Source: Candidatus Poribacteria bacterium
GTDB taxonomy: Bacteria > Poribacteria > WGA-4E > PCPOR2b
Length of the DNA: 37,014 nt
Reading direction: 5' to 3'
Assembly: GCA_021295755.1 (NCBI GenBank)
Contig: JAGWBT010000039.1
Coordinates: forward strand, 1 to 37,014
Under the pieces are notes generated by a model. That model saw only the letters and a list, made by a program, of their open reading frames with translations, was not told where the DNA came from and searched no databases. Position numbers and translations under genes: made by a program. This document shows positions 1 through 37,014 of the stretch, in pieces. How positions within the stretch are numbered: the stretch's first letter is position 1; every line of letters begins with the position of its first letter.

Positions 1-77
1 CAATCCTTGTTGATAGCGCAATTCACGCGCCTGAAGGACAAAAGAATCCCCGTCCTTTAGGGCGGGGAGTATGTCAA
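1..77 (+). mobile_element. Right-end remnant of an IS200/IS605-type element
   Basis: The segment carries a GC-rich imperfect hairpin at 48-67: an 8-bp stem (CCCCGTCC with GGGCGGGG, one G-T wobble) and a TTTA loop. It is followed by GGAGTATGTCAA. A short hairpin followed by TCAA is typical of IS200/IS605 right ends, where TCAA is a known cleavage tetranucleotide (for example in IS608). The element would therefore end near position 77. Positions 1-47 have open frames but nothing I can recognise securely as the TnpB C-terminus, because the window starts inside the element. In TnpB-only elements this end also encodes the omega/reRNA scaffold, so it may be transcribed. The assignment is pattern-based. 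Confidence 0.6.
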
Positions 78-136
78 ACATTACGTAGTATCCCAATGCG
101 TTCTAATTATTTCAATTATTATCTGGAGCATTTATA

Positions 137-2416
137 ATGCCTAAATCATTGGTTGTTGTTGAGTCTCCTGCGAAAGCGAAGACAATCAACAAAATCCTCG
201 GTCGAGATTATATTGTGCGTTCTTCAGTGGGGCACATTCGTGATTTACCTGCAAAAAAATTGGCTGTGGATGTTCAAAATGAATTTACCCCGGAATATAT
301 CACTATCCGGGGCAAAGCAAAAGTAATCAAAGAGATTCAAGCAGCAGCAAAGAAAACAGAGGCAATCTACCTCGCTGCGGACCCGGATCGGGAAGGCGAG
401 GCTATCTGCTGGCATATCGCTGAAACGCTGAAAAGCGTGAAAAAACCGATCTACCGGGTGACCTACAACGAGATTACGAAAGGTGCGATTCGCGCGGCCA
501 TGGAGAATCCCGGTGAAATTGATCAGCGGCTGGTGGACTCCCAACAGGCTCGGCGTGTTTTGGATCGGTTGGTTGGCTATCAAATCAGCCCAATCTTATG
601 GCGCAATGTGAAACCGGGGTTAAGTGCCGGAAGGGTGCAATCTGTCGCTGTGCGGCTTATATGTGAGCGGGAAGCGGAGATTGAAGCCTTTGTCCCCCAA
701 GAGTATTGGACGATTACGGCGAATCTAGCAGGGAAAATCCCACCGCCGCTTAATGCGAAGTTGCTTCAGATTGGATCGGAGAAGGGGACTATCAGCACCT
801 ACGGTTTCCCTATTGATGAAGCGCGTGCAGAAGCAATCGTCGAAGATGCGCGAACAAAGCCATTTATTGTCAAAGGCATAAAGAGACAGGAACGGAAACG
901 GAGACCTGTTCCTCCATTCATCACAAGTACGTTACAACAGGAAGCAGCACGTAAACTCCGGTTCACCGCCAAACGCACGATGGCGGTTGCTCAACAACTC
1001 TATGAAGGGTTGAATGTGGGAGCAGAGGGGGCCGTCGGTTTGATTACTTACATGCGGACTGATTCAACTCGCGTTGCGGAGGAGGCCCTCGAAGAAGCGC
1101 GAGGATACATCGAAAAGACTTACGGGGCAGATTACCTACCTAAGAGCGCCGTACGTTACAGAAGCAAAGGCGGAGCGCAGGACGCGCATGAAGCCATTCG
1201 TCCAACCTCAGTTGAACGGACCCCACAGTCGCTGAAAGCCTATCTTTCCCCTGAACAGCATCGACTGTATGATCTGATTTGGAAACGGTTCGTTGCTAGT
1301 CAGATGAACCCTGCTATTTTGGATGTGACGACGATCGATATTTCCGCGGAGAAATATCTGTTCCGTGCAACCGGGTCAATACTCAAGTTTGATGGATTCA
1401 TGCGGCTCTACCTAGAAGGACGCGACGATAGTAACATGGGATCCAATAGAGATGATGAGACCGATGCAATCCTACCTGTGCTGGAAGTTGGTGAGCGGCT
1501 TGACCTGCGTAAACTCACACCTAAGCAGCACTATACGCAGCCGCCACCCCGATATACTGAAGCGACCCTTGTTAAAGCATTGGAGGAAAAGGGAATCGGC
1601 CGTCCGAGCACGTATGCGGCAATTATCTCGACAATTCAAGATCGGGAGTACGTGCTCAAAGAGGAGCGGCGTTTTCAACCGACGGATATGGGGAAACTAG
1701 TTAACCAATTGTTAATTAAAGGCTTCCCTGATGTTCTTGACACGCAGTTCACAGCAAAGCTGGAAGATCAGCTTGATGAGATAGCCGAAGGACAATCTGA
1801 CTGGGTAGGTGTTCTGAGCGCATTTTATGAACCGTTTAATCATGCCTTAGAGGCAGCACCAGACGTGATGTATGAAGCGCGCAAAGAGATGGAAGAAGAG
1901 TCTGATGAAGTGTGCGAAAAGTGCGACAGCAAGATGATAATTAAGTGGGGGAGATATGGTCGTTTCCTCGGTTGTTCAAATTTTCCGGAGTGCCGGAACC
2001 TCAAACGCTTATCAGAAGACGATGCACCCACCTCCTCCGAGGAGGAACCTACCGATGAAAGCTGCGATAAATGTGGTAGTCCAATGGTAATAAAAACGAG
2101 TCGAGCCGGTGGCAAGTTCCTCGCGTGTACGGGGTATCCCAAGTGCAGAAACGCAAAGCCAATCAACATCGGCGTCGATTGTCCGGAGGCTGGCTGCGAC
2201 GGTTATATCGGTGAGCGGCGCAGTAAACGTGGCAACGTTTTTTATGGTTGTAGCAACTATCCCAAGTGTAACTTTGTTTCGTGGGATAGACCGGTGAACA
2301 AGGAATGTCCGGAGTGCGAAGCACCATTTCTCGTCGAAAGGACAGCGAAAGCGAAGAAGCCTTACCTCGCCTGTAACGATAAAGAATGTGGTCATACGGA
2401 ACCTTTGAACAACTAA
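137..2416 (+). CDS. topA: DNA topoisomerase I (type IA)
   Basis: This enzyme relaxes negative supercoils by a transient 5'-phosphotyrosyl break in one strand, in the nucleoid. The 759-residue protein has an N-terminal Toprim domain starting SLVVVESPAKAKTI (acidic Glu near residue 9) with the AADPDREGE metal-binding motif near 80-90. The central type IA core carries the catalytic tyrosine in GLITYMRTDSTR (Tyr305). Four C-terminal C4 zinc ribbons follow, beginning near residues 594, 637, 681 and 721 (CEKC, CDKC, CPEAGC and CPEC). Length and domain order match full-length bacterial TopA. A GGAG motif lies about 8 nt upstream of the ATG. The gene is followed by ftsE in the same direction after 62 bp. 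The identification is secure. Confidence 0.98.
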   Translation: MPKSLVVVESPAKAKTINKILGRDYIVRSSVGHIRDLPAKKLAVDVQNEFTPEYITIRGKAKVIKEIQAAAKKTEAIYLAADPDREGEAICWHIAETLKSVKKPIYRVTYNEITKGAIRAAMENPGEIDQRLVDSQQARRVLDRLVGYQISPILWRNVKPGLSAGRVQSVAVRLICEREAEIEAFVPQEYWTITANLAGKIPPPLNAKLLQIGSEKGTISTYGFPIDEARAEAIVEDARTKPFIVKGIKRQERKRRPVPPFITSTLQQEAARKLRFTAKRTMAVAQQLYEGLNVGAEGAVGLITYMRTDSTRVAEEALEEARGYIEKTYGADYLPKSAVRYRSKGGAQDAHEAIRPTSVERTPQSLKAYLSPEQHRLYDLIWKRFVASQMNPAILDVTTIDISAEKYLFRATGSILKFDGFMRLYLEGRDDSNMGSNRDDETDAILPVLEVGERLDLRKLTPKQHYTQPPPRYTEATLVKALEEKGIGRPSTYAAIISTIQDREYVLKEERRFQPTDMGKLVNQLLIKGFPDVLDTQFTAKLEDQLDEIAEGQSDWVGVLSAFYEPFNHALEAAPDVMYEARKEMEEESDEVCEKCDSKMIIKWGRYGRFLGCSNFPECRNLKRLSEDDAPTSSEEEPTDESCDKCGSPMVIKTSRAGGKFLACTGYPKCRNAKPINIGVDCPEAGCDGYIGERRSKRGNVFYGCSNYPKCNFVSWDRPVNKECPECEAPFLVERTAKAKKPYLACNDKECGHTEPLNN

Positions 2417-2478
2417 GGTATAACAGGATATTGTCCGGCCGATCGCATTCAACAACTTAGAGGGTTAGTCAAATTGAG

Positions 2479-3135
2479 ATGATTCAGGTTTACAACGTAT
2501 CAATGAGTTATAAGGAGGACATTGAAGTCCTCCACGAAATCAACTTTGAGGTAAAAAAAGGGGAGTTTGTTTTTCTAGTTGGCACCAGTGGGGCGGGAAA
2601 AACAACGATTCTTCGACTCTTGTACCGTGAGCTAGTCCCCACTGCGGGACACATTGTCCTTGCGGGTCAGAACTTGTCCCAAATTTCTCGCTCGCAAATA
2701 CCCTATCTGCGTCGAAGAATGGGTGTTATCTTTCAGGATTTTAAGCTGTTGCCGAATAAGACAGTTCAAGAAAACATCGCGCTTGCCATGAAAGTGACGG
2801 GCGCGAAACGCTCTCAGATTCGCCAGCAGGTTGATCAACTCCTCCATCAGATGAGTCTCATCCATAGGAAGGACGCCCTGCCGGAGGACATTTCGGGCGG
2901 GGAGCAGCAGCGTGTCGCCATCGCTAGAGCAATGGCGAACGATCCGGTGGTTCTGCTCGCTGACGAGCCTACAGGAAATTTGGACCCGAAACTGTCACTT
3001 GAAATTATGCATCTTTTTGAAAGTTTCAACTTCCGCGGGACGACAGTGATGGTTGCAACACATGATCTCTCACTCGTCCAGCAACTCGGAAAGCGCGTGA
3101 TTCGTATAGAAGATGGTAGAAATGTCGAAGAGTGA
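2479..3135 (+). CDS. ftsE: Cell division ATP-binding protein FtsE
   Basis: FtsE is the cytoplasmic ABC ATPase of the FtsEX complex, which couples ATP hydrolysis to activation of peptidoglycan hydrolases at the division septum. The 218-residue protein has Walker A GTSGAGKTT near residue 36, a Q-loop in GVIFQDFKLLPNKTV, the ABC signature SGGEQQRVAIARA and Walker B VVLLADEPTGNLD, then the switch His in ATHDLSLV. The FQDFKLLPNKTV stretch is characteristic of FtsE rather than LolD-type ATPases. The expected partner ftsX does not follow: the next gene is a GMC-oxidoreductase accessory subunit. The stop TGA is followed at once by TAA. Confidence 0.93.
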   Translation: MIQVYNVSMSYKEDIEVLHEINFEVKKGEFVFLVGTSGAGKTTILRLLYRELVPTAGHIVLAGQNLSQISRSQIPYLRRRMGVIFQDFKLLPNKTVQENIALAMKVTGAKRSQIRQQVDQLLHQMSLIHRKDALPEDISGGEQQRVAIARAMANDPVVLLADEPTGNLDPKLSLEIMHLFESFNFRGTTVMVATHDLSLVQQLGKRVIRIEDGRNVEE

Positions 3136-3235
3136 TAATGCATAAAAGGGACAACGCCCCTAGATCTAGCAGGTTGGCTTCTTGCGGTGTGGCCCAAAGT
3201 GCAGCTACCTACCATTTTGAAGACAGCTGCGCTAA

Positions 3236-3703
3236 ATGCCAAGGACACGACAGCTGCAGCCAAATTACCCCAATAGATTGATAGATTGGGATGCCGCTAC
3301 GCTCAACATGACATTGCAATGCTTCAGTTCAACAGAGGCGGAGATTCTGAGAGTCCTAGCCGAACGCATCGTGGAGACAGGTTTGCCTGACGTAGAGCAT
3401 GCTCCCACAGTGACGACGATCGATGCCTTCGTTGCGGGGCTGCCATTAAACTTACGGGTGCAACTCCGCCGAGCACTTAATCTATTTCAATGGTGTCCGA
3501 TTTTGTTCGCCGGAAAACTATGTCCCTTTACCCAGCTCTCACGACGTGATGCAGAAATTTATATTCGATCGTGGGCGGAAAGTCGTTTTGGGTTACGACG
3601 ACGCCTCTTTCGAGGCTTGCGAGATCTCACATTTCTTGGCTATTACAGCCAACCTGCTATTGACATCTACCAAACCTTAACTGACAAACCAGAGAGAAGA
3701 TGA
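3236..3703 (+). CDS. Gluconate 2-dehydrogenase subunit 3-like small protein
   Basis: This 155-residue basic protein has the body of a gluconate 2-dehydrogenase subunit 3-like protein: an opening FSSTEAEILRVLAERIVE helix near residue 29, then TTIDAFVAGLPLNLRVQLRRALNLFQ, then a C-terminal RxRLFRGLRDLTFLGYYSQP segment. Such small subunits sit directly before GMC-type flavoprotein dehydrogenases and are thought to help their maturation or export. Its stop codon overlaps the next ATG (ATGA at 3700), so the two genes are probably translationally coupled. The true start is uncertain: no clear ribosome site precedes 3236, and the ATG at 3308 would begin much closer to the conserved part. No Tat signal is evident. 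Family placement rests on sequence pattern and context. Confidence 0.65.
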   Translation: MPRTRQLQPNYPNRLIDWDAATLNMTLQCFSSTEAEILRVLAERIVETGLPDVEHAPTVTTIDAFVAGLPLNLRVQLRRALNLFQWCPILFAGKLCPFTQLSRRDAEIYIRSWAESRFGLRRRLFRGLRDLTFLGYYSQPAIDIYQTLTDKPERR

Positions 3704-5301
3704 TCATCCAAGGGCGTACCGTGAGGCAGGATCTCCGCGAAACGGTTGATGTCTGTGTCATCGGATCGGGAGCGGGTGGTGCTGTGGCTGCCAAAGAACT
3801 TGCTCAAGCCGGACTCTCGGTAGCTGTGCTGGAGGCAGGTGAGAATCATGATCCAACGACCTTTAGCCGGTATACGCCAGAGATGTTACTTCGTCTGTTT
3901 TGGGATGGGGGTATGAGAACTACCCACGATGGTTCGGTGTTAATCTCTCAAGGACGGCACGTAGGTGGCTCTACCGTCCATAATCTCTGCTATACAGTGC
4001 GTACCCCCGATCCGATTTTGGAAAGATGGGAAGCGGAGTTCGGGACTCAAGATCTATCACCGAGTGATCTCAGTCCCTCCCTCGACCGAGTGGAAGCAAC
4101 GTTAGGGGTGAACCAAATTCGGGAGGCACAGGTCAACAGGCTTAACCAGATCATTCGGCGTGGTTGCCACGCCATGGGTTGGCGTGGGCTTGTCCAGCGA
4201 CATAATCGTGCTGCATGTCCAGATTGTTCGGCTGACTGTGTGCTCGGGTGTCCGGTTTCTCAGCCAGGAATTGGGAAGCAGAGTATGGCAGTCAGCTACA
4301 TTCCCCAGGCCCTAGAAGCGGGAGCTCGTCTTTACACCGACTGTCTAACCGAAGGTATTGTTGCGGAAAACGGACGCGTGGTAGGAGCTACCGCTCGGTT
4401 CCGGTCTGGCGATATGCTGTTACCTGAACAGGCTAAACCGAAACCGAGTAGTTCCGAGAATTCAGCAGGCAAACGCGGGCGCGAAACCTACCGGCTCACC
4501 GTTCGTAGCAGCGCGGTAGTTCTAGCAGCAGGTGCCATCAACTCGCCTCAACTCTGGTTGAGCAGTCGCCTTCCAGATCCGGGGAAGCAGGTGGGACGTA
4601 ATTTGCATCTGCATCCCGCTATTTTTATAGGCGGTATTTTTGATGAGGAAGTTGATGCCTATCAGGGCATTCCGCAAAGTTTTTACGTTGATCATTTTCT
4701 GGATCTAGCGCGTAATCCCGATAGCGGTTACATCCTGATGCCGGCATTCGGACCGATGCCGCTAGTCGCAGCGAGTATGCCCTCCTTTGGTAGAGCGCAC
4801 CGAGATTTGATGCGTTCATACCGCAATGCCGCTGGGGTACTTGTGCTGCTGCACGACCAATCGCCCGGGCGTGTAAAGGTGAATCGACGGGGGAACCCCG
4901 TGATACGCTATCGTCTCAACCGGACCGACAAGGCTTCATTAGTCGAAGGGTTGATACACGGTGCCCAGCTTCTTTTCGCTGCCGGTGCAAAACAGGTTAC
5001 GCTTCCCTATACGCGGGGAGGTGTTCTCAAGAGCGAGAGTGACCTTGAGGTAATTCGGCAGCGTGGAGTTGTTGAGAACGAAATTCTGATCGCTTCTAGC
5101 CATCCCCAAGGAACGCTACGGATGGGAAGCGATTCACGCAGAACTGTTGTAGATTCGTATGGATCGGCACACACTGTCGACGGATTGTTCGTGGCTGATG
5201 CGAGTTTGTTTCCGACCTCAATCGGCGTTCCACCAATGTTGACAATCGCTGCCATGGCGGACCGAATTGCCCGACGAATGGCTGCAAACTGGCCACCTTG
5301 A
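3700..5301 (+). CDS. GMC family FAD-dependent oxidoreductase
   Basis: This 533-residue flavoprotein is a glucose-methanol-choline type dehydrogenase that oxidises an alcohol or sugar hydroxyl. The N-terminal FAD-binding GxGxxG motif is in CVIGSGAGGAVAAKELAQAG with an acidic residue at the end of the second strand (VLEAGE). GRHVGGSTVHNLCYTVR is the GMC signature region. A cysteine cluster (CPDCSADCVLGC, near residues 168-179) is typical of gluconate-dehydrogenase and long-chain-alcohol-oxidase relatives. The C-terminal HPQGTLRMG and VADASLFPTSIGVPPMLTI segments carry the catalytic His region and FAD-contacting motif. It overlaps the upstream small subunit by 4 nt. The substrate cannot be told from sequence. 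No cytochrome c subunit lies nearby. Confidence 0.9.
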   Translation: MIIQGRTVRQDLRETVDVCVIGSGAGGAVAAKELAQAGLSVAVLEAGENHDPTTFSRYTPEMLLRLFWDGGMRTTHDGSVLISQGRHVGGSTVHNLCYTVRTPDPILERWEAEFGTQDLSPSDLSPSLDRVEATLGVNQIREAQVNRLNQIIRRGCHAMGWRGLVQRHNRAACPDCSADCVLGCPVSQPGIGKQSMAVSYIPQALEAGARLYTDCLTEGIVAENGRVVGATARFRSGDMLLPEQAKPKPSSSENSAGKRGRETYRLTVRSSAVVLAAGAINSPQLWLSSRLPDPGKQVGRNLHLHPAIFIGGIFDEEVDAYQGIPQSFYVDHFLDLARNPDSGYILMPAFGPMPLVAASMPSFGRAHRDLMRSYRNAAGVLVLLHDQSPGRVKVNRRGNPVIRYRLNRTDKASLVEGLIHGAQLLFAAGAKQVTLPYTRGGVLKSESDLEVIRQRGVVENEILIASSHPQGTLRMGSDSRRTVVDSYGSAHTVDGLFVADASLFPTSIGVPPMLTIAAMADRIARRMAANWPP

Positions 5302-5507
5302 TTATGTTCCAATCAATTAACCTACCGAAAAAATATCCACACCTCAACAACACATGGCTTGTTTGCGGCGCCAAACTACTAATGCTGGAAAGACACCGGC
5401 CGGACTCAAGCATTATATTCTTGCCCGTCGGAGAGAAAAGGAACTGATTCTGTTCTGGAACACCTGTGGACCAATTTAACTTTACACTCAATGACTAGGA
5501 GGTTGTA

Positions 5508-6560
5508 ATGGAAACATTAAAAGTTGGAATTATTGGGTTGGGTGGAATCGCCCGCTCCCACTGTGATGCGATTGCGACATTGGATAACGTAGAGGTTATA
5601 GCGGTTGCTGACCTCTTTGAGGAAAAGCGTCGCGAATACATGGAGAAATATAATATTCCAAAGGGGTATGAGACTCACACGGAGCTATTGCAGGACGACG
5701 AAGTTGACGCTGTGGCAGTGGTGCTTGGCCATCAACTCCATCATCAGCTCACTGTGGATTCCTGCAATGCTGGTAAGCACGTCTTGGTGGAGAAACCAAT
5801 GGCGATTAGCCTGCAGCAATGTGACGGTATGATAGCGGCGGCGGCTACTAACAATGTCAAGTTGATGGTGGGATATAGCCAGCACTATTACGGCACAAGT
5901 GTAAAGGCGAAGGAGATCCTCGATTCAGGTGATTTAGGACCACTCATAACAGCGGTGTGTTACATGTCCAAGAATTGGGGTTATCAGGGACGTCGACCTC
6001 AATACCGGAGCCGGTACCACGGTGGTGGTATGTGGTTGACCAATGGTGTTCATGTGGTAGACCGTCTTACATGGGTGATGGCGTCTCAAGCCGCGTCGGT
6101 ATCGGCGTCTATCGGTGCACGTGCACATTACCAAGCGGGTGATGATTCCGCCACGGCTTTCATACGATACAAAAACGGACTTGCCGGAGTTGCCGTAGCG
6201 GTTGGATTTGCTGATGGTGCCCCCGACTTTAGCTGTCAGGTGATCTGCGCCAACGGTACATTGCGGTTCAGCCAGCACGGTGAAAAATATGTCAGGGTTG
6301 GAAAAGGAGATAAGTGGGAAGATGTGCCATTCGATGATCCACCGGTTGAAATGCACAACGAGTGGAAGTCGTTTGCTGAAGCGATTGAGAAAAATATTGA
6401 GCCACCGACACATGGGGAATGGGGACGGCATATTATGGAAATCCTGTTTGCTGCCGAGCAGTCGGCGATCACCGGTCGAGAGGTCGTGTTAGATAGTGGC
6501 CTTGGTTGGACGAACCAGACATCTGGCTCTCCTATCACGATTGATCACGGCTGGGTCTAA
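5508..6560 (+). CDS. Gfo/Idh/MocA family oxidoreductase
   Basis: This is a 350-residue NAD(P)-dependent sugar or inositol dehydrogenase-like protein. The N-terminal Rossmann motif is VGIIGLGGIARSHCDAI. The cofactor and substrate-linking motif VLVEKPMAISLQQCD (EKP) lies near residue 94. The C-terminal alpha/beta domain includes GGGMWLTNGVHVVDRLTWV, where the NGVHVVD segment supplies the usual catalytic His. A strong ribosome site (TAGGAGG) lies 6 nt before the ATG. It opens the plus-strand catabolic run and is followed after 75 bp by the BNR protein. Family members oxidise or epimerise sugars and cyclitols; the specific substrate is unknown. Confidence 0.93.
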   Translation: METLKVGIIGLGGIARSHCDAIATLDNVEVIAVADLFEEKRREYMEKYNIPKGYETHTELLQDDEVDAVAVVLGHQLHHQLTVDSCNAGKHVLVEKPMAISLQQCDGMIAAAATNNVKLMVGYSQHYYGTSVKAKEILDSGDLGPLITAVCYMSKNWGYQGRRPQYRSRYHGGGMWLTNGVHVVDRLTWVMASQAASVSASIGARAHYQAGDDSATAFIRYKNGLAGVAVAVGFADGAPDFSCQVICANGTLRFSQHGEKYVRVGKGDKWEDVPFDDPPVEMHNEWKSFAEAIEKNIEPPTHGEWGRHIMEILFAAEQSAITGREVVLDSGLGWTNQTSGSPITIDHGWV

Positions 6561-6635
6561 GGGCATCGTGAAAGCAGTGTCCACATAAGCAAATAGAAGC
6601 GTTTGAATGGCGGACAGAAGAAGTGGAGGTAAGAA

Positions 6636-7910
6636 ATGTCCAATTCGATTCTGCGGGAAACATGGGCACAAAGCAATGTGGGTGAAAATCTCGTTCTGCT
6701 GTCACAAAACGGTTGTGGTCGTGCCACGGCATACGGCGATTGCAACAAAATAATCACGGTTCAGGACAAAACGCATGTGTCATGGCTCGATTCAATTGCC
6801 GAAGGATTTCGTGTGCGTGTGCGGACGTTCGATCGCAAAACGAAGGAATGGTCTTCCACATATACTGTCGGTGAGGCATACGATAATCATGGCGGACCTG
6901 CATTGACGGTAGACAGTTTAGGATACCTTCACATCGTTTATTACCCACATCACCATCCCTTCCGCTATCGTCGATCGGTGCGTCCAAATGATGCGTCTGA
7001 GTGGGGCAACGAAATTGAGTTCGGCGAGAGATGCACTTATCCCACGATGGTCTGTGGTTTGGATGATACCCTTTATTTAACAGGCAGAGAAAATCGAGGA
7101 TCCGAACCGTGGTATGTAAACCTTTACATCAAACCCCCGGAGGCGCCTTGGCAGGAGCCCATCGCCATTTTCCAAGATGATAAGGGTGGGTATGTTCGTT
7201 ATCAGGGAGCGTTGGCGTGGGGTCAAAACCATCGGACGTTGCATATGACTCTCTTGATTTTTGATGAAAGGCGGTCATACACTGTCGGATATCTTCGTAG
7301 TTCTGACAGTGGGAACACGTGGGAGCGAGCCGATGGCACACCGGTTCCACTGCCCGCTACCCGCGAAACTGTTACACTCATTGACACCGAACATCGAGAT
7401 TTGCGGTTTGGTTCTATCGCTGTGGATAGAGAGAGTGCGCCGTATATCCTCTACAGCACCTGCCCTTCCTTTGCTATACCGTCCCGAGCGTGGGTCGCGT
7501 GGCTAGATGGAACAGGTAAGTGGTGCCGCCGTTCACTCACCGACGAACTTCCGAAGGAGTGGCAGTCTTGGAGTCTTGCCATGGATGGTGCCATCCACAT
7601 CGCTCCTGACGGCCGAATTTTTATCGTATTGGCGTTGATGAAGCCGGAAACCGTGAGCGAGGGAAACTGGGCACATAAAAGTGCCGAGATTGTTGAATTA
7701 CAAGCCCCGGATATCTGTGGTAAATTTAGCGTCGAGCTACTCTCCAAACCCGATATGACAATTCCCCACTGGCTTCCAACCCTAGAACGTCCCACAGGGC
7801 ACAACCAAGTTGACGTGCCCGGCGTGATGTATACGGTGGGTGTCGCAGGTGAAGGATGCGATGATATTCTTTCCAACGCTGTTTATTGGACGGAAATGCA
7901 ACCACGGTGA
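6636..7910 (+). CDS. BNR-repeat (sialidase-fold) protein, possible glycan hydrolase or lyase
   Basis: This 424-residue protein looks like a beta-propeller of the BNR_4 type. It has a recognisable Asp box SSDSGNTWE near residue 224 and repeated blade motifs such as GGPALTVDSLGYLHIVYYPHHHP and GAIHIAPDGRIFIVLALM. Related propellers include sialidase-fold glycosidases and ulvan-lyase-type polysaccharide lyases, so it may cleave a glycan. The His-rich YYPHHHP turn is a candidate catalytic or metal site, by inference. No signal peptide is visible at the N-terminus, so a cytoplasmic role on oligosaccharides is plausible. A GTGGAGG ribosome site precedes the ATG. The neighbouring MFS transporter and Gfo/Idh enzyme support a sugar-catabolism role. 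Confidence 0.72.
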   Translation: MSNSILRETWAQSNVGENLVLLSQNGCGRATAYGDCNKIITVQDKTHVSWLDSIAEGFRVRVRTFDRKTKEWSSTYTVGEAYDNHGGPALTVDSLGYLHIVYYPHHHPFRYRRSVRPNDASEWGNEIEFGERCTYPTMVCGLDDTLYLTGRENRGSEPWYVNLYIKPPEAPWQEPIAIFQDDKGGYVRYQGALAWGQNHRTLHMTLLIFDERRSYTVGYLRSSDSGNTWERADGTPVPLPATRETVTLIDTEHRDLRFGSIAVDRESAPYILYSTCPSFAIPSRAWVAWLDGTGKWCRRSLTDELPKEWQSWSLAMDGAIHIAPDGRIFIVLALMKPETVSEGNWAHKSAEIVELQAPDICGKFSVELLSKPDMTIPHWLPTLERPTGHNQVDVPGVMYTVGVAGEGCDDILSNAVYWTEMQPR

Positions 7911-8036
7911 TGGTCTGTTTCTTTACATTTTTTTTCTAAGATCCCGCATTGAATAGAGCGGATTAGACGAAGCAGTAGCGATTATGGGCATTTCCTAATT
8001 GATTAAATCAAGGAAGGTGATAGTAGGCAATCTACA

Positions 8037-9233
8037 GTGCGCAACAGCGGTCAAAAAAGTATCTATCGGATATTAACCCCCATTCTGTTTCTTGCTGGAA
8101 TTCTCTTTTTCACGTTTCTTTCACGTGTTGTCTTTTCACCGCTGTTGGTGCTAATTGAGGAAGAACTGCACCTGTCCCATGCGAAATCAGGAAGTCTATT
8201 TCTCCTCATCTCTATCGGGTTTGCGCCTGTGATGTTGGGTTCAGGCTTCGTCTCCCAACGGCTTACACATCGCGGGACAATCCTGCTTTCCTCTATAACG
8301 TGTGGGGTGGCCGTTCTGATAATTGCTTTCAGTCCCTCGCTGATCGGCATTCAAGTTGGCATGGTAGTGCTTGGCATGGGTTCGGGTCTCTATTTTCCGT
8401 CGGCGATGTCGACGATGACCCGTTTGGTAGATCCGGAACATTGGGGAAAAGCGATTTCGCTGCATGAGGCAGGACCCACCATGGGATATGTCCTTGCACC
8501 TATCGTTGCCGAATTGGGTTTAAATTTTACATCGTGGCGTGGTGTTCTGATAATCGTCGGTGTTGGTGGCTTAGTGATGGCTGCGACATTCGCGCTATTT
8601 GGGCAGGGCGGCAGATTTGCCGGCGAACCACCACGATTGGATAACGTGGGACAAATCTTTTGCCAACCCTCATTTTGGATTATCGCTATTCTGATGAGTT
8701 TGGCTTGCGGGGCGAGTGTAGGCGTATACGCAATTCTGCCGGTCTATCTTATCAGCGAACAGGGACTAGACCAAGGGTTTGTGAATACCCTCGTTGGACT
8801 CTCGCGGATATCTGGGCTTGTGGCTGTTTTCCTCGCTGGCTGGTTGGCGGATCGCTTTGGTGCAAAACGGGTCATGGGGGGAATTTATACCGCAACTGCT
8901 CTTCTGACAGGCCTGATGGGCTTCAGTCAAAAGATTATCCTAGTGACGGTGGTATTTCTTCAACCGGCGGTTGTTGCTGCGTTTTTCCCCGTTGCGTTGT
9001 TGGGGCTTACAAATGTAGGACCTCCCCGCACTAGAAATGTTGCTGTCTCGTTGATGATACCCTTTGTTTACCTGTTTGGTGCTGGGGTCGTCCCCGCGGG
9101 GATGGGAGTGATGGGGGAATACTACGGATTTGCGCTTGGTTTCCTTCTGATGGGAGGGCTGCTGCTAGCTAGCGTATGTCTCCTGCTGTTTATGCGCGAC
9201 CGACCGGAACCTGTGCCTGATCTTGAGGGATAG
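8037..9233 (+). CDS. MFS transporter
   Basis: This is a 398-residue integral membrane protein with about twelve hydrophobic segments, a pattern typical of the major facilitator superfamily. The first helix (ILTPILFLAGILFFTFLSRVVF) follows a short basic cytoplasmic tail. The loop between helices 2 and 3 has the sequence SQRLTHRG, a degenerate form of the MFS motif A. The equivalent loop in the second half, AGWLADRFGAKRV, is an excellent motif A match. Translation appears to start at a GTG (8037), because no in-frame ATG lies upstream. An AGGAAGG stretch lies rather far, 19 nt before it. It probably imports or exports a sugar acid or oligosaccharide handled by the surrounding enzymes; substrate unknown. 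Confidence 0.92.
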   Translation: MRNSGQKSIYRILTPILFLAGILFFTFLSRVVFSPLLVLIEEELHLSHAKSGSLFLLISIGFAPVMLGSGFVSQRLTHRGTILLSSITCGVAVLIIAFSPSLIGIQVGMVVLGMGSGLYFPSAMSTMTRLVDPEHWGKAISLHEAGPTMGYVLAPIVAELGLNFTSWRGVLIIVGVGGLVMAATFALFGQGGRFAGEPPRLDNVGQIFCQPSFWIIAILMSLACGASVGVYAILPVYLISEQGLDQGFVNTLVGLSRISGLVAVFLAGWLADRFGAKRVMGGIYTATALLTGLMGFSQKIILVTVVFLQPAVVAAFFPVALLGLTNVGPPRTRNVAVSLMIPFVYLFGAGVVPAGMGVMGEYYGFALGFLLMGGLLLASVCLLLFMRDRPEPVPDLEG

Positions 9234-9358
9234 AGGGAATGCTGTTAGTGTTATAGTTAGATATGAGCGTACGATATTTTTTACATAGAGTGAATATTGT
9301 GAAGGGGTACTGGTATGGGTAGACGGAGAAAACCAATACCGAAATGAGGTTAAAAACG

Positions 9359-10486
9359 ATGAAAATTCGGAATATTCAAGCCTTTCCGCTCGCCTACCCT
9401 GAACCACATTACAAAGGTATCGAGCGGTATATTACCCTCGCCCGTGTGGAGACGGAAGATGGGGTGGTCGGCTGGGGAGAATGTATTTCACAGTTTCGGG
9501 AAGCGGCACTAGCAACGAAGGTCATTATTGAACAGGGGCTTGCGCCGTTGCTCGTAGGTGAGGATGCGATAGATGTTGACCGGCTCTGGCATATAATGCA
9601 GTCCCGTATCTGGTGGTATGGACCGGAAGGGATTGCTGCCTTTGGCGTGAGTGCCTTGGACATGGCGCTCTGGGATGTGAAAGGGAAAGCGCTAGGCCTG
9701 CCTGTTTGCCGGCTGTTAGGGGGACAGTTGCACGACAAGGTCGTTGCTATGGCGTCCTTTATCTTTGACATGGAGGATTTCGACTGGACGCTCAATGAGT
9801 TTCGTTTCCTCCGAGAGGAAGGATATCAGGTTGTCAAAGCTGGTTGGGGTATGCGACCCGAAGCACTCTTCGGCCAAGACCGGCAGCGCGACCTCGAAAT
9901 TGTGCGGCGGGTACGGGAAGTTATTGGCGATGACTTGGAACTCATTGTTGATACACCTGGGCATCACCGGCTCTGGGACGTTCCGACAGCGATTCAGCGT
10001 TTTCGGGAGTTGGAGCCGTATCGACTCCGATGGATCGAGCAGCCACTCCCGTCTCATGATCTTGAAGGACACGCCCGACTGCGGGCGGCGGTTTCCACTC
10101 CGATCGGCACGGGTGAGGACGAATGGAACGTCGAGAGTTACCGGCGCCTGATTCAGTCAGGAGGCATTGATGTGGTGCAGATAGATCCTGGTCGTTGTCA
10201 CGGTATCACGGGCTCGTTCCATGTCATCAAACTTGTTGAGGCGGAAAGCCTGGAGTTCAGTTTTCACACGTGGAGCAGCGCCCTCAACACCGCTGCTAGT
10301 CTACACCTGCTGGCCGGCTCGACGCACGGTGTAGCAATGGACTTCAAGCCGCATGAGTCGCCGATGCAGCACGAGTTGGTCAGCGATCCGTGGGTTCAAG
10401 AGGATGGTTATCTCGCCGTGCGGGAAACCCCCGGCTTGGGGGTTCAGGTGCGCGAAGATACGGTGCAGAAGTATTTATTTAGTTGA
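9359..10486 (+). CDS. Mandelate racemase/muconate lactonizing enzyme family protein (enolase superfamily)
   Basis: This enzyme of about 375 residues is probably a sugar-acid dehydratase or epimerase that abstracts a proton alpha to a carboxylate with Mg2+. The N-terminal capping domain begins MKIRNIQAFPLAYPEPHYKG. The barrel domain starts with FGVSALDMALWDVKGKALG. Candidate catalytic and metal residues are the Lys in YQVVKAGWGM, metal ligands Asp (LIVDTPGHH), Glu (WIEQPLPSHD) and Glu/Asp (GTGEDEW), and the His in FSFHTWSSA. I prefer the ATG at 9359 because GAGGT lies 8 nt before it; an in-frame ATG at 9344 sits on top of that ribosome site. The gene ends 12 bp before the ROK kinase. Confidence 0.9.
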   Translation: MKIRNIQAFPLAYPEPHYKGIERYITLARVETEDGVVGWGECISQFREAALATKVIIEQGLAPLLVGEDAIDVDRLWHIMQSRIWWYGPEGIAAFGVSALDMALWDVKGKALGLPVCRLLGGQLHDKVVAMASFIFDMEDFDWTLNEFRFLREEGYQVVKAGWGMRPEALFGQDRQRDLEIVRRVREVIGDDLELIVDTPGHHRLWDVPTAIQRFRELEPYRLRWIEQPLPSHDLEGHARLRAAVSTPIGTGEDEWNVESYRRLIQSGGIDVVQIDPGRCHGITGSFHVIKLVEAESLEFSFHTWSSALNTAASLHLLAGSTHGVAMDFKPHESPMQHELVSDPWVQEDGYLAVRETPGLGVQVREDTVQKYLFS

Positions 10487-10498
10487 GAGCGTTTGCAG

Positions 10499-11458
10499 AT
10501 GAGTTCACACGTCATCGGTATCGACATCGGTGGAACAAAACTTGCCACTGTTGTCGCTGATAAAAACGGAAATATCCTTCGGAAGGTGCGGCAGCCGACC
10601 GAGTCAGAGAAGGGACCGCGTCATGCGGTGCAGCTGCTCTTGGAGATGGTCGATGAGGTGATCGACTTGGCGGAATTGCGGCGCGGGGACATCTCAGGGA
10701 TTGGTGTGAGCTGCGGCGGTCCCCTCGACACGAAAACCGGCATTATCTATTCTCCACCCAATCTTCCGGGGTGGGATGCGCTGCCGTTGAGGGAGATGAT
10801 CGAGTCAAAGTTTCATATTCCGACGATTATTGAGAATGATGCGAATGCGAGCGCACTCGCCGAGGCGAGATTTGGGGGCGGACGTGGCTACGATTATGTT
10901 CTTTACATGACGATGAGTACAGGCATCGGCGGTGGCATTGTTGCCAATGGAGAGATCTACCACGGTGCAAATGACAGCGCAGGGGAGGTTGGCCATCAGA
11001 TCTTGCTTCCTGAGGGCCCCCTCTGTGGTTGTGGCAAATATGGGTGTCTGGAAGCCTTATGCTCAGGACCTTCGATTGCACGTCGTGCACAGGAGGCGAT
11101 TGCGGATCAACCGCACACCAAAATCTTGGCACTTGCAAGCGGGGAGATGAATAGCGTGAAATCGGAGCATGTGCTCCAAGCTGCACGGGACGGCGATGCC
11201 CTAGCAATGGCTTTAGTGGAAGAAACCGCGTACTACATGGGTTGGGGAATTGCGAATCTTGTTAATATCTTGAACCCCCAGATCGTGCTGCTCGGAACGA
11301 TTGCAGTTGCTGCCGGGGACTTGCTGCTAGACCCAATCCGACGCACCGTAACGGAAATGGCGATGCAACGTCCTTTAGAAGCTGTTAAAATTATGCCGGC
11401 GGAACTGGGTGATTCCATCGGTGACCTTGCTGCAATTTCGTTGGTGATTGGGGATTAG
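10499..11458 (+). CDS. ROK family sugar kinase
   Basis: This is a 319-residue cytoplasmic kinase of the ROK family, which phosphorylates hexoses such as glucose, N-acetylmannosamine or fructose with ATP. The phosphate-binding motif is IGIDIGGTKLA at the N-terminus. The catalytic Asp is in IIENDANASALAEARFG. The ROK zinc site is complete: GHQILLPEG followed by CGCGKYGCLEALCSG, giving the usual one His and three Cys ligands. It has no N-terminal helix-turn-helix, so it is a kinase rather than a NagC/XylR-type repressor. The start is the ATG at 10499; a TTG six bases upstream is less likely. It follows the enolase-superfamily gene by 12 bp and precedes the SIS isomerase, consistent with one operon. 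Confidence 0.93.
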   Translation: MSSHVIGIDIGGTKLATVVADKNGNILRKVRQPTESEKGPRHAVQLLLEMVDEVIDLAELRRGDISGIGVSCGGPLDTKTGIIYSPPNLPGWDALPLREMIESKFHIPTIIENDANASALAEARFGGGRGYDYVLYMTMSTGIGGGIVANGEIYHGANDSAGEVGHQILLPEGPLCGCGKYGCLEALCSGPSIARRAQEAIADQPHTKILALASGEMNSVKSEHVLQAARDGDALAMALVEETAYYMGWGIANLVNILNPQIVLLGTIAVAAGDLLLDPIRRTVTEMAMQRPLEAVKIMPAELGDSIGDLAAISLVIGD

Positions 11459-11543
11459 GTCTGAAGGAATGAACCCAACCGTCGCTGACAGAAACTAATC
11501 TAGTAGGACGGCACACCAGCCCATTAAAATTTGGAGATAATTC

Positions 11544-12104
11544 ATGGAACGCATTCAAGGATATATTTCGCATTTACAGGGCGTCTTGGAACGTCTCTCC
11601 TTAGCTGATGTTCGTCAGTCGATTGATCTTGTGATGGAGACATATCAGGCAGATCGACAAATTTTTGTCATCGGGAACGGCGGTAGTGCGTCTACTGCCT
11701 CACACATTGCGAATGACTTGAACAAAGGGGCGAGCGTGCCCGGAGTGCGTCGCTTTCGGGTGATTAGCTTAACCGATAATGTGGCGACGATGACGGCTTG
11801 GTCAAACGATATATCTTACGATGATGTGTTTGTCGAGCAACTTAGAAACTTGGTCAACCCCGGCGATTTGCTGATTGCAATCAGCGCGAGCGGTAACTCT
11901 GAAAACATCATTCGGGCGATTCGTCATGCCAAGGCTATTGGGTGCAAAACTATTGGTTGGACAGGGTTCGGTGGTGGAAAGCTACGGGAGATGGCAGATG
12001 TCAGTGTTGTGGCAGACAGCTATGACTACGGTCCGGTTGAAGATGTACATCTCATTCTCAACCACATCCTCCACTCTTGGATTCGGAAAGAACTTACGGA
12101 TTAA
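11544..12104 (+). CDS. SIS domain sugar-phosphate isomerase (GmhA-like)
   Basis: This 186-residue protein is a single SIS domain similar to phosphoheptose isomerase GmhA. The phosphate-binding segment is FVIGNGGSASTASHIANDLNKG near residues 37-60. A second SIS signature is DLLIAISASGNSENIIRAI near 111-130. The C-terminal EDVHLILNHILHSWI contributes the His/Glu pair usual in this group. Members aldose-ketose isomerise phosphosugars or bind them as regulators. It follows a ROK kinase whose product could be its substrate. A TTGGAG ribosome site lies about 9 nt before the ATG. True heptose synthesis is less likely than a catabolic isomerase, because no other heptose genes are present. Confidence 0.85.
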   Translation: MERIQGYISHLQGVLERLSLADVRQSIDLVMETYQADRQIFVIGNGGSASTASHIANDLNKGASVPGVRRFRVISLTDNVATMTAWSNDISYDDVFVEQLRNLVNPGDLLIAISASGNSENIIRAIRHAKAIGCKTIGWTGFGGGKLREMADVSVVADSYDYGPVEDVHLILNHILHSWIRKELTD

Positions 12105-12148
12105 GAATTGAGGTCGTATTAAGCAAAAAAACAGAAAGGAGAAGGTAC

Positions 12149-13048
12149 ATGCAATATAGGAGACTTGGACGCACGGAGCTAGAGGTTTCGGAACTCGGTT
12201 TCGGCGCATGGCACATCGGCTGGACACCTCCGGAAGAGGGAGATGAAGTCGGACAGCTCCTCAACCGCGCGCTCGACGCTGGCGTTAATTTTATCGATTC
12301 TTCGGCATCATATCGTTGGAGTGAAGAACTGGTTGCCAAATATATTGGCCATCGCCAAGACGAATTTTATTTCGCCACTAAGTGTGGTTCGTGGCGGGTA
12401 CAGCAACCGGATGGCGAATGGGTACAAACTTTGGACTACTCCGCCAAAGCTATTGAGCCGCAGATTGACCGGAGCTTACAACGACTGAAGACAGATTGCA
12501 TTGACATTATGCAACTACACAGCCCCAAATATGAAGATGTAGCCTGCGGCGACAGCCTAGAGGGGCTCAAGAAGGCACAGGCAGCCGGCAAGGTGCGCTT
12601 TATCAGTTTATCAGCGGACGGTGATACTGCACGTAAGGCTATTGAGATTGGGGAATATGACACGCTGCAGCTCACCTATAACGTGCTGCGTCAGGAACCC
12701 GCGGAAGTCATTGCTGCTGCACGCGAAAAGGATATGGGTATCATCATCAAGGGGCCCATTGCGAATGCCATGTACGAACAATCGCACCCTAACGAAAATA
12801 ACGCAAAGACGTGGTACAACGCCCGGAAGATTCTTGCTCCGGAGGTAATAGGCAATATGTCCCGTGTAGAGGCTTCGCTGCGGTGGCTGCTGTGCGACCC
12901 GGACGTTCACACCGCGATTGTTGGAACAACCAATATTAACCACTTCGAAGACAATCTCGCCGGTACAGAACGTGGTCGGTTGCCGGATGAGATGTTGTCG
13001 GAAATCAGCTGTCGATATAAGGCGTTGATGACAGGAGACACGGAGTAG
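12149..13048 (+). CDS. Aldo/keto reductase
   Basis: This 299-residue cytoplasmic NADPH-dependent reductase has a complete AKR barrel. The N-terminal RLGRTELEVSELGFGAWHIG is the usual opening. The active-site region FIDSSASYRWSEELVAKYIG has the catalytic Asp and Tyr, FATKCGS the Lys, and IMQLHSP the His. The coenzyme-binding end TAIVGTTNINHFEDNL is also present. I place the start at 12149 because AGAAAGGAGAAGG lies directly upstream; a longer frame from 12077 would overlap the SIS gene and add a tail unlike the family. The long insert after the Lys (SWRVQQPDGEWVQTLDYS) is seen in AKRs that act on sugar or lactone substrates. It probably interconverts an aldehyde or keto sugar in the same pathway. 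Confidence 0.92.
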   Translation: MQYRRLGRTELEVSELGFGAWHIGWTPPEEGDEVGQLLNRALDAGVNFIDSSASYRWSEELVAKYIGHRQDEFYFATKCGSWRVQQPDGEWVQTLDYSAKAIEPQIDRSLQRLKTDCIDIMQLHSPKYEDVACGDSLEGLKKAQAAGKVRFISLSADGDTARKAIEIGEYDTLQLTYNVLRQEPAEVIAAAREKDMGIIIKGPIANAMYEQSHPNENNAKTWYNARKILAPEVIGNMSRVEASLRWLLCDPDVHTAIVGTTNINHFEDNLAGTERGRLPDEMLSEISCRYKALMTGDTE

Positions 13049-13094
13049 AGGTTGCTGAAATTAGCGATTGTGGACAAGAAACCTTGGAGGAGAT

Positions 13095-13946
13095 ATGCTA
13101 CGATATGTGTTCGCCGTGATGGTCCTTATATTTACGGCATCAATCTCGAAAGGCGTGGAGGTTGGAGATAGTGTTTTGCGGACGCCCATTACGTTCGGCG
13201 AGGCAGAGATCAAGTTCGCCGATTTTCATGGAAAATCTAACCTTATCGTTATAGGCGATATGGCGGAGCATTCAGAAGTGATCGCCCAATTGGAGCGGAG
13301 AGCAGCAAAGTATGATGCGACGCTTCTTCGTTTACAGGGGCTAGGCGAAATCCTAGTTATTGACAAGTCGGGGTATGTGCGTTGGAAGTTTCCTCACGCG
13401 TCCGACTCGGCACAGCCCACGATTGAAGAACTCGAATCTGAGCTAACAAAACTCAAACGCGACGAGCCACTGCCGATTGGTTCACCGGCGCCGGAGTTCA
13501 GACTCGTGGATGTGGAGAGTGGACTCCTTTTCAGTCTTTCCAAATACAAAGGGAAGAAGCACGTATTAGCGACGTTGCTGCTGCAAACCTACTGACCACA
13601 TTGTGCGAGGTTCACGTCGCAGGTTGCGGCGAATCACCAGTTATTTGATGAGGAGTATGAGACCGTTGTTATCGCTATTAAGCCCGAACCGAAGCCTGTT
13701 GTTTTTAGCTTCAAGGATCGGGTAATATCGACTCTCCCACTTCTAGCCGATCCGGGTTCCTCCGTTCACGAGGCATACGGAATTGTGAAGCCGTACCGTT
13801 TCCACAACCGAGATATGTATCTGCCGGCCACATTCCTCATTGATAAACAGGGTATCCTGAGATGGATGTACATCGGCGAAAATAACTCTGACCGTCCCAG
13901 TTTGGACTCGATTGTTGAACAACTTGAGCAATTGAACGCTGAATGA
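13095..13946 (+). CDS. Candidate selenoprotein: secreted two-domain redoxin with UxxC active site (in-frame TGA read as Sec)
   Basis: Read conventionally the gene stops at TGA 13593-13595. The same frame continues without interruption for 117 codons to TGA 13944-13946 and completes a thioredoxin/AhpC-TSA-type redoxin. The TGA falls exactly on the first position of the redox motif: LLLQTY-U-PHCARFTSQV, giving UPHC in place of CPHC. With Sec the protein is 283 residues, with Sec167. Residues 1-20 look like a signal peptide (basic start, then FAVMVLIF), so a periplasmic or exported location is likely. Residues 21-120 form a degenerate redoxin-like domain without cysteines. Residues 127-283 are the active domain, with GSPAPEFRLVDV at its start and the cis-proline in YLPATFLIDKQG (Pro244). 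GGAGG lies 4 nt before the ATG; an upstream TTG at 13068 is unlikely. A SECIS-like hairpin follows the TGA. The alternative, a nonsense pseudogene, is less likely because the stop sits at the catalytic position. Confidence 0.82.
13609..13635 (+). promoter_or_regulatory. Candidate bacterial SECIS element
   Basis: Twenty-five nt separate the in-frame TGA (13593-13595) from the apical loop, within the 16-37 nt range known for bacterial SECIS elements. The upper stem CGTCGC (13615-13620) pairs with GCGGCG (13626-13631, one T-G wobble) around the loop AGGTT (13621-13625), which has G in its first two positions. Below a two-base CA bulge, GGTT (13609-13612) pairs with AATC (13632-13635). The core GCAGGUUGC closely resembles the GCAGGUCUGC core of the E. 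coli fdhF SECIS. The structure was folded by eye. Confidence 0.75.
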
Positions 13947-13962
13947 ATTGTAGGAGCATACT

Positions 13963-15210
13963 ATGACTTCAAAAGACTTTATTGTTAAAGACGTTGAGCG
14001 GATTGTACTAAACGTACCTTTCCATCCGCGTTGTGCCCATGTAAAAGAGGTTCGGGTCTCCGACTGGTCGATCGTGGAGTTGTGCAGGGTGACCACAGCT
14101 TCGGGTGTGGTTGGTATTGGAGAGACACTTCCGCATTATACATGGGGACGATCGGGAGACGAACAGTTTAATCGGGTGCGTGATCGAAACCTCTTTGATT
14201 TTCTGATGGACGACAGTCTCGGTGCTGGGCTACAAATGGCACTGTTCGATGCCGCCGGCAAATTACTGGATGTGCCGTGCCATCGGTTGATGGGATCGCA
14301 GTATCGTGAAACCTGTCCTGTGTCTTGGTGGGCGCAAGATATGAAACCCGAAGAGTGGGCAGCGGAGGCAAAAACAGCGGAGGCGCACGGCTTTACAAAT
14401 ATCAAGGTGAAAGCGCGTCCTTGGTTTGACATCGACCAACAACTGGCAGCGGTCTGTGAAGCAGTACCACCCCACTTTAAGTTGGACGCAGACTTCAACG
14501 GTCTGTTGCTAGGCGTAGATTTGGCGGCGCCGTTAATCAGCCGTTTGGAACGGAAATACAGCAATTTGGCGATTGTGGAATCCCCTATTCCCCAGGAGGA
14601 TGTGGCAGGAAATGCGCTGCTCCGACAGAAAATACATACCCCGATTGCCATGCACATGGGTAATCCACCCGTGATGACCGCGATTCAGGAGGGCGTGTGC
14701 GACGGGTTTGTCATCGGCGGGGGTGTCAATCGCACCCTGAAGGAGGGCATTCTGGCGGAGCAGGCTCAGATGCCGTTCTGGTTGCAGATGGTGGGTACAG
14801 GGTTGACTACTATGTTCTCTGTCCATTTGGGCGCGGTATTGGAGAGTGCTCGTTGGCCCGCCATTCCGTGTATCAACATTTTTTCGCACACCTTGCTCAA
14901 GGAATTTAAGGTAGAAGGTGGGCATGTTAAAGTTCCAGAAGCACCGGGGTTGGGTGTCGAACTGGACTCGGATGCGATCGAGCGATTCCGCGTTGAATCG
15001 GATTTCAAGAAGCCGGTTGCACGTCAGATCCATACCATTCTGTGGCCCGATGGCCGGCAAACGCACTATCCAGATGGTGGTTACCGAACGGTCTTTCTAG
15101 CGGGTAAACTGCCGCCGTTCCTACCGGGCGTTTCCTTAGAGCGACGTTTGGATGATGGTTCGGGGGCGTTCGATCGGGAGTATAAGGAACTATTCCCCGA
15201 AGCGAATTGA
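13963..15210 (+). CDS. Enolase superfamily enzyme (mandelate racemase-like), second paralogue
   Basis: This 415-residue protein is a second, divergent enolase-superfamily member in the locus. The barrel starts with LGAGLQMALFDAAGKLLDVPCHRLMG. The KxK proton-shuttle motif is in FTNIKVKARPW. Metal ligands appear as Asp in FKLDADFNG and Glu in AIVESPIPQED; the third is not obvious, because the following strand reads TPIAMHMGNPP. It has a C-terminal extension of about 80 residues beyond the usual barrel, ending YKELFPEAN. A TAGGAG ribosome site lies just before the ATG, and only 16 bp separate it from the selenoprotein candidate, so the two are probably co-transcribed. The reaction is probably dehydration or epimerisation of a sugar acid; the unusual third ligand makes this uncertain. 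Confidence 0.82.
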   Translation: MTSKDFIVKDVERIVLNVPFHPRCAHVKEVRVSDWSIVELCRVTTASGVVGIGETLPHYTWGRSGDEQFNRVRDRNLFDFLMDDSLGAGLQMALFDAAGKLLDVPCHRLMGSQYRETCPVSWWAQDMKPEEWAAEAKTAEAHGFTNIKVKARPWFDIDQQLAAVCEAVPPHFKLDADFNGLLLGVDLAAPLISRLERKYSNLAIVESPIPQEDVAGNALLRQKIHTPIAMHMGNPPVMTAIQEGVCDGFVIGGGVNRTLKEGILAEQAQMPFWLQMVGTGLTTMFSVHLGAVLESARWPAIPCINIFSHTLLKEFKVEGGHVKVPEAPGLGVELDSDAIERFRVESDFKKPVARQIHTILWPDGRQTHYPDGGYRTVFLAGKLPPFLPGVSLERRLDDGSGAFDREYKELFPEAN

Positions 15211-15250
15211 TAGCACTTAACTCACCGTCCTCAGCCAAAGGAGCAGCACG

Positions 15251-16438
15251 ATGAACTTTTCAAGTGCGACAGTTTCCGCCTTTACCATTCCGCCGACCGT
15301 GATCACGGGGATTGGGGCAGCGGAGCAGGTCGGCGAGCAAGCGAAACGACTGGGCGGAGAGACAGCGTTGGTTGTGACAGATCCGGGCATTAATAAACTC
15401 GGTTACGCCGATGGGATTGTAAAACAGCTGAACGCCGTTGGGATTAGCGCATCCATCTTTGAGGACGTGACACCTGATCCAACGCTGCAAAATGTTGACG
15501 ACGGCTTGGACCAGTATCGGGGCGAGGGCTGCAATCTGATTGTCAGTATCGGCGGTGGTAGCGCGATCGACTGCGGCAAGGGGATTGCCGTAAAACTAAC
15601 CAACGATGAACCACTCGCCGAATATATGGGCGTGAACAAGATTCCGAATCCGGGCGTGCCACTTATCGCTATCCCGACGACAGCAGGAACAGGCAGCGAG
15701 TGTACTAAAGTCACGGTGCTCACTGAAACTGAACAAAACGTGAAAATGATGCTCAGCAGCCCGTGCTTGTTAGCGCAGGTTGCGATTGTCGATCCGTTAT
15801 TGTCATTGACAACGCCGCCGCATCTGACTGCGGCGGTCGGGATAGATGCCTTGACACATGCTATTGAGGCGTACATCTCCAAACGCGCTCAACCGATTAC
15901 TGATGCGCTGGCGCTGAAGGCGGTTCGTCTGATATCCGGTTCGATGCGACAAGCGTGGGCACACGGCGAGAATATTGAGGCGCGGACGGATATGATGATT
16001 GGTGCTTCAATCGCTGGTATGGCGTTTAGCAATTCGTCCGTCGCATTGGTCCACGGGATGTCCCGCCCGATTGGGGCGTATTTCCATATTCATCACGGTT
16101 TATCAAACTCCGTCCTGCTGCTAGATGTCATGGAGTTCAGCGTCGTTGGAACACCTGCTCGCTTCGCCGACATCGCTCGCGCAATGGGTGAACCGACAGA
16201 GGGATTGTCGCTAATGGGGCAGGCAGATCGAGCGATTGCAGCGGTAGAGCGGTTGATTGATGATATCCAGATGCCGCGATTGGGAGAGATTGGCATTGAT
16301 CTGGACAAATTTGAGGCGGTCGTTGATCAGATGGCGTCGGACGCGATTGCGAGCGGTAGTCCGGCGAATAACCCACGCCAACCAACACACGAAGAAATTG
16401 TCGCGTTGTATCGGAGATGCTTCGCAGAACGGAAGTAG
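15251..16438 (+). CDS. Iron-containing alcohol dehydrogenase
   Basis: This 395-residue cytoplasmic protein is a group III (Fe-dependent) alcohol dehydrogenase using NAD(P). The N-terminal Rossmann-like part includes ALVVTDPGINKLG and the pyrophosphate-binding VSIGGGSAIDCGKGIA. The PTTAGTGSECTKVTVLT motif follows near residue 139. The metal site is complete: Asp and His in AVGIDALTHAIEAYIS, then His residues in ALVHGMSRPIGAYFHIHHGLSN. AAAGGAGCAGC before the ATG is a good ribosome site. Members reduce or oxidise short-chain alcohols, lactaldehyde or maleylacetate. As the last gene of the plus-strand run it could reduce an aldehyde produced upstream. It ends 6 bp from the convergent PhyH gene with no obvious terminator between them. 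Confidence 0.94.
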   Translation: MNFSSATVSAFTIPPTVITGIGAAEQVGEQAKRLGGETALVVTDPGINKLGYADGIVKQLNAVGISASIFEDVTPDPTLQNVDDGLDQYRGEGCNLIVSIGGGSAIDCGKGIAVKLTNDEPLAEYMGVNKIPNPGVPLIAIPTTAGTGSECTKVTVLTETEQNVKMMLSSPCLLAQVAIVDPLLSLTTPPHLTAAVGIDALTHAIEAYISKRAQPITDALALKAVRLISGSMRQAWAHGENIEARTDMMIGASIAGMAFSNSSVALVHGMSRPIGAYFHIHHGLSNSVLLLDVMEFSVVGTPARFADIARAMGEPTEGLSLMGQADRAIAAVERLIDDIQMPRLGEIGIDLDKFEAVVDQMASDAIASGSPANNPRQPTHEEIVALYRRCFAERK

Positions 16439-16444
16439 CGATGT

Positions 16445-17200
16445 TCAAACCGCTAAGATGAACCTCTGTGCCTCGTTCAAGCGAGCGTGCGTTTCCGGAT
16501 GGATAAATTTGCGTTGGTCAGTCAGTTGTTTATGATCGCGACGGCAGTAATAGGCGAGCATCCCGTGCCGTGGTGAATCGGCTTGATTTAATCCGCCAGC
16601 GTGCCAGAGATGCGAATTGAAGACAATAACAGTTCCTGCTGCTGCTATCAATTGAATTTCCTCTGGATGCTGTGTTGCATCTTCCAATGCGTCCTTGGGG
16701 TGTTTACCGCTACGATGGGAACCCGGTACAACCCGCGTTGCACCGTTCTCCTCCGTGAAATCGTCTAGTAGCCACATGGAGTTACAAACGTAGTAATCGC
16801 CCGGCTCCACCCCTGAACGCCAGTCTGCGTGAAACGCTTGGTGACCTTGCCCGGGCAGCGCCATCCGACAATCCAACGAGGACAACTTGAACCTAGGACC
16901 GATAACATGCTCTATGGCAGCAAGCACGCGCGGGTGTGAAAAGCCTATCTGGAACATTGGACCTTTATTGACAAGGTTGCTCACCCGGATTGTTCCGCCC
17001 TCCTGATGAAGTTCCTTGCCGGCGTCTTCTCCTTCCAGTTCCGCCAATTTGTCCAACCGACGAATCATGTTCGCAATCTGTTCTGGGGTGAGAATCTTCC
17101 CAAGTGGGAGATAGCCGTTTAGGTCCAAGAAGTCCTTTTCTTCTACCGATAGTGTGTCGTCCCGGACACCAGATTCTAGTAGGGCTTGATTCATGTTCAT
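16445..17200 (-). CDS. Phytanoyl-CoA dioxygenase family protein (PhyH 1)
   Basis: This 251-residue protein is an Fe(II)/2-oxoglutarate-dependent oxygenase of the PhyH family, which hydroxylates organic substrates while decarboxylating 2-oxoglutarate. The iron-binding facial triad is in FHADW (His and Asp) and SHLWHAGG (distal His), with RHGML giving the 2-oxoglutarate-binding Arg. RVVPGSHRSGKHP is the usual PhyH loop. The ATG at 17200 is chosen because GGAGAG lies 7 nt before it; the frame stays open further upstream, but that part overlaps the neighbouring PhyH gene and is unlike the family. It is the downstream member of three consecutive PhyH genes on this strand. Substrate unknown. Confidence 0.88.
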   Translation of the reverse strand: MNMNQALLESGVRDDTLSVEEKDFLDLNGYLPLGKILTPEQIANMIRRLDKLAELEGEDAGKELHQEGGTIRVSNLVNKGPMFQIGFSHPRVLAAIEHVIGPRFKLSSLDCRMALPGQGHQAFHADWRSGVEPGDYYVCNSMWLLDDFTEENGATRVVPGSHRSGKHPKDALEDATQHPEEIQLIAAAGTVIVFNSHLWHAGGLNQADSPRHGMLAYYCRRDHKQLTDQRKFIHPETHARLNEAQRFILAV

Positions 17201-17216
17201 TGTCGATCTCTCCAGT

Positions 17217-18104
17217 TTAGATTGGCTCTGTGGGAGTTCTTTTTGCCTGCCATATCTCCCAAGATTCGACCGTTTCGGGCTGCTGTTGACTGCGTGCGAT
17301 AAAACCGGGCCATTTCTGAAGCAACCATTCCAATGGACTACCTGTTGGACTGTAGCGCAGGTCGATACTCCAGCGAATATCATCACTGATATTCTCTAGG
17401 GACCGGTGAAAAGTAAGATTGCCGAACACGAGGATATCCCCCACCTTCATGCGCACGTTCTGGACCTCTCCCCAACTCTCAACATCCTCTATAGGAACGA
17501 GTCTGCCATTCTCATCACGGCGTGGCGGTCGAAGCCCCTGTTTGTGGCTTCCAGGAATTATTTGCAAGCAGCCGTTGTGTTCATCAACATCTACCATGGG
17601 GATCCATACGGTCAGAATTTGGCTCTCCTCCGAAAAAGTGACTCGTTGCCCCGGATCGGCGTTGCCATTGTAGTAGATGCTGTCTTGGTGCCACGGAAAG
17701 ACAGACTCTCCGCCGGTCGGCATTTTGAAGCGAATCCAATAATCTCCATTGACGGTGATCTCCGGACCAATAAGCGAGTCAACGATATCCAAGATTTTCG
17801 GATGCGTCAATAGTCCATAAACCTCGCGACTGAAGACCTCTTTATTCCAATTCCAGCCCAAAAGCGATCCCTTCTGAGACTCACGTTGAATGCGTGTCAA
17901 TCGATGGTAAAAGGAGAGATCTTCATACAGACTTGGGATTTTGCCTTGGTCGTAGAGTTTTTTGGCGTGATTGTCAATGGCAGCTGAAATGACCCTGCGA
18001 AGTGGGGCGAAGTCCCCTTCATCGAGCACACCACGAACCAGCAGATACCCCTGCTCGTCGAATGCTTGGCGTTGCGCTATAGCTATAGTTGACAAATTAT
18101 TCAT
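17217..18104 (-). CDS. Phytanoyl-CoA dioxygenase family protein (PhyH 2)
   Basis: This 295-residue protein is a second PhyH-type Fe(II)/2-oxoglutarate oxygenase. The opening AFDEQGYLLVRGVLDEGDF is the family start. The HxD motif is in FPWHQDSIYY, the substrate-loop motif in GCLQIIPGSHKQGL, and the distal His and 2-oxoglutarate Arg in LTFHRSLENISDDIRWSIDLRYSPTG. This C-terminal pattern matches family members that act on small soluble molecules, such as ectoine-hydroxylase-like enzymes. It ends 16 bp before PhyH 1 and follows PhyH 3 by 53 bp, so the three are likely one transcript. AGAAGG precedes the ATG, followed by a run of T. Confidence 0.92.
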   Translation of the reverse strand: MNNLSTIAIAQRQAFDEQGYLLVRGVLDEGDFAPLRRVISAAIDNHAKKLYDQGKIPSLYEDLSFYHRLTRIQRESQKGSLLGWNWNKEVFSREVYGLLTHPKILDIVDSLIGPEITVNGDYWIRFKMPTGGESVFPWHQDSIYYNGNADPGQRVTFSEESQILTVWIPMVDVDEHNGCLQIIPGSHKQGLRPPRRDENGRLVPIEDVESWGEVQNVRMKVGDILVFGNLTFHRSLENISDDIRWSIDLRYSPTGSPLEWLLQKWPGFIARSQQQPETVESWEIWQAKRTPTEPI

Positions 18105-18157
18105 AAAAAAAACCTTCTGTTCCGATTAGATCGGGATTCAAGTAAAGAGACATCCCG

Positions 18158-19000
18158 CTATCCCCAACGCTGCTCCGGTGGGTCAAATAGGAAACCGTGG
18201 AAGAGCTTACGTTGTTCTGGGGAAAGGCGGTTGTTGTAAAACCCTTTGGAATAGCCCCAATGCTCTTGGGATGCAATCATCCACGGATGCTCATAGGCAT
18301 AGTAGAGCATGAATCGGAAGCCGCCGGCTTGGGTAAACGGGCCCGCCGAATGCCAGAGGGCGTTGTGGAACAGAATGGCTGTCCCCGCAGGGGCGCAGAT
18401 CTGCACCGCGCCGGGAAACAGGTCAGGTCGCTGCAAATCATCTTGAGGTGGCTCGTGTGTTGCTTTGTGGCTCGCAGGGATGACGCAGAGATTTCCCTGT
18501 CCGGGCGATGTCATATCGTTCAGGTAGTAGCCGATCTTGAGTTGGAGAAAGGGAATCGGCGCACCAAGCCCACGGTATCCCTGATCGTGACCATCGATAT
18601 GCCACCCCATGCCTCGCTCCGTCAGGTCGGTGTCATACTCGACGATAGCATCGGAAGCGTGATGGTGAGGCATTTCGTTGAGTAGCCCCTTGACGTAAGA
18701 CATCATTGGGGACCAATCCAGCATCTCAAGAAACAGTGGATCATCGTCTAAGATATAAAAGATGCGGGTGCTTTTCTCACCCTTAATATCTGTTCTGCCG
18801 GTATGAGGGATTTCTTTTTGCTCTTTTTCACGTCGTTGAGCTATCACGCGAAACAGCGCCTCTCGGAGTTCGTTAACGTGGCTTTGCGCCAAGAAGTTTT
18901 CCAGTACCAGATAGCCGTTATTGTCGAAAAAGAAGCGATCTGATGGTGTTGGTCCCCTTTCTTCTGTTGAACACGATACATGTACATTCTTCTCTGACAT
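18158..19000 (-). CDS. Phytanoyl-CoA dioxygenase family protein (PhyH 3)
   Basis: This 280-residue protein is a third PhyH-type oxygenase. FFFDNNGYLVLENFLAQSHVNELREALFR is its N-terminal family segment. The iron-binding HxD lies in GMGWHIDGHDQGYRG, GNLCVIPASHKATHEPP is the central loop, and ILFHNALWHSAGPFTQAGGFRFMLYYAYEHPW has the distal His and probable 2-oxoglutarate-binding Arg. It is clearly different from PhyH 1 and PhyH 2, so the cluster is not a recent tandem duplication. The ATG at 19000 follows AGAGG; a longer frame from 19048 adds a basic tail without family match. Substrate unknown. Confidence 0.9.
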   Translation of the reverse strand: MSEKNVHVSCSTEERGPTPSDRFFFDNNGYLVLENFLAQSHVNELREALFRVIAQRREKEQKEIPHTGRTDIKGEKSTRIFYILDDDPLFLEMLDWSPMMSYVKGLLNEMPHHHASDAIVEYDTDLTERGMGWHIDGHDQGYRGLGAPIPFLQLKIGYYLNDMTSPGQGNLCVIPASHKATHEPPQDDLQRPDLFPGAVQICAPAGTAILFHNALWHSAGPFTQAGGFRFMLYYAYEHPWMIASQEHWGYSKGFYNNRLSPEQRKLFHGFLFDPPEQRWG

Positions 19001-19052
19001 AATATGGGTTCCTCTGCGCTTGTGGTTATGTTTACTAAAGTGATTCACTCGT

Positions 19053-19883
19053 TCAGATCAGCAGTTGAACACGCGGACGATCTTCCGGTGAAAGCACGTC
19101 GTGAATTCGCTGCCGTATCATTTCAGGCGGATAACGCCGCGAAAAATGGGTTAAGATAATGTATTCGCTCTCAAACATCTCCAACAATGTGGGCAATGTA
19201 TCCAGGTGCAGATGCATCGTTTGTGCTGCCCGATCCCGATGCTCTGGAAGCAGAAAAGTACACTCGCAGATTAACACCTGACACCGCTTGAGCAATGGGT
19301 GGAAGTCAATAGGGAGCGTACGGGTATCTCCCAGATAGGCGATAAGTGGCAATTCAACTTGGTCTGTAACCGTTACACCGTTGCGTCGTAACCGAGCAAT
19401 TTCAGGTCCTGGAAAATCGAAAAATTCGGGTTTGAGCTTGTCTCGTGTCTCGCATACGAGGTAGCCGACCGATGGTACGCGGTGATCAAGTGGCAGGACG
19501 TGCGCCACAAGATTCTCCCGAAACGGGATCTTATCGCCCGCTCGCACCGGTGTCAAGTAGTAATCCCACACCTTCCCGCAATCCAACAGAGAAATCCGCT
19601 CGATGAGGTCTTGTAGCTGCTCTGCCCCTTCTTCAGGGACATAGATATTTCCCGGCGGGATGCCGTTAAGCCATCGCTGGCTGACATAAATTGGAATCCC
19701 AAAGTAGTGGTCTAAATGGAAGTGGGAGATGAAAACATGACCGGTGCCGATAAAACTCATTGGGCATCTGCCTAGGTCAAAGATGAGATCGAGTTCCTTC
19801 ACCCGCAGGTAGGTTGCCACGGCGGAACTTGACTCGCCTTCAATCACTATATTTCCACACCGTAGTGACACTATTTGATCCAT
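19053..19883 (-). CDS. Metallo-beta-lactamase fold hydrolase (RNase Z-like)
   Basis: This 276-residue protein has the MBL fold of the RNase Z/ElaC branch. The zinc-binding HFHLDHYFG motif follows MSFIGTGHVFIS. Later metal-ligand candidates are His in LPLDHRVPSVGY, Asp in IAYLGDTRTL, and the final His in IILTHFSRRY. The ECTFL segment is also typical of the group. It could act on RNA, a cyclic phosphate or a phosphodiester-like small molecule. The ATG at 19883 has GGGGGAAC just before it and lies only 7 bp after the stop of the radical SAM gene, so translation is probably coupled and the two proteins may share a pathway. A canonical tRNA 3'-processing RNase Z role cannot be excluded. Confidence 0.82.
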   Translation of the reverse strand: MDQIVSLRCGNIVIEGESSSAVATYLRVKELDLIFDLGRCPMSFIGTGHVFISHFHLDHYFGIPIYVSQRWLNGIPPGNIYVPEEGAEQLQDLIERISLLDCGKVWDYYLTPVRAGDKIPFRENLVAHVLPLDHRVPSVGYLVCETRDKLKPEFFDFPGPEIARLRRNGVTVTDQVELPLIAYLGDTRTLPIDFHPLLKRCQVLICECTFLLPEHRDRAAQTMHLHLDTLPTLLEMFESEYIILTHFSRRYPPEMIRQRIHDVLSPEDRPRVQLLI

Positions 19884-19890
19884 GTTCCCC

Positions 19891-20844
19891 CTATACCAAT
19901 GCGCCGGTACAGGAGGACCCGCTCCCCGCTGTACAGCCAAAACAGTAATTTCCGGTGACAATTCTCCGGCGCGCAAACAGGTCCGGATCGAAATCTTTTA
20001 TATGTTGCGGCAGGCCTTTTTCCACTGGCAACTTGAGTGCTAAGTTGAAATCACAGTCGTACATGCTCCCATCCCACCCAATGTTGATCTGATGGCGACA
20101 CATCAATCCATCTAGGGTTGCCGAGTTAAAGGAATCTCGGAGGAGTTGATTATATATCTCGAGCCGATTCTCACGCTTTAGGTCGCTGCGAAAGCGGCCG
20201 ATAGGCATATTGGCAATTGTCAGTAGATGGGTAAATTCTATGCCGTATTTTGATCGCAGCTCTTCTCTGTAGTCTACTTCAAGTTCAGCTTGCTCAGGAG
20301 GCAGTATGGGACCGACAGGGTTGTATACGAGGTTCAGGGGAAGGTGGGGCACGATGCCATATCCATAGCTGTTGAGGCGCTTTAATGCCTTGATACTATC
20401 CTCAAAAACACCTGTGCCGCGCTGCGTATCAACATTCTCTTCAAGGTAACAAGGCAGAGACGCGCAAAGTTGCACTGACTGCTCTTGGAAGAAAATAGGG
20501 AAGGATTCAAAGCCGGGCTGAAGTAAAATCGTAAGATTGGTTCTCACCATGACGGGGAACCCTTTTTCCCGCACTGTTTTCACAAACCGACGAAACTGTG
20601 GGTGCATTTCTGGTGCGCCGCCTGTAATATCTATTAACTTGGCGTTTGTCTTTTCTGCCGCAGCTATCACATGCTCCATCGTTTCCCAATCCATCATCTC
20701 TTTCCGTCGTGGCGAGGATACTACATGGCAATGGGCGCACTCCAGATTACACTTCAGCCCGATGTTTACTTGGATCGTCTCAATGTCCAAGCTGTGCAGC
20801 CCTTTTCCATTGTAATTTGCGATCGCCTTTTCAAACCCATTCAT
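19891..20844 (-). CDS. Radical SAM protein, ArsS-like (arsenosugar biosynthesis/DUF3641 family)
   Basis: This 317-residue radical SAM enzyme has the [4Fe-4S] motif CNLECAHCHV (CxxxCxxC) near residue 33, the SAM-binding ITGGAPEMHPQFR (GGE-like) motif, and a Cys-rich C-terminal domain. That domain has CRHQINIGWDGSMYDCDFN and NYCFGCTAGSGSSCTGA, the hallmark of ArsS/DUF3641 proteins. ArsS transfers the 5'-deoxyadenosyl group of SAM to dimethylated arsenic during arsenosugar synthesis; some family members carry selenocysteine in the Cys-rich region, and this one has cysteines. No arsenic methyltransferase (arsM) is in the window, so the substrate could be another element or small molecule. AAGGAG lies 9 nt before the ATG. 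MTA phosphorylase is divergently transcribed 299 bp away. Confidence 0.87.
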   Translation of the reverse strand: MNGFEKAIANYNGKGLHSLDIETIQVNIGLKCNLECAHCHVVSSPRRKEMMDWETMEHVIAAAEKTNAKLIDITGGAPEMHPQFRRFVKTVREKGFPVMVRTNLTILLQPGFESFPIFFQEQSVQLCASLPCYLEENVDTQRGTGVFEDSIKALKRLNSYGYGIVPHLPLNLVYNPVGPILPPEQAELEVDYREELRSKYGIEFTHLLTIANMPIGRFRSDLKRENRLEIYNQLLRDSFNSATLDGLMCRHQINIGWDGSMYDCDFNLALKLPVEKGLPQHIKDFDPDLFARRRIVTGNYCFGCTAGSGSSCTGALV

Positions 20845-20875
20845 GATCTGAATCTCCTTATTTTCTGAAAATCGG

Positions 20876-20904
20876 TTGAAAACGGTATGCCGATCTGATA
20901 AAAT
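20876..20904 (+). promoter_or_regulatory. Possible sigma-70-type promoter
   Basis: TTGAAA (20876-20881) is followed after 17 bp by TAAAAT (20899-20904), close to the sigma-70 consensus with ideal spacing. It points toward mtnP, although that start codon is 239 bp downstream with a palindromic repeat in between. No functional data; sequence match only. Confidence 0.25.
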
Positions 20905-20969
20905 AGCGAAGCATTTTTACTTTATTGAGGAATACCTCCGGGTTTGTCAACGATAGGAAGTATACTGAC

Positions 20970-21083
20970 TTATAGTAAAGTTTAGAATTATTGATACACT
21001 TTCAATGCAGAACCAACCCCCTAAATCCCCCTTGTCAGGGGGACTTCGGGTAAATGTCTCCTTATTTCTCGTGTTTACTATAA
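20970..21083. repeat. MITE-like palindromic repeat, copy A
   Basis: The 114-bp unit is bounded by perfect 10-bp terminal inverted repeats: TTATAGTAAA at 20970 and TTTACTATAA at 21074. It has a central hairpin CCCCCT-TGTC-AGGGGG at 21027-21042. A closely similar sequence lies at 35102-35202, sharing the TTTAGAATTAT, CAACCCCCTAAATCCCCCTT and GTAAATGTCT blocks. The intergenic stretch 20845-21143 holds this repeat and a possible promoter but no gene I can support. It contains no coding sequence, so it would move only in trans, if at all. Confidence 0.65.
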
Positions 21084-21143
21084 ATGGAATGGGTAGCGTG
21101 ATGGTTTACACTTTCCTGATTCATTAACTAGAATGGAGGACTC

Positions 21144-22007
21144 ATGAGTGTTAAGATCGGCGTGATCGGCGGTTCAGGATTTTACCAGATGGAAGGGCTA
21201 ACGGACGTTGAGGAAATCGAGGTTGAGACCCCCTTTGGAAAACCGAGTGATTCTTTAGTTTTAGGTACAATCGAAGGAACGCGCATTGTATTTCTACCAC
21301 GTCACGGCGTGGGGCATCGGCTGCTCCCATCAGAGATTAATGTTCGCTCCAACATCTATGCCTTGAAGAACTTAGGGGTAGAGTGGGTTATCTCTGTAAG
21401 CGCAGTCGGTAGCCTCAGAGCCGAGATTGAGCCACGCCACTTTGTTGTTCCGGATCAACTTTATGACCACACCAAGAATCGTGTGAGTACCTTTTTTGGT
21501 GACGGACTCTCCGCCCACGTTAGTCTTGCCCACCCGTTTTGTCCTATCTTGAGCCAACTGCTACACGACGGTGCCGGCAATGTCGGTGCAACGGTTCATA
21601 AAGGCGGTACATATATCTGTATGGAGGGGCCCGCTTTCTCTACAGAAGCCGAGTCGAATGTGTATAGACAGCTTGGATTCGATGTCATTGGAATGACAGC
21701 TGCGCCGGAGGCAAAGCTTACCCGCGAAGCGGAAATCTGTTACGGCGTTCTCGCCTGTTCAACCGATTACGACTGTTGGCATCCGGATCATGACGCCGTC
21801 ACAGCAGAACTGATTTTCGAGAACTTGTCTGCAAATGTGGAAACAGCCAAACGCATCGTCAGGGATGTGATTACCAAGATTCCTGAGAAACGTGCCGGCT
21901 GTCCTTGCCCTCAAGCACTTGAAAAGTCGATTGCCACAGATCCAACACGAATACCCGCATCAACTAAACGGAAGCTCGATTTGCTAGTCGGCAACTATCT
22001 GAAGTAA
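21144..22007 (+). CDS. mtnP: S-methyl-5'-thioadenosine phosphorylase
   Basis: This 287-residue cytoplasmic enzyme cleaves 5'-methylthioadenosine with phosphate to adenine and 5-methylthioribose-1-phosphate in methionine salvage. The PNP-fold phosphate-binding opening is KIGVIGGSGFYQMEG. PRHGVGHRLLPSEINVRSNIYALK and YICMEGPAFSTEAESNVYR are MTAP signatures, and the nucleoside-binding end has GMTAAPEAKLTREAEICY with STDYDCWH. The SxxDYDCW ending favours MTAP over purine nucleoside phosphorylase. AATGGAGG lies a few bases before the ATG. The gene is divergent from the ArsS-like gene and ends 11 bp from the convergent PhyH 4. It could also process other 5'-substituted deoxyadenosines. Confidence 0.94.
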   Translation: MSVKIGVIGGSGFYQMEGLTDVEEIEVETPFGKPSDSLVLGTIEGTRIVFLPRHGVGHRLLPSEINVRSNIYALKNLGVEWVISVSAVGSLRAEIEPRHFVVPDQLYDHTKNRVSTFFGDGLSAHVSLAHPFCPILSQLLHDGAGNVGATVHKGGTYICMEGPAFSTEAESNVYRQLGFDVIGMTAAPEAKLTREAEICYGVLACSTDYDCWHPDHDAVTAELIFENLSANVETAKRIVRDVITKIPEKRAGCPCPQALEKSIATDPTRIPASTKRKLDLLVGNYLK

Positions 22008-22018
22008 ACTCAGAGGAT

Positions 22019-23026
22019 TTATTGGGCTTCGAGTGTTGCGAGTAGGTCGGCTGCCCGCTCCCGCTTCGCTGGATCAGTATCGCGGGCGACGATCCGCTGG
22101 AGAACCGAGATTGAGCCTTTGTCGCCCTTTTCCGCCATCTCCAACCCCATCTCATCCCGTTTTTCATGGTAGCTATTGTCGTATTCCTTGACCTCCATAT
22201 TCCATTTCTGCCAGTAGTATTGCAGATCGTTTGGGGGCCAGTCGGTATAAATTTCTTCCCAAGTGGCTGGCTGGGCGTGTGGTAGCAAGCTGCCCGGCGC
22301 AATTGGATCGCTGATTTTCTGGTATCTGGCATCGATTGACATGCGGAGCTGGTCGCTGGAGTTGGACACGCCTTTGTGGACCGCCATGCTATGAAATATC
22401 AAAACGTCTCCCTGCTCAAATGGACTGTTTACCCAAGTTCCCTCAAGTGGGTCGGTGACTGCAATGCCACCTGCACCCATCGCGGGTTTAAAGTCGTAGA
22501 TACCTTTCCGATGCGAGCCGGACGCAATCTGGAGTCCGCCTAATTCCGGCGGTATGTCGCTCAGTGGTATCCATGCGGTATAGGTGTCCGCTGTGCCTTG
22601 AATGGGTATAAAGTCTTGATGTGGTGGGGTGGTGAAAACCTCCCGTTGTGGGAAAATTGTTCGCCCGATGATGCGTGCATGGGGCATCACTGGTTCACTT
22701 AGTATCCGTTCCATCACTCCCATCACGTTAGGGTGATGCTGTAGTGCCTGAAACTCTTGGAGTTTGTACATGTGAAAATACACGCCCATGTACTCCGGTT
22801 GCGGCTCGACGCAAAAGCTGTCTGGGTCTGCGATAGCGTCCTCCAACGGTGAGTTTTTCTTAACCCAGCCCGCGTCGCGTGCGATCTCAAGACACTGCAA
22901 CCGTAAGCTTTCCAGCACCTCGGTGGGAAGCAATCCACGGATGAATAGGTATCCGTCTCGCTGTGCGCGTTTCCGTAGTTCAAGTTCATCGTTCACAACA
23001 TCTGTCGAATCGAGAAAAGGTTGCAT
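22019..23026 (-). CDS. Phytanoyl-CoA dioxygenase family protein (PhyH 4)
   Basis: This 335-residue protein is a fourth PhyH-type Fe(II)/2-oxoglutarate oxygenase, longer than the others. RAQRDGYLFIRGLLPTEVLES is the family opening. TTPPHQDFIPIQG has the HxD motif, LGGLQIASGSHRKGIYDF the central loop, and MAVHKGVSNSSDQLRMSIDARYQ the distal His and 2-oxoglutarate-binding Arg. The C-terminal 100 residues (DWPPNDLQYYWQKWNMEVKEYDN onward) form an extra charged extension. AGGAGGGAACC just before the ATG is an excellent ribosome site. It is separated from the other three by mtnP and the ArsS/MBL pair, and its substrate is unknown. Confidence 0.92.
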   Translation of the reverse strand: MQPFLDSTDVVNDELELRKRAQRDGYLFIRGLLPTEVLESLRLQCLEIARDAGWVKKNSPLEDAIADPDSFCVEPQPEYMGVYFHMYKLQEFQALQHHPNVMGVMERILSEPVMPHARIIGRTIFPQREVFTTPPHQDFIPIQGTADTYTAWIPLSDIPPELGGLQIASGSHRKGIYDFKPAMGAGGIAVTDPLEGTWVNSPFEQGDVLIFHSMAVHKGVSNSSDQLRMSIDARYQKISDPIAPGSLLPHAQPATWEEIYTDWPPNDLQYYWQKWNMEVKEYDNSYHEKRDEMGLEMAEKGDKGSISVLQRIVARDTDPAKRERAADLLATLEAQ

Positions 23027-23149
23027 TTGGTTCCCTCCTTAAAGATTCCTAAAAAAGGTTATCATGAATCCTGAGAGGTGTCAACTTCCTTTTTAACGCG
23101 GAAGATGTAGAAATGGCGGGCTATTTTCGGTCTAACCATCTTCGTCAAC

Positions 23150-24061
23150 TTAATCTGTGAAAGTCTGATATTCTGCTATTTTTTGGAGAAGCATTAGCTG
23201 TTCAGGTCGCTCGATTGGGTCTTCATGCAAGTGTTTAGGAGTAAAGTTTGTTACCAACGCCTCAAGCATAGGTTTTCTATTAGCTTCCTTTGCACCGACG
23301 TGATAAAAGTGTTCCTTAGTAAGGATGTTAAACTCTGACCACAACGTACCGAGGAAAGTATTTTCTCGGTGCTGGTTACTATGCCACGTCGACAAAATAA
23401 AGTTGCAAGGACACTGACTCAGAATTGTAAACAGTTGTCGTTCGTTCTCCTCGTTCCAACTATCGAAATAATCAACGTGCCTTCCAACGTAAGGCGGATC
23501 GCAATATACAAAATCCCCCTTAGAAATTCTGCTCAGTGTTTCCCGAAAGTCTTGGCATACAAATGACCAGTTGAAATTCCGTGAAATGGCGTGAACGAAG
23601 TCAACCTGATTCACAATCTTGGTAACATATGCTTTGGAAAAGCGCTGGGGCTTGTGGCCAAAGGGCACATTGAAGCCTCCCTTACTGTTAAACCTAATCA
23701 CACCATTGAAACAGGATCGGTTAAGAAAAAGAAAATCCAAAGGATCGTGATACCTATTGAATCGGACTCGTACTTCATAATAGTAGTCTTTACCATATTG
23801 AGACAGAATTTTGCCTTCACGTTCAAGAAAACTTCTAACTTTCAAGCCGTTAAGTTTCCCGCTAGCAATTGCCGCATAGAAGTTAATTAAGTGCGGATTG
23901 CTATCCGCGAACAGCGCATTGCGCGGCATTATGTTGAAACCGACAACCCCCGATCCCATAAAAGGTTCGATCCATGTCCCATCAAAAGACCAGTCCACGG
24001 TTCGCTTAATCAAAGGTATCAGCTTGCTCTTTATCCCCTGACACTTAATCGGTGGAACCAT
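23150..24061 (-). CDS. Type II DNA adenine methyltransferase, M.EcoRV-like
   Basis: This 303-residue protein is an N6-adenine methyltransferase of the Dam/D12 (alpha) group. The SAM-binding motif is [15 protein letters not shown] near residue 30 and the catalytic motif IV is [15 protein letters not shown] near residue 190. From memory, the opening [15 protein letters not shown] and the segments [24 protein letters not shown] and [11 protein letters not shown] match M.EcoRV closely; that enzyme methylates the first adenine of GATATC. Its first 31 nt overlap the end of the partner endonuclease gene. The pair is visibly AT-richer than its surroundings, suggesting horizontal transfer. It would protect host DNA from the adjacent EcoRV-like enzyme. 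Confidence 0.93.
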
Positions 24062-24909
24062 TTGTTAATCCGGGTTTTCCTCGTTTTGGGGACAATAAGT
24101 CGAGTGTCTCCACCTCGATATATGACGAAATCTTTCAAATTCGTAATCTTCTTTGTTCTGCCGCTATCATCAGCGATTGTAATCTTACCATAATTCATCC
24201 AATAATCGTCGAACCATTTCTCACCCAAGCGTGAAAACATGCCCTGACCTGAAAGTATATCAGAAATCTTGTTAATGCTTCCAATATTTGCGGTATTCCC
24301 ACTGCCACTTTTATCGCTCGCGATTTTCCATTTCTCTGCTACGAAGAATTGGAAGTCCTTTATAACAGAAGCAATCGAATGAAGCTCCTCAAGTCCGTAG
24401 GTGTGAGTTTCATCCAATTCTCTGTCCGCATGTCTACTATAGATAATACCCAAGCAAAAATGGCCACTGTATTGACCATAAGGGAACTGAATATTCTTTG
24501 AACTGTTCCTATTTACAAAGTATTCCCCGTGGGAACCTAAGGTAAATCCGTTACAAAATTCTGGATTATCTCCTAAACGGTATGTAGTTTTGAAATCAAC
24601 TGCGAATTTTATACTCTCGTCATCGGCACGGACAAAGGAAATATCAGGATAATAATTCTGATGTTCAGCTAGAACAAGTCGGTATCCAATTTTCTGTGCA
24701 AAGTTGAGAATACGTGGAAAGAGATGTATTTCAAGAATCTTTGATATTATCTTTGTATCGGAAGAAATGGTGTAAATATTTCGGCATACATCTATAAATC
24801 CTTTGATACTCCATTGTCCATCATCTGTGCTGACGTAATCATCCAACAATGAAACGAATTGAGAGAGTTCGTGAAAAAAGTCCTGCTTGAGTTCAGACTC
24901 TCGGTTCAT
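24031..24909 (-). CDS. Type II restriction endonuclease, EcoRV-like
   Basis: This 292-residue protein is an EcoRV-family PD-(D/E)XK endonuclease, expected to cut GATATC. The catalytic core is NYYPDISF followed by [11 protein letters not shown], aligning with EcoRV Asp74, Asp90 and Lys92. The recognition loop [12 protein letters not shown] is nearly the EcoRV R-loop (SGSGNTTNIGSI), and [21 protein letters not shown] matches the NIVYPFDQYIAHW region. It is about 45 residues longer than EcoRV at its ends, including the C-terminal [14 protein letters not shown] tail. It precedes the methylase with a 31-nt overlap, so endonuclease translation leads. AAGGAA precedes the ATG. The gene appears intact. 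AT-rich composition suggests acquisition. Confidence 0.92.
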
Positions 24910-25049
24910 GGAAAATTCCTTCTTGCTTAGTGTGCCGCTTTAGCAGATTTGGGAGCAACTCTACTAATGAATCGCATGATAAGGTGACTTACCCAACTCA
25001 GCAAAAATTTAGAGTCATGGACGGTTTAAGCATCCAAATTAAGAATGAG

Positions 25050-26393
25050 TCAATGCTTCACTTGTTTCAAGGCATCTATCAGGCTTTTTTCAATAAGGTC
25101 GCACAGTTCATCTATATCCGATTTTTCTGCGATTAATGCCGGGGCGACTGCGAACCAAGTCGGGTCAACACGGATAACCAGACCGTTTTTGAGCGCAGTC
25201 CGCTTCAAAGCACTTCCCAGCTCAGGATACGGCTGCATGGTTTGGGTGTCCTTCACCAACTCTACGCCGCGCAACACACCTTTGCCACGGATTTCGCGGA
25301 CAACGCCGTACTGTTTCAATCCCTCAAGCCTTGCTGCGAGATAGTCCCCCAACTCACGTGCTTTGTGGTCGAGCTGTTTTTCTAAGATTTCGTCAATGAC
25401 AGCAAGGCCTACGGCACATGCGAGCGGGTTGCCGGCAAATGTATGACCGTGTGCGAAATTTAGATCATCCGCTGCGGGACCGTAGAAAACCTCACCCATG
25501 TCCTCCCGTGCCATCATAGCACCCAAGGGGATTGTCCCGCTTGAAAGTCCTTTGCCGCCGCAGATGATATCCGGCGTCACGCCAAAGGTCTGTGCTGCAA
25601 ACATGGATCCCGTTCGAGCGAATCCGGTGATGATTTCGTCGTAGATCAGGAGGACATTGTAACGGTCACAAATCTCGCGGATTATTTGAAAATATTCTGC
25701 CGTCGGTGTGATGATGCCCCCTGTGTTACCGATGGGCTCAATAATAACCCCCGCGACGGTATCCGGATCTTCGTTGATGATCACGTCCTCGAACATCTGT
25801 GCACAAAAACGGTTGCACTCCTCCCAAGAAGCGAATCGATCGCGATAATAGGTGGGTGGAAACACCTTGAGAAAGCCTCCCATCTGTGGCTCAAACGCAG
25901 TTTTGCGTTTGCCTGTGCCGCTGGCGGACATGGCACCGAATGTCGCTCCGTGATACCCAAAATACCGGCTGATAAACTTGTATTTCCCCTGCTGCCCGCT
26001 CTGCTTGAAATACTGCCGGGTGAACTTCATGGCGGACTCAATTGACTCCGAGCCACCGCTGTAGGGTTTGATATAGTTCAAATTGCCGGGGGTGATCTCG
26101 CCTAACTTCTCGATAAAATCTAGTGTGATATCCGCAATCCCGTGCATCGAAGGCACAAAACTCAATATGTCCATCTGTCGCTGCATCGCCGCCATAAGGC
26201 GTGGGTGTTTATGTCCAAGCGTGGCGACGAATATCCCACCGATACCATCAAAATAGCGTTTCCCTTCTACGTCCCAATAGTAAAGTCCTTCCGCTCGCTG
26301 GACTATGAGTGGATTCTTGAAAAATTCTGCGGTTTGTTGGTAATCAAGAAAAGTCCGCTTGAGCAGCTTCCTTTGACGTGCGTTAAGATTCAC
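25050..26393 (-). CDS. Class III aminotransferase (PLP-dependent)
   Basis: This 447-residue cytoplasmic enzyme transfers an amino group from an omega- or alpha-amino donor to a keto acid with PLP. Motifs: GLYYWDVEGKRYFDGIGGIFVATLGHKHPR at the start, PYSGGSESIESAMKFTR (PLP phosphate), LIYDEIITGFARTGSMFA (Asp to the PLP nitrogen), CGGKGLSSGTIPLGAMM (Schiff-base Lys) and HGHTFAGNPLACAVGLAV. The pattern resembles the alanine-glyoxylate (AGXT2) and beta-alanine-pyruvate group. The start is a GTG that overlaps the stop of the upstream deformylase (GTGA), with AAGGA 9 nt before it, so translation is coupled. Substrate not resolved. Confidence 0.92.
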   Translation of the reverse strand: MNLNARQRKLLKRTFLDYQQTAEFFKNPLIVQRAEGLYYWDVEGKRYFDGIGGIFVATLGHKHPRLMAAMQRQMDILSFVPSMHGIADITLDFIEKLGEITPGNLNYIKPYSGGSESIESAMKFTRQYFKQSGQQGKYKFISRYFGYHGATFGAMSASGTGKRKTAFEPQMGGFLKVFPPTYYRDRFASWEECNRFCAQMFEDVIINEDPDTVAGVIIEPIGNTGGIITPTAEYFQIIREICDRYNVLLIYDEIITGFARTGSMFAAQTFGVTPDIICGGKGLSSGTIPLGAMMAREDMGEVFYGPAADDLNFAHGHTFAGNPLACAVGLAVIDEILEKQLDHKARELGDYLAARLEGLKQYGVVREIRGKGVLRGVELVKDTQTMQPYPELGSALKRTALKNGLVIRVDPTWFAVAPALIAEKSDIDELCDLIEKSLIDALKQVKH

Positions 26394-26908
26394 TCGATTG
26401 TCCTTTCTTCAGCCAAGAACTGTCGTTGACTTCTGAGCGCGAAAGATCTATGGTCAATTGCTCGTTGTACCGCCAATATGCCATTGAGATGATCGACCTC
26501 GTGCTGTAGCAGTTCCGAGAGGTCCCCCTCAAGTGCCATGCTTTGTTCCTCCCAATTCTCATCCCAAAATATAATCCGGCACCGGTGATGCCGATGCACC
26601 CTGACGAGGAGCTCGGGAAAACTCATACAGTCGTCCCAAAGTTCCATCATCTCCGTACTTTTGAGATCCAAGACCGGATTGATAAAGACCACCGGTTCCT
26701 CAATATGCATGTACACTAACCGCTTCATTGCCCCAATCTGCGGTGCGGCGATAGCGCGTCCAGCGTTGTATTTCTGTCTGAAAGCCATCAGAGTGTCGTG
26801 CAAATCTTGGATAATAGGTTCGATCTGTTCCAGTTGTGCTTCTTGCACAGGTTCACATATCTCAAAAAGTTTGGGGTTGCCCAGCATCAGAATTTCCCTA
26901 ACTGCCAT
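26390..26908 (-). CDS. def: Peptide deformylase, divergent
   Basis: This 172-residue protein belongs to the peptide deformylases, metalloenzymes that remove the N-formyl group from nascent proteins. The metal site is intact: Cys in WDDCMSFPEL and two His in LLQHEVDHLNGIL (HExxH). The first motif GRAIAAPQIG is recognisable but has Ala where GxGxAAPQ usually has the second Gly, and the second motif is DDCMS instead of EGCLS. It therefore belongs to a divergent branch and may have a different substrate. GCGAGG precedes the ATG. The gene overlaps the aminotransferase by 4 nt, suggesting a shared role outside general translation. Confidence 0.85.
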   Translation of the reverse strand: MAVREILMLGNPKLFEICEPVQEAQLEQIEPIIQDLHDTLMAFRQKYNAGRAIAAPQIGAMKRLVYMHIEEPVVFINPVLDLKSTEMMELWDDCMSFPELLVRVHRHHRCRIIFWDENWEEQSMALEGDLSELLQHEVDHLNGILAVQRAIDHRSFALRSQRQFLAEERTIE

Positions 26909-26927
26909 CTTATACCTCGCTTCAAGG

Positions 26928-28112
26928 CTAGGAATGATCTAATTCCCAGATCGGAACGTAGAAGGGGAATATTGTATTCAGGATTTCGCCCGTTACGCCG
27001 CTATACTTGACCGGCTTCGCGGCGGGATGAGCACCAAAAATCAATTGCGTCAACTGCCGACGGGTCAGCACCACGGCTTCTGCCAATCGCTCTGTTGAAA
27101 GGTCAACCTCCCCTTCGTGGAACTTGAGGGTCACAGCTTCGTCCGTTTCACGACATACGAAGCAGACCTCCCCGCGCAACCTAGTTGACTTGCTTTGTAT
27201 GTGATTCTCAATCTGTTTTAACAGTTTCTCTAGGCTGTTGACGCGTATCATTTGATAGCCTACACCCTTGGCTTCTTCAATGGGGCGTCCGCTCCCCGGT
27301 TTCTTCTCCTCTATCAGTTCTCCCAGACTAGATGGGACTAGCGGCAGAAGCACCTGGATTTCTGAATCGGCTTCTCGTTCTAACATAACATGCCTGACTA
27401 GCGTTTCTAATCCTGCTGTTTCACCTCCGCCTTCAATCAATCCGGGTTTGTTTACCCCTTCTCCAAATATCAGATATGCAGCTACCTTCTCATCACTCAT
27501 GGCCAGGAAGGTCGTTGTCTGGGGTAGGGAAAAAAGCGCTCGATATTCTTCGATGGAACGGCCAATCCGGTGCGGTTCCGTATCGTGGAGTTTCATCATT
27601 GCATTAAACGAGTCAGTGTTACTTGGGTCGTATTGCACCACGTCGAAGGCACCACTCTCAAAAAGCGCGCATTCTTGCGGACGTAGCTGGTAAAGCCAAC
27701 CCTGCGATCCTACAGCCTCCCAACCGGACTGCTGATAGAAGGGAAATGTTGTCTCCAGCGTCCACAGCACGGAGACGGGCACACCCTCTTCGTCCATGAT
27801 GCGGATACAGTCCCGAAGGCAATGGGTGGCATATCCGTGTCTGCGATAGTCCGGGTGCGTGACGGTGGGACTGATGATACCGATCCGTAATCTATCTTCT
27901 CCTATGATTGCTTCGCGGAGCCAGACCGGCACATGGGCAACGACCTTTCCATCCACCTTGAGGATGCGCATGTACTCCATTTTTGAATGGTTAAACACCA
28001 ACGGATAGTCCGTGCGAATATCTTGATTCGTTCCTACTCTGAACACCTGATTGATCAGAGCAATTACTTCTTCAAACTCCGATTCCTGACATGCGCGTGG
28101 TCCTTCTACCAT
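26928..28112 (-). CDS. GNAT family N-acetyltransferase (Eis-like)
   Basis: This 394-residue protein has an N-terminal GNAT domain with the acetyl-CoA loop in ISPTVTHPDYRRHGYATHCLRD and the following FPFYQQSGWEAVG. A second, degenerate acyltransferase-like segment lies in the middle, and the C-terminal part (SLEKLLKQIENHIQ to RRQLTQLIFG) resembles the sterol-carrier-like domain of Eis-type acetyltransferases. Eis proteins acetylate aminoglycosides or lysines, but a substrate cannot be inferred here. GGAGAG lies before the ATG. It ends 19 bp before def, so the acetyltransferase, deformylase and aminotransferase genes may be co-transcribed. Confidence 0.85.
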   Translation of the reverse strand: MVEGPRACQESEFEEVIALINQVFRVGTNQDIRTDYPLVFNHSKMEYMRILKVDGKVVAHVPVWLREAIIGEDRLRIGIISPTVTHPDYRRHGYATHCLRDCIRIMDEEGVPVSVLWTLETTFPFYQQSGWEAVGSQGWLYQLRPQECALFESGAFDVVQYDPSNTDSFNAMMKLHDTEPHRIGRSIEEYRALFSLPQTTTFLAMSDEKVAAYLIFGEGVNKPGLIEGGGETAGLETLVRHVMLEREADSEIQVLLPLVPSSLGELIEEKKPGSGRPIEEAKGVGYQMIRVNSLEKLLKQIENHIQSKSTRLRGEVCFVCRETDEAVTLKFHEGEVDLSTERLAEAVVLTRRQLTQLIFGAHPAAKPVKYSGVTGEILNTIFPFYVPIWELDHS

Positions 28113-28156
28113 CGTTTTCTCTCCTCAAGCTAATTGCACAATGTTGTAGCAACACT

Positions 28157-29869
28157 TCATCGGGGTATAATCGGTAGGATAAGTCGCGACGGATACTCCG
28201 CACTGTGGAAAACGGTCTGGTGTGCGACCCGAAGTTCCGTATCTGACCAGAAATCCGCGCCGGTGTTGTGGTTGCGATCAAAGTTAGGGAAATCGGAACT
28301 TGATACATCAAGTCGAATCCGATGTCCCTGTCGGAACAAGATGCCCGTCGGATTGAGACGGATGGTGTATTCATAAGGGTTGCCCGGCTCGATGAGGCTC
28401 GGATTGTCGTAACCTTCTCGATACCTTGCTCGCATAATGCCGTATGTCAGATTCACCGCCAACCCGTTGGGGTGAACATCAATCAGCTTGGCAGTGAAAT
28501 CGGTGTCGGGTGCACTTGATGCTGCCCATAACTTCAGCACTACCGGTCCGGTCACCTCAATATCTTCATGCAGTGGTGGTGTTTGGTATACTAGAATATC
28601 CTGTCGTCCGTTCAGTGGGGATTGATCTCTCGGCGCTGCTTGAGCATCAATTCCCATCAAGCTCATCACCGGATCTTTGGGATCGTAGTCGAACGCGTCG
28701 GGCGATTCGGTCCCCGGTTCGGAGACGGACAGTACACCATCGCCCCGCACTGTGTTAGCTGAGCCACCGCTATGCAAGAAAAATTCGGTGTATTCTGTAT
28801 GCGCTAGGGGCCACTCATATTCAAAACGCCATCTGTTTTCCCCCATAATAAATAGTTTCACCGGCGGCTCCGATCCGATCCCATTGTCAATCCCTTTGAG
28901 GCGGTAGTCGTACCACCGAGCCACCTCGTCAGGATACGTGGTATCTGCATGAGAGCCGAAGTCGATCGGCCCTTGGGTTCGAGTGAGGTTATTGCTATTA
29001 TGACCCCACGGGCCGATGATGAGCCGGTGCTGGTGCCGCAGCGATTCGGGCCCTTCTGTTACTATACCTGTAAAGTTATCGATCGTCCCCACGAGTCGGT
29101 CGTACCAACCCGTCAACTGACATGTAGGAACGTTGACCTTGTGGTGGATCTCCTGAAACGCCCAGAACTCCTTATTCTGCTCCCTGAGATACGTTTTGAG
29201 GAGGGGTGTCAGGGTAGAAAACAGATAGTCAGGCAAGTCGTCTAACGGCAGATACCAGATCCACTTTCCTCGTTCTACTTCGTACCACTGGGCATCGGCT
29301 TCGTCCTCGGATTCGGGACCAAACTTATCTCTCACTCGGCGACGTGCATTGACCGCCATCTTGTAGGTCCACTGGAGACGACGCCCTGTCTCAAATATGC
29401 CAAAGTTTAGGTCAAGCAGCCGTGCCGACATACCACTCGCAAACAACGCCTTGAGGGAGGGCGGCTGCGTTCCGGCGAGGCGCCAGATACACCACGACGG
29501 GTAGGAATGCCCCCATGTCCCCACCTGTCCATCGCTGCCGGGGATACCCGCTGCCCACTCAACGGTGTCGTAGCCATCCTGCGCGTCGAAGGTTTCGGCG
29601 TTATTCTGAAATTGCCAGAAGTATTCCCCGTCGGAAATGCCGCGTCCCCGGATATCTTGGACAACAGCGATATAACCGTTGGAAGCTAACGCCCGCGCGG
29701 TCTGGATGTAGGTGTTTTGGCTTTTATCATACGGGGTGCGACACAATAACACCGGACAGGCTGCTGCCCCATCTGGGCGATAGACATCTGATCGTAGAAC
29801 CACACCATCGCGCATTTCGGTGGGCACGTCCCGCTCGACATTTACGGCAAAATCAGCGCTTTTAGTCAT
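28157..29869 (-). CDS. CocE/NonD family hydrolase
   Basis: This 570-residue alpha/beta hydrolase belongs to the X-Pro dipeptidyl-peptidase (S15)/cocaine esterase family. It starts VERDVPTEMRDGVVLRSDVYRPDG. The nucleophile Ser is in GTWGHSYPSWCIWRLAG. The probable catalytic Asp region is QLTGWYDRLVGTIDNF and the His is in IIGPWGHNSN. The C-terminal jelly-roll domain follows from about residue 330, with ATSSAPD-like AASSAPDTDFTAKLIDVHPNG and IRLDVSSSDFPNFDRN. The elements GHSY, GWYD and GPWGH match the family. No signal peptide is seen. It hydrolyses an ester or amide; the substrate is unknown. It follows trpB by 102 bp and shares strand with the GNAT gene. Confidence 0.93.
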   Translation of the reverse strand: MTKSADFAVNVERDVPTEMRDGVVLRSDVYRPDGAAACPVLLCRTPYDKSQNTYIQTARALASNGYIAVVQDIRGRGISDGEYFWQFQNNAETFDAQDGYDTVEWAAGIPGSDGQVGTWGHSYPSWCIWRLAGTQPPSLKALFASGMSARLLDLNFGIFETGRRLQWTYKMAVNARRRVRDKFGPESEDEADAQWYEVERGKWIWYLPLDDLPDYLFSTLTPLLKTYLREQNKEFWAFQEIHHKVNVPTCQLTGWYDRLVGTIDNFTGIVTEGPESLRHQHRLIIGPWGHNSNNLTRTQGPIDFGSHADTTYPDEVARWYDYRLKGIDNGIGSEPPVKLFIMGENRWRFEYEWPLAHTEYTEFFLHSGGSANTVRGDGVLSVSEPGTESPDAFDYDPKDPVMSLMGIDAQAAPRDQSPLNGRQDILVYQTPPLHEDIEVTGPVVLKLWAASSAPDTDFTAKLIDVHPNGLAVNLTYGIMRARYREGYDNPSLIEPGNPYEYTIRLNPTGILFRQGHRIRLDVSSSDFPNFDRNHNTGADFWSDTELRVAHQTVFHSAEYPSRLILPIIPR

Positions 29870-29911
29870 GGACTGTTCTGTACTTACTTTTCCAAGCTCA
29901 ATGGTCGTTGT

Positions 29912-29931
29912 GTCGAGATGTGAATCTCGAC
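29912..29931. repeat. Perfect short palindrome between trpB and the CocE-type hydrolase gene
   Basis: GTCGAGAT (29912-29919) pairs perfectly with ATCTCGAC (29924-29931) around the loop GTGA. It may be a transcription terminator or a small dispersed palindrome. The flanks also contain an imperfect direct repeat, AGCTCAATGGTC near 29894 and AGCTCAACGGTC near 29950. No T-run follows on the minus strand, so a Rho-independent terminator is not strongly supported. Confidence 0.5.
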
Positions 29932-29971
29932 CTACAGTTTACCGTACGAAGCTCAACGGTCACTTCCTCTG

Positions 29972-31198
29972 CTACAGTGGTAATTTCGCAGCACCGGGGC
30001 TTACCGGCTCTACGCCGAGGACTTTGGCGATGGTGTACACATCTTTATCGCCCCGTCCGGAGAGACAGAGGATGATGGTTTGGTCTCGATCAAGGGTCGG
30101 TGCAAGTTTGCGGATGTAAGCCATCGCGTGAGCTGCTTCCAGCGCGGGGATGATCCCTTCCGTTTCTGATAGTAGTTTGAATCCTTCAATCGATTCCTCA
30201 TCGGTGACAGAGACATATTCGGCGCGTCCCGATGCTTTGTAAAAGCTATGTTCGGGACCGACTCCTGGGTAATCCAGACCCGCTGAGATAGAGTGTGCAG
30301 GCGTGATTTGCCCGTCCTCTTCCTGTAGCACGTAGCATTTCGCACCGTGGAACACGCCAACACTGCCCGCACTGATAGTCGCTGCGTGTTTGCCACTCAG
30401 TATGCTTTCGCCCGCCGCTTCGACACCGACTAACTTCACACTGTTATCCGAGTAAAATGGGTAAAACATACCTATTGAATTACTGCCACCGCCGACGCAA
30501 GCAACCACGTAATCTGGCAACTGTCCTGTCTGCTCAAGAGTCTGTGATCTCGCTTCCTGACCGATGACCGCTTGAAAATCCCGGACAATCATCGGATATG
30601 GGTGGGGACCGACGACGGATCCGATCAGATAGTATGTCGTCCGTACATTCGTCACCCAATCGCGGAATGCAGCGTTGATTGCATCCTTGAGGGTCCGCGA
30701 GCCTGAGTTGACCGGAATCACCGTCGTACCCAGCAATTTCATACGAAAGACGTTTAGAGCTTGCCGTTCGATGTCTTCTTCGCCCATATAGACTTCGCAT
30801 TCCATGTTGAATTTTGATGCCACGGTTGCTGTCGCAACGCCGTGTTGGCCTGCACCTGTCTCAGCGATGATCCGATTCTTGTCCATCCGTCGGGCGAGCA
30901 AGATCTGTCCGATGGTATTGTTGATTTTGTGTGCACCTGTGTGGTTGAGATCCTCGCGCTTGAGGTAGATTCTTGCCCCGCCGAGTTCTTGGGTCAGACG
31001 CTCGGCGTAGTACAGCGGATTAGGACGCCCAACATATTCGCGGAGGTAGTATTGAAATTCCTCTTGGAAATCGGAATCCGCTCTTAGAGACATATAGGCA
31101 TCTTCTAGTTCCAGTAGTGGGGACATTAGTGTCTCCGGAGCATATCTGCCGCCGAATTCTCCAAAATGTCCCGTTGCGTCAGGTAGATTCTGATTCAA
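29972..31198 (-). CDS. trpB: Tryptophan synthase beta chain
   Basis: This 408-residue PLP enzyme condenses indole with serine to make tryptophan. [23 protein letters not shown] is the TrpB opening. The Schiff-base Lys is in [18 protein letters not shown], the PLP phosphate-binding loop in [17 protein letters not shown], and [13 protein letters not shown] carries the conserved substrate-site segment. All catalytic motifs are present. The start appears to be a TTG at 31198, with AAGGAG 8 nt before it. trpA is not adjacent, so the alpha subunit must be encoded elsewhere, or this is a stand-alone beta protein. Confidence 0.97.
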
Positions 31199-31243
31199 TG
31201 TGCTAGCTCCTTCTGTTTTTGAGATGTTCAGGATTTAAAGTTA

Positions 31244-33580
31244 TCAAGCCAAACCGCGTCGTTTCCGTAAAAACCACTCTAGCCCTAAAAGTAGGATGAC
31301 AGTTGCGAAGATGAGCGGCATGTCCCAAATTTCCTCGTCAACTAACTGTGATGTTGCACTTTCGACCAAGGGGATATGGTTCGCCATCTCTGATACATCT
31401 TCTAGCGTATAATACTTACCACCGCTAGTGTTAGCAAGGGTTTGCAACAATTGCACGTTGAGTTCCGCGTTTGTGAACTCAGCGTAGGATTCAGCGACCT
31501 CGAAGAGACCGCTCTGCTCTCCGAGACTTTTGCCGCCTAATTCTCCAACAAGAGTGACCCGATACTCACCACGCCGGGGCGGGATAAATCGTGCCGTATA
31601 TAATCCCTCTTGCCCAAGAACCTGTTCAAGCGAGAGTTCTCGTTTCCTACCATTATCGCCCGTAATGATAGCACGGACTTTCGCCTGATTGGTCAGTTCA
31701 AATTGATGATCGTAGGCGGTTGCGTTGATGATGACCGCTTCCTTCAGGGCGTAAGAGGTCTTTGGGATATCTAGTTTGAGCTGATCTTTTTGTACCGTTG
31801 TCAACCACTTCGCTGTTTGACGCCAGAAGCGTTCATGGCTGTCATCTTCGTGTAGCAGGTGCATCTGCCAGTTCCACGGACTGACAGGTGTGAAGACCAT
31901 AACCCGACCGGCATTGTAGTTGTGGGTTGCGATAAGGATGCGATTGCCGAATTCATTGCGGTCAGTGGGATGCACAGCGAGGACCGTCGCGCCTGCCTTG
32001 GCGCGCTGCACGCGGCTGTAGCCAGCTAAAGGCGGCAATTTTTCCCAGCGCATCACGTTTTCGCGTGGTTCGTCCGCCAGAGCCAGCAACGGATCTGCCT
32101 TCCCTTCAGCGGTCAACTGTACGGAATATTCCGGGATTGAGGATCTCCGACCTCGTCGTGGAGGGGTCGCATACCGGCGTATCGGCGGACTTGGGGTTGG
32201 TGCCGTCCCAAGCTCAAGTTCGACCGGAAGAACCTGTGCAATCGGTGTATTGATGTAGGAATCTTCCATATTGTGATTGCCCAACGATTCCTTCCCACCA
32301 AGCATCAGAAATCCGCCGCCCCGTGTGCGGATAAACTCGGCCGTGTTCTCAAGTTGCTGTTTGGTGAATTTTGATGATGCTATATTTCCCAGAATAATTG
32401 CGTCGTAATCGAAGAGTACCTCTTTTGAGGTCGGATAGAGGTCGAACTTGTGTCCAGTACCGTCGCTCGCCCCGCCAATCGTGGTCTCAGAGGTGAAATA
32501 TCGAAGCGTCAACTGGATATTTGGATCTTTCTCTAGAGCTCTTCTGATGACCCCAATTTCCCTACGTAGTCCGCCTTCAACGTATAAAATCTTCACACGT
32601 TTGCTAGGTGCAACCTTTAACAGGAACTTCTTGGTGTTGTTTTGTGGAACAGCCTCGCCGGTTTCGGCTGGGATTTCCACCATATACTTCTGTGTCCCCG
32701 GATTTCGGGGGATAAATTTGATTCGCACGCGGCGCGTGGGACGTTCTTTGTTAAGATTGACGTTGAACGTCTTAACGACACGATTTTCATCCCTGAGTCG
32801 CAGCGTTACCTCCCTCGGTCCATATCCCTTGCGGCGGATAGTTGCCCAGATCTCGACAGGGAAATCCTCCTCTGCTGTCCGCGGGGCATCAACTTTCATC
32901 ACCTCAATATCCTCAATTCCTTCAGGAGAGCCGATTCCGACGGTGTGCACCGGCACCTTGCGATCGCGCATCCGAAACGCAAGTTTAGCGATGTCTTCGC
33001 CGCTCGCATCCGCACCGTCAGAGAACATCACGACGCCCGATAGTGGTATCCCTTGCAAATTATCCAATGTCTCATTCAGCGCAGCGGGGATATCCGTGGT
33101 TTCGCCGTTGGCTTCGGTTAATGCAACAGGAGTCATCCGCTTAGGAGCGTCAGAAAAGGAGAACAACCGTGTCTTGAATTTCTCGTCGAGCGAATTGAGG
33201 ATCCCGCTTTCAGGGTCAAAGAGCAGATTGTTTACACTGCTCAGACGGGATTCCTGATTCACGGAGTCGGTCACCTGCATACTTTTTGATTCGTCCAATA
33301 GCACCGCGAGGTAGGAATCGTCCGGGCTAGTTTGATAGACCGTCACAAACGGCTTAAGCAGACAGAATGCTAGTCCACAGAGTGCGAGGATGCGGAGGAA
33401 GATGAGAAAGCCGCGGAACCCCCGATGCGTCCGTCCTTGCGTCGTTCGGTATGCCCAGATCGACGCTGCAATCAAGCCGACGAAGATCAGGAATAGAATG
33501 AGTCCCGGTAGGCGGATTCCGAAATAGAAATCCCCTTGACGGAAGATGTCGATTGGATATTTTAGTAGTTGTTCAAACAT
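31244..33580 (-). CDS. Large membrane protein with VWA-like and glutamine-amidotransferase-like domains
   Basis: This 778-residue protein has two N-terminal membrane segments (GLILFLIFVGLIAASIW and FLIFLRILALCGLAFCLL). A von Willebrand A-like domain with the MIDAS-type LAVLLDESKSMQVTD motif near residue 92 and GVVMFSDGADASGED follows. A central region resembles class-I amidotransferase folds (FDYDAIILGNIASSKFT, RTRGGGFLMLGGKESLGNH). A C-terminal membrane anchor MPLIFATVILLLGLEWFLRKRR completes it. This arrangement is typical of uncharacterised VWA membrane proteins in uncultured bacteria. It probably senses or binds proteins at the cell envelope, but no function is proven. AAGGAACCTAG lies before the ATG. 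Confidence 0.8.
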   Translation of the reverse strand: MFEQLLKYPIDIFRQGDFYFGIRLPGLILFLIFVGLIAASIWAYRTTQGRTHRGFRGFLIFLRILALCGLAFCLLKPFVTVYQTSPDDSYLAVLLDESKSMQVTDSVNQESRLSSVNNLLFDPESGILNSLDEKFKTRLFSFSDAPKRMTPVALTEANGETTDIPAALNETLDNLQGIPLSGVVMFSDGADASGEDIAKLAFRMRDRKVPVHTVGIGSPEGIEDIEVMKVDAPRTAEEDFPVEIWATIRRKGYGPREVTLRLRDENRVVKTFNVNLNKERPTRRVRIKFIPRNPGTQKYMVEIPAETGEAVPQNNTKKFLLKVAPSKRVKILYVEGGLRREIGVIRRALEKDPNIQLTLRYFTSETTIGGASDGTGHKFDLYPTSKEVLFDYDAIILGNIASSKFTKQQLENTAEFIRTRGGGFLMLGGKESLGNHNMEDSYINTPIAQVLPVELELGTAPTPSPPIRRYATPPRRGRRSSIPEYSVQLTAEGKADPLLALADEPRENVMRWEKLPPLAGYSRVQRAKAGATVLAVHPTDRNEFGNRILIATHNYNAGRVMVFTPVSPWNWQMHLLHEDDSHERFWRQTAKWLTTVQKDQLKLDIPKTSYALKEAVIINATAYDHQFELTNQAKVRAIITGDNGRKRELSLEQVLGQEGLYTARFIPPRRGEYRVTLVGELGGKSLGEQSGLFEVAESYAEFTNAELNVQLLQTLANTSGGKYYTLEDVSEMANHIPLVESATSQLVDEEIWDMPLIFATVILLLGLEWFLRKRRGLA

Positions 33581-33635
33581 CTAGGTTCCTTATGTCTCGC
33601 TGTTATCCGACGTTCAATTCTGCCTGTGGGTCTTT

Positions 33636-34919
33636 TCAATTAACTTTCCTGTCGCCAAAGCAATCTTGGGGCAAATTCACTATGTTGCCGGACGCATCCA
33701 TATCGAGCCGTTCAATCTCGGAAGTTCCATCGTTGACCTTGCAAAAGTAGAGCGCCGTATCAGATGCAGGTGTCTCCCCCTTGGCGATGCGTCGTTGTAG
33801 ACGACTCAGCAGATACTCGCTGTGGGTCTCAAGGATAATTTGGATATTCCGATTTTTTACGACATCAATGAGGACCTCCGTCAGATCCGCCTGCGCTTTC
33901 GGATGCAGATATGCTTCTGGCTGTTCAAGGATGAGGATGGAACCTTCAGGCACGTAATAGCAGAGTGCCAACGTCGGCAGGATTTGGAACACTCCCAAAC
34001 CGATGTCTGTGAGTCGGACTTCGGAACCGTCCTTGTACTGTTTAAGACGAAATTCGTAATCCTTTTCTCCATCTGGATCCGCTTGAAGCCGGTAAGAATC
34101 AATCAGTTCCAGCCGTTGTAACCATTTCAGCACCTGTTCGTCGATCGAGAGGAGTTGAATGCGCCCAGACAACAGCGCGGCGATTGCCTGTTCCCCGTAC
34201 TGGCCGACGCCTTTCGGATGTTCACCGGCGTATGCGTAGTAGTGCCGAGGCGGTTGACGAAGTGGACTGAGGTGGTGAACGCGAGAAAACAGGTCCTTGA
34301 ATGCCCGCTCAAGCGACAGAAACGGTGTATCTGGCACCTTCGCCGATCCATCGCGAATTCCGTAGCATCGAAACGGGAATGAGGAGAATGCCCCTTGGGG
34401 TTTATGGTTGGGGGGACATACTATTTTGTACTGACTGTCAGAATCCCGCACGATTCCAAAAAAATCGTACCCATCGGACATATAACCGAAGCCATCGACG
34501 GCAGCTGCATCATTTCCTGCAGCGACAATAGTGGTTGAAAAGGAGAGCGCGCTAATTTCAAGGCGGTTGGAACTCCGAGATGGTCGCGGTAGTGCCTGTC
34601 CGGGGATCATCCCTCCTCCAATAATCAACTTTTCAGGTAACTGCCATGATACAGAAATGTCGAGACTTAAACCCGATTTGTGTCGATGGATGACCTCATT
34701 AAAGCTAGATAAGTTGACCACCGATCTCTCATCGCCGAAGTCAATCGCTCCATTCCAGTCCGGCGGATGCTCCGCGGTTTGCTTAAGCATGAGTAGCGTC
34801 TGAAAAATACTGGTTTTGCCGGAGCTATTCGCACCAAAGAACGCGGTCAATGGGGCTATCTGTAACTGACCCGTGTTCTCCCACGACTTGAAGTTCTGGA
34901 CGCTGAGTTCGGTAATCAT
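33636..34919 (-). CDS. AAA family ATPase (SMC/OLD-like, DUF3696-type)
   Basis: This 427-residue protein is an ABC/SMC-like ATPase. The Walker A motif is AFFGANSSGKTSIFQTLLML near residue 28, preceded by ELSVQNFKSWENTGQL. The signature-like region DIGLGVFQILPTLAL, Walker B SILILEQPEAYLHPKAQADL and the D-loop/His region IILETHSEYLLSRLQRRIA are conserved. Such stand-alone AAA proteins are related to the ATPase half of OLD nucleases and to DUF3696 proteins, some linked to phage defence. No TOPRIM or nuclease domain is fused here. GCGAGG lies 8 nt before the ATG. It has no obvious partner. Confidence 0.88.
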   Translation of the reverse strand: MITELSVQNFKSWENTGQLQIAPLTAFFGANSSGKTSIFQTLLMLKQTAEHPPDWNGAIDFGDERSVVNLSSFNEVIHRHKSGLSLDISVSWQLPEKLIIGGGMIPGQALPRPSRSSNRLEISALSFSTTIVAAGNDAAAVDGFGYMSDGYDFFGIVRDSDSQYKIVCPPNHKPQGAFSSFPFRCYGIRDGSAKVPDTPFLSLERAFKDLFSRVHHLSPLRQPPRHYYAYAGEHPKGVGQYGEQAIAALLSGRIQLLSIDEQVLKWLQRLELIDSYRLQADPDGEKDYEFRLKQYKDGSEVRLTDIGLGVFQILPTLALCYYVPEGSILILEQPEAYLHPKAQADLTEVLIDVVKNRNIQIILETHSEYLLSRLQRRIAKGETPASDTALYFCKVNDGTSEIERLDMDASGNIVNLPQDCFGDRKVN

Positions 34920-35101
34920 GTCTTACGCCTCGCTGTCTTTTCTTTCATTATGCTTTGCATGTCTATACACCTGTCGTCTCGCAAGGGCTATGCTAGTTCA
35001 TTGGTTTATTAGTGTGATGAGTGAACTTTTGAACTTAATGATGGCGTGGGATAGGGGTTACGGCGTACGGAGTATGCCTACTACTAACCGCTCACGTTAT
35101 T

Positions 35102-35202
35102 TTATAGTAGATTTTAGAATTATTTAGACACTCTCAATGCACAGCCAACCCCCTAAATCCCCCTTATCAGGGGGACTTTGGAAACTATTGGTAAATGTCT
35201 AC
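35102..35202. repeat. MITE-like palindromic repeat, copy B (lacks a clear right terminus)
   Basis: This copy repeats most of 20970-21083 with about a dozen differences: TTATAGTAGATTTTAGAATTA on the left, then CCAACCCCCTAAATCCCCC, hairpin CCCCCT-TATC-AGGGGG, then GTAAATGTCTACTTATT. The right terminal inverted repeat is missing because the similarity runs into the end of the Gfo/Idh gene near 35203. The intergenic stretch 34920-35202 otherwise contains no feature I can support. Confidence 0.6.
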
Positions 35203-36207
35203 TTATTTCTCTGATTCACTTAGTTCAACCCGCTGTCCCGTGTGTGCTGACTCATGCAAACCATCAATCACGCGCATGTTCGCTAACGCATCCTTTATTG
35301 GCAGGAGCGGCGGCTTCCCGGTCGAAATGGCCTCGCACAAGCTCAAGAGTTCTGCTGCATACGGATTTACTCCTTCGACGGTTACTGTTTCCGTTCGACC
35401 CTCTCGTATCAATGTGAAGCTACATTCTCCTTCGCTGTTTCCCCACGCCTTTGGCGCGACAATTGTCCCTTCCGTACCAGCCACCTCATAACACTCACGC
35501 CATGTCCAGCCGAAACTGCAATCAAACTGACCAGTAATGCCATCGCCAAAATCGAGTGTCCCAATCAGTGTATCCCACACATCGCTGATCGGTTCAAACT
35601 TGCCGGTCGCCCAGACAGCTTGCGGTTCTGCCCCAACCATATAACGGATGACATTGATGCAGTAGCAGCCCAAATCCATCACCGCTCCGCCGCCCTGATC
35701 GCCGCGCAGGCGCCAGTTTGTTCGATCTGTCAATCCAGTCGAAAAGGAGGATCCGGCAAAACGGACATCGCCGATCGCGCCCTCAAGGATGTGCTGCTTG
35801 ACAGAAAGCGTCAGGGGGTGGTGGCGATACATAAACCCTTCCATCAACAGGACGTCCGCTGACGAGGTAACTTGGATCATCTGTTCAAGCTGCGTTGCGT
35901 TGATAGCGATCGGTTTTTCGCAGAGGATTGCTTTCACTCCGCCGCGGACCCCTTCTAAAATATGTTTCAGATGGAGTGTGGGCCAAGTTGCGACTATCAG
36001 GACATCTGGCTGTTGCTGTTCAAGCATCCGTCGCAAATCGTTGTAAGTATTTTTAACGTTAAACTGTTCTGCAAAATTTTTGACCGCCTCGAATTTGACA
36101 TCGCAGGCACCGACGAAATCAATCTCTGGAAGATTTTGTGAGGCGTTTCCGTGCGCCCGGGAAATCCCGCCACAACCGACTATGGCAACTCTATATCTTT
36201 CGCTCAT
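35203..36207 (-). CDS. Gfo/Idh/MocA family oxidoreductase (second paralogue)
   Basis: This 334-residue NAD(P)-dependent oxidoreductase has the Rossmann motif RVAIVGCGGISRAHGNAS, the linker motif AILCEKPIAINATQLEQ with the EKP signature, and GGGAVMDLGCYCINVIRYMVG in the catalytic domain. The usual catalytic His is not in the expected place here (GCYCINV). It is distinct from the enzyme at 5508-6560, sharing only the family fold. ATAAGGAG lies 6 nt before the ATG. The 3' end overlaps the copy-B repeat similarity, so the last few codons may derive from the repeat. Sugar or cyclitol oxidation is likely; the substrate is unknown. Confidence 0.93.
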   Translation of the reverse strand: MSERYRVAIVGCGGISRAHGNASQNLPEIDFVGACDVKFEAVKNFAEQFNVKNTYNDLRRMLEQQQPDVLIVATWPTLHLKHILEGVRGGVKAILCEKPIAINATQLEQMIQVTSSADVLLMEGFMYRHHPLTLSVKQHILEGAIGDVRFAGSSFSTGLTDRTNWRLRGDQGGGAVMDLGCYCINVIRYMVGAEPQAVWATGKFEPISDVWDTLIGTLDFGDGITGQFDCSFGWTWRECYEVAGTEGTIVAPKAWGNSEGECSFTLIREGRTETVTVEGVNPYAAELLSLCEAISTGKPPLLPIKDALANMRVIDGLHESAHTGQRVELSESEK

Positions 36208-36243
36208 TGTTTCTCCTTATCAAAAAAACCTTTAGGTCTAAGC

Positions 36244-36263
36244 CCCAAGCATTTATGCTTGGG
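36244..36263. repeat. Left-end hairpin of the IS605-type element
   Basis: CCCAAGCAT (36244-36252) pairs perfectly with ATGCTTGGG (36255-36263) around a two-base TT turn. A short perfect hairpin upstream of tnpB is typical of IS200/IS605 subterminal structures recognised by TnpA. No tnpA gene lies between it and tnpB. Confidence 0.6.
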
Positions 36264-36333
36264 ATACAGATTGCTTTAGCAAGTTTTATGCTTAAATTTC
36301 CGTGCAAAAAATGGTATAATTCTTATGGCTTTC

Positions 36334-36388
36334 GTGGGGGATTTCAACCACTAACAACCTCGTTAGTGTCCCCCACACCTCGTTGAAA
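36334..36388 (+). promoter_or_regulatory. Structured tnpB leader with possible pseudoknot
   Basis: Three perfect helices can form. GTGGGGGA (36334-36341) pairs with TCCCCCAC (36369-36376). Inside it CACTAAC (36349-36355) pairs with GTTAGTG (36362-36368). The seven-base bulge TTTCAAC (36342-36348) pairs with GTTGAAA (36382-36388). The third helix would create a pseudoknot or an alternative fold next to the first possible ATG of tnpB (36393). Folded by eye. Confidence 0.5.
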
Positions 36389-36416
36389 AGGTATGAGAGC
36401 CAGAAAGCTGACCTTC

Positions 36417-37014
36417 ATGAAAACCTACAAGTTCAAGATGTATAGCAATCACGACAATCGTGAATTGCACACAACGATTGATGGACACGCTTTTGTCTGG
36501 AATCATTGCGTTGCCCTTCAGAGGCGATACTATTCTATCTATGGCAAGTATATCAGCAAGTTTCGGTTGATAAATCACATTTCTAAACTGAAACGAACCC
36601 AACGCTTTGCCCATTGGAATCAATTACCAAGCCAATCCATTCAAGACGTGGCAGCCCGAATTGATAAAGGCTACAAGGCTATGTTTGAAGCGAGGGCACA
36701 AGGTAAAGCATGGGGTCGCCCTCGCTTCAAGCCACGTCGTAAGTATAAATCCTTCACACTGCTTCAAGCGGGTTGGAAACTCCTACCCGGTAACAAGATC
36801 CGTATTGGCAAGCGCATCTATCAATACTTCAAATCCCGTGATGTGTTCGGCAATCCCAAACGCTGCACAATCAAACGGGACGCTCTTGGTGATGTCTATA
36901 TCACAATCCTAACCGACTATGTAGAATCTGACCACAATCGAGTCATGACGGGTAAAATCGCAGGCTTCGATTTCGGTCTAAAGCGGTATCTCACTGGTCA
37001 TAACGGACATGATA
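36417..37014 (+). CDS. tnpB: RNA-guided nuclease TnpB / IS605 OrfB transposase, 3'-truncated by the window
   Basis: The frame encodes at least 199 residues and runs off the window. It has the OrfB/TnpB N-terminal domain: MKTYKFKMY at the start, WNHCVALQRRYYSIYGKY, LPSQSIQDVAARIDKGYKAMF, WGRPRFKPRRKYKSFTL, and finally GKIAGFDFGLKRYLTGHNG, which holds the first RuvC Asp. TnpB proteins are omega-RNA-guided nucleases of IS200/IS605 elements. The start is uncertain: an in-frame ATG at 36393 would add RARKLTF, but its AAGG is only about one base away. The 36417 start matches the usual family start. No tnpA is adjacent, so this is a tnpB-only (IS1341-like) element. Confidence 0.88.
   Translation, partial: MKTYKFKMYSNHDNRELHTTIDGHAFVWNHCVALQRRYYSIYGKYISKFRLINHISKLKRTQRFAHWNQLPSQSIQDVAARIDKGYKAMFEARAQGKAWGRPRFKPRRKYKSFTLLQAGWKLLPGNKIRIGKRIYQYFKSRDVFGNPKRCTIKRDALGDVYITILTDYVESDHNRVMTGKIAGFDFGLKRYLTGHNGHD

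Follow-up and report, generated by a model that had tools for sequence, protein, structure and literature searches.

The ten genes that run co-directionally from a Gfo/Idh/MocA oxidoreductase gene to an iron-containing alcohol dehydrogenase gene in this poribacterial genome probably do not constitute one conserved pathway. We favor, with moderate confidence, a genus-restricted run of common poribacterial metabolic genes, in which the BNR propeller and the adjacent MFS transporter are the only plausible glycan-specific core; the remaining genes (ROK-SIS, Fe-ADH, ENO1, Gfo/Idh, and the redoxin) are probably independent. The locus is an ordinary one, and the candidate new element is the clade of putative lyases to which BNR belongs; with its complete putative active site, this clade offers a definite protein for assay. 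Marine sponges count Poribacteria among their dominant bacteria (PMC3909097), and genes for carbohydrate and uronic-acid degradation are a theme already associated with this same phylum (PMC8546597, citing Kamke et al., 2013). In the portions of the literature covered, no description of the ten-gene run was found.

The Ten-Gene Run

The DNA is placed with Candidatus Poribacteria, and the window (the whole stretch of 37,014 nucleotides that was analyzed) carries the run as ten open frames, all on the same strand and at the positions given in the initial annotation (Table 1). The gene order claimed there is borne out by the open frames and by their Pfam matches. None of the ten products passes a curated NCBIfam cut-off, and scans for promoters and terminators gave counts within the spread of shuffled sequences.

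Table 1. Genes of the run, with positions in the window; the starts of ROK (10505) and AKR (12149) are preferred over the mechanical ones.
Gene	Product	Position	Strand	Pfam match
GFO	Gfo/Idh/MocA oxidoreductase	5508..6560	+	PF01408 (GFO_IDH_MocA), 95 bits
BNR	BNR_4 seven-bladed propeller	6636..7910	+	PF15892, 76 bits (cut-off 27)
MFS	MFS transporter	8037..9233	+	PF07690 (MFS_1), 144 bits
ENO1	Mandelate-racemase-type acid-sugar dehydratase-like enzyme	9344..10486	+	PF13378 (MR_MLE_C), 188 bits
ROK	ROK kinase, glucokinase-like	10505..11458	+	PF00480, 238 bits
SIS	SIS isomerase, phosphoheptose-isomerase-like	11544..12104	+	PF13580 (SIS_2), 78 bits
AKR	Aldo/keto reductase	12149..13048	+	PF00248 (Aldo_ket_red), 143 bits
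Redoxin	Selenoprotein AhpC/TSA redoxin	13095..13946	+	AhpC-TSA, 66 bits, read through TGA
ENO2	Divergent enolase-superfamily protein	13963..15210	+	PF13378 (MR_MLE_C), 91 bits
Fe-ADH	Iron-containing alcohol dehydrogenase	15251..16438	+	PF00465, 181 bits; PF25137, 183 bits

Conservation Within the Genus

The run is kept, with gaps, in all six genomes of the genus. Every gene has an ortholog at the same place in each of the five other genomes, except ENO1, BNR, and MFS, each of which is intact in four of the five; seven of the ten genes are intact in all six congeneric genomes, and AKR is 87-91% identical in five of them. BNR and MFS are both missing at this place in G020 and ENO1 is mostly lost (cut down) in G018, the rest of the run being kept in each case, so that the set is not complete throughout the genus. 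In addition, BNR is doubled in G016 and G017.

Since orthologs occupy the same place across the genus, the run is not a chance row as far as the genes themselves are concerned. Its keeping there is weak evidence of a shared function, because gene order in the rest of the window, unrelated genes included, is also mostly preserved in the four genomes compared, and the gene order of the set is not clearly better kept than that of the unrelated flanking genes. Within-genus conservation was accordingly set aside as support for a pathway on this synteny control. The host genome contains 133 Gfo/Idh/MocA matches, and a first look gave 92 candidates for ENO2; such families are so common here that finding several of them side by side says little for a pathway. 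More generally, where one genome has more than a hundred Gfo/Idh genes, sugar-enzyme genes that stand in a row throughout a genus are not in themselves evidence of one.

Dispersal Outside the Genus

Four genes (Gfo/Idh, ENO1, the selenoprotein redoxin, and Fe-ADH) and the ROK-SIS pairing were followed by their context outside the genus. In the class, 11 other genomes have a GFO match at 81-97% identity and one more has a fragment at 76%, and orthologs of ENO1 occur in 25 genomes outside the genus. All four genes stand in other contexts at the loci examined. At ENO1 loci, no other gene of the set was found in any of the 15 examined, distant enolase paralogs aside; with neighbors scored at >45% identity and E <= 1e-30, other set genes were likewise absent from the fetched stretch at all GFO (6/6), Fe-ADH (10/10), and redoxin (8/8) loci. 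In these relatives, Fe-ADH neighbors a purH-type gene (8 of 10 loci) and the redoxin a TsaD-family gene (8 of 8). Among the genes followed, ROK and SIS are the sole pair that stays together outside the genus, lying no more than 3 kb apart in 54 of the 59 non-genus genomes that have both, with an FGGY kinase present in 9 of 15 fetched loci. They form a class-wide putative sugar kinase/isomerase pair that is probably independent.

The genes followed are thus mostly far apart in more distant relatives, which argues against one conserved pathway. The initial annotation had read the run as a single catabolic route, to be abandoned if relatives carried its genes scattered; such scattering is what we found outside the genus for Gfo/Idh, ENO1, the redoxin, and Fe-ADH, and the single conserved pathway was rejected on this ground. 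A separate observation counts against the dispersal reading: in one genome (G013), the gene after the redoxin encodes a divergent enolase that is 31% identical to ENO2. As for the controls, AT3, a weak one, keeps no neighbor in three loci, of which two are on contigs that end at AT3 and one tests the deformylase side, and TopA-ABC stay together in 7 of 10 loci. Dispersal in other families is therefore partly background, and this leaves some probability for an operon that the genus alone assembled from genes once scattered.

Other Enzymes of the Run and a Possible Operon

In such a genus-specific catabolic operon, BNR would free a deoxysugar, e.g., L-rhamnose, GFO or AKR would oxidize it, ENO1 would dehydrate the resulting acid, Fe-ADH would reduce lactaldehyde, and ROK-SIS would take a second sugar. 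The co-directionality of the ten genes, the seven that are intact in six congeneric genomes, the acid-sugar dehydratase-like character of ENO1, and the release of rhamnose by PL42 enzymes (PMC8377490) are consistent with this scheme, as is the 328-bit score of Fe-ADH with the lactaldehyde reductase model, a score below that model's cut-off of 523 and exceeded by those of two other models. We nonetheless regard the operon as quite unlikely: unrelated flanking genes are about equally collinear, one congener lacks ENO1 and another the BNR-MFS pair with the remainder of the run retained in both, orthologs are scattered elsewhere, no aldolase or lactonase family is found by Pfam among the 30 window frames scanned, and no member reaches a curated NCBIfam cut-off. 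ENO1, for instance, falls below every one listed, its best score being 172.9 bits against 311 for a dehydratase, while ROK obtains 244.4 bits with TIGR00744 (cut-off 260.35) and SIS 119 bits with the GmhA model (cut-off 209). The nearest solved structures are glucokinases for ROK, phosphoheptose isomerases for SIS, and a 1,3-propanediol oxidoreductase for Fe-ADH.

ENO2 has a histidine, His231, where a third acidic metal ligand is usual (alignment A4). Its predicted model (pLDDT 88.9) has enolase-superfamily structures at the top of its matches, and a literature search on enolase-superfamily members with a histidine metal ligand returned nothing relevant.

BNR as a Putative Uronate Lyase

Within the favored reading, which sets BNR and MFS apart as the possible glycan-specific core, BNR is a predicted intracellular beta-elimination uronate lyase of the GH145/PL42/PL25 type. 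Its BNR_4 seven-bladed propeller fold is supported by the PF15892 match and by the predicted model (pLDDT 81.9), which matches GH145, PL42, and PL25 propellers with Z-scores of 34-39. The closest of the characterized enzymes by sequence is the GH145 alpha-L-rhamnosidase BT3686 (E 1.6e-12; Z 36.3), which has anterior-site residues in common with BNR. The PL25 ulvan lyase PLSV_3936, reported to be of endo type on ulvan (PMC8377490), is 17% identical (Z 34), and the fungal PL42 L-rhamnose-alpha-1,4-D-glucuronate lyase FoRham1, which shares the propeller fold (Z 35.8), is 14% identical over the structural alignment.

The catalytic His-His-Tyr-Arg set of PL25 and PL42 maps to H85, H105, Y135, and R151 of BNR, the mapping to PL42 running through BT3686 and PL25. 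These residues align with positions 99, 119, 164, and 180 of the PL25 chain, which a constant offset of +24 turns into the His123, His143, Tyr188, and Arg204 of PLSV_3936 (PMC8377490). The corresponding pairs of FoRham1, His85/His105 and Tyr150/Arg166 (PMC8377490), are spaced by 20 and 16 residues, as they are in BNR. All four residues occur in every one of the 10 sequences in alignment A1, which is free of motif-retrieval bias, and in 16 of 16 of alignment A2, where invariance at H85 and Y135 is partly by construction, since the search patterns that yielded most of its other-phylum homologs contain the DNH (H85) or TYP (Y135) motif.

That BNR is instead a non-enzymatic, lectin-like sugar-binding propeller, or a GH145-type retaining alpha-rhamnosidase, is unlikely. 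GH145-type chains are its best sequence matches and lectin propellers match its model with Z-scores of up to 29.6, but the latter score below GH145, PL42, and PL25, the four lyase residues are kept in both alignments, and the catalytic His48 of GH145 is replaced by V42, with no histidine at this column in any of 16 sequences.

What the analysis shows directly are the gene identities, their conservation and dispersal, the predicted fold, and the identity of residues. Regarding activity, substrate, transport role, and cytosolic location, we infer that a small uronic-acid glycoside would enter the cell through MFS and that BNR would then cleave it in the cytosol by beta-elimination. From the residue mapping to PL25, and to PL42 via BT3686, Arg151 may neutralize the uronate carboxylate, His85 may act as base/acid, and His105 and Tyr135 may assist cleavage. 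BNR has no obvious signal peptide, and its N-terminus shows no hydrophobic stretch (the highest mean over 15 residues is 0.44).

BNR Homologs in Other Phyla

A total of 31 loci with BNR homologs were found, 23 of them non-poribacterial, and homologs occur in Armatimonadota, Acidobacteriota, Verrucomicrobiota, Planctomycetota, and Spirochaetes. None of these 23 loci, many of which are on short contigs, has a match to ENO1, ENO2, ROK, SIS, MFS, the redoxin, or Fe-ADH at E <= 1e-5; two have a weak Gfo/Idh match and two a weak AKR match. The commonest neighboring families at 22 of these loci are sulfatases (four loci, within 10-kb flanks: L077, L078, L080, and L088, with L078 and L088 being near-identical), followed by DUF1501 (three loci); the Pfam scan included all four of the sulfatases and, of the three DUF1501 proteins, two. 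The sulfatases are a weak hint for sulfated glycans. By eye, some of the other-phylum homologs have Tat-like or lipoprotein-like N-termini.

PL25 enzymes are ulvan lyases, and this, together with such N-termini and the flanking sulfatases, would suit a secreted marine polysaccharide-utilization locus. For the run itself we consider this highly improbable, as there is no hydrophobic stretch at the N-terminus of the window's BNR and the 30 window frames scanned have no Pfam match to a sulfatase, SusC/D, or glycoside hydrolase family. The initial annotation is supported in part: it saw in BNR a propeller of the lyase kind, and the predicted model matches PL25 with the full PL25/PL42 active-site set. 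A secreted polysaccharide-utilization locus, with secreted CAZymes and outer-membrane uptake, is not seen among the Pfam matches of these frames.

More tentatively, the BNRs of the genus and their homologs in the five phyla may constitute an undescribed lyase family with a PL25/PL42-type active site, some of whose members would be exported and others intracellular, the latter acting on uronic-acid glycosides that a transporter brings in, and the genus may have gathered once-scattered genes around BNR into a new operon; taken jointly, these proposals are possible rather than probable.

The Selenoprotein Redoxin

The redoxin, which has a hydrophobic N-terminus, contains a TGA at 13593-13595 that corresponds to Sec167 in a UPHC motif. 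A TGA lies inside the redoxin match in 20 of 20 genomes, two of which also carry a TAG, and SelB is detected with 371.6 bits (cut-off 242). Rfam gave no match at gathering scores, and a literature search on Poribacteria and selenoproteins found nothing. A hairpin downstream of the TGA is kept in five of five aligned sequences, with no compensatory changes; as its single-sequence fold is not unusual (z of only -0.30), its support comes from conservation. The selenocysteine proposed in the initial annotation is credible in view of the conserved TGA, SelB, and this kept hairpin.

Gene order within the genus

The host genome (5.03 Mb in 257 contigs) carries a run filled by ten co-directional frames, whose Pfam assignments agree with the ten genes listed in the initial annotation: a Gfo/Idh/MocA oxidoreductase (GFO), a BNR_4 propeller protein (BNR), an MFS protein, an enolase-type protein (ENO1), a ROK kinase, a SIS isomerase, an aldo/keto reductase (AKR), a redoxin, a second enolase-type protein (ENO2) and an Fe-ADH. 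Where relatives with the BNR gene at 84-86% identity are named, they belong to Candidatus Poribacteria. The same order is found, with some departures, in five congeneric genomes (G016-G020), where the run is flanked by TopA, an ABC gene, a gluconate-2-dehydrogenase-subunit-3-like gene and a GMC oxidoreductase on one side, and by PhyH genes on the other. In G020, BNR is reduced to a 32-residue remnant and MFS is absent at the run's place; ENO1 is reduced to residues 311-379 in G018, and G016 and G017 carry a tandem BNR pair. This collinearity holds little functional information, since the remainder of the window, compared as a control in G016, G018, G019 and G020, is also largely collinear (peptide deformylase, peptidase, aminotransferase, PLP enzyme and others), with some losses, for example of the aminotransferase and the GNAT gene in G018 and, in G020, of the peptidase together with most of the GNAT gene.

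Elsewhere in the window, the D12 adenine methylase is found without the EcoRV-type endonuclease at the same place in G018, G019 and G020, and neither is present in G016. PhyH genes number four within the window alone, and the whole genome (5 Mb) yields 133 Gfo/Idh/MocA domain matches.

Coordinates of the features discussed; an L number denotes a fetched locus, other positions are those of the window
Feature	Position	Strand	Remark
Ten-gene run	5508-16438	+	GFO to Fe-ADH
In-frame TGA of the redoxin gene	13593-13595	+
ENO2	13963-15210	+
EcoRV-type restriction endonuclease beside D12 adenine methylase	23153-24909	-	PF09233, 398 bits
Sulfatase gene	L077:2045-3790		within 10-kb flank of a BNR homologue
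Sulfatase gene	L078:4428-5855		within 10-kb flank of a BNR homologue
Sulfatase gene	L080:15599-17953		within 10-kb flank of a BNR homologue
Sulfatase gene	L088:4262-5689		within 10-kb flank of a BNR homologue

Dispersal of four of the genes outside the genus

The ten genes had been proposed to form a single catabolic pathway, a proposal that a search of 82 genomes of the class does not bear out, as GFO, ENO1, redoxin and Fe-ADH all occur outside the genus in loci without other genes of the set. ENO1 matches 30 genomes at E <= 1e-90, 25 of them outside the genus, and distant enolase paralogues excepted, no other set gene accompanies it in the 15 loci fetched from these 25. For the other three genes, neighbours were sought at >45% identity and E <= 1e-30, and no set gene was found outside the genus near GFO (13 genomes, 7 outside; 0/6 fetched loci, some on short contigs), Fe-ADH (64 genomes, 58 outside; 0/10) or redoxin (20 genomes, 14 outside; 0/8). 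Fe-ADH instead lies near a purH-type gene in eight of its ten loci, and the usual neighbour of redoxin, in 8/8, is a TsaD-family gene. ENO1, ROK-SIS and Fe-ADH share one contig in four genomes (G077, G078, G080 and G081), yet the distances between them, in contig coordinates, are 0.31 to 3.44 Mb. Counter to this dispersal, the gene after redoxin in G013 encodes a divergent enolase with 31% identity to ENO2. Scattering in relatives, which the initial annotation itself had named as refuting its proposal, is thus what is seen outside the genus for the genes followed.

Because gene order is in general poorly kept beyond the genus, an operon specific to the genus and assembled from scattered genes is conceivable, but improbable: the AT3 control keeps no neighbour in three fetched loci outside the genus, though AT3 sits at the contig end in two of them, whereas TopA still keeps its ABC neighbour in 7/10.

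The exception to dispersal is the ROK-SIS pair, the two genes lying within 3 kb of each other in 60 of the 65 genomes holding both (54/59 outside the genus, the remaining five having them on different contigs). Nine of the 15 loci fetched for the pair also hold an FGGY kinase, and NfeD- and FloA-type membrane genes are often found 3' of SIS. A recurrent order in the class (L045 and similar loci) is FGGY kinase, ROK kinase, SIS isomerase, NfeD and two FloA-type genes.

A DUF6785/DUF6784 protein is often encoded near ENO1 outside the genus (its cluster is found in 12/15 fetched loci, L029-L043, with Pfam run on one member), and is a possible transporter partner of ENO1.

Predicted fold and putative active site of the BNR protein

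In a single-sequence search with BNR the top hits are GH145-type structures (5MUK, E 1.6e-12), PL25 appearing only further down (E 0.023), while a profile of 16 homologues matches GH145 (1e-26), PL25 (7e-21) and PL42 (3e-11). The AlphaFold2 model (pLDDT 81.9, pTM 0.87) is closest to GH145-type chains (Z 35.7-39.0), PL42 FoRham1 (33.9-35.8) and PL25 (34), with CylK (Z 30) and the lectin propellers (at most 29.6) scoring lower. In contrast to GH145, whose nucleophile is His48, the window protein has V42 at the aligned position. In the profile alignment, its H85, H105, Y135 and R151 correspond to PL25 chain positions 99, 119, 164 and 180; with an offset of +24, adopted because the four spacings match, we infer these to be His123, His143, Tyr188 and Arg204, the residues named for PLSV_3936 in PMC8377490. 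The same paper equates His90 and His110 of BT3686 with His85 and His105 of FoRham1, and these BT3686 residues also align with H85 and H105 of BNR.

All four residues are kept in ten of ten BNR sequences from a whole-genome search (A1), three of which are poribacterial proteins with just 28-33% identity. They are likewise kept in 16/16 chosen sequences (A2, drawn from the genus, a further Poribacterium, bacteria of other phyla and one Micrarchaeota bin), of which the other-phylum members are not independent for H85 and Y135, because the search patterns that retrieved them contained the DNH or TYP motif; neither H105 nor R151 is part of these patterns. The earlier hint of a polysaccharide lyase holds as far as predicted fold and active site go.

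BNR lacks a hydrophobic N-terminal stretch, as judged by a hydropathy score and not a signal-peptide predictor; by eye, some homologues elsewhere carry Tat-like or lipoprotein-like leaders. A sulfatase is found in the flank of 4/22 homologue loci elsewhere (Armatimonadota, Bryobacterales, with two near-identical loci, and Verrucomicrobiales), which weakly hints at sulfated substrates for these homologues.

The redoxin and the remaining enzymes

An in-frame TGA interrupts the redoxin gene; read as selenocysteine, it gives a 283-residue AhpC/TSA protein, predicted to be exported. The TGA lies inside the match in 20/20 genomes with a redoxin match at E <= 1e-20 (two also carry TAG), and at the same UPxC motif in all six genomes of the genus. 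SelB is present, and 5/5 aligned congeneric sequences retain a hairpin that lies about 21-35 bases 3' of the TGA, without compensatory change. The redoxin is thus a credible selenoprotein.

No member of the set passes curated NCBIfam cut-offs. ROK resembles glucokinases, SIS phosphoheptose isomerases, Fe-ADH 1,3-propanediol and methanol dehydrogenases, and ENO1, with moderate scores, assorted acid-sugar dehydratases; for AKR, no related solved structure scores E <= 1e-25. By sequence similarity, ENO2 belongs to a class-wide family of the enolase superfamily, with relatives in 78/82 class genomes: the next matches after its genus orthologues (93-94%) are paralogues, at 54% within that genus and about 51% in other genomes. 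In the family alignment (A4), KxK, D177 and E206 do not vary. In the enolase superfamily the third acidic metal ligand usually sits at the end of barrel strand 5; His231 stands there in 11/11 aligned sequences, and the family possibly has an unusual metal site or is a non-canonical enzyme.

Follow-up and report, generated by a model that had tools for sequence, protein, structure and literature searches.

The window, by which we mean the whole stretch of 37,014 nucleotides that was analysed (contig JAGWBT010000039.1 from the genome of a sponge-associated bacterium, Candidatus Poribacteria), contains a gene whose frame opens with ATG at 13095, is interrupted by a TGA at codon 167, and then continues for 116 codons to a terminal TGA at 13944–13946 (Table 1). 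The initial annotation, made from the sequence alone, had described this frame as broken by one TGA and had found no start with a ribosome site from which the downstream half could be translated, and both statements were borne out. The first in-frame ATG, GTG, or TTG after the TGA at 13593 is at 13785, and no downstream start is preceded by a convincing ribosome site. When the TGA is read through, residues 128–257 match the Pfam family AhpC-TSA (PF00578) with 66 bits (cut-off 26, E = 3.5e-18), a match that spans codon 167 and therefore places the TGA within a domain. There are two TGAs in the window with at least 115 open in-frame codons on either side; the other one, at 10484, is the ordinary boundary of two adjacent genes. 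The GC content by codon position is unchanged across the interruption (0.58/0.37/0.55 before the TGA and 0.57/0.35/0.53 after it). A standard annotation would probably end the protein at residue 166, with the catalytic domain lost.

Table 1. Features of the predicted selenoprotein gene in the window
Feature	Coordinates	Strand	Evidence
Ribosome-binding site GGAGG	13086..13090	+	4 nt 5' of ATG; read directly
Predicted selenoprotein gene, 283 residues and terminal TGA, Sec at residue 167	13095..13946	+	19 orthologues
Hydrophobic, signal-peptide-like N-terminus (MLRYVFAVMVLIFTASISKG), residues ~1–21	13095..13157	+	Sequence
Decayed tandem redoxin domain, residues ~22–122, active-site region lost	13158..13460	+	hhalign; blastp in orthologue L069
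Catalytic AhpC/TSA-redoxin domain with T-Y-U-P-H-C and Y-L-P244-A-T	13461..13943	+	Pfam; Foldseek; CxxC-paralogue alignment
In-frame TGA, predicted to be read as selenocysteine (residue 167)	13593..13595	+	TGA in 19/19 orthologues; alignment with first Cys of CxxC
Cys170 codon (TGT), second of UxxC, presumed resolving Cys	13602..13604	+	Invariant in A1 and A4
SECIS-like hairpin CGUCGC-AGGUU-GCGGCG	13615..13631	+	Synonymous constraint; synonym-shuffle folding; bacterial SECIS constraints (PMC13188914)

Full-length or nearly full-length orthologues were found in 19 of 85 Poribacteria genomes. Six of these are the full set from the window's genus, and the rest are scattered. Codon 167 is TGA in every one of them (46–76% identity), none carries a cysteine codon there, and the 85 genomes yielded no member of the orthologous family with Cys instead. 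Within the matched region, the 19 orthologues contain no other stop. Their terminal stop varies between TGA, TAG, and TAA, whereas the internal TGA never does. Compared with the five same-genus orthologues, the dN/dS ratio after the TGA is 0.044–0.101; the coding sequence 3' of the TGA is under purifying selection, and selection is evident on both sides of it. A scan of named records with two conserved peptide patterns returned close relatives at 17 loci, all in Candidatus Poribacteria metagenome-assembled genomes; because only these two patterns were used, remote relatives in other phyla could escape it. No relative was found in viral contigs, and the redoxins found on plasmids were all distant (no more than about 33% identity among the matches listed).

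The genome to which the window belongs encodes the machinery for selenocysteine insertion. selA, selB, and a tRNA-Sec with anticodon UCA lie in one cluster on contig C53, and selD is also present and has an in-frame TGA of its own. Across the phylum, selA occurs in 72 of the 85 genomes; among the 19 with the present gene, 17 have it, the two exceptions (G008 and G060) being one 730-contig and one 81%-complete assembly. The co-occurrence of SelA and SelB has been reported in most sponge-symbiont bins (PMC5649159), and the gene described here supplies a concrete client for the sel genes of sponge-symbiont Poribacteria.

Together, these data indicate that the gene almost certainly encodes a true selenoprotein whose internal UGA is read as Sec. 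Three observations had been named in the initial annotation as speaking against this reading, namely a genome without sel genes, homologues with random stops elsewhere, and a TGA misread from TGC or TGT, and none of them was encountered. An assembly or sequencing error, for which one could point to the 257 contigs of the window's assembly, has a negligible probability: the same TGA is seen in assemblies made independently by several projects, and its presence in two single-contig chromosomes (OY282444.1 and OX639973.1) means that it is not a sequencing error. Scarcely better placed is an ordinary nonsense mutation in a pseudogene. TGA is indeed a stop in table 11, and one relative (G048, contig C1 near 3858420, locus L106) carries a decayed copy downstream of a tsaB-like gene, its frame broken and its C-terminus still readable, apparently a recent loss; the identical TGA in 19 orthologues already refutes this explanation for the window gene, and the purifying selection after the TGA and the unchanged codon-position GC argue against it as well. 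Finally, the UGA might be decoded by generic read-through or under a reassigned code. A UGA followed by C, as here, is a weak termination context. The same gene, however, uses TGA as its terminal stop, which excludes a global reassignment of UGA, and the complete Sec machinery and the location of the UGA at the catalytic Cys position make decoding other than as Sec very improbable.

We examined the sequence 3' of the UGA against the published bacterial SECIS model, which specifies a loop of 3–9 nt, an upper stem of 4–16 bp, a G at the first or second loop position, a gap of 16–37 nt between UGA and loop, and a minimum free energy (MFE) of at most −7.5 kcal/mol (quoted in PMC13188914). The hairpin lies within all four published constraints. 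Its loop has 5 nt (3 nt if A-U closes) on a stem of 6–7 bp and begins 26 nt after the UGA, with 25 nt between them. The loop AGGUU contains a G that is invariant in the 19 orthologues, and the MFE of positions +12 to +45 is −12.0 kcal/mol in the window gene; three orthologues (L017, L018, and L020) reach only −6.0 kcal/mol over the same positions.

Two tests provided clear support for the hairpin. In the first, synonymous codon identity across 18 orthologues was scored against codon-usage expectation in 5-codon windows. Conservation was maximal at codons +7 to +11, with an excess of 0.58 (mean of all windows 0.15, SD 0.095); these codons, the most constrained five in the alignment, are exactly the hairpin. 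A second peak covers codons −2 to +2, i.e. the UGA itself. In the other test, positions +12 to +45 were folded and compared with 1000 synonymous shuffles, and all 19 orthologues were more stable than their shuffles (p = 0.004–0.047; z = −3.07 and p = 0.007 for the window gene), although these are related sequences and not 19 independent tests. The more distant Sec paralogue family L029–L036 gave no significant result in this test of folding (p = 0.21–0.89), and the argument from the hairpin is therefore restricted to orthologues of this gene.

Other analyses were less favourable. An unconstrained local fold prefers a competing UGCGA/UCGCA pairing (z = −0.48), with a probability of 0.10 for the core hairpin, and for the hairpin to come out as the best fold, the first 11 nt have to be omitted as lying inside the ribosome. 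A masking of about 11 nt by the ribosome is an assumption. Covariation in the stem is thin: both partners have changed at one pair (GC to AU in L025), and 12 of the 17 distinct sequences do not form the outer stem pair. With all 57 nt left free, RNAalifold preferred another structure. RNAalifold and the pair counts are weak, and we did not take them as proof; only the synonymous-constraint and synonym-shuffle tests count as clear support. Rfam returned no match on the gene, as expected, since to our knowledge it has no general family for bacterial SECIS elements. The SECIS-like hairpin proposed in the initial annotation thus stands in its position, its AGGUU loop, and the statistics of constraint and folding, but it competes with another fold when unconstrained, and the fdhF-like AGGUU loop is found in only two orthologues, most having AGUUU.

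The N-terminal half of the protein had received no comment in the initial annotation. Its first residues are hydrophobic, which suggests export, and the confidence of the structure prediction is low at residues 6–19. Profile comparison of residues 20–122 with residues 123–283 using hhalign gave a probability of 98.0% (E = 1.8e-13). In L069, an orthologue with a better preserved N-domain, this domain scores above the Pfam AhpC-TSA cut-off and is 37% identical to the C-domain over 131 columns (blastp, E = 1e-20). Its active-site positions read QTQQID against QTYUIFC, and the corresponding region is largely gone in the window protein. Judged by these comparisons, the redoxin domain was duplicated, and the copy that forms the N-terminal half has decayed.

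The catalytic domain carries the predicted selenocysteine where a thioredoxin-type protein carries its first active-site cysteine. U167 aligns with the first Cys of the CxxC motif in three paralogues from the same genome (L094, L096, and L097), and Cys170 aligns with the second, in agreement with the position proposed for the TGA from the sequence alone. As no Cys orthologue was found, this Cys/Sec pairing rests on more distant relatives. U167-x-x-C170 and P244 are invariant, and the domain thus has the UxxC motif and the proline at the cis-proline position that characterize thioredoxin-type oxidoreductases; in peroxiredoxins, the position of Pro244 is occupied by the catalytic Arg. In the predicted structure (mean pLDDT 77.5, pTM 0.73), U167 falls between a strand and the beginning of a helix. 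The window protein exceeded no NCBIfam cut-off; its top match was ResA (NF002854, 43.2 bits against a cut-off of 170), and the SelL-related redox protein (NF040769) scored 34.2 bits against 120.

An earlier reading as "reductase or peroxidase" can be narrowed with these data. The protein is probably an exported thiol-disulfide oxidoreductase rather than a peroxidase, thiol-disulfide exchange being favoured by about two to one because of the UxxC motif, the Pro in place of Arg, and the missing peroxiredoxin signature. That the selenoprotein instead reduces peroxides, as a Prx-like enzyme, is possible but less likely. Such a role would fit the best Pfam match, AhpC-TSA, and the Foldseek search with the catalytic domain, in which Bcp-type and other peroxiredoxins were the best structural matches; Sec-containing Prx (PF00578, TxxU) is, moreover, among the experimentally verified selenoprotein families (PMC13188914). 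Yet the signature PxxxT/SxxC(U) and the catalytic Arg are both absent, T-Y-U-P-H-C being found instead, together with a Pro as in thioredoxin-type oxidoreductases, U occupies the first position of a CxxC-like motif, and ResA, though under its cut-off, is the top NCBIfam match.

We propose that an exported tandem redoxin, with Sec inserted under the direction of the hairpin and a function in disulfide chemistry, is the best explanation of the locus as a whole, with a probability of roughly 0.9. This agrees with the Sec-containing exported protein of the initial annotation, for which the orthologous TGA, the sel genes, and the constrained hairpin provide support, whereas export is inferred from the N-terminus. 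On arrival of the ribosome at the UGA at 13593, the hairpin about 20 nt downstream would recruit SelB with Sec-tRNASec(UCA), selenocysteine would be inserted, and translation would proceed as far as the TGA at 13944. Once mature, the protein would be a tandem thioredoxin fold, consisting of a decayed, non-catalytic N-terminal redoxin domain and a catalytic domain with U167-x-x-C170 and Pro244. The latter would most likely reduce or shuffle disulfides on substrates outside the cytoplasm by ResA/TlpA-like chemistry, in which the selenolate would act as nucleophile and Cys170 as the resolving residue.

UxxC selenoproteins among PF00578/PF08534 proteins are already established (PMC2398784, PMC13188914). 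The Prx-like thiol:disulfide oxidoreductase/Redoxin selenoproteins (Table 1 of PMC13188914; "Prx-like 1" and "Prx-like 3" of PMC2398784) share the fold family and UxxC with the present protein. As described, they are set apart from it by its tandem arrangement with a decayed N-domain, its T-Y-U-P-x-C motif, and its LADPGSSVHEAYG and FH-x-x-DMYLPAT blocks, and orthologues of the present gene were found only in Poribacteria. The SelL-related redox protein has the redoxin C-terminal region in common with it and was matched by 18 of 18 aligned orthologues, but the window protein falls far under that cut-off. ResA/TlpA oxidoreductases resemble it in the position of CxxC, the Pro before the last strands, and probable export; here, Sec replaces Cys, there is an extra N-terminal domain, and the ResA score stays well below its cut-off. 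The Bcp/PrxQ and AhpE peroxiredoxins (3drn, 3hjp, and 1xvw) are alike in overall fold (target-normalised TM-score 0.83–0.88), whereas the present protein lacks the PxxxTxxC signature and the catalytic Arg. In the literature searched, no paper combined "Poribacteria" with "selenoprotein". The gene appears to represent a new, Poribacteria-only subfamily within the known UxxC redoxin selenoproteins. Going further, there is perhaps an even chance that this subfamily, specific to Poribacteria and missed by current annotation models, serves a selenium-dependent extracytoplasmic redox pathway, with one half of the tandem decayed and given over to substrate binding or dimerisation and the other locked to Sec; the latter is suggested by the search, which found no Cys version, and by the gene having been lost rather than converted.

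The gene had also been placed inside a sugar-acid operon. This is true of the window's genus, in which it belongs to a conserved sugar-acid cluster, with an aldo/keto reductase gene on one side and a gene of the enolase superfamily on the other; within the genus, the protein is 68–75% identical, compared with mostly 80–95% for the other cluster proteins. In the other genera examined, it follows closely on a tsaB-like gene (Pfam TsaD family), in some with one intervening gene, and mostly lies upstream of a polysaccharide flippase-like gene. Because the sugar-acid setting is confined to the window's genus, it says little about function, and we rejected the cluster as a functional guide.

Further candidate selenoproteins were noted in the same genome, in which 6 of 14 AhpC/TSA matches carry an in-frame TGA, so that Sec-based redox chemistry looks substantial in the lineage. 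At C33:31708–32529 (L092 and L093), one frame encodes a tandem pair of Bcp/PrxQ-like domains, both of which contain the motif FTGGU with its in-frame TGA, making its product a candidate double-selenocysteine peroxiredoxin. In-frame TGAs also occur in AhpC/TSA matches at C14:5127 (L095, WUPNS), C118:7256 (L098, WUGSC), and C33:4852 (L101, YUPKD), and in L098 and L101 the TGA is closely followed by a hairpin, with GGA or AGUU as the loop. A widespread short redoxin family with FFRGTWUPNSRRQL and TGA at the Sec position comprises L029–L036 and many unlisted Poribacteria loci; UxxS AhpC/TSA selenoproteins have been listed (PMC13188914). Elsewhere in the window, several genes on the minus strand (16445–19048 and 22019–23026) resemble phytanoyl-CoA dioxygenase (PhyH) by eye. 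Another minus-strand gene, at 19891–20844, resembles by eye the radical SAM family TIGR04167, for which selenoprotein forms are listed (PMC13188914), and its frame runs without an internal stop.
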